From positions 1-64,000 of the forward strand of contig QEVG01000012.1 of assembly GCA_003576905.1 (NCBI GenBank): a DNA stretch of 64,000 bases, read 5' to 3'. Shown in pieces: positions 1-64,000 of this stretch; the stretch's first letter is position 1, and each line of letters begins with the position of its first letter. Source of the DNA: Planctomycetota bacterium (GTDB lineage Bacteria; Planctomycetota; Phycisphaerae; UBA1845; UTPLA1). The translations under genes were made by a program, and so were the position numbers. The notes beneath the pieces were generated by a model. That model was given only the letters and a program-made list of their open reading frames with translations, was not told the origin of the DNA and searched no databases.

Positions 1-405
1 AGAAACATACGGGCGTCGTCCGGGCGCGGAAAGGGCGGGGCGATTGGCGCGGGGGAATCCGCGCGGTCGCCGGGCGGGCTTCGCGCGTTATGACCTTCCA
101 CCTTGCTCGCCGTGCGCGCGTACGGAAACGTCGAGACATCGAAACAAGGGTCAGAGAAGGCACGGAGGGAGGACAAGACATTAAGGGCGTTATGACCTCA
201 CCCCAGTCCCCTCCTTTGAAAGGAGAGGGTGACGAGGTCGGGCAGGTCCTCATCAGCACGTTAGCAACCGGTGGCCATCGAGGGTCGTTCTCGCGGGCAC
301 GCCGGGCTCGGCCACTTCCTTCCACGGAAGAAGCAGCTGCATTCTGGTCACGCGCGCAGATCTTTTATCCCGCGAAAGAAGAAGGCGAACGCTCCAGCCT
401 TTTGC
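1..405. other. Non-coding region downstream of the kinase gene
   Basis: I see no convincing gene here. Open frames crossing it have no ribosome binding site and read as low-complexity basic peptides. The only clear structure is the palindromic repeat at 194-239. The kinase gene ends at 406 on the minus strand, so this is its 3' flank. Confidence 0.6.
194..239. repeat. Intergenic palindromic repeat (REP-like), possible terminator
   Basis: The element can fold into one long interrupted hairpin. GACCTC (194-199) pairs with GAGGTC (234-239), ACCC (200-203) with GGGT (227-230), and CTCCTTT (211-217) with AAAGGAG (219-225). The style, a C-rich arm followed by a GGAGAGGG arm, resembles dispersed intergenic palindromes common in GC-rich bacteria (general knowledge). 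I saw no second copy in this window. It lies 167 bases beyond the kinase stop and could act as a 3' end or a repeat-family member. Confidence 0.45.
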
Positions 406-3285
406 CTAAGGCTGCTCAACCGGGGCCGTCGTCTTCCATACGGCTGCCTTCTCTTTGTGGCCCCGGCCGGGTTCGGCATTGTCCCATGCTTCATACAATG
501 CGACGAGTGTCTTCCGCGTCTTTGAACAAATGTCAGAATGGTAGGGCGGAAACTTCGACAGCGAGGATTCCGCCGACAGGAGGGCCGCTTCCGCCTCGGC
601 ATGGCGACTAAGGGCCAACAGGGCGGCCCCGAGTCCGCGGCGGCAATCGGCAGTCTGCGCCGAGTCCGGCGGCAGGGAGTTTTCGATGTGGGCAAGGGCT
701 TCGCGAAAAGCGGCTTCGGCCTCCGCCGCGCGACCCGCCGAGAGACGGGCTTCGCCGAGCGCCCGAAGGCAGGCGGAGAGCTTCATCGGAGCCGCTGGGC
801 TGACACCTCGCAGGATGGAAATCGCGTCCAGAAGGAAGGCATGAACTGTTTCCGTGCGGCCCATGGCAATCATCGCAGTGGCATACGACATCAGTGCATC
901 GGCGTGCAGTGCCGTGTTCGGCGACTTTGAACGAACATCCAGGATGATACTCTCGTATCGTTCGATTCCCCGATCCGGCTGGGTTGAAAGACACTCCGCA
1001 TGAGCCAGCGAGAGAAGGGTCGGAACCGCTACCAGCGTGTTTGGCATCTTCTCAGCCAGGATCGCGGCGGCCTTGCTCAGTGCCTCGGCCGCCGCAGCCG
1101 CATCCCCGTCGGCCAGCCGCGCACGACCCAGCAGGAAGAGCGACTTCGCGTGCGTAAGGGGGTCGGTCGTTGCAGTCGATTCCTCGATGCCGATAACCGA
1201 GCGGGCGATCTCCGTTGCCTCCTTTTGGCAACCAAGATCCAGGAAAATCTCCGCCAGCCGCCGGCGCATCGCGAGGGTATTGGGGTGATCCGGCCCCGGC
1301 GTTTGTTCATACACGATGAGCCCGCGCTGCATTTCCAGGAGCGCTTCCTCAGGCCGGCCGGCGATGCGAAGGCCTGCCGCGTAGTTGAATCGCGCATTCG
1401 TCGCGCTGAAGGAATCAGGGCCCCACGCACGGATGGACGCCTCGAGTGCATTCGCGATCTGGGGGAGCGCCTCGCAATACGGTGGGTTGCACGGCACACG
1501 CAGGGCCCACGCGGTCAGGGCCTGCGCATAGGCTTCCTTGCACTGGTCCGCATGCGGTTCAAGGATCTCCACCCGCTCGCGCGCCAGCCTGACAGCGCCC
1601 TCCCGATCGCCGCGCTTCTCCAGCACGCGAATGAGCGACGCCGCCGCGCCCTGGCCATGAGCGGGAGAGTATGAATGAACGCGGCTCGCCAGCGCGATCG
1701 ACTCGCGCAGCGCCGCCTCAGCGCCTTCAAGATCGCCCGTCTGCTCCAGCGCATCACCGTAGCGGCTCAATGCCCAGGCAAGCCCGTCTTCACCCTCCGC
1801 TCCCATGGATCGGTAGTGCTCGATCGACTGTTGTGCCATGGCCGCCGAATCCGCCGGCAGCCCCAGGCTCAGATACACGACCGCCATGGTCTCCAGAAGG
1901 GGTGCGGCAATGGCGGCCTCATACTGTCCGGAGTTCTCCTCGAATCGCGACCGCGCCAGATCGAGCGCCTTGCGAATCGTCCGGTCGGCCGGCGCGGCGG
2001 CCGTCGGGTCGGCCTGGACAAAGATATCCTTTACGAACTGGAGCAGGCTGTCCTTTCGCCTGTTCGCCAGGTCCGAAGCCTCGAGTCGCTTCTGCACTTC
2101 GACCCTGGCCGCGGCCGCCTGGAGGTAATACGAAATGCTCACTACCGTGGCCGCGCTGAGCGTCATGAGCACGGCCGACAAGGCGATGAACGCCATGCGA
2201 TGGCGCAGCATCAGCTTGCGAAGGCGATAGGCGGCGCTGGGTGCCACGGCGGAGATCGCCTCGCCGCCAAGGTACCGGCGAAGGTCCGCCGCGAACGATT
2301 CAACCGACGGGTAGCGACGCTCCTTCTCCTTCGACAGCGCCTTCAGGACGATGGCGTCCAGCTCGTGATCGGCGCGCGGATCAACCGAGGACGGGTTTCG
2401 CGGCTCGACGTTCTGTATAGCGTCAAGCAGCCTTGAGACCGGGCCATCGACCGGCAGCGGCGTCTGCCCGGTAATCATCTGATACAGAACCGCGCCGAGC
2501 GCATACACGTCCGAGCGCACATCCACTTCGCCCTGGTCGCCACGCACCTGTTCGGGCGATGCGAACGCGGGCGTCCCGAGAAACGCCCCCGTCAGGGTGA
2601 TGTGCGCCGCATCCGAGTCACCGGTGTTCAGCTTGGCGAGTCCGAAGTCGAGCACATGCGGCACGTCGCCCGCGTCCACCAGGATGTTGCTGGGTTTCAG
2701 GTCGCGGTGGATGATCCCGCGCTGGTGCGCATGCTGAATCGCATCGCACACTTTGATCATCAGCCGCAGCACGTCCGCGATGCTTCGACGCCCGCTCGGC
2801 TCTTGCCCGACGGCTGCCTGAACCCGCCCCCGGAAATCCTGGTCGCTGTCGTCAACTCCGCGGGCGCCTTCCGCCCACTGGTTGACCGGTATCCCCTCTA
2901 CCCATTCCATGACGAGGATCGGCTGGCCGTCGATCAGTTCGCTGCCGAAGGCCGTGGCGATATGAGGGTGTCGCAGCGAGGCGGCGGTTTCGATCTCGCG
3001 TTGAAACCGCGCCCGCATTTCCGGCGTGGAAAACGCGCCGGCTGTCAGGCGCTTGATCGCCACGATCCGCCCCGTGCCCGGCTGCCTCGCCTTGTAGACA
3101 AGCCCCTGTCCCCCGCGGCCGGCAATCTCCAGAAGTTCGTACGGACCGATGCGGCCGAGCGGCGATTCACGCGCGTAGTTTCTCAGCCGGCCGATCCAGA
3201 TATCCGGTTCAAGATCCAGCCCGAACACGTGTCGCAACCCGGGTTCCAGCAGGTCGCCATGGCTTGGATCATTGTCCGGGGACAT
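406..3285 (-). CDS. Transmembrane Ser/Thr protein kinase with C-terminal TPR-like repeats
   Basis: A 959-residue protein with an N-terminal Hanks-type kinase domain. It has a glycine loop GRGGQGLVYKA at about 57-67, catalytic Lys in VAIKRL (K78), HRDLKPSN at 193-200 and DFG at 213-215, followed by GTPAFASPEQ. An unusual insertion of about 30 residues (about 140-170) sits between the hinge and the catalytic loop. One membrane helix lies at about 364-388, so the kinase is cytoplasmic. The roughly 570-residue C-terminal part is made of helical TPR-like repeats, probably outside the membrane. The start is the ATG at 3285, with GAGG upstream; a TTG at 3291 is less likely. It overlaps the upstream sigma gene, suggesting translational coupling. 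Such sigma/kinase pairs are common in planctomycetes; the substrate is unknown. Confidence 0.93.
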   Translation of the reverse strand: MSPDNDPSHGDLLEPGLRHVFGLDLEPDIWIGRLRNYARESPLGRIGPYELLEIAGRGGQGLVYKARQPGTGRIVAIKRLTAGAFSTPEMRARFQREIETAASLRHPHIATAFGSELIDGQPILVMEWVEGIPVNQWAEGARGVDDSDQDFRGRVQAAVGQEPSGRRSIADVLRLMIKVCDAIQHAHQRGIIHRDLKPSNILVDAGDVPHVLDFGLAKLNTGDSDAAHITLTGAFLGTPAFASPEQVRGDQGEVDVRSDVYALGAVLYQMITGQTPLPVDGPVSRLLDAIQNVEPRNPSSVDPRADHELDAIVLKALSKEKERRYPSVESFAADLRRYLGGEAISAVAPSAAYRLRKLMLRHRMAFIALSAVLMTLSAATVVSISYYLQAAAARVEVQKRLEASDLANRRKDSLLQFVKDIFVQADPTAAAPADRTIRKALDLARSRFEENSGQYEAAIAAPLLETMAVVYLSLGLPADSAAMAQQSIEHYRSMGAEGEDGLAWALSRYGDALEQTGDLEGAEAALRESIALASRVHSYSPAHGQGAAASLIRVLEKRGDREGAVRLARERVEILEPHADQCKEAYAQALTAWALRVPCNPPYCEALPQIANALEASIRAWGPDSFSATNARFNYAAGLRIAGRPEEALLEMQRGLIVYEQTPGPDHPNTLAMRRRLAEIFLDLGCQKEATEIARSVIGIEESTATTDPLTHAKSLFLLGRARLADGDAAAAAEALSKAAAILAEKMPNTLVAVPTLLSLAHAECLSTQPDRGIERYESIILDVRSKSPNTALHADALMSYATAMIAMGRTETVHAFLLDAISILRGVSPAAPMKLSACLRALGEARLSAGRAAEAEAAFREALAHIENSLPPDSAQTADCRRGLGAALLALSRHAEAEAALLSAESSLSKFPPYHSDICSKTRKTLVALYEAWDNAEPGRGHKEKAAVWKTTAPVEQP

Positions 3286-3922
3286 CGTCAACCTCGTCCT
3301 CTTCGCGAATCTGCTGTGCGATCAGCTCCTCCATGCGCTCGCGGATGCGCTGACGCACCTTGCGGACCGCTTGCTCCGTCATGCCCAGTTCGGCGGCCAG
3401 ATCGGCGATGCCCTTACCAGCGATGCTTTGTTCGAAGATGGCCAGGCTCCGCTCGTCGAAGGTCGTTCGGATGGTGCGCATCGCAAGCCGGTAATGATGG
3501 GCGACCCACTCCTCCTCCCATACGCGTGCGAGGGACCCATCACCATTGGAATCCTCAGGCTCGTTCCGGGGAGCTCCCGCGATCCGCGCCGCAGTGCCCG
3601 ACTCGTCGGACTCTCTATCAGGGACTAGTGGCTGCGAGTGCCGATTGTGACGCGCCGACCACTGAAAAATCGCATTCCGGACACATTTGAAGAGATAGTC
3701 CCGGAATCGCCCGCGATTCGGGTCATAGATGAACTGCGGCAGCGATCTTGAGAGACTGATGAACACGCCCTGGACCAGGTCTTCCGAATCGACATGGGAA
3801 AAGCCGCGGCGACGACAGAAGTTGATAAGCAGATCGCGGTAATGGGCGTCGAACTGCCGCCACGCCTCGTGGTCGTTGGGGTCGCGCACGCGGGACAAAA
3901 GCGCCTGGGGAGTCGAGCGCAT
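3269..3922 (-). CDS. ECF-type RNA polymerase sigma factor, planctomycete kinase-linked type
   Basis: A 217-residue protein with sigma region 2 (the DSEDLVQGVFISLSRSL segment, then FRDYLFKCVRNAI) and region 4 helix-turn-helix (IADLAAELGMTEQAVRKV). The linker is long and acidic. No anti-sigma gene is adjacent. Instead the stop codon lies inside the start of the kinase gene, which suggests regulation by phosphorylation or by the kinase's TPR part (inference). I chose the ATG at 3922 because GAGG lies 8 bases upstream; an in-frame GTG at 3940 lacks a ribosome binding site. Confidence 0.9.
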   Translation of the reverse strand: MRSTPQALLSRVRDPNDHEAWRQFDAHYRDLLINFCRRRGFSHVDSEDLVQGVFISLSRSLPQFIYDPNRGRFRDYLFKCVRNAIFQWSARHNRHSQPLVPDRESDESGTAARIAGAPRNEPEDSNGDGSLARVWEEEWVAHHYRLAMRTIRTTFDERSLAIFEQSIAGKGIADLAAELGMTEQAVRKVRQRIRERMEELIAQQIREEDEVDDVPGQ

Positions 3923-4645
3923 ATTCAGAACCTCGATCACTGTAACTGGCTATGAGGTACGGGATTACGCGCGAAAAGCACCGCAATGCGAATATCGTAT
4001 CCGAAACCTGTTCCGCGGTCCCAGAAAAAATCCGCCGTGTCGTGTCCCATTCCCGCCTGGGCCCCACTAGTCCCTTATGAGGGGTCGCTTGCTTGAGGCC
4101 GGTTCCGGCCGCGCGGCCCAGGCCGGGCCACCAACGGGTGGCGGGAGGAAGAACCCCGTCTTCTGTGCGGTTAGATCGGGCAATCGAGATTCAAGTTCCC
4201 GGGTCGGCAGGGTTTCCGGCACGGCGATCCGCGCGGGCGGATGCCCGGTGGCGAGCCGGGGCATCGACGGGCCGGCGGCCGGCGTGAGGCCGACGGGGTC
4301 GACCGGTCCATCGACGATGAACCGGATCGGCCCCGGGCCGGCGCTTCCGGGCGGCCGGGCCTCCGACGCCCGCGACGTGCAGGCCTTCGTGGACGCGCTG
4401 CTGGCGCCGTGACCGTCCGACCGCGCGCCGCAGGACCGCTGCGGCATCGGCGGGGACTTACTGCAAAGGCGGCGCCGTAGCGGCCCCGAAGTCACTTACA
4501 GGAATCCGTCCGCAGATTCCGGCTGAACGGTGAGCCAGGACAGGCGGCACTCGGTTGGCACACTCGAATGGACTCCCATTGGGAATCCCGGTGATGGTGA
4601 ACGAAACCCATGGAACTTTGGATGCATTACGGAAAGGGGCATGAA
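3923..4645. other. Long intergenic region between the sigma gene and the fibre-like protein gene
   Basis: About 720 bases separate divergent genes. It must hold the promoters of the sigma factor (minus) and of the 4646 gene (plus), but I could not recognise convincing -35/-10 pairs. The middle (about 4077-4480) is very GC-rich and holds only the dockerin-like remnant described separately. Confidence 0.5.
4313..4412 (+). pseudogene. Possible remnant of a dockerin-like C-terminus
   Basis: The frame ending at 4412 closes with DARDVQAFVDALLAP and a stop. This is nearly the same sentence that closes dockerin-like modules of planctomycete exoproteins, and the protein encoded at 27752-30316 ends DALDVQLFTTLLLAP. 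Upstream of it the frame becomes low-complexity, with no paired GDxNxDG loop, no signal peptide and no ribosome binding site. I read it as the decayed 3' end of a lost secreted-protein gene. It could be chance in GC-rich DNA. Confidence 0.35.
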
Positions 4646-7447
4646 ATGACTGGTCGACTTCCTTATCGCTCGGTGGTCGTGTCGTTGGCGAATCGGCTGC
4701 TGCTTCTCGGGCTGCCGGGACTCATGTTTCTTGGAGTCCCCATCGAGACAAGCGCAGAGCAGCAACCCGATGCGCCGGCACTCCGGTCGTCTGCCGATCG
4801 GATTGTTGCCATGCCGGAAACAGCGCCCGCCATGCAACAAAGCCCCGAAGCGGTCGCGGCGCCGGAGGCGGGCGGCGAGCCGCGGGGTGCATCGGTGGAT
4901 TGCGAATACCGCTTTGATGATGGCATCCCGGAGACTGCTTATGGGCTTAACCCTCCTTTGGCCTGGGATCAACTCGTTTGGCTGCACAAGTATCAGACCA
5001 CGGGGCTTTGCGAGACAATCGAGTCCGTAAGCATGGCATTTGCGTATTCCAGTTCCGCTCCCAATGGAAGTACGGTACAGGTGTTCATCTGGGATGACCC
5101 GGATGATGACAACAACGCCTCTAATGCCGTGGCCCTCGTTGTTCAAGACGTCATTGTCCAGAATTCCGGGACTTCTACCTTCAATACATATCCACTGAAT
5201 TCGCCTGTGGTGGTTTCCGGTGAATACTATGTTGGCGCGATTTACACATACCCCGACACCGCCGCCCGTTACCCCGTTTCACTGGACACGCATGCCGTGC
5301 CGCCATTGGGGCAGGTCTTTCTATTTTTAACCTGGGTCGGGGGGGGGTTTGACCCGCAGATTCCATTGGATGTAAATTGGGCTGATATAAACAGCCAGCC
5401 GCCTTCTAATCCAAAAGGCTATTTCCTGCTCCGCGCCAACGGACGCGTGATCACACCGGTCACCTATCAGGGACACCTGGTGCAGAATGGCACACCCGTC
5501 GATGGCACAGCGGATTTCCGATTCTCCCTCTTCTCCAGCGAAACCGGCGGCAGCGCCATCGAATCGCCGCTCGAGGCCACAGCCGTTCCTGTTGAAGACG
5601 GACTATTCAAAGTCGATCTGCCTTTTGACCCCGACTCTTTTGATGGCACACATCGCTGGCTCGGCATTGAAGCGGCGTTTCCCGCCGGGGGAAGCTACGT
5701 GCAGCTCACACCGCGGCAGCAGGTTTCCCGCGCGCCGATGGCGGATTACGCCAACAGGACGCCCTGGTCCGGAATCACGGGTATCCCAGCTGAACTGGCT
5801 GATGGCGATTCGGCCGGGCCGTGGACCGTAGCGGGGTCGAACATCAATTACACCTCCGGCAACGTTGGCATCGGCACGAGCTCACCCGCCCAAAGGCTCC
5901 ATGTCGCAGGCACGGCGCGGATGACCGGCTTCCAGTTGGGTACCTCGGCGACGGCCGGTCATGTGCTCACCGCCGATGCCTCCGGCGTCGGCACCTGGCA
6001 GGCACCGCCCGCAGGCATGGGCGGCAGCGGCACAGCGACACGCCTTCCAAAATTCACCGCGGCCAGCACCATTGGCGATTCAATCATCACTGAGACAGCG
6101 GGCGGGAATATCGGCATCGGCACTTCCTCGCCGTCAACCCGGTTGCACGTGGCCGGCGATTTGAGTGTACGCGGCACGTCGCCCGCATCGATGCACATCG
6201 CGCCTTCGGGAAATGACAGCAATTCGCAAATCATGATGTATGAGCAGGATGCACTACTGTATGGATCAATCCTGCGTTTCAACGGCTCCGCCAACCAGTT
6301 TCAAATCCTCGGGCTGAACAATGGCGCGGAAATTGGACCCCATTTTACAGTTGGTCGCGATAACGGGCGCGTGGGCATCGGCCCGACGCCGCCGTCACGC
6401 ATGCTTCACTTGCGTGGAGACGCTGTGATTCGAATGGATCGCGACCGCGAGATCGGCGGCACTTCCATCATCATGAACCAGTTCGAGGACGATGGCGTCA
6501 CGCAGACATCCTGGAAATCCTTCCAGCTCCTTTCCACGGCCACGGCCTTGAACAACGGCACTTTCTCCATCGCCGATATCGGCACCGGCGTCAGTGGTCT
6601 TGGCACGAATCGACTCCTCATCGACAATGCCGGAAACGTCGGCATTGGAACGAACACGCCCACTGCAAGGCTGCACGTCCGTAATGAGGCGCTCTCGCTC
6701 CAGTCATCCGCGCTCGAATCCGACGACATCGTGATCGAGTCGACCGATGCCTCCCTCGGTCTCTACAGCACATCGGCCACTCCGTTCGGTTCTGCGATCT
6801 CGCTCAAGGAGATCGACGGGACGGGCCTGATCGTCAACACATGGGGCATGTACCGCCGGACCACACCCAGCGGCGCTGCCCTGCGGTTTTCGTATGGCAC
6901 AAGCGAAGATTACTCCGCGAATGCCGTCATGATGGAGCTGGGAACGACCGGGAATCTCTCCGTGACAGGCACCGTTACGCCGGGCGGCGCTTCGTTCAAG
7001 ATCGACCACCCGCTCGACCCGGAGAACAAGTACCTCTATCACAGCTTCGTCGAATCGCCTGACATGATGAACGTTTACAACGGCAACGTCGTGACCGACG
7101 CCGCCGGCTACGCGACCGTCGAGCTGCCCGAGTACTTCGAGGCCCTCAACGCCGACTTCCGCTACCAACTCACCGTCGTGGACGAGCAGGATTCGCAGGA
7201 CTTCGTTCAGGCCAAGGTGGTGCGTGAAGTCGAAAACAACAGATTCGTTGTACGCACCAGCGCGCCCTTCGCCAAAGTTTCCTGGCAGGTGACCGGCGTC
7301 CGCCAGGATGCCTTCGCCGAGGCCAATCGCATCGTGACCGAGGTGGAAAAAGCGCCGGAGGACAAAGGGCAATACCTGCATCCCGAGGCGTTCGGCCTGC
7401 CGCCGGAGCGCGGCATCGGGATGAACAGGAAGGAGGACGCCCAATGA
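4646..7447 (+). CDS. Large secreted protein with tail-fibre-like NVGIGT repeats
   Basis: A 933-residue protein. The ATG at 4646 is preceded by GGAAAGGGG and followed by a signal peptide ending near ETSAEQQ. Residues of about 80-260 look like a beta-sandwich domain. After it come repeated units of the form GNVGIGTSSPxxRLHVAG, at about 5860, 6110, 6365 and 6640. These are a hallmark of trimeric tail-fibre and surface-adhesin stalks. No S74 self-cleaving chaperone motif is visible. Instead the C-terminus carries a module starting FKIDHPLDPENKYLYHSF and ending KVSWQVTGVRQDAFAEAN, which I have seen in other bacterial fibre-like exoproteins. It overlaps the next gene by 4 bases (ATGA). Likely an extracellular fibrous or adhesive protein; ligand unknown. 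Confidence 0.8.
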   Translation: MTGRLPYRSVVVSLANRLLLLGLPGLMFLGVPIETSAEQQPDAPALRSSADRIVAMPETAPAMQQSPEAVAAPEAGGEPRGASVDCEYRFDDGIPETAYGLNPPLAWDQLVWLHKYQTTGLCETIESVSMAFAYSSSAPNGSTVQVFIWDDPDDDNNASNAVALVVQDVIVQNSGTSTFNTYPLNSPVVVSGEYYVGAIYTYPDTAARYPVSLDTHAVPPLGQVFLFLTWVGGGFDPQIPLDVNWADINSQPPSNPKGYFLLRANGRVITPVTYQGHLVQNGTPVDGTADFRFSLFSSETGGSAIESPLEATAVPVEDGLFKVDLPFDPDSFDGTHRWLGIEAAFPAGGSYVQLTPRQQVSRAPMADYANRTPWSGITGIPAELADGDSAGPWTVAGSNINYTSGNVGIGTSSPAQRLHVAGTARMTGFQLGTSATAGHVLTADASGVGTWQAPPAGMGGSGTATRLPKFTAASTIGDSIITETAGGNIGIGTSSPSTRLHVAGDLSVRGTSPASMHIAPSGNDSNSQIMMYEQDALLYGSILRFNGSANQFQILGLNNGAEIGPHFTVGRDNGRVGIGPTPPSRMLHLRGDAVIRMDRDREIGGTSIIMNQFEDDGVTQTSWKSFQLLSTATALNNGTFSIADIGTGVSGLGTNRLLIDNAGNVGIGTNTPTARLHVRNEALSLQSSALESDDIVIESTDASLGLYSTSATPFGSAISLKEIDGTGLIVNTWGMYRRTTPSGAALRFSYGTSEDYSANAVMMELGTTGNLSVTGTVTPGGASFKIDHPLDPENKYLYHSFVESPDMMNVYNGNVVTDAAGYATVELPEYFEALNADFRYQLTVVDEQDSQDFVQAKVVREVENNRFVVRTSAPFAKVSWQVTGVRQDAFAEANRIVTEVEKAPEDKGQYLHPEAFGLPPERGIGMNRKEDAQ

Positions 7448-7872
7448 AAGCGCTTCCACACCTTGTGATTGCCATCGTGGTCTGTGCCTGCCAATGCGGC
7501 CACGCAATCGCCCAGCTCGAGATCGACTGGCACACCATCGACGGAGGCGGCGGGGTCAGCAGCGGCGGAGGGCTTACCCTCGTCGGTACGATCGGCCAGC
7601 ATGACGCCGGATCGCCCGACGCGCCCCTGACCGGCGGCGGCTTCACGGTCGTCGGCGGCTTCTGGCAGATGGCCGCGCCATCGTGCGCCTGTCCCGGCGA
7701 CATGAACGCGGACGACGCCATCAATGGCATGGACATCCAGCTGTTCGTTCACTGCATGCTAGGCGCAGGTTCGAACTGCCCCTGCGCCAACGTCGACCAG
7801 ACCGGCGGCCTGGACCTGCCCGACATCGACGCGTTCGTGAACGACGTGCTGGCGGTCACCCCGTGTCCCTGA
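7444..7872 (+). CDS. Small secreted protein with dockerin-like C-terminus
   Basis: A 142-residue product with a signal peptide (cleavage near AIAQ). A glycine-rich segment of about 40 residues is followed by a cysteine-flanked module with GDMNADDAINGMDIQLF and a weaker second loop (NVDQTGGLDLPDIDAF). This two-loop, Asp/Asn-rich arrangement is the planctomycete dockerin-like calcium-binding signature. It is translationally coupled to the fibre-like gene by an ATGA overlap. I infer that the two proteins act together outside the cell, the small one perhaps as an anchor or partner. Confidence 0.75.
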   Translation: MKALPHLVIAIVVCACQCGHAIAQLEIDWHTIDGGGGVSSGGGLTLVGTIGQHDAGSPDAPLTGGGFTVVGGFWQMAAPSCACPGDMNADDAINGMDIQLFVHCMLGAGSNCPCANVDQTGGLDLPDIDAFVNDVLAVTPCP

Positions 7873-8011
7873 CACACGGTCTTGCCTGGCGTATTTCGTG
7901 AGAGGCAATGCCATCGTGCCAACATGCAGGGAGAACGAAATGCTGCTTGCGCCCGCGCGGCCGGCGCCGTAACGCCGCCGCATCGGGGTGGGAGGCGTGC
8001 AGTAACAAGTG

Positions 8012-8047
8012 CGGCGGGACCGGGGAGGTTTATCCCCGATCCCGCCG
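8012..8047. terminator. Strong hairpin between convergent genes
   Basis: Arms 8012-8026 and 8033-8047 pair over 15 positions with one mismatch (C8020/A8039), leaving a 6-base loop GGTTTA. The hairpin lies between the convergent stop codons at 7872 (plus) and 8090 (minus). There is no strong T-run on either side, so it is either a bidirectional terminator of the structure-only kind or a 3'-end stabiliser, most likely for the abundant flagellin mRNA. Confidence 0.65.
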
Positions 8048-8089
8048 GTTGAAAGTGTTCCCCACCAGGCCGGAGGCCGTGCTGATCGC

Positions 8090-9487
8090 TTATCGCAGCA
8101 GCGCGAGAATCTGCGACGACTGCTGATTGGCGACGCCCAGCAGCGAGATCGCCGACTGGAGCAGCACGTTCTGGCGGTTGAGTTCCGCCGTTTCCTGAGC
8201 GTAGTCCACGTCGCGGACGACGCTGCGGGCGCCCTCGATGGCCACCTTGGTGGCGTTCAGGCTGTTGATCGAGGTCTCGACCTGGAACTTGTTGAAACCG
8301 CCGATGCGTCCCTGCTGCGTGGCCACCTGGCTGAGCGCCGACTTGGCGATGCGCACGGCGTTGTTGGCGTCCGCGGAGAGCGAATTCGTTCCGCCGCTCT
8401 TCAGCGTGTTCAGGTAGCCGGTGTTCACGTCGCCGAGGTTGTGGCTGAACAGGGCGTTGAAGCCGACGGTCGCGCGGGTGGAGCTGTCGGTTCCGAGCTG
8501 GAAGGTGGAGCCGCCGCCCGAGATGACGACGTTGCCCGCACCGCCGGCGACGTTTCCGGCGGAGGTGAGCGAGAACTCTCCGCTGGAGCCGCCGACGTTG
8601 AAGGAGACGCGGAGGCCGTCGACGAAGGCGCTCTGTCCGGCGACGGTGACTTCGGCGTCGGTGCCCTTGGTGTAGGAGACGTTCTGGAAGTCGGTATCGC
8701 CGCTGACGTAGGTCGCCTGGACGAAGGCGCTCTCGCCGAAGTCGCGGCTCTGGATGCGCAGCTCGCTGCCGGAGATCGACGCCGAGACGCCGGTCTGATC
8801 GGCGGCGGCGATGATCTTGTCGCGGATGGCGGTGAAGGTATCGGTGTCGCTGACGGTGATCGTCGCGGAGCCGAGCTTGCCGGTAATGGTGAACTCACCG
8901 GCGTCGAGCGATGCGGCGGAGACGCTGGTCAGCGTGGCCGAGGCGACCGCGCCGGCGCTGACGACGTTGACCGCGAGGGTTTCGTTCGACGACGACGAGG
9001 GCCGCGAGTAGATGCGGATATCCTGCACCTTTGAGGCGTCGCTGGCGGTCGCAAGGATGGACTGCTGGCCGTCGAGCAGGCGCTTGCCGTTGAAGTTGGT
9101 GGTGCGGATGATCCGGTCGATCGAGTTGATGGCGTTGTCGATCTGCGCCTGGTTGGCGGAGATCTCCGCGGCCGACAGACCGCCCTCGCTGGTGCTGGCG
9201 GCGGCAAGCCGCTCGATCTCACCGAGGAGCGAGGTGACTTCCTTGAGAGCGCCGTCGGCGACGTCGAGCACCGACTTGGCGCGCTGGCCGTTGGTGATGG
9301 CCGCGTCGACCGCCGTAAGCTCGGCATTGAGGCTCTGAAGGGCGATGAGGCCGGCCGGATCGTCCGAGCCGTTGTTGATCTTGAACCCGGTGGAGAGCCG
9401 CGTCAGGGTATCAGCCTGGCTGGCGGACGTCTGGTTCAGGATGTTCAACAGAGACAACGTGTTGGTGTTCGTGACTGTAAGGCCCAT
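8090..9487 (-). CDS. fliC: Flagellin
   Basis: A 465-residue flagellin, the subunit of the flagellar filament. The N-terminal D0/D1 part contains LTRLSTGFKINNGSDDPAGL and the helix with ISANQAQIDNAINSIDRI. The C-terminal D1/D0 part ends with ETAELNRQNVLLQSAISLL and SSQILALLR. The middle includes a flagellin_IN-like segment (TKGTDAEVTVAGQSAFVDGL). The gene stands alone with no other flagellar gene nearby, so the basal body and export genes are elsewhere. GGGGATAAG upstream of the ATG serves as ribosome binding site. The 5' leader has an unusual inverted repeat. No sigma-28 promoter was recognised. Confidence 0.96.
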   Translation of the reverse strand: MGLTVTNTNTLSLLNILNQTSASQADTLTRLSTGFKINNGSDDPAGLIALQSLNAELTAVDAAITNGQRAKSVLDVADGALKEVTSLLGEIERLAAASTSEGGLSAAEISANQAQIDNAINSIDRIIRTTNFNGKRLLDGQQSILATASDASKVQDIRIYSRPSSSSNETLAVNVVSAGAVASATLTSVSAASLDAGEFTITGKLGSATITVSDTDTFTAIRDKIIAAADQTGVSASISGSELRIQSRDFGESAFVQATYVSGDTDFQNVSYTKGTDAEVTVAGQSAFVDGLRVSFNVGGSSGEFSLTSAGNVAGGAGNVVISGGGSTFQLGTDSSTRATVGFNALFSHNLGDVNTGYLNTLKSGGTNSLSADANNAVRIAKSALSQVATQQGRIGGFNKFQVETSINSLNATKVAIEGARSVVRDVDYAQETAELNRQNVLLQSAISLLGVANQQSSQILALLR

Positions 9488-9869
9488 AACTTCTTATCCC
9501 CTTGTTCCAAGTGACCCAGTACTGTTCTGTCCCCTTGACGGTTTCTCGAACTGAATCCCCACCAGGACCCGTTTTCAGTACTGGGAACGATGTCGAACAG
9601 GCGTGCAGCAAACCTAAGATATAATTTTCGCTGAAAGGCGTGTTGTGTGTACGGCCCGGGCGCGCAAATGCCGGGTCAGATAAGAGCTTGAGGCTGTCAT
9701 CGGGAATGCAGGTGAGCCAGTGCGGTCGCAGCGGCACTGTTGAAAGGGCCGGGTCCGCGTTTCGAGGGCTGCTCCTGCAAAGTTGAGGCGCTCGGCAGGT
9801 TGAACGGGGGCGGGCCGAGCGGCGTGGCGTGACTCACGGGGGACCTGCTTCGGGGGCTCTACGAGCGAT
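9488..9869. promoter_or_regulatory. Flagellin upstream region
   Basis: A 382-base non-coding region between flagellin and the next minus-strand gene. It contains the inverted repeat at 9515-9585 and an AT-rich patch (around 9617-9632) unusual for this GC-rich window, a plausible place for the flagellin promoter. I could not match a sigma-28 (TAAA-N15-GCCGATAA) or sigma-54 (TGGCAC-N5-TTGC) promoter. Confidence 0.45.
9515..9585. repeat. Inverted repeat with two CAGTACTG palindromes in the flagellin leader
   Basis: CCCAGTACTG (9515-9524) and CAGTACTGGG (9576-9585) are perfect 10-base inverted copies, 51 bases apart. Each arm itself contains the 8-base palindrome CAGTACTG. In the flagellin mRNA the two arms could form a long-range stem ending about a dozen bases before the ribosome binding site. 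As DNA they look like a pair of dimer operators. Confidence 0.55.
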
Positions 9870-10571
9870 TCAGTTGTTTATCCGCGCGGGCCGGTTGGAC
9901 GCCGCACGCGGCGCTTCGTCCCTAGGGGCCTGGGGCGCGGGTTCGGCCTCGCCTGCGTCGGGCTGATCGGCCGGCTGGCTGGCGGCGGCCTGCATGGCCC
10001 GATATGCGCGAAGGCGGTCGAGGGCTTCGCCGGGGATGGGGCCGAGCCGCCACTCGCCGTCCTCCCGGGCGATGGCGACCTGGACCTGCTTGACGCGTTC
10101 GCCTCCGCGAACGGCGAAATCCTCGAGTTCATACTCGGCGCTCATTAGATAGATGGGGCCGGGGATCTCGGGGAGATCCGGGAGCTTCTCGATGCCGAGG
10201 ATTCGGACCTTTTTCAGGGCGTTGAAGTTGGATTCGAAGCGCGGGGGGAGAATCGGCGGGCGGCGGTTGCTCAGCATCAGCCGGAAGTCCGAGTACTTGC
10301 CCTGCATGCAGACGCGGGCGAAGCGGTCGACGAAACGGTTGAGCGTCAGGTCATAGGTCCGGGCGGCGACGGGAAACTCGAAGTCGGGCCGGGCCTCGGG
10401 GTTGAGGATGACCGGCTCGGGGAAGGCCTCCTCCTCGGTAAGGACTGTTTCCTCGGTCAGGAATACGAAGGCGACGGCGCTCACGAGGGTAAATGCAAGG
10501 AGGATGAGCCCGTAGAGCGCAAAGCGCTTGAGAGATGTGCGTGACTGCCGTTCGATCGCCGTCGTCGTCAT
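9870..10571 (-). CDS. Membrane-anchored protein of unknown function
   Basis: A 233-residue protein I do not recognise. A single membrane helix lies at about 17-38 near the N-terminus. An acidic linker (TEETVLTEEEAFPEP) and a globular domain of about 130 residues follow. It ends in an Ala/Pro/Glu-rich tail of about 45 residues. The topology suggests an inner-membrane anchor with the globular part in the periplasm. It lies 69 bases downstream of smpB on the same strand, but there is no functional link to trans-translation that I can see. Confidence 0.75.
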   Translation of the reverse strand: MTTTAIERQSRTSLKRFALYGLILLAFTLVSAVAFVFLTEETVLTEEEAFPEPVILNPEARPDFEFPVAARTYDLTLNRFVDRFARVCMQGKYSDFRLMLSNRRPPILPPRFESNFNALKKVRILGIEKLPDLPEIPGPIYLMSAEYELEDFAVRGGERVKQVQVAIAREDGEWRLGPIPGEALDRLRAYRAMQAAASQPADQPDAGEAEPAPQAPRDEAPRAASNRPARINN

Positions 10572-10618
10572 TCCGCGTGTGTTCCCTTGACCCGCTGAAC
10601 GTTCGTCAACGCTATCCG

Positions 10619-10637
10619 CCGGTCGCGCGGTGACCGG
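10619..10637 (-). terminator. Possible smpB terminator hairpin
   Basis: CCGGTC (10619-10624) pairs perfectly with GACCGG (10632-10637) around a 7-base loop, immediately after the smpB stop codon at 10641. No T-run follows, so termination there may be weak or only partial. Confidence 0.4.
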
Positions 10638-10640
10638 GGG

Positions 10641-11126
10641 TCAATAGCCGCCCCGGCGCTGCGCGCGGCGGATTTCCTTGGTGTCTTCCTTGCGGCGCTC
10701 ATCCTGGCGCTTGTCGTGATGGCTCTTGCCGCGTGCGAGGGCCAGCTCGACCTTGGCCAATCCGTCCTTGTTGAAGTACACGCTCAGGGGGATGAGCGTC
10801 TGACCCTTGATCTGGACGGCGGTGGCCAGTTTCTTGATTTCCCGCTTGTGCAGGAGAAGCTGCTTGGGCCGCTTCGGGTCATGATTGTAGCGATTCCCTT
10901 CCTTATAGGGCTGGATCTGAAAGTTGATGAGGCGGACCTGGCCGTTCTCGATCCGGGCGTAGGCTTCGGCGAGGCTGGCACCGCCCTGGCGGAGACTCTT
11001 GACCTCGGTGCCCTTGAGAGCGATTCCGGCTTCGACCTTTGCGAGGATTTCAAAGCTGTATCGGGCCTTCCGGTTTTCCATGACCGGGGTCTGCGGGGCC
11101 GGTTTCTTTGCCGTATCTTTGGCCAT
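10641..11126 (-). CDS. smpB: SsrA-binding protein SmpB
   Basis: A 161-residue protein that binds tmRNA and delivers it to stalled ribosomes in trans-translation. Family hallmarks are visible in order: NRKARYSFEILAKVEAGIAL, GTEVKSLRQGGASLAEAYARI, PYKEGNRYNHDPKRPKQLLLHKREI cut by position (about residues 73-98), and the basic C-terminal tail KSHHDKRQDERRKEDTKEIRR. It starts with a short Lys/Pro-rich extension. The tmRNA gene itself is not in the window. Confidence 0.97.
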   Translation of the reverse strand: MAKDTAKKPAPQTPVMENRKARYSFEILAKVEAGIALKGTEVKSLRQGGASLAEAYARIENGQVRLINFQIQPYKEGNRYNHDPKRPKQLLLHKREIKKLATAVQIKGQTLIPLSVYFNKDGLAKVELALARGKSHHDKRQDERRKEDTKEIRRAQRRGGY

Positions 11127-11199
11127 GACAGTATGTTACATGCAAACGGAAATCGCCACAATATTGACGGAAGACGCATCCCTCGTGCGGGCGAAGATG

Positions 11200-11205
11200 T
11201 ATAAT
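11200..11205 (+). promoter_or_regulatory. Candidate -10 box, near-leaderless ECF sigma transcript
   Basis: A perfect TATAAT lies only 12 bases before the ATG at 11218. A start about 7 bases downstream would leave a leader of some 6 bases. No matching -35 hexamer sits at 16-18 bases; TTGACG at 11164-11169 is 30 bases away, too far. An upstream in-frame ATG at 11197 overlaps the box and is therefore unlikely to be used if this promoter is real. Confidence 0.4.
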
Positions 11206-11217
11206 AGAGTGGCGTCT

Positions 11218-11853
11218 ATGAAAGAGCACGATGCCAGCGCCGGACGGCTCGACCAGGTCCGCGAGCGGCAGCTTATCAAGCAAGCGCGCCGCGGTTGCGC
11301 AAAATCTGCGCATGCGCTGGTCGAGGCGTACCAGGATCGGCTGCACGCGTTCGTGTGGCGGATGGTCCGGGACAACCACGACGCCGAGGAAATCTGCCAG
11401 GATACATTCCTTCGCGCGTTTTCCGCGCTGAACACCTTTGATGACACGTATCGCTTCAGCACCTGGCTTTTCACGATCGGGTATCGACTTTGCCTGAATG
11501 CCATTCGCCGGCACAAGGACTACAGCGGCGAGGTGGATTTCTCGGGCATGTCGGAGAGCGGCCGGGGTGAATCGACCGAAAACATCGCGATCGCCGTCGC
11601 CAACAGCGAGGAGGCGGCGCGGCTTAAGAAAGTAATCTGGGATTCCGTGGATCGACTGACACCGCAGCAGCGCGCGACGGTATTACTCTTCTACAGGGAG
11701 TCGCTGAGCTGCCAGGAGATCGGCGAGGTCCTCGGGATGCCGGCGGCGACGGTGAAGAGCCATCTTCATCGGGCGCGGAGCCGGCTCAAGGACCTGCTCA
11801 GCGGACACCTCGTCGAGGACTGGTCCGTTGTACGGTTCTCGCAACCGGCATAA
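11218..11853 (+). CDS. ECF sigma factor (RpoE/SigW-like)
   Basis: A 211-residue sigma-70 family ECF factor. Region 2 is at about 25-95 (ALVEAYQDRLHAFVWRMV, DAEEICQDTFLRAF, then FSTWLFTIGYRLCLNAIRR). Region 4 helix-turn-helix is in the C-terminal third (LTPQQRATVLLFYRESLS, CQEIGEVLGMPAATVKSHL). The next gene encodes a zinc-finger anti-sigma factor, so this is a classic membrane stress-response pair. The ATG at 11218 is chosen over the in-frame ATG at 11197, which overlaps a TATAAT box. Confidence 0.92.
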   Translation: MKEHDASAGRLDQVRERQLIKQARRGCAKSAHALVEAYQDRLHAFVWRMVRDNHDAEEICQDTFLRAFSALNTFDDTYRFSTWLFTIGYRLCLNAIRRHKDYSGEVDFSGMSESGRGESTENIAIAVANSEEAARLKKVIWDSVDRLTPQQRATVLLFYRESLSCQEIGEVLGMPAATVKSHLHRARSRLKDLLSGHLVEDWSVVRFSQPA

Positions 11854-11936
11854 GCGGGCGCGGAGACGCCCGGTTCGGCCGCACGGTCGTGCCGCAGGGA
11901 AGGGCACCGGGTGGCGGCAGTGGAGCATGACGACGC

Positions 11937-12605
11937 ATGATGACTTGCCGAAATGTGCAGCATCTTTTTCAGCAGTTCATCGACGGTGACCTGTCGGCGA
12001 GCATGACGGCCGAGGTGCATGCGCACCTGCTTCAGTGCCCGGCGTGTCAGCGGGATGTCGAAGTGGCGCGCGCCAGCACCGAGGTGATATCCCGGGACCA
12101 GTCGGAGCCGGCGCTGAAGCCGGGATTTGCCAGCCAGGTCGTCGCGGCGATGATGGAGCAGCAGCCGCGCTTCAAACAGGTTGACGAGCGTGCCGAGCGG
12201 CGATTCCGCTGGCGGAAGTATGCAATGGTCGGAGGGCTGCCCGCCGCGGCCGCGGCCATGTTCCTATTCAGCGTTCTTTGGCCGACGCCTCCGGCCGAGC
12301 AGCCCGACAAAATGGTTCTCGGTGTTTCCGTGGGAGACGCGACCGGCGTCAGCCAGGTGATGAGCCCGACGGTAGAGGCCGTTTCGGACGCCCGGGATGC
12401 GGCGCGAAGCCTGAACCAGGTACTGCGTATTTCCGCGGGCCAGGCGGGCGCCGGCGTTCGCCGCGGACTGGAGCGACTCGAAAAAGCCGCCGACGGCCCG
12501 GCTGATCCGTCGTTCATGGAAATCTTCCTCCAGCCGTTTGACACGATGCTGACTGCTCCGCCGTCGAACACGACGGACAGCGCCTCCGACATCATTCGAT
12601 TCTGA
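11937..12605 (+). CDS. Anti-sigma factor with zinc-finger (ZAS/zf-HC2) domain
   Basis: A 222-residue single-pass membrane protein. The N-terminal zinc-binding anti-sigma motif reads HAHLLQCPACQ (His-x3-Cys-x2-Cys) at about residues 27-37. A membrane helix is at about 100-120 (GGLPAAAAAMFLFSVLW) after a basic RFRWRK stop-transfer stretch. The periplasmic part lacks a recognisable sensor domain. It lies 83 bases downstream of the ECF sigma gene, which it most likely sequesters at the membrane (family knowledge plus position). A strong terminator follows. Confidence 0.88.
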   Translation: MMTCRNVQHLFQQFIDGDLSASMTAEVHAHLLQCPACQRDVEVARASTEVISRDQSEPALKPGFASQVVAAMMEQQPRFKQVDERAERRFRWRKYAMVGGLPAAAAAMFLFSVLWPTPPAEQPDKMVLGVSVGDATGVSQVMSPTVEAVSDARDAARSLNQVLRISAGQAGAGVRRGLERLEKAADGPADPSFMEIFLQPFDTMLTAPPSNTTDSASDIIRF

Positions 12606-12643
12606 GCGGCGGTCGGTAAGAACAGGCCGCGAAAGGCATTCAT

Positions 12644-12667
12644 GCCGGACACGATCCGGCTTTTTTT
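12644..12667 (+). terminator. Rho-independent terminator after the anti-sigma gene
   Basis: GCCGGA (12644-12649) and TCCGGC (12655-12660) form a perfect 6-base-pair stem with loop CACGA, followed directly by seven T residues. This closes the sigma/anti-sigma unit 38 bases after its last stop codon. Confidence 0.9.
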
Positions 12668-12754
12668 ATTGACGCGCTCGCGGCCGGCGGGACGCGGGCC
12701 GTCGGCGGCAGTTTTTGCTCGCGAACGGCCGTGCCGGAATACGATCAATCTGAC

Positions 12755-14734
12755 ATGAAATCCTACATTCGCAAACCCGTTCTCGCGGCGATCTGCGTTG
12801 CGGCGGCGCTTTCGGCGGCGCGCGTCGGCCGCGCGGAGGACCCCGCGGGCACGATCGTCGACTGGGCGAAGATCGTGCCGGGCGACGTTCGGTTTTACGT
12901 GGAGCTGCGCGGCCTGGCGGCGGTGCGCGTGCAGTTTCGCCGGTTGGGGATCTGGGACACGGTCGTGGAGCTGCGCGAGCAGGACCTCGAGCGCGGGGGC
13001 GACCGCTGGCAGCGGCACACCGAGGAGTTGCTCGGGCTCGATCCGGAGTCGGCGATCAGCGAACTTCTCGGGCGGCGGTCCGCGCTCATCGCTCCGACAC
13101 CGGACGACTGGGACAACGGGGTCCTTCTCGCGGAGCTTGGCGGAGACGATGCGGCCGGGAAGTTTCTTGAGAAGTGGGGCGCGAAGGAGCTTGAAAGCGA
13201 AGGCCCGGTGCGAAAGTACGTCATCACCGGCGGGCTGATGATGGCGGTCTTCGGACGGACGCTCGCCATCGGTCCGGCAGGGGACCCGGACGGACTGTGG
13301 CAGCGGACGGCGCATCTCATGGCGGGAGAGCGCGCTCCGAATCTCGCGGGTCGGGCGGACTTCGCCGCTCTGCGTGCGCGGCTGGGAGACGACCCACATG
13401 GCGTCCTCTACGCGGCGTGGAACCGCAGCGACCCTTCGGCGATTGCGGGCTGTCATCGGCTGTTGGCGGGCGCGTGGATCACTCCGACGGAGATAACCTG
13501 CGAATTGCGGGGCCAGCTCGCGCTGCCGCGTGCGGATGATCGGCCGCTTGACATGAGCGTCATCCGGGAGGCGCCGCTGACGACGCTCGCGGCGTGGGGA
13601 GGCAAGATCGACCTGAAGGCGCGGCCCAGCGAAGGTTCGACGCCGGATCAATCGCTGGCGGCGGTGTTTCTCGAGTCGCTGGGGGTGGCGGGTTCATCGC
13701 CGGGCCCGCTGATCGACACGATCGGGCCTGGGTTTTACGTGCTGGTGGCCCGGGATCCGCCGGCGCTGGTGACGGGTTTCGATCTGCCGGCCGTGACGGT
13801 GATCTGCGACTCGACGCGCGGCCAGGCCATTCTGGACAACCTCGATACGATCATCGACATACTGGGCAAGGGGCTGGCACTCGTGACCGTACGGCCCGGT
13901 GTCGAGATCGATGATGTCTCGGTCCGGAAGCACGACTGCGAAGGCGTGGAGCTGCACACGATTGCGATCGGCAGGCCGCTGGCGCGGCGGCTGGGGCTTG
14001 CCTTTCTCGAGCGCACCGAGCTTTGCTGGGGGCTGCTGGACGGGCGCGTGATTCTCTCTACTTCGCGCGGGCACGTGCAGGAGATCATCCGCGCGGCGCG
14101 CGGCAAGTCTCCCCGGCTCGGAGAAAATGTCGAGGAACTGCTGCCGGCGGCCGAGGGCGAGGAGGAGGTGGAATGCTTCCTGATCCGTGGCAGCGCCGCG
14201 TCGGCCATGTTCACGAACTGGCTCGGATACGTTCAGAAGAATCACCCCGACGCGCTCAAGCCGGAGTGGTGGCAGTCGTGGGCCCGCGACCGCATCGCGG
14301 ACCGGTATCGGCTGGGCCTGGGGCTGGAGGCAGACCCGTCAACGCCCGGCCGGGCGATCGTCGTGGAGGTTGGCGAGTTTTCTCCCGCCGAGGGCCTGGT
14401 GCTGCGGGGCGATGTCGTCGTATCGGCGGGGGGGAGGCCTCTGCCCGCCGAGAAGCCGGCTCACGCGGTTGCGGAGCGGTATGAGAAGCGGGGCAACGCG
14501 CGCACGTTTGACCTCGAGGTTCTTCGCGAAGGGGAGCCGAAGCCGATTCGGATCCAGATTCCCGTGCAGCCGGCCGTGGCGACGGACGTCAGCCGGCTTG
14601 ATCCGATCCGCGCGATTCGGCAGCTCGCGGCGCTGACGCGCCGGGCGGAGACCGTGAGCGTCTGTCGCTACCTCGGCAAGCGGACGCAACTGGATGCCCG
14701 CGTCGTGATCCGGTGGAGCCCGGACCGCCGTTAG
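12755..14734 (+). CDS. Large exported protein of unknown function with PDZ-like C-terminal part
   Basis: A 659-residue protein whose ATG at 12755 opens a signal peptide (VLAAICVAAALSAARVGRAEDP). The bulk resembles exported proteins that begin IVPGDVRFYVELRG and include DPHGVLYAAWNRSDPS. I cannot name the family with certainty; DUF3352-type lipoproteins are the nearest style. Around residues 540-610 a PDZ-like stretch is visible (GLVLRGDVVVSAGGRPL, then TFDLEVLREGEPKPI). It has its own transcription unit after the terminator at 12644-12667. Its role is unknown. Confidence 0.75.
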   Translation: MKSYIRKPVLAAICVAAALSAARVGRAEDPAGTIVDWAKIVPGDVRFYVELRGLAAVRVQFRRLGIWDTVVELREQDLERGGDRWQRHTEELLGLDPESAISELLGRRSALIAPTPDDWDNGVLLAELGGDDAAGKFLEKWGAKELESEGPVRKYVITGGLMMAVFGRTLAIGPAGDPDGLWQRTAHLMAGERAPNLAGRADFAALRARLGDDPHGVLYAAWNRSDPSAIAGCHRLLAGAWITPTEITCELRGQLALPRADDRPLDMSVIREAPLTTLAAWGGKIDLKARPSEGSTPDQSLAAVFLESLGVAGSSPGPLIDTIGPGFYVLVARDPPALVTGFDLPAVTVICDSTRGQAILDNLDTIIDILGKGLALVTVRPGVEIDDVSVRKHDCEGVELHTIAIGRPLARRLGLAFLERTELCWGLLDGRVILSTSRGHVQEIIRAARGKSPRLGENVEELLPAAEGEEEVECFLIRGSAASAMFTNWLGYVQKNHPDALKPEWWQSWARDRIADRYRLGLGLEADPSTPGRAIVVEVGEFSPAEGLVLRGDVVVSAGGRPLPAEKPAHAVAERYEKRGNARTFDLEVLREGEPKPIRIQIPVQPAVATDVSRLDPIRAIRQLAALTRRAETVSVCRYLGKRTQLDARVVIRWSPDRR

Positions 14735-14770
14735 CGGATGCCGATTACGTGACACTCGCCGGCGGCGCGG

Positions 14771-15142
14771 TCAACCGTTCGGGATGAACGCCTCCACGAA
14801 ATGGCGGATCGACGGCTGCGCGTTTTCTCGAAGGACCACGCTGATCACGTCAAACCGATAGGCGCAGTCCGGGTGGCGATGGGCGGCGAGCCAGGCACGG
14901 GCGACCCGTGCAAGTTGGCGCTGCTTGGCCGGATTGACATGCTCCTCGGGATCGCCGGCCGCGTCGTCGGCGAGGGTCTTTACCTCGACAAAGACGATCG
15001 TGTCGTCATGATGACACACAAGATCGAGCTCGCCAACGGGTGAGGTGTAGTTGCGGGCGAGGACCTTGTAACCGAGCGATTTGAGGAATCGTGCGGCCGC
15101 GTCCTCGCCGGCCGCCCCGAGCATTTTCCGATCGCGGGTCAT
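14771..15142 (-). CDS. yraN: UPF0102 (YraN) family nuclease-fold protein
   Basis: A 123-residue protein of the YraN family. It has the restriction-endonuclease-like PD-(D/E)xK core, seen as GAAGEDAAARFLKSLGYK, then GELDLVCHHDDTIVFVEVKT, where D and ExK are the presumed metal-binding residues. Family function is unsettled, with links to recombination or DNA uptake. The start at 15142 (MTRDRKMLG) fits the usual family length; upstream in-frame codons read as a basic shadow. It follows rplS on the same strand, a common arrangement. Confidence 0.88.
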   Translation of the reverse strand: MTRDRKMLGAAGEDAAARFLKSLGYKVLARNYTSPVGELDLVCHHDDTIVFVEVKTLADDAAGDPEEHVNPAKQRQLARVARAWLAAHRHPDCAYRFDVISVVLRENAQPSIRHFVEAFIPNG

Positions 15143-15246
15143 GGGCGCATCGTACCGCGGCCGGATTTGCCGGGAACCATGTAGCAAACGGATTGCGCGG
15201 GCGCGTTCGATCGCGCGGAATAAGGAATACCTACAGGTCAGGGATT

Positions 15247-15262
15247 CCCCCGGCAACGGGGG
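15247..15262 (-). terminator. Hairpin with tetraloop between rplS and yraN
   Basis: CCCCCG (15247-15252) and CGGGGG (15257-15262) pair perfectly around GCAA on the plus strand; on the mRNA strand the loop reads TTGC. It starts 27 bases after the rplS stop. No T-run follows, so it may only attenuate transcription into yraN or protect the ribosomal-protein mRNA. Confidence 0.45.
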
Positions 15263-15288
15263 CCGCGCTGGGGTATTGGCGGCTGGCG

Positions 15289-15726
15289 TCAGGCCGTGAC
15301 GACCATCTCAGCCTCGCGCGCGGCGGACTTGGCGGTCTTGCCGGCGGGGGCGGGGGCGGCGGAATCGTCGCCGCCGGTTGAGACGCGCTCGCGGAGCTTG
15401 CGGGCCTTGCCGACGCGGTTGCGCAGGTAGAAGAGCTTGCCGCGGCGCACCTTGCCATGCCGGATCACCTCGACGCCGGCGATGCGCGGCGACTGGGTCG
15501 GGAAGATGCGCTCGACGCCTTCGTTGTTGACGATGCGGCGGACAGTGAATGTCTCGTTCAGGCCCCGGCCTCGACGGCCGACGACGACACCGATAAAGGG
15601 CTGAACGCGCTCCTTGTTGCCTTCAACGATGCGCACGCCCACGGACACCGTGTCGCCGATCTCGAACTTCAGGGTGTCCTTTCGCTGCCTGCTCTGTTCC
15701 ACGGCTTCGATCAGTCTGTTGCGCAT
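15289..15726 (-). CDS. rplS: 50S ribosomal protein L19
   Basis: A 145-residue L19, which lies at the interface of the ribosomal subunits. Core family sequence is plain: FEIGDTVSVGVRIVEGNKER, QPFIGVVVGRRGRGLNETFT, VRRIVNNEGVERIFPTQSP, GKVRRGKLFYLRNRVGKARK. The C-terminus is extended by about 25 residues (Thr/Gly/Ala-rich). The start is the ATG at 15726, 8 bases after GGGAG; an in-frame start five codons upstream has no better site. Third gene of the rpsP-trmD-rplS operon. Confidence 0.96.
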   Translation of the reverse strand: MRNRLIEAVEQSRQRKDTLKFEIGDTVSVGVRIVEGNKERVQPFIGVVVGRRGRGLNETFTVRRIVNNEGVERIFPTQSPRIAGVEVIRHGKVRRGKLFYLRNRVGKARKLRERVSTGGDDSAAPAPAGKTAKSAAREAEMVVTA

Positions 15727-15766
15727 CGTACGTACTCCCAACCATCAGTGTCGGCGAATCGTGTGA

Positions 15767-16489
15767 TCAACCTTCGCTTGTTTCGTCCCTCAGCAGGTCC
15801 GGGCGGCGCTGTGCCGTGCGTCTTTTCGCCTCGGCGAGCCGCCAGGCCCTCACTCTTGCGTGGTCGCCCGACAAGAGCACGTCGGGGACCGAAAGCCCCT
15901 GGTACTCCCGGGGCCGGGTGTAATGCGGATACTCGAGCCACGTATCGGCGTCGCCGGGGCCGTCGGAACGGACGCTGAAGGATTCCTCCAGCGGCGAGTC
16001 CTTATGGCCGAGGGCGCCGGGCCGCAGCCGCACGACCGCATCCACGACAACCATGGCCGCCGCTTCACCGCCCGACAGGACGTAGTCGCCGATGGAAATC
16101 TCCCTCGGCGCCAGCAGCAGCCGGATTCTCTCGTCAAACCCCTCGTAGTGGCCGGCGATCAGGATCAGCCGATCGCATTCGGCCAGCTTCGCGGCCACCT
16201 TCTGGGTCAGCCGCTCGCCCTGGGGGCAGAGCAGCACCCGCGTCGCCGGCGTCTTATCCAGCCCTTCAACCGCCGCGACGGCGTCGAGGACGGGCTGGCA
16301 CATCATCACCATTCCAGGGCCGCCGCCGAAGGGCCGATCGTCCACCTTCCGGTGCGGGTCCTTCGTGTAGTCCCGGATGTTGTGACATTCGATTGTCACC
16401 AGGCCGGCCTCTCGGGCCCGGCCCAGGACGCTCGCGTCGAAAAACGGTTCACAGGCCTCCGGGAAGAGCGTCAGGACATCGATCCTCAT
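15767..16489 (-). CDS. trmD: tRNA (guanine37-N1)-methyltransferase TrmD
   Basis: A 240-residue SPOUT-class enzyme that methylates G37 of tRNAs using S-adenosylmethionine and prevents +1 frameshifting. The N-terminus reads MRIDVLTLFPEACEPFF. The SAM-binding trefoil knot shows LILIAGHYEGFDERI and ISIGDYVLSGGEAA. The C-terminus has the substrate segment (YTRPREYQGLSVPDVLLSGDH, residues about 190-210). It lies between rpsP and rplS; the usual rimM gene is missing from between rpsP and trmD. Confidence 0.97.
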   Translation of the reverse strand: MRIDVLTLFPEACEPFFDASVLGRAREAGLVTIECHNIRDYTKDPHRKVDDRPFGGGPGMVMMCQPVLDAVAAVEGLDKTPATRVLLCPQGERLTQKVAAKLAECDRLILIAGHYEGFDERIRLLLAPREISIGDYVLSGGEAAAMVVVDAVVRLRPGALGHKDSPLEESFSVRSDGPGDADTWLEYPHYTRPREYQGLSVPDVLLSGDHARVRAWRLAEAKRRTAQRRPDLLRDETSEG

Positions 16490-16536
16490 GGCTCAATTCC
16501 CGCGCGAAAAATAGGATCCCGTCGCCGCCGCGGGCC

Positions 16537-16800
16537 TCAGGCCCGGGACTTTGCCGCGATCCCCTGCTTCTTGAGAAGCTTTCGCACCGTATCGGAAGCG
16601 GTCGCGCCGCAGGACAGCCAGTGTTCCACGCGCTCCTTTTTCAGAACGACCTGCCTGGATTCATCGGGCTCGATCGGGTCGACGTACCCGAGTTCCTCAA
16701 TGAAGCGTCCGGTCGCGGCGCTGCGCGAGTCGGAAACACGAAGCCGGAAAAACGGCTTGTTCTTTCGTCCCAGGCGAACCAGTCTCAATGTCACCGCCAT
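16537..16800 (-). CDS. rpsP: 30S ribosomal protein S16
   Basis: An 87-residue S16, the first gene of the translation operon. It shows VTLRLVRLGRKNKPFFRLRV, GRFIEELGYVDPIEPDE and WLSCGATASDTVRKLLKKQG, all typical. Start ATG at 16800 with GAGG about 8 bases upstream; the frame extends further upstream but that part is not family-like. A promoter is visible at 16899-16926. Only 47 bases separate it from trmD. Confidence 0.95.
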   Translation of the reverse strand: MAVTLRLVRLGRKNKPFFRLRVSDSRSAATGRFIEELGYVDPIEPDESRQVVLKKERVEHWLSCGATASDTVRKLLKKQGIAAKSRA

Positions 16801-16898
16801 GTCTGCCTCTACTTCCAGATCAACGTCGATTCCGTTTCCGTCGACGTCCGTGCGTCTTGAGATTGCATTCCTCGATGGAAAGCGACGGAGAACTACAC

Positions 16899-16926
16899 AT
16901 GATACCACGGAGCCCTCGTCTGGCAA
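16899..16926 (-). promoter_or_regulatory. Promoter of the rpsP-trmD-rplS operon
   Basis: On the minus strand TTGCCA (16926-16921) and TATCAT (16904-16899) are 16 bases apart, a good sigma-70-type match. The start would lie near 16892, giving a leader of about 90 bases before rpsP, long enough for ribosomal-protein autoregulation (inference). Confidence 0.55.
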
Positions 16927-17028
16927 CCCCGGAGGAGCTTACGGGAACCCCTGATCCCACGCGGGGCGGCGTCTGGAAGTCCGGCAGCGGACCTGTTATA
17001 ACCATCGAATCTGCTTGGAGTTGTCGCT

Positions 17029-18783
17029 TTGTCCGATAACAGCCACCGAACGGACCCTTCCCTCGTAGACGTCGCGGCCGGGCGCCGTCCCGCCGACCTC
17101 CTTCTGAAGAACGCGCGCGTCGTCGGGGTCATCTCCGGTGAAATCATCGAAGGCGATCTTGCCCTCCAGGGCGAGCGGATCGCGGGAATCGGGTCGTACC
17201 AAGCCAAGCGCGCGATCGACCTGGCGGGCGGATTCGTCTGCCCGGGCTTCATCGATGCCCACGTACACATCGAGTCGTCCATGCTGGCGGTCCCGGAGTT
17301 CGCCCGCGTGGTGGCGGCGCACGGCACGACCGCCGTGGTCGCCGATCCGCATGAGTTCGCGAACGTCATGGGGGCGGAAGGGATCTCGTTTGTTCTGCGC
17401 AGCGCGAAGCACGCGCCGATCGACATCTTCGTCATGCTCAGTTCGTGCGTTCCGGCCAGCCCTCTGGAGTCGGCCGGGGCGGAGCTCTCGGCGGAAGACC
17501 TCGATCCGTTCATGGGCAATCCGTGGGTGCTCGGGCTGGCCGAGATGATGAACTATCCCGGCGTGATCGCGGGGCGGGCGGACGTACTGGCGAAGATCGC
17601 GATGGCGCGACAGCGCGTGGTGGACGGCCACGCGCCGGGGGTCACGGGCCGCGAACTCTCGGCATATGTCTCCGCCGGCATCATGAGCGATCACGAATGC
17701 GTGACGGCGACGGAAGCGGCCGAGAAACTTCGCAACGGGCTTTTCATCATGATCCGCGAGGGCTCGCAGACGCGCAACCTCGAGGCCCTGCTGCCGCTCG
17801 TGACGCCGATGAACGCCGAGCACTTCATGTTCTGCACGGACGACAAAGATGTCCGGGACCTGCTCGAAGAAGGGCAGATCGACTTCATGATGCGCAAGGC
17901 GGTGCGGCGGGGGCTCGATCCGATCCTCGCGGTGCGGCTGGGCACCTACAACACGGCGAGATACTTCGGACTGCGCGATCGCGGGGCGGTCGTGCCGGGT
18001 TACCGGGCGGACCTTGCCGTGGTCGACAACCTGACGGACTTCAACGTGACGCATACGTTTCATCGCGGGCAGCTTGTCGCCGAGGGCAGCCGGTGCATCA
18101 TTGCCCCGCAGCTCGAGGCGGAGCGCCGCGCCCCGCTTCGCAGCAGCATTGACGTTCACTGGATCGAACAGAAGGACTTCGTCATTCCGGCGCCGGCCGG
18201 CGCGGCAGAGGCTGCGCCGCCGCGGATTCACGTGATTCACGTGTTGGAAAACCGGATCGACACCGAGCGGAGTGTGGAGACGGCGCGGGTGCGGGACGGC
18301 TGCCTGGTCGCCGATCCGGCGCGCGACCTGGCGAAGATGGTGGTGATCGAGCGTCACCGGGCGAGCGGGGAGATCGGCCGGGGCTTCGTGAAGGGCTTTC
18401 AACTGCGCGGCGGGGCGATTGCGTCTTCCGTCGCGCACGACGCGCACAATATCATCGTGGTCGGCATGTCGGACGAGGACATGCTCACGGCGGCGGTGCG
18501 GCTTGTGAAGCTGCGCGGGGGTCTTGTGGTTGCCAGCGCCGGCCAGGTCGTTGCGGAAGTACCACTGCCGATCGCCGGGCTGGTCAGCGATGAGCCCGCG
18601 GACATTGCCGCCGAAAAACTGAGGGCCATTTCACGCGCCGCCTGGGAGCTGGGCTGCCTGCTGGAGCAGCCGTTCATGGCGCTGGCGTTCCTGAGTCTTT
18701 CCGTGATCGGGAAGCTGAAGCTGACGAACCTGGGGTTGATCGACGTAGAGCGGTTCGAGGTGATCCCGCTTTGCGTGGATTGA
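17029..18783 (+). CDS. ade: Adenine deaminase
   Basis: A 584-residue amidohydrolase-superfamily enzyme converting adenine to hypoxanthine and ammonia in purine salvage. Metal-site motifs are visible: GFIDAHVHIESSM, VADPHEFANVMG, DGHAPG and the Asp in FCTDDKD. The C-terminal Ade-specific domain shows FQLRGGAIASSVAHDAHNII. The start is a TTG at 17029 with GGAG 8 bases upstream, giving MSDNSHRTDP. Convergent with the photolyase gene, with only 19 bases between stops. Confidence 0.95.
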   Translation: MSDNSHRTDPSLVDVAAGRRPADLLLKNARVVGVISGEIIEGDLALQGERIAGIGSYQAKRAIDLAGGFVCPGFIDAHVHIESSMLAVPEFARVVAAHGTTAVVADPHEFANVMGAEGISFVLRSAKHAPIDIFVMLSSCVPASPLESAGAELSAEDLDPFMGNPWVLGLAEMMNYPGVIAGRADVLAKIAMARQRVVDGHAPGVTGRELSAYVSAGIMSDHECVTATEAAEKLRNGLFIMIREGSQTRNLEALLPLVTPMNAEHFMFCTDDKDVRDLLEEGQIDFMMRKAVRRGLDPILAVRLGTYNTARYFGLRDRGAVVPGYRADLAVVDNLTDFNVTHTFHRGQLVAEGSRCIIAPQLEAERRAPLRSSIDVHWIEQKDFVIPAPAGAAEAAPPRIHVIHVLENRIDTERSVETARVRDGCLVADPARDLAKMVVIERHRASGEIGRGFVKGFQLRGGAIASSVAHDAHNIIVVGMSDEDMLTAAVRLVKLRGGLVVASAGQVVAEVPLPIAGLVSDEPADIAAEKLRAISRAAWELGCLLEQPFMALAFLSLSVIGKLKLTNLGLIDVERFEVIPLCVD

Positions 18784-18802
18784 TCCGGGCGATGAGCCGC
18801 GG

Positions 18803-20227
18803 TTACCGTCCGCCGCGTTTTGCCGCCTTGAACATCTCGATGGCCTGCTTTCGGGCCTCGTCGTGGTTCACCATCGGCGCGGGGTAGTCCTCTCCGATGA
18901 TGCAGCCGTACATGTCCTGCTCGAGCGGGCCGGCGTTCCAGGGCGCGTGGATCAGGGGAGCGGGATAGCGGGCCAGTTCCGGCACGTAACGCCGAATGAA
19001 ATCGCCGTCGGCGTCGAACTTTTCCGACTGCATCACGGGGTTGAAGATGCGGAAGTACGGCTGGGCGTCGGTGCCGATGCTCGCGGCCCACTGCCAGCCG
19101 CCCAGGTTCTGCGACATGTCGTAGTCAAGCAGCTTCTCGGCGAAATAGTGTTCGCCCCATTTCCAGTCGATGTGCAGGTCCTTTGTCAGGAAGGACGCGG
19201 TAATCATCCGCAGCCGGTTGTGCATGTACCCGGTCGTGTTGAGCTGGCGCATCCCGGCGTCCACGATCGGGTAGCCGGTGCGCCCTTCGCACCAGGCGGC
19301 GAAGCGTTTTTTATCGTATTTCCAGCGGACGTTTTCGTAGACTTCCTGAAACGCCTTGTAGTAGGTATCCGGAAAATGATGCAGGATCATGTTGTAGAAC
19401 TCGCGCCAGATCAGCTCGTCGACCCATTTCTGCGCGCCGGGCGAACCGTGCGCCAGCGCTTCGCGGACGAGCTGGCGGATGCTGATCGTCCCGAAGCGCA
19501 GGTGCACCGACATCCGTGACACGCCATCGACATCGGGATAGTCGCGCGCCGCGGCGTAGTCTTCAATGCGCGATAGGAACTTGTCGAAAGCGGCTTGCGC
19601 TGCTGTCATCCCGCCGGGCATGCAGAGGCTGGTCTCTTGAAATCCCAGATCGACAAGGGACCACGGACTGGAGGGGACTCGCTCCGGCGGGCGGGCCAGT
19701 TTCCTGAAGTTTTCCTCGCAAGGGTAGGGGCGCAGGCAGGCGTCGGTGAGCTTTTCGCGCCAGGCGTTTCGGTAGGGCGTGAAGACCTTGATCGGGGCGC
19801 CGCTTCGGCCGAGGACTTCGTCCTTCTCGAAAATGACGTGGTCCTTGCAGGTTTGCAGTTCGCGGCCCGCGGCCTTGAGCTTTCGGGCCACTTCGCGATC
19901 GCGCTCGTTGCAGCGGGGCTCGTAGTCGTGATTCGCGAAGACGGCATCGACGGCGAGTTCGGCGGCCAGGCGGGGGATTTCCTCGCGGGCGCGGCCGTGG
20001 CGGACGATCAGCCCGCCGCCGTGCCGGTGCAATTCGCGCTCAAGTTCGGCGACGGACTGGCGGATGAACGCGACACGCCGGTCGGCGCGATCCTCCAGCC
20101 TGTCGAGGATTTCGCGATCGAAACAGAAGACGCACCAGACGCGTTGCGCGGCCGTCAATGCGTGGTGAAAGGCGGCGTTATCGCTGATCCGCAGGTCGCG
20201 GCGAAACCACATGAGCGCGGAGTTCAT
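18803..20227 (-). CDS. phrB: Class I deoxyribodipyrimidine photolyase
   Basis: A 474-residue light-driven DNA repair enzyme that splits cyclobutane pyrimidine dimers. The N-terminal antenna-binding domain begins LMWFRRDLRISDNAAFHHAL. The FAD domain shows TGYPIVDAGMRQLNTTGYMH, NRLRMITASFLTKDLHIDW, LDYDMSQNLGGWQWAAS and GTDAQPYFRIFNP, all diagnostic. It is the last gene of the operon started by the CarH-like regulator and overlaps the preceding gene by 4 bases. Light-dependent control by that regulator is likely (inference from gene order). Confidence 0.97.
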   Translation of the reverse strand: MNSALMWFRRDLRISDNAAFHHALTAAQRVWCVFCFDREILDRLEDRADRRVAFIRQSVAELERELHRHGGGLIVRHGRAREEIPRLAAELAVDAVFANHDYEPRCNERDREVARKLKAAGRELQTCKDHVIFEKDEVLGRSGAPIKVFTPYRNAWREKLTDACLRPYPCEENFRKLARPPERVPSSPWSLVDLGFQETSLCMPGGMTAAQAAFDKFLSRIEDYAAARDYPDVDGVSRMSVHLRFGTISIRQLVREALAHGSPGAQKWVDELIWREFYNMILHHFPDTYYKAFQEVYENVRWKYDKKRFAAWCEGRTGYPIVDAGMRQLNTTGYMHNRLRMITASFLTKDLHIDWKWGEHYFAEKLLDYDMSQNLGGWQWAASIGTDAQPYFRIFNPVMQSEKFDADGDFIRRYVPELARYPAPLIHAPWNAGPLEQDMYGCIIGEDYPAPMVNHDEARKQAIEMFKAAKRGGR

Positions 20228-20658
20228 GGCGTCGGGGCCCCCTGCTGTGACGAAGTCCGCCGCAACGGAGCGAGGGTGGTCTTAAGCACAAAAGGGAAAA
20301 AGAACGGCCACCAGATCAGGTCGTTGGTCACGATCGTCCATCCGGTGACCGCGGGCAGTTGGCCGGTCGACACGGCCCAGCACCAGCCGAGCGGGCCGAA
20401 GATCTTTCCGAGCAGCGCGACCAGGGCGAACGGCGCGTAGCGGATGGGATCGGCGGCAAGAAAGGCATAGCCGACCGCGTATACGAGCACGAACATGCCG
20501 ATGCATTGCCAGATGGAAGGGTAATTCGGCAGGGGCATGCCGGCCCACACGAACGGCCGCGCGGGAAAAAGCACGACAAAGGTTCCCCATACAAGATTGT
20601 AGACGGTCGCGACGATGAACACGCCGCGATAAAGGCGCAGCTCTCGATTCGTCAGCAT
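20224..20658 (-). CDS. Four-helix membrane protein of the photolyase operon
   Basis: A 144-residue protein with about four membrane helices (around 12-33, 45-67, 72-90 and 105-130). Most of it is hydrophobic, with conserved-looking Trp/Pro turns (PLPNYPSIWQCIGM, GKIFGPLGWCWAV). I do not know a function. The ATG at 20658 lies inside the end of the peroxiredoxin-like gene, and the stop overlaps the phrB start (ATGA), so all three are translationally coupled. The longer upstream frame is a shadow. Confidence 0.75.
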   Translation of the reverse strand: MLTNRELRLYRGVFIVATVYNLVWGTFVVLFPARPFVWAGMPLPNYPSIWQCIGMFVLVYAVGYAFLAADPIRYAPFALVALLGKIFGPLGWCWAVSTGQLPAVTGWTIVTNDLIWWPFFFPFVLKTTLAPLRRTSSQQGAPTP

Positions 20659-21227
20659 GGGTCGGGCGCTCCTCGGAGAGCGGCGGTCATGGCCGTGATG
20701 ATCTCGGCGGGCGCCGGGTTGTCGGAGGCGTCGCGATTCGGCCGGGAATAATACACGATGCCATCGACGCCGACACCAAACGTCCCGCCCAGTTGGAGAC
20801 CATCTCCGTCCGGAAGGCCGGGCGCATGGCCGCGCATGAAGGACAGGAATCCTCGCCACCACACGCGCGGGCCAAGAAGCTGCACGACCGAGCCCCGGCC
20901 CAGGCCGAAGGCGCGGTAAGCGCGGCAATCGGGATCGCTGAGGCACGGCCAGCTCAGGCGGAGCCGGTCGCGGAAGGAGCGGATGCCCTCGACGTCGCTC
21001 TGAAGGATGATGATCACGCTGAGCCCGGCGGCGTCGAAGTCGGGTCGCGCGGATTCGAGAACCGACGCGTATGCGCGGAAGAAGGTACAGCCCGAATGGC
21101 GCATAAGGGCGAACACGGTCGGCCGGATGGACCAGAAATCGCGAAGCGCGCGGGGAGTTCCTTCCGCGTCACGAAGTACGACGTTCGGGCATCTGGACGG
21201 CGGACTCGGTTGTCGCAACGCGTTCAT
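20652..21227 (-). CDS. Peroxiredoxin-like (AhpC/TSA-type) thioredoxin-fold protein
   Basis: A 191-residue thioredoxin-fold protein of the AhpC/TSA_2-like group. The central motif is VFALMRHSGCTFFRAYASVL, so the peroxidatic Cys position is present (SGC) but the second Cys or Sec of a CxxC/U pair is replaced by Phe. Downstream DPDCRAYRAFGLGRGSVVQL and the GGTFGVGVDGIVYY segment are typical of the group. It overlaps the regulator gene by 4 bases (ATGA) and the membrane protein gene by 7. A role against photo-oxidative stress is an inference. Confidence 0.8.
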   Translation of the reverse strand: MNALRQPSPPSRCPNVVLRDAEGTPRALRDFWSIRPTVFALMRHSGCTFFRAYASVLESARPDFDAAGLSVIIILQSDVEGIRSFRDRLRLSWPCLSDPDCRAYRAFGLGRGSVVQLLGPRVWWRGFLSFMRGHAPGLPDGDGLQLGGTFGVGVDGIVYYSRPNRDASDNPAPAEIITAMTAALRGAPDPC

Positions 21228-22144
21228 TCGCCTGGGGGGACATAGTCCTGAAGATCAGCGGGTTTTTCCGGCACACCCAGCTTGATGTTCAGTGTCCGGA
21301 TAAACGCCAGCAGGTGGGCGAGGTTGTCGCAATAGGCGGAGTACTGGATCTGGTGGCGCACCGTGTCGTTGAGTGCCCGGCCGCCGAGCACGAGGGCGGT
21401 GCCGGTGGACTGGGCAGTCTCGTAGAGCTGTCGGCAGTCGCGAATGAACTCTTCCTCGCTTCGGAAGGAAGATACGCTGAGCCAGAACAGCCGCGGCCGG
21501 ACTTCGGTGATCGCGCGGCAGAGGGTCTCCGCCGGGTTTCCGGTGCCGTAGGACTCGGCGCTCCAGCCGGCTTCGCGGAGAGTGACGGCGACCATGTGGG
21601 TGGCCAGGGTGTAGGGATCGTGTTCGAGTGTCGCGCCGATGGCCTTTGGAGCGTTGGCTGCCGGCGGCGCGAGGGCCGCACGAAGCTGGTAGAGCACGCG
21701 GTTGACAATCTCGCACGACCGGCGCTCCTGATATACCTGCACGCCTCCGCTTTCCCAGTGGTGGCCGATGTCACGGAAGTTGACGGCCAGCACCTTGTCG
21801 CAGATGTCGCAGACGGAATGACCCGCGAGGTACAGGCCGAAGATGATGCGCACGACCTGCTCCTCGTCGCCCTTCTCGAGGGCCTCCTGCAATCGGGTGC
21901 GGGAGCGATCAACGGTGGCCTCGCCCTGACCGGTCGTCGAGGGCAGCCCGAGCACGTCGGGCCGGACGATCTGATGTCCGGACGAGCGGAGAAAGGCGAA
22001 GACACCGGAGATTGGAAGTCGGCGGTGTCCGCCGGCCGTTCGGGATGCGGGGAGGAGTCCCTTGTCGCACCACCGCTTGAGCGACGCTTCGCTCACGCCG
22101 ATTGCGAGGGCTACCTGCTTGGGGGTCACGACTTGTTTTATCAT
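21224..22144 (-). CDS. CarH/LitR-like MerR-family regulator with degenerate cobalamin-binding domain
   Basis: A 306-residue regulator. The MerR helix-turn-helix is at 6-60 (TPKQVALAIGVSEASLKRWC and TAGGHRRLPISGV). A four-helix bundle at about 80-160 and a Rossmann-like B12-binding-type domain at about 165-290 follow. Key photoreceptor residues are changed. The Wx9EH motif reads W130-x9-E140-R141, the residue after Trp is Glu131, and the axial-ligand motif (E/D)xHxxG reads D176-P-Y178-T-L-A181. A CxxC pair (C112, C115) sits in the bundle. The start at 22144 fits the family and a promoter at 22170-22198. It heads the phrB operon and is divergent from a second repair operon, so it probably represses both. 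Confidence 0.88.
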   Translation of the reverse strand: MIKQVVTPKQVALAIGVSEASLKRWCDKGLLPASRTAGGHRRLPISGVFAFLRSSGHQIVRPDVLGLPSTTGQGEATVDRSRTRLQEALEKGDEEQVVRIIFGLYLAGHSVCDICDKVLAVNFRDIGHHWESGGVQVYQERRSCEIVNRVLYQLRAALAPPAANAPKAIGATLEHDPYTLATHMVAVTLREAGWSAESYGTGNPAETLCRAITEVRPRLFWLSVSSFRSEEEFIRDCRQLYETAQSTGTALVLGGRALNDTVRHQIQYSAYCDNLAHLLAFIRTLNIKLGVPEKPADLQDYVPPGE

Positions 22145-22169
22145 AGATGGTTCCTGATCGGTTTGATTG

Positions 22170-22198
22170 ATTTTAGAGTGAACGAATTTGCCCTGCAA
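22170..22198 (-). promoter_or_regulatory. Promoter of the CarH-like/phrB operon
   Basis: On the minus strand TTGCAG (22198-22193) and TAAAAT (22175-22170) are exactly 17 bases apart, a strong sigma-70-type promoter. The start would be near 22163, about 20 bases before the regulator ATG. A GC-rich imperfect dyad (CCCCTGCCCGGCAAGGGG, 22200-22217) abuts the -35 box and could be an operator. Confidence 0.65.
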
Positions 22199-22222
22199 CC
22201 CCCTGCCCGGCAAGGGGTCAGG

Positions 22223-22295
22223 ATTGTTCATTGTCTTTATTTGCATTGTAAATATTTACCCTTGTCCTTCGAGTAATTGTCCTAATCGCCTTGAC
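22223..22295. promoter_or_regulatory. Tandem ATTGTC-like repeats and palindrome between divergent promoters
   Basis: ATTGTC-like hexamers occur at 22230, 22245 (ATTGTA), 22261 (CTTGTC), 22276 and 22290 (CTTGAC), at steps of 15, 16, 15 and 14 bases; ATTGTT also lies at 22223. A perfect 12-base palindrome GTAAATATTTAC is at 22248-22259. The array fills the space between the two divergent -35 boxes and runs into the plus-strand one, a natural place for a shared repressor. Confidence 0.5.
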
Positions 22296-22319
22296 TTTCT
22301 CTGGGATGCCTCCCAGAAT
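22291..22319 (+). promoter_or_regulatory. Promoter with embedded dyad for the plus-strand light-response operon
   Basis: TTGACT (22291-22296) and CAGAAT (22314-22319) are 17 bases apart. The spacer and the -10 box carry the perfect dyad TCTGGGA-TGCC-TCCCAGA (22300-22317). MerR-family proteins classically bind dyads placed between -35 and -10, so this is the best operator candidate for the adjacent regulator (inference). Confidence 0.6.
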
Positions 22320-22347
22320 GTAATGAGCGATTTGAGCGAATTTAGGC

Positions 22348-23748
22348 GTGACAAAACGGGATGTCAAGGTGGTTCAGACTTTCACATATCGAACTCGGAT
22401 CGAAGCCCCTGCGGGCGAGGTATTCGCATGGCATGCCCGGACAGGTGCATTCGAGCGTCTGAACCCTCCCTGGGACCCTGTCGAAGTCGTTCATCGAACG
22501 GGCGGGATCCGCGATGGAGACCGCGTGACGATTCGAATGCACCTTGGTCCGCTGCCGGTGCACTGGACGCTGGAGCACCGCGACTATGTCGGTGGCCGGC
22601 GATTTCGGGACGTGCAGGTCTCAGGGCCGTTTCGGAGCTGGGAGCACACGCACGAGGTACACCCTGCCGCCGGGGACGCTGCGATTCTTGAGGACACGAT
22701 CCGGTACGAGCTTCCGCTTGGGGCGGCGGGGCGCGCGGTGGGTCAGTCGATGGCGCAGCGCCGCCTTGTGCACCTCTTCGCGCATCGACACGCGGTGACG
22801 CGGCACGACGTCGAGATGCATGCGCGGCACGCGAAAGGAGAAACCATGCGAATCCTGATTTCCGGTGCGACGGGGTTGGTCGGCTCCTCGCTGGTCCCGC
22901 TCCTGACTACGGGCGGGCACGAGGTCCTGCGGCTTCGTCGGTCGAGCAGTTCGGCCGGGCCAAGCGCTGTCGCCTGGGATCCGCGAGTCGGGCTGACGGA
23001 TCCGTCGTCCGTGGGTTCGTTCGATGCCGTCGTGCATCTTGCAGGCGAGAGCATCGCTTCGGGTCGGTGGACTGCCGCTCGTAAGGAGTTGATCCGCGCC
23101 AGCCGCGTGGAGGGAACGCGCCGGCTGTGCGAGTCGATGGCGGAGCTACCGCGACCGCCCGCAACGCTGGTCTGCGCCTCGGCGATCGGCTATTACGGAA
23201 ACCGCGGGGAGGAGGAACTTGATGAGTCCGCCGATCCCGGCCCGGGATTTCTGGCGAACGTGTGCCGCGCGTGGGAGGCGGCGACCGAGCCGGCGGTGAA
23301 GGCGGGAATCCGCGTGGTTCACGTTCGATTCGGCGTTGTTCTGAGCCCGCGCGGGGGAGCGCTGGCTAAGATGCTTACACCGTTTCGCCTTGGCGCCGGC
23401 GGCGTGATGGGCAGTGGGCGTCAGTACATGAGCTGGGTGGGGATTGACGACGCCGTGCGGGCGATTCAGCACTGCCTAATAACCGCCAACCTGTCGGGTC
23501 CCGTCAATGTCGTAAGCCCGTCGCCGGTGACGAACGCGGAATTCACGCGGACGCTCGGCCGGGTACTGCGGCGACCGACGATCTTGCCCATGCCGGCGTT
23601 TGCGGCGCGGCTCGCGTTCGGCGAAATGGCGGATGAACTTCTGCTCGCGAGCACGCGGGCCATCCCTCAAAGGCTGATCGAGACGGGATTTCGATTTCAG
23701 GATGTGGCATTGGAGGACTGTCTGAGGCGGCTTCTCGGCGCGGCGTGA
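22348..23748 (+). CDS. SRPBCC domain fused to TIGR01777-type NAD(P)-dependent epimerase
   Basis: A 466-residue two-domain protein. Residues 1-155 are a START/SRPBCC-like ligand-binding domain (FTYRTRIEAPAGEVFAWHAR). From about 165 comes a short-chain dehydrogenase-like domain of the YfcH/SulA type, with the nucleotide loop MRILISGATGLVGSSLVPLL and VVHLAGESIASGRWTAARK, then SAIGYYGNRGEEELDE. Start is a GTG at 22348. Such genes repeatedly occur next to photolyase and LitR/CarH genes (established association), but their reaction is unknown. First gene of the plus-strand operon. Confidence 0.85.
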   Translation: MTKRDVKVVQTFTYRTRIEAPAGEVFAWHARTGAFERLNPPWDPVEVVHRTGGIRDGDRVTIRMHLGPLPVHWTLEHRDYVGGRRFRDVQVSGPFRSWEHTHEVHPAAGDAAILEDTIRYELPLGAAGRAVGQSMAQRRLVHLFAHRHAVTRHDVEMHARHAKGETMRILISGATGLVGSSLVPLLTTGGHEVLRLRRSSSSAGPSAVAWDPRVGLTDPSSVGSFDAVVHLAGESIASGRWTAARKELIRASRVEGTRRLCESMAELPRPPATLVCASAIGYYGNRGEEELDESADPGPGFLANVCRAWEAATEPAVKAGIRVVHVRFGVVLSPRGGALAKMLTPFRLGAGGVMGSGRQYMSWVGIDDAVRAIQHCLITANLSGPVNVVSPSPVTNAEFTRTLGRVLRRPTILPMPAFAARLAFGEMADELLLASTRAIPQRLIETGFRFQDVALEDCLRRLLGAA

Positions 23749-23803
23749 TGCGGGCGTCGCGCGAGTATCAAGCGCACAACGCGATCGAGAGGACGGGTGT
23801 GTC

Positions 23804-24124
23804 ATGAAGGGTACGGCAACGGCAAACGCGCTGGATCAGATTGATCACGTCGCCATCCGGGTCGGCGACATCGATGAGGCCGTCGCATGGTACATGAAGA
23901 CGTTCAAGTGCGAGGTGGCCTACAAGGATGGGACGTGGGCCATGCTGCGCTTCGGCAACATCCGGCTTGCGCTGGTGGTACCGAGCCAACACCCTCCGCA
24001 CATCGGAATCTACAGCGCGTGCGCCGAAAAATTCGGCGACCTCCGCCCGCACCGCGACGGCACGCGATCGACGTACATCGCCGACCCGTCGGGGAACTGG
24101 GTAGAGGTTCTTGCGAAGGAGTGA
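23804..24124 (+). CDS. VOC-superfamily (glyoxalase-like) protein
   Basis: A compact 106-residue VOC-fold protein with one beta-alpha-beta-beta-beta pair set. It begins LDQIDHVAIRVGDIDEAVAW, where the His is a standard metal ligand, and ends STYIADPSGNWVEVLAKE, with the terminal Glu as second ligand. Substrate unknown. It lies 55 bases after the epimerase fusion and before the lipoprotein hydrolase, likely in the same operon. Confidence 0.85.
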   Translation: MKGTATANALDQIDHVAIRVGDIDEAVAWYMKTFKCEVAYKDGTWAMLRFGNIRLALVVPSQHPPHIGIYSACAEKFGDLRPHRDGTRSTYIADPSGNWVEVLAKE

Positions 24125-24174
24125 CCGGCGGGGTTCTTCCGAATCGCGCCGTCCCGTTCACTTCTGAGATGGCC

Positions 24175-25689
24175 ATGAAAACCGTTTACAAAGGCAATCG
24201 GCACCTGGCGAATGCGAGCGTGGTTATGTGGTTTTCGGCGCTGCCGCTCCTTTTTGCGTCGGGCTGTTTGTGGATGCCGCCCGCACCGGTCACGCGCGCG
24301 GACCTGGGCACTTCGCTGAAGCGATTCGAAAGAAGGTACGCCGCAAATCCGCCCGCCGGGGCACGCGTCGCCGAGTTGAGCCGGGCGTTCGATCAGGCCA
24401 CAACGAGCTTTTTCTTCGGCAATTACGCGGAGGTCGTCAAGGGAATTGAGGGCGCGGCCGCGATGCTTTCGGCAAACGGGCCCAGCGACGCGGAGCGCGT
24501 CGCCGCGTCTCTGAAGTTCCGGCTCACGCCATCGGCATATGTCCTCGGCAGCGGCGCGGCTCCCGGATTTCGACTGACGAGCATGTACGAAGTCACCCTT
24601 GCTTCCGAATCGGCGATCGTGCTGAAGCTCCGGGTCGTCAACGAGGCGGGCGAAAAAATTCACGAGCAGCCTATCGAGGTGCAGGGCGCTGCGTCGACGC
24701 GAATCGACATTCTCGGAACGCTCACGATCGATCTGACAAAGCTGAAGCGCGGAAACCATCGCGTCGAACTCGTGACCGCCGAAGGGGCGGCCTTTGCAGT
24801 ACTGAACTGGCCCGCCGTTGAAAGGTCGCCGGCCCAGGGGCGGGAGGCGAACGCGGCCCGGCTTGCTCCCCTTTCGTTCGATTCGCCGGCGCTTCAGCAG
24901 GCCCTGGCAAGTGCGCGGGCGCGAAACGCACTGCTACTCGATCCGCCTGGCGAAGATCGCGTGATCGAGTTCGTCATCGATCGCAGCGCATTGGAGGCGT
25001 CGGTCGCTGACGAGGTTGAAAGACTCGCGGCGGGTGAGAATCCCTATTTCCATCGTAAGGGTGACTACTGGCGGGTCTTCAAACGCGAGGGCGACGAGAT
25101 TCCGCTGCGCGTCTATTGCCCGGCCGGGCTCGACGTGGGCAAACCCGTGCCGGTGGTCGTGGCGTGGCACGGCTACGGGGGTGACGAGAACCTTTTCCCG
25201 GAGGGATACGGGGCGGGCCTCGTGAAGCGACTGGCGGATCAGCATGGGTTTCTGCTGGTGTGCCCTTTGACGTATCCGTTCCTGAACTCGCCCGTCGTGT
25301 TCGATCGGCTCCTGGAGGTGATCGGCCACGATTACACGATCGATGCGTCGCGCGTTTACGTAATGGGGCACTCGCTGGGCGCGGCATGTGCCGCAAGTAT
25401 TGCACCGCGGCGCGCGGATCGCATCGCCGCGGCCTGCCTTTTTGCCGGCGGGAGCAACCTCGCCGACGCGGATCGGCTCCCGCCGACCGTGGTCTTTCTC
25501 GGGGGAGCGGACCTTGTCTCTCCACCGGAGCGGAGCCGGCCCGGAGTGCAGGCGGCGATCGGCAAGGGGCTGCCGGTGGAATTGCGGGAAAAGCCCGATC
25601 TCGGGCACACGATCCTCGTGAGTGAATCGCTCGCGGATGGAGTCACGTTTCTGATGCAGAAAGTCCGGAGCGCGCCGCGGCGAAAGTGA
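24175..25689 (+). CDS. Lipoprotein alpha/beta hydrolase (esterase-like)
   Basis: A 504-residue exported protein. The N-terminus carries a lipobox (LLFASGC), so it is probably membrane-anchored by lipid. Residues 30-260 are an uncharacterised domain. The C-terminal 220 residues are an alpha/beta hydrolase of the PHB-depolymerase/esterase style: VVVAWHGYGGDENLFPEGYG, nucleophile elbow GHSLGAACAASIAP, an Asp in FLGGADLVSPP and the His in DLGHTILVSE. The start could also be 24169; 24175 leaves better spacing from GAG. Its stop overlaps the photolyase ATG by one base. Confidence 0.82.
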   Translation: MKTVYKGNRHLANASVVMWFSALPLLFASGCLWMPPAPVTRADLGTSLKRFERRYAANPPAGARVAELSRAFDQATTSFFFGNYAEVVKGIEGAAAMLSANGPSDAERVAASLKFRLTPSAYVLGSGAAPGFRLTSMYEVTLASESAIVLKLRVVNEAGEKIHEQPIEVQGAASTRIDILGTLTIDLTKLKRGNHRVELVTAEGAAFAVLNWPAVERSPAQGREANAARLAPLSFDSPALQQALASARARNALLLDPPGEDRVIEFVIDRSALEASVADEVERLAAGENPYFHRKGDYWRVFKREGDEIPLRVYCPAGLDVGKPVPVVVAWHGYGGDENLFPEGYGAGLVKRLADQHGFLLVCPLTYPFLNSPVVFDRLLEVIGHDYTIDASRVYVMGHSLGAACAASIAPRRADRIAAACLFAGGSNLADADRLPPTVVFLGGADLVSPPERSRPGVQAAIGKGLPVELREKPDLGHTILVSESLADGVTFLMQKVRSAPRRK

Positions 25690-27296
25690 TGAAAGCAGAA
25701 CGACCCCTTCGTCACCTTGTGATCGTACTTGGAGATCAGCTTGACGCCGGTTCTTCGGCATTCGATGGGTTTGATGCGCGGTGCGACGCCGTCTGGATGG
25801 CGGAAGTCGCATCGGAATCCACAATCGTCTGGTCGCACAAGGCTCGGACCGCGTACTTTCTTTCGGCGATGCGCCATTTTCGGGATACGCTTTGCGATAG
25901 CGGCATCCGTGTGTGCTACAGGAAGCTCGATGACCGCGACAACCTCGGCTGCTTCCAGTCTGAGCTCGAGGCATTCGTTCGAAAACGCCGACCGAATCGG
26001 CTGATCGTCGTGGAACCGGGCGAGTGGCGTGTGCGGAAACTCCTCGAAGCGACGGCGCGTCGTCTTAGGCTACCCCTGGATATCCGCGTTGATCGCCACT
26101 TTCTTTGCTCGGCGGCGGAGTTCTCCGCCCACGCGCGAAACCGCCGTCAGCTACGGATGGAGCACTTCTACCGGGGCATGAGGAGGCGACTTGGGATTCT
26201 CATGGACGGCGATCGGCCGGTCGGCGGATCCTGGAATTTCGACGCCGAAAACCGCGGCGCATTCGGGCGCTCCGGCCCTGGTGAGATCCGGCCTCCCCGG
26301 TCGTTCAGGCCGGATTCGACGACACGTGACGTGATCAGCCTTGTGGAGCGTCGGTTCGCAAGCCACCCGGGAAGTCTGGCGCCATTCGACTGGCCGGTGA
26401 CGCGAGAACAGGCGCTAGCAGCGCTTCGGGACTTCATCGAGCATCGGCTACCGGGATTCGGCCGGGTGCAGGACGCCATGTGGATGAACGAGCCGTACCT
26501 GTATCACTCCCGGCTTTCCGCGGCGATGAATCTGAAGCTGTTAGACCCCCGCGAGACAATTGCGGCGGCCGAGGCGGCGTTGCGGGCCGGACACGCTCCC
26601 CTCGCGGCGGTCGAGGGCTTCATTCGCCAGATACTCGGCTGGCGCGAGTATGTTCGCGGTGTCTACTGGCTGCACATGCCGGACTATCTCGACCGCAATG
26701 CGCTCGACGCCGAGGCGCCGCTGCCCGATTTCTACTGGACGGGTGAGACAGAGATGCAGTGCCTACGGCATTGCATCAGTCAGACGCTTTCCCTGGGATA
26801 TGCGCATCACATACAGCGGCTCATGGTGACAGGGCTATTCGCGCTGCTGTTGGGAGTCCGGCCACAGGAAGTGCACGCATGGTACCTTGGCATGTATGTG
26901 GATGCGGTGGAATGGGTCGAGTTGCCCAACACGCTTGGAATGTCGCAGTATGCCGACGGCGGGATCATGGCATCCAAGCCGTACGTCGCGACGGGCAAGT
27001 ACATTCAACGAATGAGCAACTACTGCGAAGGCTGCACGTTCGACCCTGCCGCGGCGACGGGGCCCAGCGCGTGCCCATTTACGACGCTCTACTGGGATTT
27101 TCTCATGCGACATGATAAGCGGCTCCGGGCCAGTCCGCGGATGGCCCTACAGCTTCGGAATCTGGCGAAACTTTCGCGCCGGGTCAGGGGCGAAATCAGC
27201 CGGCGGGCGGACGGGTTTCGCGTCCAATTAACCGTTCGCGCGACCAGTCCCGGCGAGGTCGCGGGCTCCTCGCGTCGCAGGGGCGGGCAGCCATGA
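25689..27296 (+). CDS. Iron-sulfur bacterial cryptochrome/photolyase (FeS-BCP, (6-4) photolyase type)
   Basis: A 535-residue protein of the photolyase-related (DPRP) family, repairing (6-4) photoproducts with FAD and a [4Fe-4S] cluster. It starts RHLVIVLGDQLDAGSSAFDG. The FAD/DNA domain shows ILGWREYVRGVYW, HIQRLMVTGLFALLLGV and LPNTLGMSQYADGGIMASKP. Four cysteines (C358, C446, C449, C462) have the same spacing as the cluster ligands of Agrobacterium PhrB (350, 438, 441, 454 as I recall them). The ATG overlaps the previous stop (TGATG). It complements the CPD photolyase of the divergent operon. Confidence 0.93.
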   Translation: MKAERPLRHLVIVLGDQLDAGSSAFDGFDARCDAVWMAEVASESTIVWSHKARTAYFLSAMRHFRDTLCDSGIRVCYRKLDDRDNLGCFQSELEAFVRKRRPNRLIVVEPGEWRVRKLLEATARRLRLPLDIRVDRHFLCSAAEFSAHARNRRQLRMEHFYRGMRRRLGILMDGDRPVGGSWNFDAENRGAFGRSGPGEIRPPRSFRPDSTTRDVISLVERRFASHPGSLAPFDWPVTREQALAALRDFIEHRLPGFGRVQDAMWMNEPYLYHSRLSAAMNLKLLDPRETIAAAEAALRAGHAPLAAVEGFIRQILGWREYVRGVYWLHMPDYLDRNALDAEAPLPDFYWTGETEMQCLRHCISQTLSLGYAHHIQRLMVTGLFALLLGVRPQEVHAWYLGMYVDAVEWVELPNTLGMSQYADGGIMASKPYVATGKYIQRMSNYCEGCTFDPAAATGPSACPFTTLYWDFLMRHDKRLRASPRMALQLRNLAKLSRRVRGEISRRADGFRVQLTVRATSPGEVAGSSRRRGGQP

Positions 27297-27733
27297 ACGA
27301 GACCCGCTTGAATGCCATTCTGCTGACGCAGCTCGCGGCGACATGGTTCATGGTGGGCCTGATCTGGCTTGTGCAGATCGTTCACTACCCGCTCTTTTCC
27401 CGCGTGGGTGCCGCGAATTTCAGCGTCTATGCTCGCCGCCATCAGCGGCTTATGACGTTCGTCGTCGCGCCGCCGATGATCGTGGAGCTTTTCTGCAGCG
27501 CGCTTATCGTCTGGGCCCGGCCGGCGTCGGCACTGGCGTGGATCGGCGCGGGCCTGGCGGCGGCGATCTGGCTATCGACCGCGCTCGTTCAGGTGCCGAT
27601 GCACGAGCGTTTGTCCGGGGGGTTTGACGCGCGGGGGCACGCCCTCCTGGTGCGGACCAACTGGCTGCGGACGGCGGCGTGGTCGGCGCGCGGGGTACTG
27701 GCGATCGTCATGCTTGCGACGTGGTGGCGCTGA
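27293..27733 (+). CDS. Four-helix membrane protein of the light-response operon
   Basis: A 146-residue protein with about four membrane helices. The motif WLVQIVHYPLFSRVGAANFS and the paired His in YARRHQRL, plus VPMHERLSGG near the third loop, look conserved-type and could bind a metal or cofactor. I do not know its function. It overlaps the FeS-photolyase stop by 4 bases (ATGA). Last gene of the operon; the next gene is convergent with 18 bases between. Confidence 0.75.
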   Translation: MNETRLNAILLTQLAATWFMVGLIWLVQIVHYPLFSRVGAANFSVYARRHQRLMTFVVAPPMIVELFCSALIVWARPASALAWIGAGLAAAIWLSTALVQVPMHERLSGGFDARGHALLVRTNWLRTAAWSARGVLAIVMLATWWR

Positions 27734-27751
27734 GGGCCGTCCGGGAGGGCA

Positions 27752-30316
27752 TCAGGGCGCGAGCAGCAGCGTCGTGAAGAGCTGAACATCGAGCGCGTCA
27801 CTCCAGCCGTCGTTGTTGAGGTCGGCCGTGCAGCTCTCGGGCGGAGCCCCGACGAGGGAAGCCGCGAAGGGAGGCACGTCGAGCGGGGTCAGCAGACCGT
27901 CGCCATTAAGGTCGCCGGACTGGCATTGCGCCGGGGCGAATTCGTGCGCGCCGATGTCCACGACCGGCGCGGGGCCGACGCCTGTGTCGGCGATAAGCGG
28001 AATATCCACGCGCCGAGGGCCGCCGGAGAAGTCGGCCGTCAGTTCTATCGGAACCGCACTCGTATCGCCGGCGTCAATCCCTCCCGAGCCGGGCATGAGG
28101 CGCACGTCGTCATCGGCGGTGCCGGGCACGTCGTCGCGGCCCGCCGGGTCCGTGAAGCGCGGATCGTTTCCGCTGTTTCCAGCACCGCCGAGCGCGCCGG
28201 ACCAGCCCTCGACAATCGAATAGTCGATGTACGTCTGCCCGGCGAAGTTCCAGATCTGCCGCTCTTCGCTGTTGCCGAAGTCGGCGGTGTTGCCCCAGAG
28301 GATGCAACTGGTGACGGCCGGGCCGTCAGAGTCGTTGGCGATTGCGCCGCCAGTTGAGCCGCCGTCGTTGAAGGCCATCGTGCAGTTGACGACGGTCGGG
28401 CTGCTCGCGGCGAAGGTAGTCATCGCGCCGCCGTAGTTGCTGATCGCGATGTTGCCGGTGAAGACGCATCCGGCGATCAGGGGATTGCTGGCGATGATGT
28501 CGAACGCGCCGCCGTGAAAGTCGGCGACATTGCCGTGGAAACCGCAGTTGATGTAGGACGCCGTGCTGTTGGCGCTGTTTTCGACCGCGCCGCCGTACGC
28601 GCTCAAGTTGCCAATGAAGCGGCACGAGGTGAAGACCGCCGGGCTGTCGTAGTTCACCACCGCGCCGCCGACGTAGCCGGCGAAGTTTCCGTCGAACAGG
28701 GTGTTCGCCACCTCGGGGGCGCTCGCGTTCACGTTGGCCATGGCCCCGCCGCCGGGGAAATTGTCCGGATCGGCGGCGTTGTTCACGAAGGCGCAATCGG
28801 AGACTGCGGGGCTGCCGGTGTCGCAGTACATTCCTCCGCCAAGCTGGCCGGCGGTGTTGTCCTCGAAGCGGAGGTTGGAGAGCGTGGGTGATGCATCAAG
28901 CACGCGCATGCCGCCGCCACGCGGATTAAAGAAAACCGACTCCGTATTGGCATTGCCATCCTGAACAATGAAGCCATCGAGGATTGCCGTCGCGTCCACG
29001 TCCTCGGCGACCACAACGTGCATGGAGTTGTCGGAAGCGTCGCCGGGCAGGCCGATGTCTCCGGAGAGAACAGTGGGGTTCAGGGCCGGGTTCCTCTGTG
29101 TCACGACCGTTTCATTGCCAATGAAGCCGCCGTAGAGGGCGAGGTTGTTTTGGAGCCGAAACGAGAGCTGCCGCAGGCCCTCGCTGAGGTCGGCGTGGTA
29201 AACGCCTTGAGCGACCCAGATCTCCAGCACGTCGCCGCGCGATCGGACGGCCTGGCAGATGGCGTGATGAAGGTCGTTCAGCGCAGTGCCCCAGGTCAGG
29301 CCGTCGCCGCCGGGCGGCGCGCCGGCATTGACGCGAAGCACCGGGGGGAGGCCGAAGACCGGCAGGACACGATAGTTGGCGACGATATGCCGCGTCTGGT
29401 TAATCGTTCGGGCGTTGTCGGCAAGGGTCGTGCCGGTCGGGCGACCGAAGTACGTCACGTCCGGGTTTGAGAAATAGGGGATGGTCGGGTTGGCCTGAAA
29501 GACGGCCATGATGGTGTGCCATTCGTCGAGGGGATCGTTGTAGCCGTAGGAATAGGGGAAGTACGCATCGTTGAAGGCGTTTGGCGGGTCGTGCGCGCAG
29601 CCGAGGTTATGGCCGATCTCGTGGGCGAGGGTGTAGAGATCCCAGTTGTCCCAGCGCATTTCGAAGTAACCGGACTTTCCAGAGGGGTTCGTTGGCGCGA
29701 AGACACGCCCGCCGACTTCGAGGACGTCCACCCAGAGGCCGACGAGGTCTGCGGAGAACTGATCGCGGAGGGTGTGGGCGGCGGCCAGGGCGCCCGTTCC
29801 GGCGAGCAGGGCCGCGCCGTCCTGCGTGCTGTCGCCGGTTTCAGCGTAGGCGACCTCGGCGCGGTGCACGACGTTGAGGAAGGTGTCGATCTCGCTGTTG
29901 TTGAATGCGAGATTCGCGTCGGCGACGGCGGCTGTGATGAGATTGTTGATCGCGGCGGTGCCGCCGGCCGCGGCCCGCGCGGTGGCGGTATAGACGATGA
30001 GCAGGTCAATGGTCGTGCCGTCGTCGCATCCGGTGGCGACGGGTATTCCGCGCGGGGTGGAGCGATCGCCGGCACGGGCCGCGAAATTTGCGAATTTGGG
30101 ATCGGTCCCCGGTCCGCCGAGCCGGGTCGGTTCCGAGAGGTTTACGGCGGTCGCGCATGAGGTCGTGCCGCAGCCGACGACGCGCACGCGCTCCTGCGCG
30201 CGGGCGTGCGGATGATTCACGAGGCCGCCGCCGAGCAGTGTGGCTAGGAGCGCGGAAAGGCCGCACGTTGCGCGGGCCGTCGCACGGCCCGACCGAGGGT
30301 GTTTGACTAAAGTCAC
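27752..30316 (-). CDS. Secreted metzincin protease with beta-helix repeats and dockerin-like end
   Basis: An 854-residue exoprotein. The start is the GTG at 30316, with GGAG 7 bases upstream, followed by a signal peptide (cleavage near ARAQ). The protease domain spans about 80-330, with the zinc motif HEIGHNLGCAHD and a Met-turn in HTIMAVF. Residues about 340-740 are parallel beta-helix-type repeats of the GGGMxxxxxSxPxxxxxxFxxN kind. The C-terminus has two dockerin-like loops (GDLNGDGLLTPLDV and ADLNNDGWSDALDV). It probably acts on proteins outside the cell. Confidence 0.85.
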   Translation of the reverse strand: MTLVKHPRSGRATARATCGLSALLATLLGGGLVNHPHARAQERVRVVGCGTTSCATAVNLSEPTRLGGPGTDPKFANFAARAGDRSTPRGIPVATGCDDGTTIDLLIVYTATARAAAGGTAAINNLITAAVADANLAFNNSEIDTFLNVVHRAEVAYAETGDSTQDGAALLAGTGALAAAHTLRDQFSADLVGLWVDVLEVGGRVFAPTNPSGKSGYFEMRWDNWDLYTLAHEIGHNLGCAHDPPNAFNDAYFPYSYGYNDPLDEWHTIMAVFQANPTIPYFSNPDVTYFGRPTGTTLADNARTINQTRHIVANYRVLPVFGLPPVLRVNAGAPPGGDGLTWGTALNDLHHAICQAVRSRGDVLEIWVAQGVYHADLSEGLRQLSFRLQNNLALYGGFIGNETVVTQRNPALNPTVLSGDIGLPGDASDNSMHVVVAEDVDATAILDGFIVQDGNANTESVFFNPRGGGMRVLDASPTLSNLRFEDNTAGQLGGGMYCDTGSPAVSDCAFVNNAADPDNFPGGGAMANVNASAPEVANTLFDGNFAGYVGGAVVNYDSPAVFTSCRFIGNLSAYGGAVENSANSTASYINCGFHGNVADFHGGAFDIIASNPLIAGCVFTGNIAISNYGGAMTTFAASSPTVVNCTMAFNDGGSTGGAIANDSDGPAVTSCILWGNTADFGNSEERQIWNFAGQTYIDYSIVEGWSGALGGAGNSGNDPRFTDPAGRDDVPGTADDDVRLMPGSGGIDAGDTSAVPIELTADFSGGPRRVDIPLIADTGVGPAPVVDIGAHEFAPAQCQSGDLNGDGLLTPLDVPPFAASLVGAPPESCTADLNNDGWSDALDVQLFTTLLLAP

Positions 30317-30530
30317 TTGGTTTCTCCGGTGGCCCGCTCGGCCGGTCTGGGCCACATTTTACACGAATGGAGGGCGGGGATTCAATTCGGTGCGCGGGCA
30401 GGTGCCGCCGGGGAAACCGAAAAACGGGACGGTGCCCGGCGGGGCGGCGGGGAACAGAGTCGGGACAGGCGAACGGGCCCGCACCGGTCACGACTTCGGC
30501 GCGGCCGCAGAGCGAAGTGGGGCACCGTGC

Positions 30531-30536
30531 TATGAT
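30531..30536 (+). promoter_or_regulatory. Candidate -10 box upstream of larE
   Basis: TATGAT is 44 bases upstream of the larE start. No clear -35 hexamer lies 16-18 bases before it. The assignment rests on the -10 match and position only. Confidence 0.3.
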
Positions 30537-30580
30537 AGACCCATTGCCACACCGCACGTGGAGGGACGAGGCGCGAAGTG

Positions 30581-31423
30581 ATGCGAGACGACACCCTTGC
30601 AATTCGGCTTCAGAAGATGCGCGACATCCTGCGCTCGCTTAAGCGGGTCGCGGTCGCGTTCAGCGGGGGCGTTGATTCGACGTTTGTGCTCAGGGTCGCC
30701 GTGGACACGCTCGGGCGCGAAAACGTTCTCGCCGTGACCGGGCGCAGCGCGAGCGTCGCCTCAGGCGAATTTGACGACGCCGTGCGGCTCGCGGCGACGA
30801 TCGGCGCGGAGCATGTCATCCTCGACACGCACGAATTTGAGGATGCCAACTACCTCGCCAACCCGGCGAACCGCTGCTATTACTGCAAGACCGAGTTGTA
30901 CTCGCGCATGGCCCCGCTTGTCGCTGCTCGTGGTTTTCGTGCCATCGTCAACGGCACCAATGCCAACGACCTCGGCGACTACCGCCCAGGCCTCACCGCC
31001 GCCAAAGAGCACAATGTCCGCGCCCCCGCCGCCGAGGTCGGGCTGACCAAGGCGGACATCCGCGCGCTGTCCGCGCAGATGGGCCTGCCGACGCACGACA
31101 AGCCCGCCGCGCCGTGTCTTTCCAGCCGCGTGCAATATGGGGAGGCGATTACGCCGGAGAAGCTGCGCATGATCGAGCGGGCGGAAACAGTCCTTCGCGA
31201 TCTCGGCTTCCGCGAATGCCGTGTACGACACCACGACAAGCTGGCGAGGATTGAAGTGCCCGCCGCTGATATTGAACGGCTTGCATCGGAAGATGTACGC
31301 GCGCGAATCGACGAGGCGTTTCGCGAGATCGGGTACCAGTACATCACGCTGGACCTTCGCGGGTTCCGGAGCGGTAGCATGAATGAAGTGATCGCGTTCG
31401 GCGTGCGGCAGGCGGCTCGTTAG
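30581..31423 (+). CDS. larE: ATP-dependent sacrificial sulfur transferase LarE
   Basis: A 280-residue PP-loop enzyme with VAVAFSGGVDSTFVLRVA, the ATP-pyrophosphatase loop. LarE adds sulfur to the nickel-pincer nucleotide precursor used by lactate racemase-type enzymes. The sacrificial cysteine of Lactiplantibacillus LarE (C176) has an apparent equivalent at C179 in PAAPCLSSR, so this looks like the self-sacrificing type, not the iron-sulfur type. Start ATG 30581 with GAGG upstream. larB, larC and larA homologues are not in the window. Its stop is one base from the convergent pseudouridine synthase stop. Confidence 0.92.
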   Translation: MRDDTLAIRLQKMRDILRSLKRVAVAFSGGVDSTFVLRVAVDTLGRENVLAVTGRSASVASGEFDDAVRLAATIGAEHVILDTHEFEDANYLANPANRCYYCKTELYSRMAPLVAARGFRAIVNGTNANDLGDYRPGLTAAKEHNVRAPAAEVGLTKADIRALSAQMGLPTHDKPAAPCLSSRVQYGEAITPEKLRMIERAETVLRDLGFRECRVRHHDKLARIEVPAADIERLASEDVRARIDEAFREIGYQYITLDLRGFRSGSMNEVIAFGVRQAAR

Positions 31424-31424
31424 T

Positions 31425-32630
31425 TCAAATCGGCACGCTCCCGGTCGCCCTCGGCTGTATCTCGTCAATCTCGCAATCGGGCACACCCAGTAGACGCAGG
31501 AACTCGCGCATGTCCGACGCGAGCGGCGCGGAGACGGTCAAGGGCTTCTGGTGGATCGGGTGCGTGACCGTCAACCGCGCGGCGTGAAGGAGTTGCCGCG
31601 TGAAGTAGGGCGTGTCGCCGTCCTCCGGGCGTCCGGAAACCTGGTGCCGCGAGACATGTCGCCCGCCGTAGAAGGGGTCGCCGACGATCGGGTGCCGGAT
31701 GTGTGACATGTGAATACGGAGCTGGTGCGTACGGCCGGTCTTCGGGTGCAACTCCACCAGGCTGTACCCGCGGATTCGCTTGAGAACGCGGTAACGCGTT
31801 ACCGCGGACTTGGACAGCTTTTTCTCGAACTTGCCGCCCATCCGCTCGGCGAAGCCCGTCGCCACGTACCGGTCGTGCACGGTCGGGTGCTGGCCGATCG
31901 GCACGTCGATGATGTCCTCGTCGAATTCCGGCTCGCCGTGGACGAGGGCCAGGTACACCTTCTGCGTCGTGCGGTCCTCGAACTGCCGCGAGAGCCGCCA
32001 GTGCGCCTCGTCGGTCTTGGCCACGATCATGATGCCCGTCGTGTTCTTGTCCAGCCGGTGCACGATGCCGGGGCGGAAGGGGTCGTCTGTTTTGGCCAGC
32101 GCCTTGCAGTAATGGGCCAGCCCGTTGGCGATGGTCCCACCCTGCGTTCTGCTCGCCGGATGGACGATGATCCCCGCGGGCTTGTTGAGTGCCAGCACAT
32201 AGTCATCCTCATACACGATATCCAGCGGGATCGGCTCCGGCGCGACGTCGTAGGCCGGGGGCGGCGGGAAGTTGATCTCAATGACGTCGCCGCCCTCCAT
32301 TTCGTAGCTCTTCTTGGTCGGGCGGCCGTTGACGAGGATGTCGCCCTGCTTGATCAGCCGTTGAATGGCCATGCGCGAAACGCGCGGGAACTTCGCGATC
32401 AGGTACTTGTCGAGCCGCCGGCCCGGCAGCTTTCGGCGAACCTCGATGATCGCCCGGCGCCCGGTCTCTTCCTCCGGGGCTTCCACGACGAGCGCGTCTT
32501 CATCTCCGGCTCGAAGCGCGCGCGGCTCCGTTGCGTCGGCCAGGGCGTCGGCGAAGCCGAAGGCCTCGACCAAATCGCTTTCCGGCTCGCCGTCGTCCGT
32601 CCTTTCAGGCACGTCTTTCTCAGGCTTCAT
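31425..32630 (-). CDS. RluD-like 23S rRNA pseudouridine synthase
   Basis: A 401-residue pseudouridine synthase of the RluA/RluD family. Residues 1-65 are an acidic, Glu/Asp-rich extension. An S4 RNA-binding domain follows (RRLDKYLIAKFPRVSRMAIQ and KQGDILVNG). The catalytic core shows GIVHRLDKNTTGIMIVAKTD, with the nucleophilic Asp in HRLDK, and HPKTGRTHQLRIHM. RluD modifies 23S rRNA helix 69 in other bacteria; the exact target here is inferred. Start at 32630; no good ribosome binding site is visible. Confidence 0.9.
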   Translation of the reverse strand: MKPEKDVPERTDDGEPESDLVEAFGFADALADATEPRALRAGDEDALVVEAPEEETGRRAIIEVRRKLPGRRLDKYLIAKFPRVSRMAIQRLIKQGDILVNGRPTKKSYEMEGGDVIEINFPPPPAYDVAPEPIPLDIVYEDDYVLALNKPAGIIVHPASRTQGGTIANGLAHYCKALAKTDDPFRPGIVHRLDKNTTGIMIVAKTDEAHWRLSRQFEDRTTQKVYLALVHGEPEFDEDIIDVPIGQHPTVHDRYVATGFAERMGGKFEKKLSKSAVTRYRVLKRIRGYSLVELHPKTGRTHQLRIHMSHIRHPIVGDPFYGGRHVSRHQVSGRPEDGDTPYFTRQLLHAARLTVTHPIHQKPLTVSAPLASDMREFLRLLGVPDCEIDEIQPRATGSVPI

Positions 32631-32738
32631 GGAACGCCATTGTAGGGGATGGCCCCCCGGCGGGGCCACGATTGGCGAAGCGGCGGGGATTGATTAGCCT
32701 TGCGGCTCGCGCCGCAAGGCCCGCGCGGGAGGTCGTTC

Positions 32739-33314
32739 ATGCTGTCGATGGAAGAGAGAGCCGCCCTTGCCAAGCCGGTCCGTACACTTCAGATGATCGT
32801 GATCGCCCTGCTGATGGGCGTAGTCAGCTTCAATGTCGTGGTGCTGGTCCTTCGCCCGGGCGAGGCGGGGGGAACTCGTGCGCCCATCACACCGCATTCG
32901 GCCCGCGTCCTCGGGTATGCGGCGCTGGCCGTCGGAATCGCCGCGCTGCTGGGCCTGCCGCCGCTGGCGCGTCTCCTGGTGGCATCGGGGAGAAGGTCAA
33001 TCGCGCGCGGATCGGCGCCGACACTTTCCGTCGGCGCGATGCGGACGGAAACGCGGGAACCGTTCATGCAGTCCGCCAAGGGACGGCTCTTTCAGCTCTA
33101 CTTTACGCGGACGATCGTTTCGGCGGCGCTCGTGGAGGGGGCCGCGTTTGTCAATCTTGTGGCCTGCATGCAGGCGAGTTGGATGCCGAACCTGTACGTG
33201 ATCGTTCTGCTGGCGGTGGCGCTGGCGGCGCAGACGCCGACGATGATGCGGGTGGAGACCTGGCTGGAGCGTCAGGAGCGGATGCTCGAACAGGATCGGT
33301 CGTTGAGCGTTTGA
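32739..33314 (+). CDS. Four-helix membrane protein of unknown function
   Basis: A 191-residue hydrophobic protein with about four membrane helices (around 15-38, 57-79, 130-150 and 155-172). The ATG at 32739 has a near-perfect GGAGG 7 bases upstream, which decides the start. I recognise no motif. It lies between divergent and co-oriented genes (RluD-like and DedA) with no evident functional tie. Confidence 0.7.
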   Translation: MLSMEERAALAKPVRTLQMIVIALLMGVVSFNVVVLVLRPGEAGGTRAPITPHSARVLGYAALAVGIAALLGLPPLARLLVASGRRSIARGSAPTLSVGAMRTETREPFMQSAKGRLFQLYFTRTIVSAALVEGAAFVNLVACMQASWMPNLYVIVLLAVALAAQTPTMMRVETWLERQERMLEQDRSLSV

Positions 33315-33389
33315 TTCAGATGAGCTTCACGGCAGTTGCGTGCTGCATTATCATGCCGGTCAGTCAAGCAAAGCCACCGGGAAGAATGA

Positions 33390-34064
33390 ATGGAAATCCT
33401 CCACCAACTCGTTGACATCTTCCTTCACCTCGACAAGCACCTGGATGATGTATGTCGCAACTACGGCGCCTGGACCTACGGCATCCTGTTTCTGATCATT
33501 TTCTGCGAGACAGGTCTCGTGGTGACGCCCTTTCTGCCGGGAGATTCGCTGCTTTTTGCGACCGGCGCCCTCGCGGCCAACGGTTCACTAAGTCCGGGAC
33601 TTCTGTTCGTACTGCTTTCGATTGCGGCAATACTGGGCGATACCGTCAACTATGCGATCGGCAAGTACCTGGGGCCCAAGGTGCTGAAGGACGGGAAATC
33701 CCGATTCCTGAAAAAGGAATACCTCGAGAAGACACACGCTTTTTATGAGAAGTACGGCGGCAAGACCATCATCATCGCCCGATTCGTTCCAATCGTCCGT
33801 ACTTTTGCGCCATTCGTCGCAGGCATCGGCACCATGACCTACGCCAAATTTTTTGCCTACAACGTGATCGGGGGTATCGCCTGGGTGGCGATATGCATGT
33901 TCGCCGGTTTCTTTTTCGGCAACCTGTCGTTCGTCAAGAAGAACTTCGAACTGGTAATCCTGGCGATCATTTTCATTTCGGTGTTGCCCATGGTGATTGA
34001 GTATCTTCGCGCCAGATCCGCGACTCGAAAAGCCGAGACTGCGAATGTGCCGGCGCAGGACTGA
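33390..34064 (+). CDS. DedA-family membrane protein
   Basis: A 224-residue DedA/SNARE-associated family protein. Typical motifs are [31 protein letters not shown], and the [18 protein letters not shown] segment with the conserved Arg pair. Members act as undecaprenyl- or phospholipid-phosphate flippases and support proton-motive-force homeostasis. A hairpin at 34065-34100 separates it from convergent mgtE. Confidence 0.93.
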
Positions 34065-34100
34065 CGTTGAAATGCACCCTCGATTCGCTTGCATTCAACG
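34065..34100. terminator. Bidirectional hairpin between dedA and mgtE
   Basis: CGTTGAAATGCA (34065-34076) pairs with TGCATTCAACG (34090-34100) over 11 base pairs with a single bulged A; the loop is 13 bases. It begins directly after the DedA stop and lies 24 bases from the mgtE stop on the other strand. Confidence 0.6.
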
Positions 34101-34123
34101 TTCGGCGAGTGGTATCACCATGG

Positions 34124-35515
34124 TCATAGAAGGGTTCCGCGCAGCAGGAACAGTGCCGTGGCGAAATAAATAAGAATGCCCGTCACGTCCACGAGCGTGG
34201 CAACGAAGGGCGTCGAGGAGACGGCGGGGTCGAAGCCGAGCCGTTTGAGGAGGATCGGCAGCATGGATCCGGTGAGCGTGCCGAAGAGGACGACGCCGAC
34301 CAGGGCCGTGCCGACGACGAAGGCCACCAGCAGCGTACCATCGGGAGGAGCCTGACCTTTCGATACGCGGTACAAGCCGAGCGCGTATGCGGCCACGAAC
34401 GCAGATAGGCCGAGGATCGATCCGAACATCAGGCCGGAGGCAAGCTCCCGGCGCATGACGCGCCACCAGTCGGCAAGGGTTAGTTCGCCGATGGCCAGGG
34501 CGCGAATCACCAGCGACGCCGCCTGCGAGCCCGAATTTCCGCCGCTGCTGATGATCAGCGGGATAAACGCCGCCAGGATGACCACCCTTTCCAGTGTTGA
34601 TTCAAAATTGTGCATGGCCGTGATGGTGAGCATCTCGCCGCAGAAAAGGAGAAACAACCACGGGGCGCGCTTGCGCACCATGGTCATTGCGGTGACATCG
34701 AGATAAGGCTCGTCGAGCACCTGGACGGCGGCCATCTTCTGAACGTCTTCCGTTTCCTCCTGCTCGGCCACGTCCAGCACGTCGTCGACCGTGAGGATGC
34801 CCACCAGCACGTTGCTCGAATCGACGACCGGCAGGGCCGAGCGGTCGTATTTCTTGAAGGCCCGGACGGCGACTTCCTGGTCGTCGTGCGCCCGAAGATA
34901 GAAGTAGTGCCCGTCCATGATGTCCGAGACGCGTTCGTTGGGGTCGGCAAGCACGAGGTCGCGCAGGCGGATATCGTCGAGCAGGTGTCCGCGTTCGTCG
35001 GTGACGAAGACGACGTTGAGGGTTTCCTTTGCCCGTCCCACCTGTCGCAGATGCGAGAAGACGTGTGAAATGCTCCAGTCTTTTCGCACCGCCACATAAT
35101 CCGGCGTCATCCGTCGCCCGATGGACTCCTCGGGGTAGCCGAGGAGCTTGACGGCCACGCGCCGCTCCTCCGGCGAGAGGAGCCCGATGAGCCGCTGGGC
35201 GGCTTCTCCGGGCATTTCCTCGAGGAGAGCGGTTCGGTCGTCGGGCGCCATCTCATTCAGCACCGCCGCGACCTGTTCCTGCCCCAGCGCCCTCAGCACC
35301 GACTCCTGCAACTCGACGGGGAGGTATTCAAAGACGCTGGTGGCCTTCTCGCGCGGGAGGATACGAAAGACGACGGCCACTTGTTCAGGGGGAAGGTCGG
35401 CGAAGAGGTCGGCGACCTCGGTCGGCGGCAGATCGGCAACGGCATCGCGCAGCGCGGTGAAGTTCCGCGACTCGATCAGCTCTTCAATCTCCGGCTGCAG
35501 CAGTTCGCCGAGCAT
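34124..35515 (-). CDS. mgtE: Magnesium transporter MgtE
   Basis: A 463-residue MgtE-family Mg2+ channel. The cytosolic N-domain (helical repeats such as LPPTEVADLFADLPPEQVAV) and two CBS domains (ALPVVDSSNVLVGILTVDDV in the second) form the Mg2+ gate. The membrane part has five helices with the signature PLIISSGGNSGSQAASLVIR and STPFVATLVDVTGILIYF. Start ATG at 35515. I looked at the upstream 200 bases for a Mg2+-responsive leader and saw none. Confidence 0.96.
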   Translation of the reverse strand: MLGELLQPEIEELIESRNFTALRDAVADLPPTEVADLFADLPPEQVAVVFRILPREKATSVFEYLPVELQESVLRALGQEQVAAVLNEMAPDDRTALLEEMPGEAAQRLIGLLSPEERRVAVKLLGYPEESIGRRMTPDYVAVRKDWSISHVFSHLRQVGRAKETLNVVFVTDERGHLLDDIRLRDLVLADPNERVSDIMDGHYFYLRAHDDQEVAVRAFKKYDRSALPVVDSSNVLVGILTVDDVLDVAEQEETEDVQKMAAVQVLDEPYLDVTAMTMVRKRAPWLFLLFCGEMLTITAMHNFESTLERVVILAAFIPLIISSGGNSGSQAASLVIRALAIGELTLADWWRVMRRELASGLMFGSILGLSAFVAAYALGLYRVSKGQAPPDGTLLVAFVVGTALVGVVLFGTLTGSMLPILLKRLGFDPAVSSTPFVATLVDVTGILIYFATALFLLRGTLL

Positions 35516-35716
35516 GACCGGCTCCGTTGATTTCGTACACGCGGGTCCGTATGGGTCGGGCGATTGTATCCACCGTTTCCATTCTGTGGAGCGCTTCCGC
35601 TCCTTTTCCGGAAAAGTTTATTGCAGGCGGAGTGTGAGGCGGTTCGGCCGCCCGCATAGATTCGTCTTCTTCGGGTGCGGGGGTCCGATCGGCGCGTAAT
35701 GAGCGGCGCGCCGCCA

Positions 35717-36175
35717 TCATGCGACGGTCGATGGTTCGCCGAATGCCGCCCTTCTCAGTCGTTCCACGCGTACCCTGAAGAATCTCCCCAGCGTTCGAAT
35801 GCGGATCGCGTCGGCCCATCGCCCCGCCCCTTCTTCGAGCAGGTCCGGGCACAGCAACATGGCCGCGGGGTGGTCGATGCCGCATCGTCGGGCGATGAAT
35901 TCGAGGACCAGGCGGTCGGTCAGACGGATGCCCAGGTACTTGAGCCCCGCGGCGAAGATGCGCCGCGGATGAGCCGACACGGCGTGCAGGGACTTCTGCT
36001 GTCGCCGACGGCTCCAGACGAACACGATGAGCAGAACGGTCGCGGCGCCGACCATGAACCAGAGGAAGCCAGCCATGTCGGCGGTGACGGTATCCCGGGT
36101 GTTGAAGCCGCCCCGAAGCCCCTTGAGCCGCTCGACAATGGGGTTCTCAGCCAGAATGAGGGGCAAGCGCGTCAT
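35717..36175 (-). CDS. Small membrane protein coupled to the HEAT-repeat protein
   Basis: A 152-residue protein with one membrane helix (about 33-55, DMAGFLWFMVGAATVLLIVF) followed by a basic, helical cytoplasmic domain (SRRRQQKSLHAVS, then GAGRWADAIRIRTLGRFF). Its ATG overlaps the stop of the HEAT-repeat gene (ATGA), so the two are translated together and probably work together. Function unknown. About 200 bases upstream of mgtE show nothing else. Confidence 0.7.
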   Translation of the reverse strand: MTRLPLILAENPIVERLKGLRGGFNTRDTVTADMAGFLWFMVGAATVLLIVFVWSRRRQQKSLHAVSAHPRRIFAAGLKYLGIRLTDRLVLEFIARRCGIDHPAAMLLCPDLLEEGAGRWADAIRIRTLGRFFRVRVERLRRAAFGEPSTVA

Positions 36176-38187
36176 GCGGTATGGCTCTTTTCTGCCGACA
36201 CTGCCGCCGGCACGATCTCAAGCGACCGGGCACCCTGAAGCCTTCGCAGGACCTGCCTCGCGGTGCGGGCGATGCGGGGATCGGGATCGCTTCCGGCCAT
36301 CTCCTCGACGCGGGCGGCGAGGGTGGCAAGGTGCAGTTGGTCGATGACCCAGAGGGCCGTGCATCGATGTTCGACGCGACGGTCGCGCAGCATGGCGACA
36401 AGGGTCGCGGCCGCTCTGGGAACGTGCAGCTTGAGAAGGACGCGGACCGCCGCGCCGCGGACGTGGGCATCCGCGCCGTCCAGGAGCGGAATGAGAATGC
36501 CTGGCGAACGCATTGCGCCGATTGCGTCCAGTGCCTCGATGGCGCGGGCCTGAACCGAGGGACAATCGTGCACAACGGCACGCTCGAGGATCCGTCGCGC
36601 GGTCGTATCGCCGATGTCGGCGAGGGTCTGCATCGCCGCGGCGCGGACCTCCGCCGAGGGGTCGTTGCAGAGGCCGAACACTTCGCTTGAGAAGTGCGTG
36701 GCGAGTCCGAGGGTCAGCGTCAGGCGCAGGGCGCGGACGCGTTCGGAGGGCAGGGCGTCCATGAGCCGGGCGCGCAGATGGACCGACAGCCCGCCGACGA
36801 ATTCGAGGGCATGACGCCCGGCCGAGGCGGCGAGGTCGGGCCCGATGCGTTCGAAGTTCTGCCAGAAGTCGTCGAAGGATTCGGAGAGCCCGGCGGAGTC
36901 GAGGAGGCGGGCCCACTCGGCGGGGCGGTCTTTGCGGAGCGCATGGGAGAGGCGCGGGGCGCGGCGGCGGCGGAACTCAATCTCGCGGCGGGCGACGGCG
37001 CGGACGGCGGCGTGCTCATGTTCTGCGGCGCGGTGGAGGGCGGCATCGGCCGCGGGGACGTGCAGGCGCGTCAATGCCCAGGCCGCGCGGCGATTTGTCA
37101 ACTCGTCTTCGACGAGGAGGAGGTTGGAGAGCACTGCGATCTTCTGTTCGATCGGAATGCCGAGGTCGAGGAGCCAGCGGGGGACGAGGGCGCTCACGTC
37201 GGGCGGCAGGGCGAATGCGGCTTCGAATCCGCTCGCCAGCCATTCCAACGAGCGTAAGGTGGCGAGGTGGCGCCGGATGTCGGGGTCGAGCCCGAGCCAG
37301 GAGCGGCGGATGAAGGCGACGAAGAAGGCGGTGTCGCGGCAGGAAGCGAGCAGGGCGACGATTCGGCGTCGCAGCGGCGCGTGCGCCAGGGCGACATAGA
37401 CGAAGGGGGCCATTTCCGGGCGAAGTCGGTCGCCGATGATCTCGAGCATGGCGTGGGTGAGCTTGCCGCGGAGCAACGTGGCGCCCTGAAAGAGGGCGTC
37501 GTCGAGCGCGTCTGCCAGCCACATCGCGGCTTCAAGGACCTCGGGCCGGTGATGGCTCTCGAAGCCGGCGAGCGCCTCGCGCAGCGCGGTGAGGAGGAAT
37601 TCTCGTTCCTCGGTCGTGCACCGCTGCGACGGGCTCCCTTCGCGGTCGCCCTCCGCTTCGTGCCCGGGATCATTCCCCCCGATCTCCTGTTCCGTGTTCC
37701 CTGCTGCCTCCAGATGAATCTCCGTCATTCTTCGCAGCGTCTCGGCGGCTTCGGCGCGGATTTTCGCGGCGCCGTCGTGAATGGCGAGCGAGGCGAGCCA
37801 CGCCAGCCGGGGGGTGGCCGTGCGCCGGACGATGGCGAGGGCGTTGGCCCGGGTCTGCGTGTCGGGGCTTCGAATCGCGCCGCGCAGCGCGGGAAACAGC
37901 TTGGCGCAGCCGGCGACGACGCGCGCCTGCCCGGCCTCGGTGAGCCGGTCGAAGAGCTCGGGGACGCGAGCCAGTCCCTCGTCGCGTTCGCGGTCGAGGA
38001 GCATGTCGAGGATCTCGAGTTGAAGGAGCGGCGCGGCGTGAGGAAGCGCCGTCGCCATCGCCTGATCCGCAGCGGCGTCGGTCGTGGTTCGAAGGAACTC
38101 CAGGATGCGCGGCCGGTCGTGCATGCGTTTCGCAATCCGCGTAGGCGCCCGCGTTGGAATCGGTCCGATTACATTCCGGGATGACAT
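36172..38187 (-). CDS. HEAT-repeat protein
   Basis: A 671-residue all-helical protein of HEAT/armadillo-type repeats, clearest near the C-terminus (DPSAEVRAAAMQTLADIGDT, CPSVQARAIEALDAIGAM, DAHVRGAAVRVLLKLHVP). No signal peptide or membrane helix is evident, so it is probably cytoplasmic or peripheral to its small membrane partner encoded next. A Glu/Gly-rich linker interrupts the repeats around residue 160. The start is uncertain: 38187 or 38124; neither has a good ribosome binding site. The longer upstream frame is a basic shadow. Confidence 0.75.
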   Translation of the reverse strand: MSSRNVIGPIPTRAPTRIAKRMHDRPRILEFLRTTTDAAADQAMATALPHAAPLLQLEILDMLLDRERDEGLARVPELFDRLTEAGQARVVAGCAKLFPALRGAIRSPDTQTRANALAIVRRTATPRLAWLASLAIHDGAAKIRAEAAETLRRMTEIHLEAAGNTEQEIGGNDPGHEAEGDREGSPSQRCTTEEREFLLTALREALAGFESHHRPEVLEAAMWLADALDDALFQGATLLRGKLTHAMLEIIGDRLRPEMAPFVYVALAHAPLRRRIVALLASCRDTAFFVAFIRRSWLGLDPDIRRHLATLRSLEWLASGFEAAFALPPDVSALVPRWLLDLGIPIEQKIAVLSNLLLVEDELTNRRAAWALTRLHVPAADAALHRAAEHEHAAVRAVARREIEFRRRRAPRLSHALRKDRPAEWARLLDSAGLSESFDDFWQNFERIGPDLAASAGRHALEFVGGLSVHLRARLMDALPSERVRALRLTLTLGLATHFSSEVFGLCNDPSAEVRAAAMQTLADIGDTTARRILERAVVHDCPSVQARAIEALDAIGAMRSPGILIPLLDGADAHVRGAAVRVLLKLHVPRAAATLVAMLRDRRVEHRCTALWVIDQLHLATLAARVEEMAGSDPDPRIARTARQVLRRLQGARSLEIVPAAVSAEKSHTA

Positions 38188-38324
38188 CCGGAACGCGCCG
38201 CCAGGGTCGCTTGCGCAGTTTTCGCGCGGCGTTCGGCGAGCGGACGCGTGGCACCGATAACAAGATGCACTGGCACCGAAACACGAAGGGGAGGGCGACC
38301 CGAAGTGAGGCCCCGCCAAGTCGG

Positions 38325-39134
38325 CTACGCGGCGGGCTTGGATACCTGGAACAGGTCGTACTGGAGCTTGCCCGAGCGGAGCAGCTTTTCGAGAACGGCG
38401 AGATAGAAATAGCGTGCCCGATAGCCGCCGGCGGATCTGAGTCCGCGGGCTCGGACTTCGGCGAGTCCGTCGGCGAGAGAGTCGGCGACCTTCCACGAGG
38501 CGTTTTCGTGATGCAGCGTGGTGAGGCCGCATGCAGCGAAGGTTAGTTCATAGTCGTCGACCGACCAGAGGCGGACGTTGGAGTTGAATTGGGTCGGCAG
38601 CCTGTTCATCAGGCCCGCAAGGGCAAAGAGCCGCTTGTATCGCGTGGTGATATCTCCGAGGCACAGGTATCCGCCGGGCTTGAGGACGCGTCGGCACTCC
38701 TGAATGAACGACTTCTTGTCCGGATAGTGCAGAGCCGATTCGAGATTAAAAATGACGTCGACGGAGTTGTCGGCAAGCGGCAGCGACTGGGCGTCGCCCT
38801 GGACAAACCGGGGTCGCCGATCCCGCTCCGCAGCTCGATCGTGCGCCGCGCGCACGCTGGACCAGCAGTACTCGAGGCTGATAATCCGCGCGGGGTTGAA
38901 CCGGTCCATGATCCACCCGGAGGGTCCGCCGATTCCGCACCCGACGTCGAGCACGGTTGAGTCCGGGCCGATGGGCGTGTCGTGGAGGAGCTGCCAGACG
39001 AGTGCCCTTTGATGTTGGTCAAAGGAGCCGCATTTCGGTGAGGCCGCGTAGCCGCAGTTGTAGCCGGACAGGCCGTGAGCCTGCGTCAGATTCCAGTTCG
39101 GCTTGTAATGGGCCTCCATCGTCCGCTGCGACAT
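38325..39134 (-). CDS. SAM-dependent class I methyltransferase
   Basis: A 269-residue methyltransferase. Motif I is STVLDVGCGIGGPSGWI, then DAQSLPLADNSVDVIFNLES (motif II region) and LKPGGYLCLGDI (motif III), as in small-molecule methyltransferases of the UbiE/sterol type. The N-terminal YNCGYAASPKCGSF and a Tyr/Trp-rich C-terminus suggest a lipid-like or quinone-like acceptor (weak inference). It stands alone, divergent from pyrD. Confidence 0.88.
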   Translation of the reverse strand: MSQRTMEAHYKPNWNLTQAHGLSGYNCGYAASPKCGSFDQHQRALVWQLLHDTPIGPDSTVLDVGCGIGGPSGWIMDRFNPARIISLEYCWSSVRAAHDRAAERDRRPRFVQGDAQSLPLADNSVDVIFNLESALHYPDKKSFIQECRRVLKPGGYLCLGDITTRYKRLFALAGLMNRLPTQFNSNVRLWSVDDYELTFAACGLTTLHHENASWKVADSLADGLAEVRARGLRSAGGYRARYFYLAVLEKLLRSGKLQYDLFQVSKPAA

Positions 39135-39283
39135 TCGAGCTTCCTTTCGCGCCGGGAGGGCGGTGTCGGGATTTTAGCAGAACTTCGCTTCGGCGTTCAG
39201 AGCCTCGCCGAAGATCGCCGGCGACGGGCCCCCTTTCGCGATCGGCGTGGTTGGCGGAGAATCCCGGTAAAGGAGCTCTCGTT

Positions 39284-40252
39284 GTGAACGCCGCCCCCGA
39301 CCTGTCCGTTCAACTGGGCAAGGTGACGCTCAAGAACCCCGTGCTGACGGCGAGCGGCACGTGCGGATACGCCCACGAGTATTCTCCGTTTGTCGATCTG
39401 TCGCGGCTGGGCGGCTTCACGACTAAGAGCGTCACGGCCAGGCCGCGGCCGGGCAACGCTCCGCAGCGGATCGTCGAGACGACCGGCGGCATGCTCAATG
39501 CGATCGGCCTTGCGAACGTGGGGGTCGACGAGTTCATGGCGGTCAAGGTGCCGGAGATCGCGACGCTTGGCACGCACGTTTTTGTAAACGTCGCGGGGCA
39601 CAGCATCGACGACTACGTTTCCGTATGCCGAAGGGTTGACACCGCCCCGGAGCTGTCGGGCGTTGAGCTCAACGTGTCGTGCCCGAACGTGTCGGACGGG
39701 CTCATGTTCGGGACCGACCCGGGCCTGCTCCGGGAGCTTGTCGGCGCGGTCCGCGCGGTGGTCCGCAACGGCGTGCTGATCGTCAAACTCTCGCCGAACG
39801 TAACGGACATCACGCACATGGCGCGGGCGGCGATCGACGGCGGCGCCGACGCGCTGTCGATGGTGAACACGTTCATCGGAATGGCCATTGACATCGAGAA
39901 GCGCCGGCCGGTTCTGGCCAACAACAGCGGGGGGCTTTCGGGGCCGGCGATCAAGCCGCTGGCCGTCCACCTCGTGCATAAGGTGTATCGCGACATCGCC
40001 CGCGACGCCGGTATCCCGATCATCGGGATCGGGGGGATCCGCGCGTGGGAGGACGCAGCGGAGTTTCTGCTGGCCGGTGCGAGCGCGGTGTCAATCGGTA
40101 CGGCACTCTACGTGGATCCGACCACGCCGATCCGGATCATCGACGGCCTGGCGGCCTATCTAACGCGCCAGGGCTGCGCGTCGGTGGGCGAAATCGTCGG
40201 GGCCATTCTTTCACCGCGCTCCGGCGCGTCGTCCACCGGCGCCGAAGGCTGA
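39284..40252 (+). CDS. pyrD: Dihydroorotate dehydrogenase, class 1 (1B type)
   Basis: A 322-residue flavoenzyme oxidising dihydroorotate to orotate in pyrimidine synthesis. Family motifs are KNPVLTASGTCGYAHEYSPF, TRPRPGNAPQRIVET-type segment (about 50-65), GVELNVSCPNVSDG with the catalytic Cys, and IPIIGIGGIRAWEDAAEFLL. The Cys and the NxxG-rich flavin site indicate class 1; 1B enzymes need a PyrK subunit, which is not in the window. The start is the GTG at 39284, 8 bases after AGGAG. Confidence 0.94.
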   Translation: MNAAPDLSVQLGKVTLKNPVLTASGTCGYAHEYSPFVDLSRLGGFTTKSVTARPRPGNAPQRIVETTGGMLNAIGLANVGVDEFMAVKVPEIATLGTHVFVNVAGHSIDDYVSVCRRVDTAPELSGVELNVSCPNVSDGLMFGTDPGLLRELVGAVRAVVRNGVLIVKLSPNVTDITHMARAAIDGGADALSMVNTFIGMAIDIEKRRPVLANNSGGLSGPAIKPLAVHLVHKVYRDIARDAGIPIIGIGGIRAWEDAAEFLLAGASAVSIGTALYVDPTTPIRIIDGLAAYLTRQGCASVGEIVGAILSPRSGASSTGAEG

Positions 40253-40330
40253 GCCTGCGCCGTCCGGGGCGGCGGCCGCATCGGCCGATTCCGCGAATCT
40301 CCGAGCTTCGATGCGTCGGCGCGGCAGGGC

Positions 40331-40358
40331 TTGCTCCGCCGGGAGGGTCCGCTACACT
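40331..40358 (+). promoter_or_regulatory. Candidate promoter of the 40436 lipoprotein gene
   Basis: TTGCTC (40331-40336) and TACACT (40353-40358) are 16 bases apart. Expected start near 40365, with a leader of about 70 bases. The gene is closed by a strong terminator, so it is probably monocistronic. Confidence 0.4.
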
Positions 40359-40435
40359 GCCCCGCGACCAGCGGCAGGCCGGTGCGGACTGTCGAAACCT
40401 TTCTGGTCGTGGAAGCAATCAGAGGTGTCACAATA

Positions 40436-40999
40436 ATGTCAGCAATGCGCAAGGTTCGAACGTGCCTGGGAATTTTTTCGGGGCTTCTGCTCGCGGCCGG
40501 CGGCTGCTCCGCCACCAGCGCGGCGATGGAGACATTTCGCATCGGGAAGAACGTCGCGAAGAAGGACAGCTACCTGAAGATCTGGGTCGACGGGCACCCC
40601 GCCGAACAGAACGCGCTCAAGAAGGCCTATTTCGGTCACGCGTCGTTCAAGGTTGGTGAGACCGTCAGCACCCGTCCGACGTTCAAGTTCGACTTCATCG
40701 ACCCCTCGAAGTTCGGGCGAATCACGGGGACGCATCTCGCGATTTACCAGGAGTTTGAGGGAGACTACTCCCACCAGGCGGAGTTCACGATCAACCCCGT
40801 CGGCACCGGGACCGACAACCTGATGCGGCCGAACATCGACTACAACCTCGGCGCGGTTCCTCCGACCCTCCAGTGCATGAACTTTGAGAAGCAGACCGTG
40901 CCCGGCGTCGAGTTGAAGGCCGGCGTCGATCACCTTCTGGTCTTCACGATGACCGGCGATCGCAGCGAGACGGTCCAGATCCTCATCAGCACGAAATAG
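40436..40999 (+). CDS. Putative lipoprotein of unknown function
   Basis: A 187-residue exported protein with a signal peptide ending in a lipobox-like LLLAAGGC. The mature part has no family I recognise. It begins ETFRIGKNVAKKDSYLKIWV, is rich in aromatic residues and ends with a beta-rich stretch (GVDHLLVFTMTGDRSETVQI). Start ATG 40436 with AGAGG upstream; 40445 is possible. Monocistronic, with its own candidate promoter and a terminator. Confidence 0.7.
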   Translation: MSAMRKVRTCLGIFSGLLLAAGGCSATSAAMETFRIGKNVAKKDSYLKIWVDGHPAEQNALKKAYFGHASFKVGETVSTRPTFKFDFIDPSKFGRITGTHLAIYQEFEGDYSHQAEFTINPVGTGTDNLMRPNIDYNLGAVPPTLQCMNFEKQTVPGVELKAGVDHLLVFTMTGDRSETVQILISTK

Positions 41000-41038
41000 A
41001 CAGCCCGCCGTCCGCGCGCTTGTATTCGGAACATCGCG

Positions 41039-41075
41039 ATGGCCGCCACGCCCTGCCGGACGTGGCGGCCATTTT
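41039..41075 (+). terminator. Rho-independent terminator after the lipoprotein gene
   Basis: ATGGCCGCCACG (41039-41050) and CGTGGCGGCCAT (41061-41072) form a perfect 12-base-pair stem with a 10-base loop, followed by a T-run (41072-41075). It starts 39 bases after the stop codon. Confidence 0.9.
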
Positions 41076-41140
41076 CCTGATCAGGTCGGGAGCTCCCCGC
41101 GGCGGCTCGGCTTCGAACCGCCGACGGTCGATATAGTGGC

Positions 41141-41920
41141 ATGGAGACGCAGGCTGCTTCGGACGCCCATGCCGCTGGTTTTGCCGTCGCGGTCGGCGAA
41201 CGATCGCGTGCATCAATTGCGGCGGTCTTGTTCGATGTCGACGGCGTCATCGCCGACACCGCCCGGCTGCACACGGAGGCATGGGCCAGGCTGGCGGCAC
41301 TGGAGCGGCTTCCCTTCGATCGCGAAACCGCCGAGGCACTGCGCGGACTTTCGCGCGAGGACTCGCTCCGCCGGGTGTTGGGAGCGCGCCGGGTTACCCA
41401 GCAGTCCTTTCACGACATGCTTGACCGCAAGAACGCCTTCTATCTTGAGTTGCTCGAAGCCGCCGGTCCGGCCGACTGTCTTCCGGGGGCCGTGGGGCTT
41501 CTAGGCGAGTTTGCGGAACTGGGTATGCGGCGGGCCGCCGTGTCATTGAGCCGCAATGCGGGCCGCGTCCTTGAACGGCTGGGCATTTTCGAACGGTTTG
41601 ATGTCATCGTAGACGGCACCGCTCAGACGGGCGGTAGCGGACTGGACCGGTACCATCGCGCGGCGGCGCTGCTCGGCGTCGCTCCCCGCCGGTGCCTGGT
41701 GTTTGAGGACTCCGCCGCCGGTATCGCGACGGCGAAGAACGCGGGCATGCGGACGATCGGCCTGGGTGATCCGCGCCGGCTGGCCGCCGCGGACATGGTG
41801 TTTGAATCGCTTCGGGGCGTGAGTGCCCGGTGCGTGCTTCGCTGGCTCGGTGGATCCGCCGCAACAGGCGAAGAGCCGCCGGCGCCCGGCGGTTGCCGCA
41901 TCGTGGCGGGCCATGTCTAA
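41141..41920 (+). CDS. HAD-superfamily beta-phosphoglucomutase-like protein with altered motif III
   Basis: A 259-residue HAD phosphatase/mutase. Motif I is AVLFDVDGVIADTARLH, with nucleophile and acid-base Asp intact, and the cap includes LRGLSREDSLRRVL, as in beta-phosphoglucomutase. Motif II reads VSLSRNAG (Arg where SSSKNA is common). Motif III, normally a Lys followed by Pro-x-Pro, reads QTGGSGLDRYHRAAALLGV, so the conserved Lys is absent. Motif IV VFEDSAAGIATAKNAGM is normal. It may be inactive, use another Lys, or have a changed substrate. It lies 8 bases before gpsA. Confidence 0.8.
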   Translation: METQAASDAHAAGFAVAVGERSRASIAAVLFDVDGVIADTARLHTEAWARLAALERLPFDRETAEALRGLSREDSLRRVLGARRVTQQSFHDMLDRKNAFYLELLEAAGPADCLPGAVGLLGEFAELGMRRAAVSLSRNAGRVLERLGIFERFDVIVDGTAQTGGSGLDRYHRAAALLGVAPRRCLVFEDSAAGIATAKNAGMRTIGLGDPRRLAAADMVFESLRGVSARCVLRWLGGSAATGEEPPAPGGCRIVAGHV

Positions 41921-41928
41921 TAGGCGGC

Positions 41929-42933
41929 ATGGTCGAGCAGGTAGCCATCATCGGCGATGGACAAATGGCCACGGTTTGCGGCGTGATGCTCGCCGACCGG
42001 GGCATACATGTCCGCATGTGGGGGCAGAATCCCGACCATATCGCCGCACTGAAGACGACGCGGGAGAATCGCCGCTACCTGCCGGGCCTGCGAATACCGG
42101 AACGTGTGTCATTCACCGCGGATGAACGGGCGGTATTCGTGGCGGCGGAGTTGGTTATCAACGCCGTGCCGTGCCAATACATCCGTAGTGTCTGGCAGCG
42201 GCTTGCGCCGTCATTCCCCGGAAACATTCCCGTTACCAGCGTCTCAAAAGGCATCGAGAATGATACGCTCCTCCGCCCGAGCCAGATCATCCAGAGCTGT
42301 GTCGGGCCGGTGCCGGTAGCGGCGCTATCGGGTCCGAGCATTGCGGCGGAACTGGCCAAGTGCCTTCCGGCCACGGTCGTTGCGGCGGCGTCGGACATGG
42401 CGCTGGCGCGGACCGTTCAGGAGGCGTTTTCGTCGCAGTGGTTCCGGGTGTACACCAACGACGACCTGCTCGGCGTGGAGCTGGCCGGCGCAACAAAGAA
42501 CGTCATCGCCCTTGCGGCGGGCATCGTGGACGGGCTTCGCGCCGGCGACAACGCAAAGGCGGCGCTGCTCTCGCGCGGGCTTGTGGAGATTACGCGTTTG
42601 GGCGCGGCCATGGGCGCGCGGCGCGAGACGTTTGCGGGCCTGGCCGGGCTGGGAGACCTGGTGACGACGTGCGTATCGCCGATGGGCCGCAACCGGTCGG
42701 CAGGGCAGCTTATCGGCCAGGGCATGAACGTGGAGGAAGTCGTCGCATCGACGCCGTCAGTGATTGAGGGCATTCCCACCACGCGCAGTGTTTTTCAACT
42801 TGCGCGGCGCCACGGCGTGGAGATGCCGATCACCGAGGCGGTCCACGCGGTGCTGTTCGAGGGCAAGGAGGTCATCGCGACGCTCAGCGAATTGATGACC
42901 CGCAAGCTCAAGAGCGAGGACGCGGGTACCTGA
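41929..42933 (+). CDS. gpsA: Glycerol-3-phosphate dehydrogenase (NAD(P)+)
   Basis: A 334-residue enzyme reducing dihydroxyacetone phosphate to sn-glycerol 3-phosphate for phospholipid synthesis. The Rossmann start is VAIIGDGQMATVCGVMLADR (GxGxxA-type with Asp, not Gly, at the second position). Catalytic and substrate segments are VTSVSKGIENDTL, AALSGPSIAAELAKCLPATV, ELAGATKNVIALAAGIVDGL (catalytic Lys) and GLAGLGDLVTTCVSPMGRNR. The ATG at 41929 fits the family; the upstream part of the frame is shadow. Confidence 0.95.
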   Translation: MVEQVAIIGDGQMATVCGVMLADRGIHVRMWGQNPDHIAALKTTRENRRYLPGLRIPERVSFTADERAVFVAAELVINAVPCQYIRSVWQRLAPSFPGNIPVTSVSKGIENDTLLRPSQIIQSCVGPVPVAALSGPSIAAELAKCLPATVVAAASDMALARTVQEAFSSQWFRVYTNDDLLGVELAGATKNVIALAAGIVDGLRAGDNAKAALLSRGLVEITRLGAAMGARRETFAGLAGLGDLVTTCVSPMGRNRSAGQLIGQGMNVEEVVASTPSVIEGIPTTRSVFQLARRHGVEMPITEAVHAVLFEGKEVIATLSELMTRKLKSEDAGT

Positions 42934-42981
42934 GCGTTCGTTTTCCGGGCGCGGGGCCGCGCAGAGCAGGGCAATCGTTTA

Positions 42982-43989
42982 ATGAGCCAGTCCACCGGCG
43001 GCGTGCTCGGCATCGGGATCATCGGCTGCGGCCGGGTGGTCGAGCGCCGGGTCGCGCCGGCGATCGGCCAGAGCGGAAATTCCACGATTGCGGCATTCTG
43101 CTCGCGCGACATCGCAAAGGCGCGGCATTTCGCCGACGTGTTCGGCGCGCCGGGGGCGCACATGCGCGTCGAGGATCTGCTGGCCGACGGCCGGGTGCAG
43201 GCCGTGTACATCGCAACACCCAACGCGCTGCACGCCGACCTGGCCGTCAAGTGCCTTCGCGGCGGCATGCACGTTCTCGTGGACAAGCCGATGGCCCTCT
43301 CGGCGGAATCGGCGCGGGAGATGATCGCCGCGGCGCAGCTGGCCGGCCGCCGGCTCGGCGTGCTTCATCAGCAGCGGTTTCACCCAGTCCACCTGCGCAT
43401 CCTCGAGCAGGCGCGGAGCGGGCGCCTGGGGCGGATTCACTTCGTCCGCATGCAGATGGGCTTCTGGTACGGCCAGGCGGAGAACTGGCGGCTGCGCCGG
43501 GCGGAATCGGGCGGCGGTGCGGCGATGGACCTCGGGCCGCACGCACTGGATGTCCTTCTTCAACTTCTCGGCCTGCCGAGCGCGGTCGACGCGCGGACGT
43601 ATAATCTGCACTTCAAGGCGGAGGTGGAGGATTTTGCCGCGGCGCGGCTGGAGTTTCCCGGAGGGGCGGTGGCGCTCGTGGATTTTTCGTATTGCAGCCA
43701 CCACTACGGCGGCCGGATCGAGGTGTTCGGGTGCGAGGGGACATGCCTCGCGGATGGCACTCTGCAACAGGCCGAGTCGTGCCGGTTCTGGTTGCGCCGA
43801 GGGGCGGATGCCCAGCCCATGGAAGAGTGGCCGAACCCGTCGTGTTTTCCGCTGATTATTGATGATTTCGCCAGCGCGGTCCTGGAGGGGCGTGAGCCGA
43901 CGGTCTCGATGCACGACGGCCTGGCGGTGATGCGCGTGGTGGATGCGATCTATTTGTCGGCGGCCCGCGGGACGCCCGTGACCCTGTGA
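42982..43989 (+). CDS. Gfo/Idh/MocA-family oxidoreductase
   Basis: A 335-residue NAD(P)-dependent sugar-type oxidoreductase. Rossmann segment GIGIIGCGRVVERRVAPAIG, then AVYIATPNALHADLAVKCLR. The catalytic EKP motif appears as the variant VDKPMALSAESARE. The C-terminal sheet domain has GGGAAMDLGPHALDVLLQLL, with the usual His. The substrate is unknown. The next gene, an MFS transporter, starts 12 bases downstream, so it may import the substrate (inference). Confidence 0.88.
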   Translation: MSQSTGGVLGIGIIGCGRVVERRVAPAIGQSGNSTIAAFCSRDIAKARHFADVFGAPGAHMRVEDLLADGRVQAVYIATPNALHADLAVKCLRGGMHVLVDKPMALSAESAREMIAAAQLAGRRLGVLHQQRFHPVHLRILEQARSGRLGRIHFVRMQMGFWYGQAENWRLRRAESGGGAAMDLGPHALDVLLQLLGLPSAVDARTYNLHFKAEVEDFAAARLEFPGGAVALVDFSYCSHHYGGRIEVFGCEGTCLADGTLQQAESCRFWLRRGADAQPMEEWPNPSCFPLIIDDFASAVLEGREPTVSMHDGLAVMRVVDAIYLSAARGTPVTL

Positions 43990-44001
43990 GGCCCGCGCGC
44001 C

Positions 44002-45327
44002 ATGCCGAACTCCGCGGAAAAGCAAAGGTCGGCGAGCGAGGGGCCTCCGCGCGGCGGTCGCGGTTGGCGCGACTGGCTGGGCCTGAACGCGTCAACCTTC
44101 GCGCTGCTTGCGGCCATCCTGCTGATCACGGTGAGCACCGAGCTGTGGTCCCCGCTCCTTCCGGAGTATCTCAAGGCGCTGAAGAACCCCGCGAACGCCG
44201 CCGACCCGTGGTTCCTTCTGCTGATCGGGGCGTACGGCTTCTATCGCGACGGGCTGGAGGCGATCAATTACTACGCGGGCGGGGCGCTGGGGGCCTGGCT
44301 CAACACGCGGCGCGCCCTGCTGCTGTTCAACCTACTGCCCCTTGTCGGGCTGGGCGTACTTCTTGCGTGGCAGTCTCCGGTCGCCGTTTTCCTGGCGATT
44401 CCGTTCATCTGCATCTGGGACTCCATCGCGGGGCCGGCGACGATTACCGTCGTGGGCGATGCGATCCCGCCAGACCGCCGCACGATGGCCTTCAGCCTTC
44501 AGGCGATCTTTCGGCGCGTGTCGCGGATCGTGGCCAACACGTTGAGCGGGCTGCTTGTCTGGCACCTGGGTCGGAAGGCCGGGATTCGCGCGGACGTGGC
44601 CATCTCAATTGTGCTTATTCTCATCGCGGCGGCGATCCAGTTCCGCATGATGAAGACGACAAGTCGCGACCTGACGGCGGCCCTGCACCGGCCGAGGCAC
44701 TTGCTGTCGCGGTTTCCCTCCGACCTCAAGCGGCTGCTCGCGGCGGATGTTCTCGCGAGATGGGCGGAGGGACTGGCGGGTCCGTTTGTCATTCTCTATT
44801 GCGTGCCGAGGCTGGCGAGCGACATGGCCGCCGGAACAGCGCTATACCAGTCGATGCTGCTGAACATTCAGGCCGTAACAAACATCATCCTTTATCTCAT
44901 CATCGGTCCGTTGGCCAGCCGCGAGGGTCTCGCCAAGAAACCCTGGATCGGGCTTACCTTTGTCTTCTTCGCGCTGTTTCCGATCAGCCTCGCGGTGCTC
45001 GGTCCGGCGGCGGGTGTCGCCGGCCTGGCCCTGGCATTTGTCTTCGGCGGCATGCGCGAGATCGGCGAGCCCGCGCGAAAGGCGATGATCGCGGATCTCG
45101 TTCCCGCGGACGTCAAGACACAGGCGATCGGGCTCTACTGGAGCGTTCGCAGCGTCGCGGTGATGTGGGCCAGCCCGGTGGGGGCGCTGGCGTGGATCGC
45201 GGGCGACCGCATTGAACCCGGCGCCGGGCCGCACGTGATGTTCGGACTTGCCGGCGTCGTCGGACTGATTGGGGCCGGCCTTTTCTTCGTTCGTTTCGGT
45301 CGAGCCCCGGTGGGCGTCGCAGAATAG
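44002..45327 (+). CDS. Major facilitator superfamily transporter
   Basis: A 441-residue membrane protein with about 10-12 helices and a 30-residue Arg/Gly-rich cytoplasmic N-terminus. MFS-type features include the basic loop after helix 2 (GAWLNTRRALLLFN) and the long central loop with RHLLSRFPSDLKRLLAAD. The substrate is not evident. It sits 12 bases after the Gfo/Idh/MocA gene. Confidence 0.85.
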   Translation: MPNSAEKQRSASEGPPRGGRGWRDWLGLNASTFALLAAILLITVSTELWSPLLPEYLKALKNPANAADPWFLLLIGAYGFYRDGLEAINYYAGGALGAWLNTRRALLLFNLLPLVGLGVLLAWQSPVAVFLAIPFICIWDSIAGPATITVVGDAIPPDRRTMAFSLQAIFRRVSRIVANTLSGLLVWHLGRKAGIRADVAISIVLILIAAAIQFRMMKTTSRDLTAALHRPRHLLSRFPSDLKRLLAADVLARWAEGLAGPFVILYCVPRLASDMAAGTALYQSMLLNIQAVTNIILYLIIGPLASREGLAKKPWIGLTFVFFALFPISLAVLGPAAGVAGLALAFVFGGMREIGEPARKAMIADLVPADVKTQAIGLYWSVRSVAVMWASPVGALAWIAGDRIEPGAGPHVMFGLAGVVGLIGAGLFFVRFGRAPVGVAE

Positions 45328-45355
45328 CATCCGCTGCCGTTTTGCCCGTGTCACA

Positions 45356-45371
45356 TTGGCAGGCCTGCCAA
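45356..45371. promoter_or_regulatory. Perfect 16-base palindrome upstream of clpB
   Basis: TTGGCAGGCCTGCCAA is a complete palindrome with no central spacer, 28 bases after the transporter stop and 116 before the clpB start. With no loop or T-run it is a poor terminator and a good dimer-binding operator. It is not the CIRCE element of HrcA (TTAGCACTC-N9-GAGTGCTAA). Confidence 0.55.
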
Positions 45372-45451
45372 ACCATCGACCAAGTAACTGTCTGTAATTA
45401 CATGGTTTATGGTGTATCGCGAATGGTACAGCCATTGCCCATTCATGGGGC

Positions 45452-45474
45452 GTCGGGCGGAAACCCCGCCCGGC
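45452..45474 (+). promoter_or_regulatory. Hairpin next to the clpB ribosome binding site
   Basis: CGGGCGG (45454-45460) pairs with CCGCCCG (45466-45472) around AAACC; two further pairs (one G-U) extend it to 9. It ends 3 bases before the GGGAG ribosome binding site (45477-45481). It may tune clpB translation; it does not itself hide the site. Confidence 0.4.
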
Positions 45475-45487
45475 ATGGGAGAATGCG

Positions 45488-48133
<2,646 letters not shown>

Positions 48134-48211
48134 AAGCCATCCGGTCATGGGTTTCCGCGGCGGCTGCCGCAGGAGGCTCAGGAATTCCGTTCGGGAACGA
48201 CCGGATCGGCG

Positions 48212-49348
48212 TCAGTCGTTCTTGTACTTGCGGTCCTTGCTCTTGGACGGGCCGCGCTCGCCTTTCTGCTCGCGCTCGATCTGCTTTTCGAGCAGGCGCC
48301 GCTGGCGTTTCTCCTGCTCATCGAAGGCCTGCTTCTCGCGTTCGGCGCGGCGCTTGAGTTCGTCATCGGAAACGCCCTTCTTGCGATAGCGCTCCGCCTC
48401 ACGAAGTTGACGATTGCGAAGCGCCTCCTGCTCGCGCTCGATCCTGCGTTGAAGGGCTGTGCGATCTTCCTGCACGCGGTCATTCGAGATCACTCCGCGG
48501 GCACTTGTACCGCGTGGGATGATCTGGTCGGGCGTCCGGCGCGGCTTGGCGTCGGATAGCCGGGGCCGGTATATCTGGAGGGCGTTGCCCTGGACCACGC
48601 GGGCGCGGTCGGGCGCGGCCGCGTCGCGGATGGAGTACCGCGGGACCGAGCGACCGATGCGCTTCTCAATGTTCACGATGTTGATGTTGTTGTTGACGAT
48701 CGTGTTGTTCACGATGTTGTAGTTCGTGACGTTTCGAGTCTGGTGGACGATATTGACGTTTCGGACGCTTCGCGCGATGTAGGGCCGGATATTGCCTTCG
48801 CAGAAGCGGCGCTCCTCGACGAAATTCCAGTGATAATTGCGGATCGTGTCGAATCGAAGATGAAACGGCCCGATTCGGACATTGGCATGAATTGTATCGT
48901 CGGGCGGAAGCGGCGCCCAACCGACCCAGCCGGCCCCCTGGCGCCAGGCGACCCACGCCGGACCCCACACGCGACCCGGAACCCAGACCCAGCCATAATA
49001 CCGGTCGAAGATCCATCGGCCGTAGTGATAGACGGCCCAGCCGAAGGGTTCATTGGAAACCCAGGTCCAGCCATACTCCGTCCACACCCAGTAGCCGTCC
49101 TGGTATGGCCGCCAGTCGTATTGCATGTTGTAGGGCGACCACACCCAGCCGAACTGCGGCATGTGAATCCACTCGCCGTAAGGCGCGAGCGACTCATAAA
49201 AGAAGCTCATATCCATCATCGGCGGCCGGGCCATGAAAGACCCCGCGCCGGGTGGAGGCAGGGGCTGGCCGTTCGCGGGGGCGACGTGAACGAACAACGC
49301 CGAGGTCGAGGCCAGGAGTGCGAGAGCGATCCATCGAATCTGTCGCAT
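48212..49348 (-). CDS. Exported Trp/Tyr/Gly-rich protein (DUF6600-like) with Asn-rich segment
   Basis: A 378-residue exported protein with a signal peptide (cleavage near ANGQP). Residues about 50-150 carry repeats such as YGEWIHMPQFGWVWSP, DGYWVWTEYGWTWV, and WGPAWVAWRQGAGWVGWAP, the DUF6600 pattern. A short Asn/Ile/Val segment (NYNIVNNTIVNNNINIVN) follows. The last 100 residues form a highly charged Arg/Glu/Lys coiled-coil-like tail. Family members are often near FecR genes; none is here. Likely envelope-associated; function unknown. Confidence 0.8.
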   Translation of the reverse strand: MRQIRWIALALLASTSALFVHVAPANGQPLPPPGAGSFMARPPMMDMSFFYESLAPYGEWIHMPQFGWVWSPYNMQYDWRPYQDGYWVWTEYGWTWVSNEPFGWAVYHYGRWIFDRYYGWVWVPGRVWGPAWVAWRQGAGWVGWAPLPPDDTIHANVRIGPFHLRFDTIRNYHWNFVEERRFCEGNIRPYIARSVRNVNIVHQTRNVTNYNIVNNTIVNNNINIVNIEKRIGRSVPRYSIRDAAAPDRARVVQGNALQIYRPRLSDAKPRRTPDQIIPRGTSARGVISNDRVQEDRTALQRRIEREQEALRNRQLREAERYRKKGVSDDELKRRAEREKQAFDEQEKRQRRLLEKQIEREQKGERGPSKSKDRKYKND

Positions 49349-49865
49349 GGGTTTTCTCCAGGGGTGGTGGGTGACTCGCGGCGAGCTTTTCAGTCACGCC
49401 ATAGTATAGGACATGCGGCGGACGCCGACGTTTGGCGGACCGCGGTGGGGTCCGAGGGAATAATAGACGAAAACCGGACCTTGTCCCGGTCCCGGCGCTG
49501 GTTCGCACAATTCACAGGGGCTGGCTTGTCCCTCCGACGGCGCGGACGGATCGCGTTGCACTGTTTTCGATCGACATCGACAATCGACCACTGCGTTAAC
49601 TTTATTATGCATAGGGAGTTAATGATCCTTCATCTAACAGGGCGTTGGCTGGCCCTGTAAGCTCTGGGCCGTCGATCATACTGCGACGATCCCCGCGCCG
49701 CGGTGTAAAAGGTGGCGTCATCTGATGTTCCGCGCCCCGGGGGGTGTCGGGCGTCTTGCGGGGGCATCGCGGCCCGGCGGTTCTGCCGGCAGTGTGGGCC
49801 GCATGAATTGCGTTCGTTCGCCTCGCGGATACTGCGTCGCCGCTCGGTCGCGGCGGGTGGGTGCT
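49349..49865. other. Intergenic region upstream of the secretion operon
   Basis: About 517 bases between divergent genes. The stretch 49595-49625 is AT-rich for this window and holds TATTAT (49603-49608), a possible -10 without a good -35. After it comes a tiny frame at 49622-49660 (MILHLTGRWLAL, 12 codons) with GGGAG upstream but only 3 bases of spacing. A perfect 7-base-pair hairpin, ACAGGGC (49637-49643) with GCCCTGT (49652-49658), lies inside it. I see no other gene. Confidence 0.4.
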
Positions 49866-50732
49866 ATGAGCTTGACACCGCGTTTCACGAGATGTGTTCC
49901 TCAAGGTCGATTGCGCTGTCCGCGGGCCGCCCGGCCGGCCGCAGCGCTCCTTGAAGTCGTGATCGCGATTTCGATTCTCCTGGTGGCGATGGCGGTCGTG
50001 GGCGCGACTTTTCAGAACGGCGCGCGAAACGTTGAACTGGCCGAGCGGATGAACCAGGCCGGGGCGTTGACAGATCGGCTTCTCGCGGAACTCGACCTGG
50101 GCCTTCTGACGATGACCGAAGGCGAGGCGAATGGTCCGCCGCAGGAGTTTTCGGGGTATTTCGGTGAGGACGCGCCGCCGGGGCTGGCCTGGAAGGCGGA
50201 AGTCAGCAGGGACCCGAGCCTTCCGGGGATGCTCAAGGTCGGCGTACACATCATTGCCGGCGACCCCGAGGCGACCGACGGCCGGCAGCAGCGAATCCTC
50301 TCCACCTATGTCTGGCGCGCCGAGCCGCGAAACATCAACCTTGAGACGGACTTCGGCTTCTCTCAGGAACAATTGGACATGCTCACCGACGCGATACCCG
50401 GCGGGGCGGCGGTGCTCGACCCGACCAACTTCAACCCGCGCGATATTGCGAGCCTTCCACTCGACCAGTTACAGCAGCTTCTCCCGTTGATCATGCAGGC
50501 CCTTGGCGGCGGCATGATAGGCGGTCAACTTGATTCGCTCCTCCAGGCGGCGCAAAGCGGCGACCTTTCCGGACTTCAGGACCTCGCGCGCCAACTCGGC
50601 CAGCAGGGTGGCGCGGTACCCGGTCTGCCCGGCCTCCCGGACATGGGCGGCAGGCAGCCGGGTCGTGTGGGCGTGCAGCCGCCGGGCGGCCAGCAGGGGC
50701 AGCCCGGACAGCGCGGGGGAGGTCGTAAATGA
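49866..50732 (+). CDS. GspI-like pseudopilin with Gln/Gly/Pro-rich tail
   Basis: A 288-residue minor pseudopilin. The type IV pilin-like N-terminus reads AALLEVVIAISILLVAMAVV, with Glu at +5 after a likely prepilin peptidase site; residue -1 appears to be Ala rather than the usual Gly. The C-terminal 120 residues are low-complexity (Leu/Gln, then Gly/Gln/Pro), unusual for GspI. The ATG at 49866 is chosen because upstream codons read as shadow. First visible gene of the secretion operon, overlapping the next by 4 bases. Confidence 0.8.
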   Translation: MSLTPRFTRCVPQGRLRCPRAARPAAALLEVVIAISILLVAMAVVGATFQNGARNVELAERMNQAGALTDRLLAELDLGLLTMTEGEANGPPQEFSGYFGEDAPPGLAWKAEVSRDPSLPGMLKVGVHIIAGDPEATDGRQQRILSTYVWRAEPRNINLETDFGFSQEQLDMLTDAIPGGAAVLDPTNFNPRDIASLPLDQLQQLLPLIMQALGGGMIGGQLDSLLQAAQSGDLSGLQDLARQLGQQGGAVPGLPGLPDMGGRQPGRVGVQPPGGQQGQPGQRGGGRK

Positions 50733-51670
50733 GATTGCGCGGGCGTCACCAGTATGCGCAGAATCTGCCGGCCCTGTGTGGCGCGGGCGCAGTTTTTGCG
50801 CGTGGCGGCGTCCGCCGGACGGCAAGGAGGCCGCTGACGGCCCGATGGCGAAGGGGCATGACGCTCGTCGAAGTGTTGCTCTCATTGGGGCTGATCATCT
50901 TCGTCACTGCGGTCATGTTCGTTTTCTACGACGTTTCGCTGCGGTCGCGCGACTACGGAACCCGCCGGATCATCGATGGCAATCTGGCCCGCGTCGTCGC
51001 GGAAAGAATCGCCGAGGAAATCCGATCGGCAAATGGGTTCCTTCAGGGCGCCGGACCGGGCATCAACGGCAAGGAGCGGATCATCCGGGTTCAGACCGTC
51101 GTTCTTCCGGACAAGGAGCTATACGTCCGGCGAGCCATTCAGGACGACGCGCCGCCTGCTCAGAGCGATCTGCGGCAGGTTCAGTATTACCTGGCATATA
51201 ACTACGACGCCTCGTTCGAGTACCCGGACGGTACGGTCGGGCCGGCGCCGCTGGGGCTGGTCCGCCGGGAAATCCGCACGCTGAACCAGGTCATGGTGCG
51301 CGACGATCAGCGGGAGTCCGTTGATCTGGATCTCTACGCGCCGGAGATGAAGTACCTCCGATTTCGTTACTTCGACGGCGTGGAATGGCTGGATCGGTGG
51401 GACCTGGGGACCGGGCCGGAGGGTGAGATGGGCAATTCCCTCCCGCAGGCCGTCGAAATAACGGTCGGCTATGACGCGGTCCCGCCTCCCGAAGAGGAGG
51501 AGGAAGACCTCGATCTCGACCAGTCGGAGTTGTTGCCCGCGCCGCCTGAGACGTACTCGGAAAGCAAGTACACGATCGTCGTTCGGCTGCCGCAGGCGGA
51601 TACGTTCTTCGGTTCGCGGCTGCTGCGCGCCCAGCGCCAACCGGCCGGCACGGAAGGGGGACAGCCATGA
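50729..51670 (+). CDS. GspJ-like minor pseudopilin
   Basis: A 313-residue pseudopilin. The prepilin motif is RRGMTLVEVLLSLGLIIF, with Gly at -1 and Glu at +5. The globular domain is GspJ-like (EIRSANGFLQGAG, YLRFRYFDGVEWLDRWDL near the C-terminus). An acidic run (EEEEEDLDLDQSE) occurs near residue 255. The 43-residue leader before the cleavage site is long, so translation may start later. It overlaps GspI-like and GspK-like genes by 4 bases each. Confidence 0.85.
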   Translation: MRLRGRHQYAQNLPALCGAGAVFARGGVRRTARRPLTARWRRGMTLVEVLLSLGLIIFVTAVMFVFYDVSLRSRDYGTRRIIDGNLARVVAERIAEEIRSANGFLQGAGPGINGKERIIRVQTVVLPDKELYVRRAIQDDAPPAQSDLRQVQYYLAYNYDASFEYPDGTVGPAPLGLVRREIRTLNQVMVRDDQRESVDLDLYAPEMKYLRFRYFDGVEWLDRWDLGTGPEGEMGNSLPQAVEITVGYDAVPPPEEEEEDLDLDQSELLPAPPETYSESKYTIVVRLPQADTFFGSRLLRAQRQPAGTEGGQP

Positions 51671-53409
51671 ACCCCTCTTCTCGTTCCGGTTCCGTACTTC
51701 ATTGCAATCGCCGCCCGGTGCTGCGGCTTCGCCGGGCGCGGCGCGGCGGGCTTATCCTGATCGTCGTTCTGGTCATGATCTCGCTATTGTCGCTTCTGGC
51801 GGCGAGTTACGCGTTCATGGTGCAGGCCAACATGCGCGGGGCGATGGCGATTCACCATCGGTTTCAGGCCCAGATGGCCGCGGAGAGTGGTTTTCAGCGG
51901 GCGGTCGCCGTGCTGCGTGAATCGCGCAACGACGCCGGCATCTGGTACAACAATCCGCAGCTCTTCCGGGCGATACTCGTCGAGGGTACCGAAGAGGAAG
52001 CCGAGGCAGACACGCAACAGCAGATTGCCAAGGTCAGCGAGACGGGCTGGTATGATACCAGCGCGAAGCCCGCCTGGCGGTTCAGCCTGTATGCGCGAAA
52101 CAGCGACGACCCCGTCACGGTTCGCTACGGCGTGACCGACGAGACGTCGAAGATTGATCTGAACCGGGTTACCGAGGCGCAGCTCCGACGATTCCTTGAA
52201 TTAACGATCCCGCAGGACACGGCGAACCCCGTCGACATCAACGTCCTCGTGGACTCGCTCCTCGACTGGCGGGAGCCGGGCAACCAGCCGCGGCCCAACG
52301 GAGCGAAGGACGAGTATTACCAGGGCCTGGAGCCGCCGTACCGGAGCAAGAACGCGCCGTTTTCGACGATCGAGGAACTACTCCTGGTTCGGGGGTTCAG
52401 CGCCTGGGTACTCTTCGGCGAGGACTACAACCGCAACGGTCTGCTCGATCCGAATGAGGACGACGCGGATGCTTCGTTTCCTCCGGACAACGGCGACGGA
52501 ATCTTGTACGCAGGAATTGCGCCCTACCTGACACTCTGGTCACGCGAGACAAACATGTCGTCGGACCAGCGGCCGCGCATAAATCTGAACATGCAGGATA
52601 CGCAGAAACTGCAGGAGCTGATTTCCGAGCAGTTCAGCGCCGAGATTGTCAACTATGTCCTTTCGGTTCGCGCGTCGGGCATGGCGTTTAACAGTGTTAT
52701 GAATCTGCTTCCGGCGCCGCCGACGCCCGAGAGCGAGGAAGCGCCGCCCGAGGACGGACTGCCGCCCGATTTACAGCCGCCTCCGGATGACAGCACGACG
52801 ACACAACCCACGACGAATCCGGCGGATGGATTCGACGCCGGTTTGCAGGACGGTTCGACCGATCTTAGTCAGTCTGAAAGTGCGTCCGAGAAAAGCCAGA
52901 CGGCGAAGCCGCCTGAATTCAAGGACCTGACGCAGGAAGTTCCGCCGGGCACGTACGAGGATCTGCCGTTGATTCTCGACCGGCTCACGACGGACCCCGT
53001 GCCGCTGTACGTGGGCCGGCTGAATATCAGCACGGCCGCGCGGGAGGCGCTGGCGTCCATCGAGCAACTGACGGACGCGGAGATCGACGCGATCGTGGCC
53101 GCGCGCGTGGACCTGTCGCCGGAGGAGCGCCGGACGCCCGCGTGGCTTGTGGCGCGCGGCGTGCTGACCGAGCACAAGTTCCGCTGGATCCTGCCGCGGC
53201 TGGCGCTGGGCAGCTCGGTGTTTCAGGTGGAGTGCGTGGGATACGCGGATCACGTGGGCGTGATGGATCGGATGAACGTGGTCTTCGAGATGCGGGGACC
53301 GATCCCGCAGGTGCTGTACAAGCGGCGGCTCAACAATCTCGGGACGGCCTACATGCCGCACGGCGAGGAGATCCGCGCCGCGCAGCAGCAGGCGCCGGTG
53401 AATCGGTAG
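51667..53409 (+). CDS. GspK-like minor pseudopilin
   Basis: A 580-residue GspK-type pseudopilin that would cap the pseudopilus tip. The N-terminus has RRARRGGLILIVVLVMISLL without a +5 Glu, as is normal for GspK. The body includes GVTDETSKIDLNRVTEAQLR and helix-hairpin-helix-like segments (LNISTAAREALASIEQLTDA). An 80-residue Pro/Thr/Ser/Glu-rich insertion (about 355-430) is unusual. It overlaps GspJ-like and precedes the GspL-like gene by 49 bases. Confidence 0.88.
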   Translation: MNPSSRSGSVLHCNRRPVLRLRRARRGGLILIVVLVMISLLSLLAASYAFMVQANMRGAMAIHHRFQAQMAAESGFQRAVAVLRESRNDAGIWYNNPQLFRAILVEGTEEEAEADTQQQIAKVSETGWYDTSAKPAWRFSLYARNSDDPVTVRYGVTDETSKIDLNRVTEAQLRRFLELTIPQDTANPVDINVLVDSLLDWREPGNQPRPNGAKDEYYQGLEPPYRSKNAPFSTIEELLLVRGFSAWVLFGEDYNRNGLLDPNEDDADASFPPDNGDGILYAGIAPYLTLWSRETNMSSDQRPRINLNMQDTQKLQELISEQFSAEIVNYVLSVRASGMAFNSVMNLLPAPPTPESEEAPPEDGLPPDLQPPPDDSTTTQPTTNPADGFDAGLQDGSTDLSQSESASEKSQTAKPPEFKDLTQEVPPGTYEDLPLILDRLTTDPVPLYVGRLNISTAAREALASIEQLTDAEIDAIVAARVDLSPEERRTPAWLVARGVLTEHKFRWILPRLALGSSVFQVECVGYADHVGVMDRMNVVFEMRGPIPQVLYKRRLNNLGTAYMPHGEEIRAAQQQAPVNR

Positions 53410-53458
53410 TGTCGAGAAAGTGGCATTAGCGGCCGGTCCGGCCGCAGCCGGGTGAACG

Positions 53459-55399
53459 ATGGCCCTGGGCGCGAAACAGGTTTTGTCGCTCGACTGGAAC
53501 CGCAGGGAACTGCGCATGGTCCTCGTGCGCCCGCGGTCCGACGGCGTCGATCTGCTCAAGGCCGTGTGCCTGCCCATCCCCGCCGAGGTGCGGGTCGAGG
53601 AGCCGCCCGCCTTCGGCGCGTTCATCCGCGAGTCGATGAAGCAGGCCCGGATTTCGATCAGGAAAGTCATCCTCTGCGTGCCGCGTGACCAGGTCGTGCT
53701 GAACACGCTGAACGTTCCGCCGACACCGTCCGAGGAAATACCCGCGATCGTGCAGTTCCAGGTGGTCAAGGAACTCCCGTTCTCGGCCGATCAGGCCACG
53801 CTCGATTTCGCGGTGTGCGGTGCGTACGACCCCAAGGCCCCGAGCAGTGTGCTCGTCGCCGCCGTGCGCAACGAGGACCTGGCCTACTACGGCCGCGTCG
53901 CCGAGGCCGCCGGACTTTCGATTGAGTCGATCGGGCTTCGGCCCTATTCGAACATCGTCGCGGTCATGGGCAACGCGCCCGACCTGGCCCAGCGAAACGT
54001 CCTGGTCGTCGAGGTCGGCCCGCAGCTCACCGAGATCGACATCATCAAGAAAGGCGTCCTTGCCTTTTCGCGCAGCGCGTCGGTGGCGCTGGCCGAGTTC
54101 GGCGGCGGCGATGCCGAGGAGTACCGGGACAGCCGCATCACCGGTCCCAACGTCGCCAACCGCGAGCCTGACGAATGGTCAGGCCAGGCCATCTCCAACA
54201 TGATGGTCGAGATCATCCGATCGCACGAAGCGTACCGCGCGACCGATCCCGGCTTCTCGCTCGACCACATCGTCGTGTGCGGATCGTCGGGACTCGAGGT
54301 GCAGCTCGCGCATTCGCTCGCGGCGCGCTTTGCGACGAAGGCCGATCTGTATATTCCCGACAAGGCCCTCGGCCTCTCGGCCCAGCGGGCACGCGAGTTG
54401 CGCGGGTTTTCCGCCGCCATCGGCCTGGCGATGGATCACGGCCGAAAAGGGCTCGCCCACTTCGACTTCCTCCATCCGAAGAAGCCGATCAGCAAGCGGC
54501 AGCTCCGGCTGCGGAAGCTTCCGGTCGCGGCGGCGACCATCGTGCTCTTTCTCGGTTCCGCAGTTACGTTCTACACCAAGTTCGTCTCTCCTCAGCTTGA
54601 AGCCGTCGAAAAGCTTCGCGACGAAGTGGCGCTGAAGAAGAAAGACGAAAAGAAGATCAAGGATTTCAAGAGCCGCGTTGAGACCCTCGACGCATGGATT
54701 GAATCCGATCACGTCTGGCCCGAGGTGCTCGTCGCGCTGACCGAAGTCTTTCCCGACCAGAAGGAGGCTTACGTTACGCGGCTCGACTTCGAGACGCGCA
54801 ACCGGGGCCGGGGCGGCGGGCGCGAAAGCGTCGCCCGGCTGAAGTTCCGCACCGTTTCGCTCGGTGCCGTCAACGAACTGGCCAACCGCCTGCGCGAGGC
54901 CGGTTTCCGAAACGTCGTGCCCGGACGCGAAACGTCGTCTGGCACAAAGGACGCCTACACGAAAGACACGGGCATCGACATGGAGGTTCCCGAGCGCGAA
55001 GTCCTGATGGCCTCGCGTGAAGCGCGCTTCCTCGAAGAGGAGGAGGATGCCGCGGAGCCTGTTTCGCCGGAATCGCCGCCGCCGGTCGAGCCATCGAACG
55101 CGAAGCCCGTCGAGCGAGGCCCGAAGAACGAATCGCGCCCGGCCGGATCCGATCCTGCAAACGGCGCGGCGCCTTCCGAGGAGAAGCCCGCGTCCCCCGC
55201 GGCTTCAGGTCCGAAAGCGCCGCACCCTTCGAACATCGGTTCCGCTGCGAATGCGCGGCCCGGCTCCGGCCGTGAAGCCGGCGCCGGCGGGCCGCCCGCC
55301 GCAGGGCCCGCCAAGGGACCGGTACGGTCCGCACCGGGTCGGCCTGATGGCCGCAAGGCCGTAAGCGCCCCGAAGCCCGGGCCGGGAGGGGGCGCATGA
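53459..55399 (+). CDS. GspL-like protein (PilM-PilN-type fusion) with Pro/Ala/Glu-rich tail
   Basis: A 646-residue inner-membrane platform component. Residues 1-340 are an actin-like PilM/GspL cytoplasmic domain (LSLDWNRRELRMVLV, then NVLVVEVGPQLTEIDII and HIVVCGSSGLEVQLAHSL). One membrane helix is at about 353-373. A coiled coil (LEAVEKLRDEVALKKKDEKK) and a small PilN-like periplasmic domain follow. The last 120 residues are low-complexity Pro/Ala/Gly/Glu. It overlaps the next gene by 4 bases. Confidence 0.85.
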   Translation: MALGAKQVLSLDWNRRELRMVLVRPRSDGVDLLKAVCLPIPAEVRVEEPPAFGAFIRESMKQARISIRKVILCVPRDQVVLNTLNVPPTPSEEIPAIVQFQVVKELPFSADQATLDFAVCGAYDPKAPSSVLVAAVRNEDLAYYGRVAEAAGLSIESIGLRPYSNIVAVMGNAPDLAQRNVLVVEVGPQLTEIDIIKKGVLAFSRSASVALAEFGGGDAEEYRDSRITGPNVANREPDEWSGQAISNMMVEIIRSHEAYRATDPGFSLDHIVVCGSSGLEVQLAHSLAARFATKADLYIPDKALGLSAQRARELRGFSAAIGLAMDHGRKGLAHFDFLHPKKPISKRQLRLRKLPVAAATIVLFLGSAVTFYTKFVSPQLEAVEKLRDEVALKKKDEKKIKDFKSRVETLDAWIESDHVWPEVLVALTEVFPDQKEAYVTRLDFETRNRGRGGGRESVARLKFRTVSLGAVNELANRLREAGFRNVVPGRETSSGTKDAYTKDTGIDMEVPEREVLMASREARFLEEEEDAAEPVSPESPPPVEPSNAKPVERGPKNESRPAGSDPANGAAPSEEKPASPAASGPKAPHPSNIGSAANARPGSGREAGAGGPPAAGPAKGPVRSAPGRPDGRKAVSAPKPGPGGGA

Positions 55400-56973
55400 A
55401 CAAGCGCGAACGCACGTTGGCGATCATCGTCGGAGGCGCGATTGGGCTGACGGTCCTCTATCAGGCCGTCAACTTCATCTTTATCGCACCGGTGCGCCAG
55501 GCGAAGACGGATCTGGCCGACCTGGAGCGGGATCGCAACATGCTCGACGGCCTGATTCGCAGCCGGCGCAACCTCGCCCAGCGCTGGCTTGATTACTCTG
55601 CGAAGACGATTTCGTTTAACCGGCCGGAGGTGACGAACCGCTTCGCGCAGGACCTGAAGGACCTCGCCGAGAAGCACGGCTTCGCCAATCCGACGTTTAC
55701 GCCGACCTCGGGAACGAAGATCGGCGCGAAGACGGAAATCTCCACCGCGGGATACCGCATCGCCGTGGAAGGCAGATACCCGAAGGTGCTCTTGTTCCTT
55801 CGAGATATCTACAAACTGCCCTATCTCACGGCAATCACGAAGATCAGCATCGCGCCCGTACTTATTCGCGGCCGCGCTCCGGACGAGGTGAAGACCGAGT
55901 TCACCATCGAAACGCCCATATTGCCGCAGATAGACAAGAAGATTTTCGAGGAAGTGGTCAACGCGACCACCATGCCGGCGGACGTTCTGGCGTCGGGCCC
56001 GCCGGCCCGCGAATGGGTTCGGCACGATGGAGAGGCCTACGGCCTGCTCGACCGGCGGAACATCTTCAAGCCCTACACACCGCCCCCCCAGAACGTCGTA
56101 ATGGTCATCAACGACGACTGGAAGACCGTGGGGGCAAGAGTGCATTTTTACTGGGAAGGGGAAGTCCAGACGACCAAAGTCGACACAATTCCCAGCAAAG
56201 GACAGCTATCATTTACCGGCCCCGGCGACGTCATTGAAATCGAGGGTTCGTACGCCGACGGAAAGACGTTCGGTCCCCAAAAGCTCGACTTCTCTTCGAA
56301 AAAGGACTGGACATACACCATTCCGGCGCATCATCCGCCGCCTCCGCCCGACTTCGTCCTGCTTGCGGTGGACAACAAGGACAAGAACCCCGTCGATTTC
56401 GACGTGATGCTGACGTTGAAGGACGGCCAGTCGCGAACGTACCCGACGATGCGCGCACCGCCCGGCAAGGTCACCGACGTGCCGGAGTTTGAGGTGAAAT
56501 CGCTGACGATCACCGCGACCTATTCGTCCGGAAAGAAGACGGCCCCGGCGACCTTTCAGCCCACGAAAGAAAAGCAGTTATTCGTCGTTCCGCCGGAGCC
56601 CGTCGAAACCGTCGCCCAGGCGGCTCAGCCCGTCAGCGACCCGCCGGCCGATCCGCAGTATACGGTTTCAGGCCTGGTGACCTACCGGGGGAACCACGAA
56701 ATGATCGCCACGGCCGCCGGCAATAAGCGGGTGGTGATCGCGGCGGGCCAGCCCGCCTCGGTGGATGGCGGCGTCCTTCTGGGTGTTCATCCGCTGGGCG
56801 GCGTCGTGAAGATGCCGAGCGGCAGTTTCTATCTGTACCCGTTGGGGAAGAAGTTTACGGATCGTGTTCGGCTGGAGGCCAGGGTGGAGGAAGAACTGCC
56901 GCAGGCGATCGACGCCTGGGCCTATGCCACCAAGACTCCGTCCGAGGACGGCGAGCCGGTAGGCAGCCAGTAG
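55396..56973 (+). CDS. GspM/PilO-like platform protein with long periplasmic extension
   Basis: A 525-residue protein. One membrane helix is near the N-terminus (LAIIVGGAIGLTVLYQAVNF), followed by a coiled coil (QAKTDLADLERDRNMLDGLI) and a ferredoxin-like PilO/GspM domain to about residue 190. The remaining 330 residues include beta-rich segments (GDVIEIEGSYADGKTFG) and a Thr/Pro-rich part, and are not found in ordinary GspM. The C-terminal region resembles PilP-like lipoprotein domains (YTVSGLVTYRGNHEMIATAA), which bind the secretin in pilus systems (inference). Confidence 0.78.
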   Translation: MNKRERTLAIIVGGAIGLTVLYQAVNFIFIAPVRQAKTDLADLERDRNMLDGLIRSRRNLAQRWLDYSAKTISFNRPEVTNRFAQDLKDLAEKHGFANPTFTPTSGTKIGAKTEISTAGYRIAVEGRYPKVLLFLRDIYKLPYLTAITKISIAPVLIRGRAPDEVKTEFTIETPILPQIDKKIFEEVVNATTMPADVLASGPPAREWVRHDGEAYGLLDRRNIFKPYTPPPQNVVMVINDDWKTVGARVHFYWEGEVQTTKVDTIPSKGQLSFTGPGDVIEIEGSYADGKTFGPQKLDFSSKKDWTYTIPAHHPPPPPDFVLLAVDNKDKNPVDFDVMLTLKDGQSRTYPTMRAPPGKVTDVPEFEVKSLTITATYSSGKKTAPATFQPTKEKQLFVVPPEPVETVAQAAQPVSDPPADPQYTVSGLVTYRGNHEMIATAAGNKRVVIAAGQPASVDGGVLLGVHPLGGVVKMPSGSFYLYPLGKKFTDRVRLEARVEEELPQAIDAWAYATKTPSEDGEPVGSQ

Positions 56974-57058
56974 ACATTAGTCCGGCGCGGACCGGCGCCC
57001 GGCGACCAATTCGCCGCGTGTCGGGCGGCCGCGGTTCGATAGGCGCGGAGGCACGACG

Positions 57059-60000
57059 ATGAACAGGCAACCACACTCGCTCACGGGATACGCGGCCATC
57101 CGCGCCGTTTCTCTGCTCGCGACGCTTGGACTGGGAACGCTCTCCCTCCGCCCTGCCCTTGTTTGTGCCCAGAGCGAACCGGCCGCGACCCAGCCCGCAT
57201 CCACGCCCGACAGCCTGGAGAAGGCCCGCCGCGCCGCCCTCGAGTCCATCGCGAAGCAGAAAGCCGCCGCCACCAGCCAGCCCGCGGCGCAGCTGCCGGC
57301 CATGCCCCCTCCGGTCACGCCGCCGGTCAAGGCGCCGCCCACCGAAAAGCCCACGACCGCGCCCCAATCGACGCCCCCCGTAAAGCCCGGTCCGGCCGCG
57401 CCGCCGCCGGCCAAGACACCGCCGGATGCCGCTGGAACGGCACCTATGCAGCCGGCCGCCCCGAAGGAGCCGGTCAAGGGCGAGTTCACGACGCTGAGTT
57501 TCACGGTCTCGCCGCCGAGCCCCGAGGACCGGAGCTATCGGTTTGATTATGAGAACGCGCCGTGGGCCGACGTGCTCAACGATTTCTCGCGCATGAGCGG
57601 ACTGGCCTTTCTCAATCCGCCCGATCCGCCCATCACCGACAATCTCACCTTCCGCAGTCCGAAGGACATGACCTATCGGGAGGCCCTGGCCCAGTTGAAC
57701 GACCTGCTGGTCAATCGTCCGCTGAACAAGTATCTGATCCGGCAGCAGGACACCTTCCTCGTCATCAAGCGCCTGCCCGACTGGATGCGCGAGATCGAGC
57801 CGAGCCAGATGTTCGACTCCTTCGAGGAGATGGAGGCCTCCGACCCCGACGACTACGACATCGTCCTTGTGAACATGGAGGTTCCCGAGGGCTGGTCGCC
57901 GTACGAGATCATCGAGAAGTACCGCCCGCTCTTCACCGACACCTACGGCACGCAGGTCAACGGCAACCGCCTCGAACTGACCGGCATGGTCTGGGAGCAT
58001 CGCCGGTTCCGAAACGTCGTGTTCAAACTGGTGGACATGACCGACGGGCCGCCGCCCTCCGATCCGCGGCCCATGCTGCGCATCGAGCTGAAGAACGCCC
58101 GCGCCGCCGACGTCCAGACGATGCTGCGCCAGCTCTATCCGCTGACGGCGCCCGCGCCCGCGGCTGGACGAGGCCCCGGCGTCGACCAGACAGCCGAACT
58201 GGCCAAGAAAGTCGACATCCTCTCCGACGTCAAGAACAACATCATCATCGTCAAGGCCCCGCCGCGCATGCTCAGCGAGATCGCGGAGATGACGGCGAAG
58301 CTCGACACCGGAACGGGCCTCACCATGCCGGTCATGAAAGTCGTCAAGCTCGAATTCGCCGACCCGAACACCCTCGCCGGCACGCTCAAGCCCATCTTCA
58401 TGAAAGAGCAGCAGGCCATCATGAAGCCGGACGGCCCCTACGTTTCGGCCGAGCAGAAGGCCGACATGGAGCGCGATATCTTCCCCGACCCGGCGAGTAA
58501 CTCGGTGATCATCATCGGCGGAAAGTCCGGCGTCGAGGACGCCGAGCGCCTGGTTCGCCAATGGGACACGCCGGGCGAGAATACCATCGACGAGATCATC
58601 GAACTCAAGCACGCCGACGCTTCGGACATCGCCGGGATTCTCGCGCAGATCTTCCCCGCTGCGCCCAAGCCGGGTCAGACGGGCGATAAGTTCACGCCGC
58701 GCACGAGCACGTCGCTCCTCGTGTCCGTCTCGAAGCGGACCTACGAGAAGATGAAGGCCCTCATCGCGAAGCTGGACGTGCCCGGCGAGGATGAAGAGCA
58801 GGAGCACATTGTCCAGCCGAAGGCGATTCCCCCCAGCGCCCTCGCCGCCGTCCTGCAGCAGGCCATGAGCGGCGGCGGGCCGGGCGCTCCGCGCATTGCG
58901 GCGCCGAAGCGACCGGGCCAGCAGCCGCCGGCCCCGCCCGCCTCACCCTCCGGCGCCGGTCCGCGCTTCATCCCGGACGACGGAACGGGCTATTTGATTG
59001 TTTACGCGGTTGCGGAAGACTGGGACCGGATCGAGCCGCTGATCAAGAAGCTCGATGACAAGGCCGAGACCTATCAGCCGCGGCTGGCTGTCTTTGCTCT
59101 GGCACGCGCCAATGCGACCGACGTCGTGAACATGCTCCAGCAGATGTTCCCGGCCCAGCCGCCGGCCGCCGGCGCGCCCGCGCCGCAGCAGGTCAGCTTC
59201 TTCGCCGATCTCTACAACAACGCGGTGCAGGTTTTCGCGTCGAACGAGTTCATCGCCAAGATCACGCCATTCATCACGCAGCTCGACATCGAGGCGACCG
59301 CGCCGCTCACCGTCATCAAGCTCCAGCATGCCGACGCCGAGACGATCGCGCCGATCCTCGCCCAGACCGTCGGCGGAACCGCCGTCTCCTCCGCGCCGCA
59401 GATTCGCCCGCAGCCGGGCAAACCGGGACAGCCGCCGCAGCAGCCGGCGCAGACCGTCGCCCCGACCGGGGGCTCGACGCGGATCGTCGCCGAGCCGATC
59501 ACGAACTCGCTGCTCGTCTCCGCGCCGCCCAAGGACATGGAGCAGATTCGCAAGCTGGTTGACGAGATCGAGGCGGAGGCCTCCGAACAGAAGGCCAAGA
59601 CGGAGGCGACGCGCGTGATCATGACGGCGAGTCACCGGCCCGCCGAAGAACTCGTCGAGACGCTGAAGTATCTCGCCGCGCCGCCGAAGCAGCTTCCCGG
59701 CGGGCCGCGCGCCGTCGTCGCCAATCAGGAAGTCGCCGCCGCCGAGGCCGAAGGGCTCAAGATTGTCGCAAGCGGCCAGCAGGTCATCATCGACGGCCCG
59801 CGTGACCAGGTCGCCAAGGCCATTCAGCTTTTCGAGCAGATCGACGTTCCGCGCGAAGGCATGATATTCCGCAAGTACGCGGTGAACGACGCGGAAAAGG
59901 ACGTCGTCAAGCTGCGCGAGATGCTCGCCCAGAGCCAGCCGCCGACGGTGCAGACCGGCACCGCGCCGGGCGGCAAGGGCGGGCCTGCGGCGCGCCCGGC

Positions 60001-63000
60001 GCCGGCGCCCAAGCCGTCCGCGCCGGAGTCGATCCTGATTCACTCCGACTCGGAGGACAACACGATCCTCGTCGGCGCGCGGCTGGAGTCGGACCTGAAG
60101 CAGGTCGAGGACATCCTCCAACTGATCTTCCGTGAACCGGTCGCGCTCGAAGGCGGACCGGAAGGCAGCACCGACGGCCTGCCGTTCTTCATGGTCAAAC
60201 TCCAGTATCGCAAGGCGTTCGACATCGCCTTCGACGTGGAGGACATCCTCAATCCGGACAGCAAGGACAACGGCCTGCGCTTCGACGAAGGCCCGACCGA
60301 GAAGCTGCTGATGGTCCGCAACTGCCGGCCGGGTCAGCGCGAGCGCGTGGAGGAAGTCATCAAGGTCTTTGACGTGCCGGAGAGCGGCATCACGCGCGAA
60401 GGATTCCGCATGCTGGATTCAGAGAAGATGCCGCCGGAGATGCTCGTGCGGCTCCTCCAGCAGCAGTACAACAAGCCGATCAGCATGATTCCCCTGAGCG
60501 ACGCGGCGGGGCGCGTCAAAGTCATCGACATTCACGCCGACGAGGAACCGGCCGCGCCGGTCGAGCGGACGCGCTCCGGCGACATCAACCCATGCGTCCT
60601 GCCCGCGACCATGCTTGTGTCGCTCGCGTCGCTCCCGATCGGTCAGGCCCGGGCCAACGAGTCGGCGGAACTTCTCGAACCCGCCGTCTGCCCGATCTGC
60701 CATCAGAGCCCGTGCAGCCTTCCGACGCAGCTTCTTCGGTCGCTTGATGCCATCGCGATGGCCCACTCCGACGACGGGCTGGAGCCGGAGGATGAATCGC
60801 AGGCTCCCAGGACCGGCACGCGCGAATTCTCCGCAAAGGAACCGAAAGTCGTTCAGCCGGCCGGGGAAGTCGCAGCGGGCGATAACCAGCCGGAGGCGAA
60901 GTCGCGGGACGAAGGCGTCAGCTTCCTCTACGATGCCGAGTCCGGCAAGATCATCCTGAAGGGGCCCGAAGAGGAACTCGAGATCATCGAGGAGCTCATT
61001 GACGAAATCACCAGCGAGGATCAGCCCACCGTCTTTCGTGTTTTCCCGCTGAAGTACGCCGATGTCAGCGTCGCCGCGCAGCTTCTCGAACAGGTGTTCA
61101 ACCAGGGCCAGGCCGTCGCCGCCTCCGGCCGGCGCGGCCGCCAACAGCAACAGCCGCAGATGCCCGTGCCGATGCCCCAGCAGCAGGGCGGCCAGCCCGG
61201 GCAGCCCGGCAAGCCTGGCCAGCCGAACCAGGCCCAACAGCAGCAGATGATGATGCAGCAGCAGATGGCGGCGCAGCAGGGCCCGACGCGCGTGAAGGTC
61301 GTTCCCGACCCGCGCACGAAGAGCCTCTTCGTCGCGGCGGTGCTGTCCGATGTGCCGCTGATTATCGAGGTACTGAAGAAAATCGACGCCCCGGTGGACG
61401 CGCTCGAAAAAACGATCAAGATCTTCAACCTCGAGAACCTCGACGCGACGCAGGTCGTCGTCAATCTGCGCGAAGTGCTCGGGGTCCAGCCGCCGGCCTC
61501 GGCGCAGGGGCCGCAGCAGCGCGGCGGCCGGGGCTTCCCACAGCAGGGCGGCCAGCCCCAGGAACAGCAGATTGTCCAGATGCAGGGCCAGCAGGGGCAA
61601 TCGGTGACGCTTTCCTCCACCGAGAGCATCGAACTGACCGCCGACGCCCAGACGAATTCGATCATCGCAAAGGCGCCGCCGGACACGCTCGCGCTGATCG
61701 AGGATCTGATCGAGCAGCTTGAGGCCAGAACCAACACGACCAAGGCGGAGATGCGCCGCGTTCCGCTGGTGCATGCCCGGGCCACCGACGTCGCCACCAT
61801 CGTCAAGGAAGTCGCCACGCAGGTCGTTGGCGCGGGCGGCGGCGGGGGCGGCCGGTTCAGCCGCCGCTTTGGCGGCGGCGCGCCGGGTGGCGGGGGCGGC
61901 GGCGGTTCGACTGGACAGGTGTCGGTGAACGCCGATGCCAGGACGAACAGCGTGATCCTCGCCGGCGCGACGAAGGACGTGGAGCGCGTGGCGCAGATCG
62001 TGAAGGAGATGGATATCCCGAGCGACGGCGGCGCGATTCAGCAGTTCACCGTGAAGGGCGATGCATCGGCGATCGCCGCGACGCTCAAGTCGCTCTATGT
62101 GACCGGCAATGCCACCGACGTAATCATCACCGGCGATAACTCGACAGGTGTCGTCGTGGTAAAGGCCCCGCCGAACCTGATGAAGGAGATCGGCGACCAG
62201 CTCCAGGCGATGGATGACAAGGTGGCCGGCACCAAGGAGATCAAGACGATCAAGCTGGTCCTGGCCGACCCCGAACAGGTCGCCATGCGTCTACAGGAAA
62301 TCTTCACGGCGACGCGCGGCGCCGGCGGCGCGCGCCAGACCATTACGATCAAAGGCAACAAGAACAACAGCACCCTGTACGTGATGGGCGCGGACGAGGA
62401 GACCTTTGAGCAGATTCAGGGCGTCGCTACCGGAATGGACATGCAGCCCTCCGGCATCCAGGTGAAGCGGTTCCCCCTTCAGCACGCAAACGCGACAGAG
62501 ATCAACACCCAGCTGACCGACATGCTTGTTAAGGCCAAGGCGAGCGGCGGGCTGGAGGGCGTCAAGCTTGACTTCGTCGGGGCCGTGCCTGACCCGCGCA
62601 CGAATTCGCTGATCGTCACGGGCGGGCCGATCACCTTCCTTCTGATCGGTGACGTGCTCAAGGAAGTGGACGTCCAGCCGTCGAACGAGATCGCCCGCGA
62701 CACGCGCTCCTATCAACTGCCGATGTCCGTCGACATCAACCAGATGGCCGCGAACATCCAGGCGGCCTTCGCTTCGTCGCCCGGCGCGAAGACGGGGCTC
62801 GAGCCTCCGACCGTCACGCCCAATGCGGCGAGCAACATGCTGATCGTCACGGCCAACGGACGCCAGCACGAGGAGATCAAGACGAAGATCATCGATCCGG
62901 TGGTCGCCGCCGTGGGGTCGGAGTTCGCAGACTATCGCGTCCCGCTGAAGTTCATCCGGGCCGAGGACGCCAAGGCGACGCTCGAGGACTTCATGGTCAA

Positions 63001-64000
63001 GTGGCAGCAGAGCCGCGGCGGCAAGCCCCAGGACCGCTTTGCGATCACCGCCGACCAGAACAGCAACTTGCTGCTCGTCAACTGCACGCCGGCCACGAAG
63101 GAGTTCATCGACAAGCAGCTCGTCGAGATCGACGTGCCGACCGGCAAGCGCGAGACGCGCTTCGTCACGCTCAAGTACGCGCGGGCCGACGAAGTGGCCC
63201 GAGCGATGGCGACGTCGTTCCAGGGCAAGACCGTCCCGAACAGCAAGGGCCAGTGGCCGGTCACCGCCGTGCCCGACGTGACGTCGAACACGGTGATCGT
63301 CACGGCCATGAGCGACCTGTGGCCCGAGGTGGATGCCATGGTTGCGGCCCTCGACGTGGCCGGCGACAGCACGCGCGCCGAGACGACGGTCGAACTCGTC
63401 AACACGCGCCCGGCGGACGTGGCTCAGAGCCTGCAGCAGGTCTTCAACGCCGCCATCGCCGGCAAGCCCGGCCGCACCGCGCCGACGATCACCGCCGTGC
63501 CGGGCACGACCCGGCTCGTGGTCTTTGCGACGGAAAGCGAACTCGCCCAGATCCGAAATCTCGTGACGCAGATCGACGAGGAAGGCTCGAAGGGGCGGAT
63601 GGTCCACACCGTCACCATGCCTGAACTCGTGCCCGCCAAAACGGTCGCCGAGGCGATCAAGCAGCTCTTCGGCACGAACCAGCCCGACGGCATCAAGGCC
63701 GAGTATCACGAACCGACGAACACACTCCTCGTCAGCGCGACCGAGCGGGAATTCGCGCGGATCAAGGAACAGGTGATCGACAAGATTTCCACCCAGCCGA
63801 CCATCGGCACGATGAAGCCCTTCCGCATTCCGCTGAAGTACGCCGTCGCGGACGAAGTGGCCAAGACGCTACAGGAGTTCTTCGACAAGAAGGCCGGGTT
63901 GAAGAGCAACCAGAGCAACCTGCCGCCGTGGATGCGCGGCAACGAGCCGGCCAAGCAGATTGAAAACCAGGTCTCCATCGTCGCCGAGCCGACCAGCAAC
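57059..64000 (+). CDS. Giant secretin-family protein with about 21-22 tandem secretin_N-like modules (3' end outside window)
   Basis: An open frame of at least 2,314 codons with no stop before the window edge. The ATG has GGAGG 7 bases upstream and opens a signal peptide (AIRAVSLLATLGLGTLSL, cleavage near VCAQ). A Pro/Ala-rich linker is followed by an N0/STN-like domain at about 157-240 (YENAPWADVLNDFSRMSGLA). From about residue 385 on come modules of about 90 residues, each with a helix such as LKHADASDIAGILAQIF and a closing strand-helix like DPRTNSLIVTGGPITFLLIG; I count 21 plus one cut by the edge. Linkers are rich in Gln/Gly/Pro. No secretin pore domain is visible yet. It ends the GspI-J-K-L-M-like operon, so it likely forms or extends the outer-membrane channel. 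Confidence 0.88.
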   Translation, partial: MNRQPHSLTGYAAIRAVSLLATLGLGTLSLRPALVCAQSEPAATQPASTPDSLEKARRAALESIAKQKAAATSQPAAQLPAMPPPVTPPVKAPPTEKPTTAPQSTPPVKPGPAAPPPAKTPPDAAGTAPMQPAAPKEPVKGEFTTLSFTVSPPSPEDRSYRFDYENAPWADVLNDFSRMSGLAFLNPPDPPITDNLTFRSPKDMTYREALAQLNDLLVNRPLNKYLIRQQDTFLVIKRLPDWMREIEPSQMFDSFEEMEASDPDDYDIVLVNMEVPEGWSPYEIIEKYRPLFTDTYGTQVNGNRLELTGMVWEHRRFRNVVFKLVDMTDGPPPSDPRPMLRIELKNARAADVQTMLRQLYPLTAPAPAAGRGPGVDQTAELAKKVDILSDVKNNIIIVKAPPRMLSEIAEMTAKLDTGTGLTMPVMKVVKLEFADPNTLAGTLKPIFMKEQQAIMKPDGPYVSAEQKADMERDIFPDPASNSVIIIGGKSGVEDAERLVRQWDTPGENTIDEIIELKHADASDIAGILAQIFPAAPKPGQTGDKFTPRTSTSLLVSVSKRTYEKMKALIAKLDVPGEDEEQEHIVQPKAIPPSALAAVLQQAMSGGGPGAPRIAAPKRPGQQPPAPPASPSGAGPRFIPDDGTGYLIVYAVAEDWDRIEPLIKKLDDKAETYQPRLAVFALARANATDVVNMLQQMFPAQPPAAGAPAPQQVSFFADLYNNAVQVFASNEFIAKITPFITQLDIEATAPLTVIKLQHADAETIAPILAQTVGGTAVSSAPQIRPQPGKPGQPPQQPAQTVAPTGGSTRIVAEPITNSLLVSAPPKDMEQIRKLVDEIEAEASEQKAKTEATRVIMTASHRPAEELVETLKYLAAPPKQLPGGPRAVVANQEVAAAEAEGLKIVASGQQVIIDGPRDQVAKAIQLFEQIDVPREGMIFRKYAVNDAEKDVVKLREMLAQSQPPTVQTGTAPGGKGGPAARPAPAPKPSAPESILIHSDSEDNTILVGARLESDLKQVEDILQLIFREPVALEGGPEGSTDGLPFFMVKLQYRKAFDIAFDVEDILNPDSKDNGLRFDEGPTEKLLMVRNCRPGQRERVEEVIKVFDVPESGITREGFRMLDSEKMPPEMLVRLLQQQYNKPISMIPLSDAAGRVKVIDIHADEEPAAPVERTRSGDINPCVLPATMLVSLASLPIGQARANESAELLEPAVCPICHQSPCSLPTQLLRSLDAIAMAHSDDGLEPEDESQAPRTGTREFSAKEPKVVQPAGEVAAGDNQPEAKSRDEGVSFLYDAESGKIILKGPEEELEIIEELIDEITSEDQPTVFRVFPLKYADVSVAAQLLEQVFNQGQAVAASGRRGRQQQQPQMPVPMPQQQGGQPGQPGKPGQPNQAQQQQMMMQQQMAAQQGPTRVKVVPDPRTKSLFVAAVLSDVPLIIEVLKKIDAPVDALEKTIKIFNLENLDATQVVVNLREVLGVQPPASAQGPQQRGGRGFPQQGGQPQEQQIVQMQGQQGQSVTLSSTESIELTADAQTNSIIAKAPPDTLALIEDLIEQLEARTNTTKAEMRRVPLVHARATDVATIVKEVATQVVGAGGGGGGRFSRRFGGGAPGGGGGGGSTGQVSVNADARTNSVILAGATKDVERVAQIVKEMDIPSDGGAIQQFTVKGDASAIAATLKSLYVTGNATDVIITGDNSTGVVVVKAPPNLMKEIGDQLQAMDDKVAGTKEIKTIKLVLADPEQVAMRLQEIFTATRGAGGARQTITIKGNKNNSTLYVMGADEETFEQIQGVATGMDMQPSGIQVKRFPLQHANATEINTQLTDMLVKAKASGGLEGVKLDFVGAVPDPRTNSLIVTGGPITFLLIGDVLKEVDVQPSNEIARDTRSYQLPMSVDINQMAANIQAAFASSPGAKTGLEPPTVTPNAASNMLIVTANGRQHEEIKTKIIDPVVAAVGSEFADYRVPLKFIRAEDAKATLEDFMVKWQQSRGGKPQDRFAITADQNSNLLLVNCTPATKEFIDKQLVEIDVPTGKRETRFVTLKYARADEVARAMATSFQGKTVPNSKGQWPVTAVPDVTSNTVIVTAMSDLWPEVDAMVAALDVAGDSTRAETTVELVNTRPADVAQSLQQVFNAAIAGKPGRTAPTITAVPGTTRLVVFATESELAQIRNLVTQIDEEGSKGRMVHTVTMPELVPAKTVAEAIKQLFGTNQPDGIKAEYHEPTNTLLVSATEREFARIKEQVIDKISTQPTIGTMKPFRIPLKYAVADEVAKTLQEFFDKKAGLKSNQSNLPPWMRGNEPAKQIENQVSIVAEPTSN

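Follow-up and report, generated by a model that had tools for sequence, protein, structure and literature searches.

The window, the 64,000-nucleotide stretch analysed here (bases 1-64000 of a contig that measures 95,457 bp; the genome is 4.7 Mb in 65 contigs), ends inside a type II secretion system (T2SS) gene cluster of the order gspI-J-K-L-M-D, read on the forward strand. The first two genes encode minor pseudopilins, one gspI-like (49725..50732, +), with a weak match only, and one gspJ-like (50729..51670, +), with the pilin-type N-terminus GMTLVEVLLS and a weak Pfam match below cut-off. They are followed by gspK (51667..53409, +), a minor pseudopilin matched by PF21687 and weakly by NF037980; by a gspL/pilM-like gene (53459..55399, +; PF11104, 61 bits); and by a gene for a gspM/PilO-like inner-membrane protein (55396..56973, +), which has no Pfam match and occupies the same place beside the giant gene in relatives. 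The last gsp cistron is that giant, a gspD whose codons 1-2314 of 4469 fill positions 57059..64000 (+) and which continues outside the window.

The initial annotation had reported a 2,314-codon open frame at this position, a claim that held, and had stated that it would be refuted by a stop codon or frameshift splitting the gene, or by HMM searches finding fewer than about 8 modules. Neither stop nor frameshift was found on extension past the window: the frame is open from the edge to contig base 70,468, and the full locus (L006:1059-14468) encodes 4,469 aa with a mass of 483 kDa. The module count, given below, is likewise far above 8. The same genome contains four further secretin matches, whose open frames measure 616-1,066 aa, so the giant is a special secretin of this organism and not its sole one.

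A frame of this size could, in principle, be an assembly or sequencing artefact in which ordinary genes have been run together. In favor of this reading, the assembly is in 65 contigs, and ordinary secretins measure only 600-900 aa. Against it, an orthologous frame of 4,261-5,207 aa was found in 15 of the 17 genomes searched of the window's own family, f1 (the window's genome included), and three of the 14 others, G003, G014 and G015, are single-contig assemblies. Moreover, dN/dS between close pairs is 0.085-0.09 over about 4,500-4,900 codons, and the gene is under purifying selection. The two exceptions in the family, frames of 1,184 and 1,952 aa, come from the fragmented assemblies G012 and G005, where contig ends presumably cut the gene. 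We therefore rejected the artefact, which the long frames in 14 other genomes and the dN/dS of about 0.09 all but exclude.

The order gspI-J-K-L-M-D-lipoprotein is maintained in relatives, a predicted lipoprotein gene following the giant here and following the last secretin gene in the split families described below. In the single-contig genomes G142 and G015, gspF and gspG are found 20-24 kb upstream, on the strand of the cluster; in the window's genome they are on a separate contig (C50). No GspE gene was found close to the cluster in any genome checked. As separate observations, five T2SSE/PilB-like ATPase matches stand in a row on one strand elsewhere in the window's genome (C54:638-8829), and G003 has a comparable cluster (C1:631865-636051); a gene for a VKOR-DsbA fusion occurs two genes downstream of the giant (L006:15373-16659); and a downstream open frame of 1,440 aa (L007:6-4325) has no Pfam match.

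Domain content and relation to GspD

The protein begins with an N-terminal signal peptide, assigned by eye as MNRQPHSLTGYAAIRAVSLLATLGLGTLSLRPALVCA with the cut placed before QSE (57059..57175, +). An N0 domain follows at aa 151-245 (57509..57793, +). It was placed with a profile of 32 family members, which matches the N0 of GspD and PilQ in the PDB (E 4e-5), and with the GspD N0 model PF21305, which matches 18 of the 32 members (best E 1.3e-11); the window's own copy is below the Pfam threshold. The N0-like domain of the initial annotation thus held, through matches at the level of the family.

Searches with the two secretin models, which the initial annotation had recommended, gave Secretin_N (PF03958) at 1,036 bits in 32 stretches, each separately significant, and a single Secretin pore (PF00263) at aa 4161-4326, at 169 bits against a cut-off of 27.5. 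A module HMM built from the giant protein itself gave 40 matches, 21 of them fully within the window, where about 21 repeats had been claimed. Among the 40, one module is divided by a Q-rich insert and two are the second halves of interrupted modules. Allowing for the former and for one or two divergent modules that were missed, the giant consists of about 40 modules plus N0. Within the window the modules fall into two segments. Segment A holds eight modules detected by this HMM (aa 341-1023; 58079..60127, +), and segment B (60824..64000, +) opens with the second half of an interrupted module (aa 1256-1318) and continues with modules past the edge to about aa 2626. In many cases the loop between α1 and β2 of a module is long and has a high content of G, Q, P or A, as at aa 1371-1408, 1478-1530 and 1590-1620; such loops, in segment B (60824-64000) and in L006, are also the type of site where the gene splits described below occur.

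Although the modules are only about 22% alike among themselves, their best matches are collinear between relatives (38 of 40 in L021, 36 in L018 and 34 of 40 in the distant L036), which indicates that the array is old and that its order has been kept. For the same reasons we rejected a recent repeat expansion in the window's gene. Recent duplications do occur elsewhere, in L157 and L036, where modules are 85-87% alike. In L157 several modules that are 70-87% alike are regularly spaced, which points to a recent in-register block duplication.

By fold, sequence and neighborhood, the giant is a variant of the T2SS secretin GspD. The whole protein scores 1,018 bits against the GspD model TIGR02517 (NCBIfam; cut-off 351), although this score is inflated by the repeats, and the PilQ and SctC models are passed too. 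The module profile matches GspD N-domains in the PDB (5wq7, E 2.5e-27). An AlphaFold2 model of the C-terminal 955 aa shows β-α-β-β-α modules in series and then a pore domain with long strands. The last modules and the pore follow the order of GspD N1-N3 and pore, and the model matches Vibrio cholerae GspD (9k8v: Z 13.0, 261 residues, rmsd 7.4) and also 5w68 in fold. Its confidence is moderate (mean pLDDT 66, pTM 0.36). The initial annotation had suggested a structure prediction to see whether the modules stack into a tube; the single-chain model shows modules and pore, and stacking into rings remains inference. With 4,469 aa and about 40 modules, against the 600-900 aa and N0-N3 that are usual, the protein is a variant GspD and not an ordinary member.

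Two readings had been offered at first, a secretin with a very long periplasmic stalk and a filament or scaffold protein reusing N-modules; no pore was reached before the window edge. That absence held within the window. The pore found beyond it, the TIGR02517 match and the T2SS cluster support the secretin; the filament or scaffold reading has lost its main support, and we rejected a version of it without a pore because PF00263 matches past the edge.

Distribution and split genes

A pore-alignment search over 396 genomes of the class Phycisphaerae found giant versions of 2,400-6,169 aa, with up to 61 modules, in at least 12 families, single-contig genomes included. Frames reach 4.0-5.2 kaa in f1 and f4, 4.6-5.1 kaa in f9, 4.2-4.8 kaa in f15 and 2.4-3.9 kaa in f89; the largest relative, L157 (f90, G331 contig 18), has 6,169 aa and 61 modules. 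In the rest of the phylum the frames of the best matches in the pore search reach 1,341 aa, and a few Gemmata-type proteins have about 2,000-2,300 aa with 8-9 modules. Frames of at least 3,628 aa, each with about 40 modules, are also present on two contigs (L068, L069) from metagenome-assembled genomes titled Verrucomicrobia and Akkermansia muciniphila. Both stand beside the Phycisphaerae family f12 in the tree, so that either mislabeling or transfer of the gene may be involved. In one further frame, the secretin of G022 (L038:8638-14340), the start by eye resembles the RNA polymerase beta subunit, and the pore is preceded by only three modules; it is probably a chimeric assembly.

In sister families the giant is divided among genes. 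In f2 (L047, L048), three genes in tandem take its place in the operon: A carries N0 and about 6-7 modules, B about 7-13 modules, and C 12-14 modules together with the pore. In f5, f6 and f8 there are two genes, A+B of 2,627-3,089 aa (several of these lengths being lower bounds, as the sequence analyzed ended within the gene) and C of 1,435-1,908 aa from stop to stop. Genes B and C have their own signal peptides by eye, for example MRRIIILSGWLVWLPIIAFA, cut before QE, in B of L047.

Alignment of split genes, fused giants and continuous giants places both gene boundaries within a module: the upstream protein ends with the half-module β1-α1, and the downstream protein begins with β2-β3-α2. In the outgroups f88, f89, f90 and f12 the module at the B/C site is intact. 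In the window's gene the first half of the interrupted module at the A/B site lies at about aa 1118-1145 (60410..60493, +), as judged by alignment to the separate A proteins of f2. The linker of junction 1, the A/B gene boundary in f2, separates it from segment B (about aa 1146-1255; 60494..60823, +). At the B/C site, an AlphaFold2 model of aa 2440-3000 (mean pLDDT 70, pTM 0.31, moderate confidence) shows β1-α1 at residues 162-189 and β2-β3-α2 at residues 377-408, joined by a linker whose pLDDT is for the most part under 50. The two halves superpose over 64 residues on one domain of InvG (4g08 residues 108-173), with an rmsd of 2.4. Together with the two modules after it, the split module matches GspD N1-N2-N3 (5zdh: Z 10.8, 190 residues, rmsd 5.9). 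Because the boundaries fall inside modules, we infer that A, B and C should meet end to end, with half-modules completing each joint.

How the divided forms arose is less clear. The tree sets the fused f1 among the split families with weak node support (84/80), and continuous giants occur outside the order. Either one split, undone in f1 by refusion, or a number of splits remains possible.

Signal-peptide-like segments at the junctions

Both junctions of the fused protein hold segments that resemble signal peptides. The linker of junction 1 contains the segment PCVLPAxLLxSLxxxxxGQ and a CxxCxxxxC motif. Members of a subclade have a near-duplicate pair at this place (60593-60715; about aa 1179-1219), namely (S/N)PCVLPAxLLxSL... 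and SPCxLPxxLLxSLDAV..., flanking a CPICHQSPC motif that could be a disulfide or metal site. At junction 2, where the window's protein reads IMMQVALSGAMAQSSASQPATRP, a hydrophobic run followed by [AG]-x-[AG]-Q occupies one alignment column in 15 of 15 f1 members, in a linker that is otherwise hypervariable in length and sequence across f1. After the half-module of B, most family members also have an R-G/S-D-A-x-W-T-x-x-R-R motif (L006:8946-9002; about aa 2630-2648). A scan for a charge-free hydrophobic 14-mer followed by small-x-small, run over about 68,700 residues from the 15 members, gave matches at junction 2 in 14 of these members, at the true N-terminus in 10 and at junction 1 in 6, and at only five places elsewhere.

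Several explanations of these segments can be considered. First, junction 2 could mark an internal translation start for segment C; this is unsupported, as the f1 alignment has no conserved internal start codon there, ribosome-binding sites having been judged only by eye. Second, the giant could be a precursor whose internal segments are cut by signal peptidase, after which A, B and C would rejoin through their half-modules. The final shaft would be the same as in our main explanation below, and the mature protein would be three chains. In favor of this reading are the charge-free run with its invariant motif at junction 2, the near-confinement of scan matches to expected sites, the coincidence of these positions with the A/B/C boundaries of f2 and the B/C boundary of f5 and f8, where real signal peptides stand, and the lack of a conserved start codon that would explain the segment otherwise. 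Against it, internal signal peptides that are cut in bacterial polyproteins have no precedent in the literature searched; the junction segments are only moderately hydrophobic (mean 1.5-1.9 Kyte-Doolittle); in the window's own copy no basic residue stands shortly before the hydrophobic run; the fused f4 retains hydrophobic segments with a degenerate cleavage motif; and the segment at junction 1 shows partial duplication in a subclade and may be another kind of element. On balance, we lean slightly against the precursor, and cleavage is an untested hypothesis. Third, the retained segments could instead be decaying relics, a possibility that we do not exclude. In the boldest form of the second explanation, an envelope polyprotein of about 480 kDa, with internal signal peptides set within two of its ring modules, would be exported, cut by signal peptidase into three and rebuilt as a shaft of about 100 nm by half-module pairing, with sister families encoding the same three snap-fit segments as separate genes; taken together, we regard this claim as possible but less likely than not.

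A proposed stacked shaft, its rivals and known secretins

As our main explanation, we consider it likely that the giant is a T2SS secretin with one very long shaft of stacked N-rings; stacking, length, location and transport are inferred from the structures of the family. In this view, about 12-15 copies would oligomerize through the pore, as solved secretins do (13 protomers in Thermus thermophilus PilQ (PMC5745081) and 15 in T2SS secretins (PMC10550240)). Each module position would form one ring in a stack of about 40, and at about 2.5-4 nm per ring the hollow shaft would be about 100-160 nm long. The pseudopilus (GspG with I/J/K) would push cargo through it from the inner membrane to the surface. 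Where the gene is split, the terminal half-module of one protein would pair with the initial half-module of the next, giving the same shaft end to end. Such a shaft would perhaps bridge an enlarged planctomycete periplasm. An enlarged periplasm has been shown for Planctopirus (PMC5394234), and we found no periplasm measurement for the class Phycisphaerae in the literature searched; the suggestion in the initial annotation that the stalk spans a wide periplasm is still inference. A link to the crateriform structures of Planctomycetia (PMC5394234) was set aside because these are not reported in described Phycisphaeraceae (PMC8882080).

Several points count against this explanation. A rigid shaft of about 100 nm exceeds the usual Gram-negative periplasm. 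It also exceeds the T. thermophilus PilQ complex, with six rings and 350 Å (PMC5745081). The long G/Q/P-rich loops of many modules need not stack neatly. Finally, GspE is missing from the cluster, and GspF and GspG are elsewhere in the window's genome. In a rival reading there would be no stack of about 40 rings, and the modules would instead surround an ordinary short channel as a looser lattice or a brush, or one ring would be filled by several modules of a single chain. For this reading, 40 rings are far beyond any solved, six having been called unusual (PMC5745081), and low-complexity loops are long in many modules. Against it, the pore and last modules match GspD N1-N3 and pore in order; module order is conserved; half-modules divided between proteins imply defined end-to-end contacts; and module number shifts by in-register duplication, for example in L157 and L036, as a stack predicts. 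We therefore consider the rival unlikely and retain the stacked shaft.

Should the stack hold, a family of 30-60 modules found across the class would mean an envelope machine several times the length of a six-ring secretin. Planctomycete envelope spacing would become directly testable, since the shaft would be expected to lengthen with module number from one species to another. The split modules, and the signal-peptide-like segments that have been retained, provide a natural experiment on the cutting and rejoining of a long homo-oligomeric tube, and giant secretins are a potential source of tunable long protein nanopores.

The size and gene architecture of the giant are outside anything described in the open-access literature searched, in which we found no description of giant or split secretins in planctomycetes; the longest characterized secretin there, with six rings, was already counted among the largest (PMC5745081). 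Several known systems nevertheless share features with it. First, the GspD secretins GspD, PulD, EpsD and XcpQ (5wq7, 5wq8, 5zdh, 6hcg) have the same N0, Secretin_N and pore, with sequence and fold matches, and like them the giant is the last gene after I-J-K-L-M-type genes. The giant differs in having about 40 modules instead of N1-N3 and 4,469 aa instead of about 650, and in a family with variants split or fused through modules and with internal signal-peptide-like segments. Second, T. thermophilus PilQ has extra N-rings, which its authors read as spanning a wide periplasm (PMC5745081), but its six rings and 350 Å serve a type IV pilus, whereas the giant's modules belong to a T2SS operon. 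Third, DotD of the Legionella Dot/Icm T4BSS (PMC2951367) places a secretin N-domain on a separate protein that works with the outer-membrane DotH; it differs from the split giants in being one N0-like domain on a lipoprotein, without tandem modules or half-modules. Finally, the enlarged secretins of Planctomycetia, namely L094 of an uncultured Gemmata (2,321 aa, about 8 modules) and L080 of a member of the Gemmataceae (1,968 aa, about 9), share the phylum and the domain types of the giant, but have fewer modules, and their length consists largely of linkers and loops.
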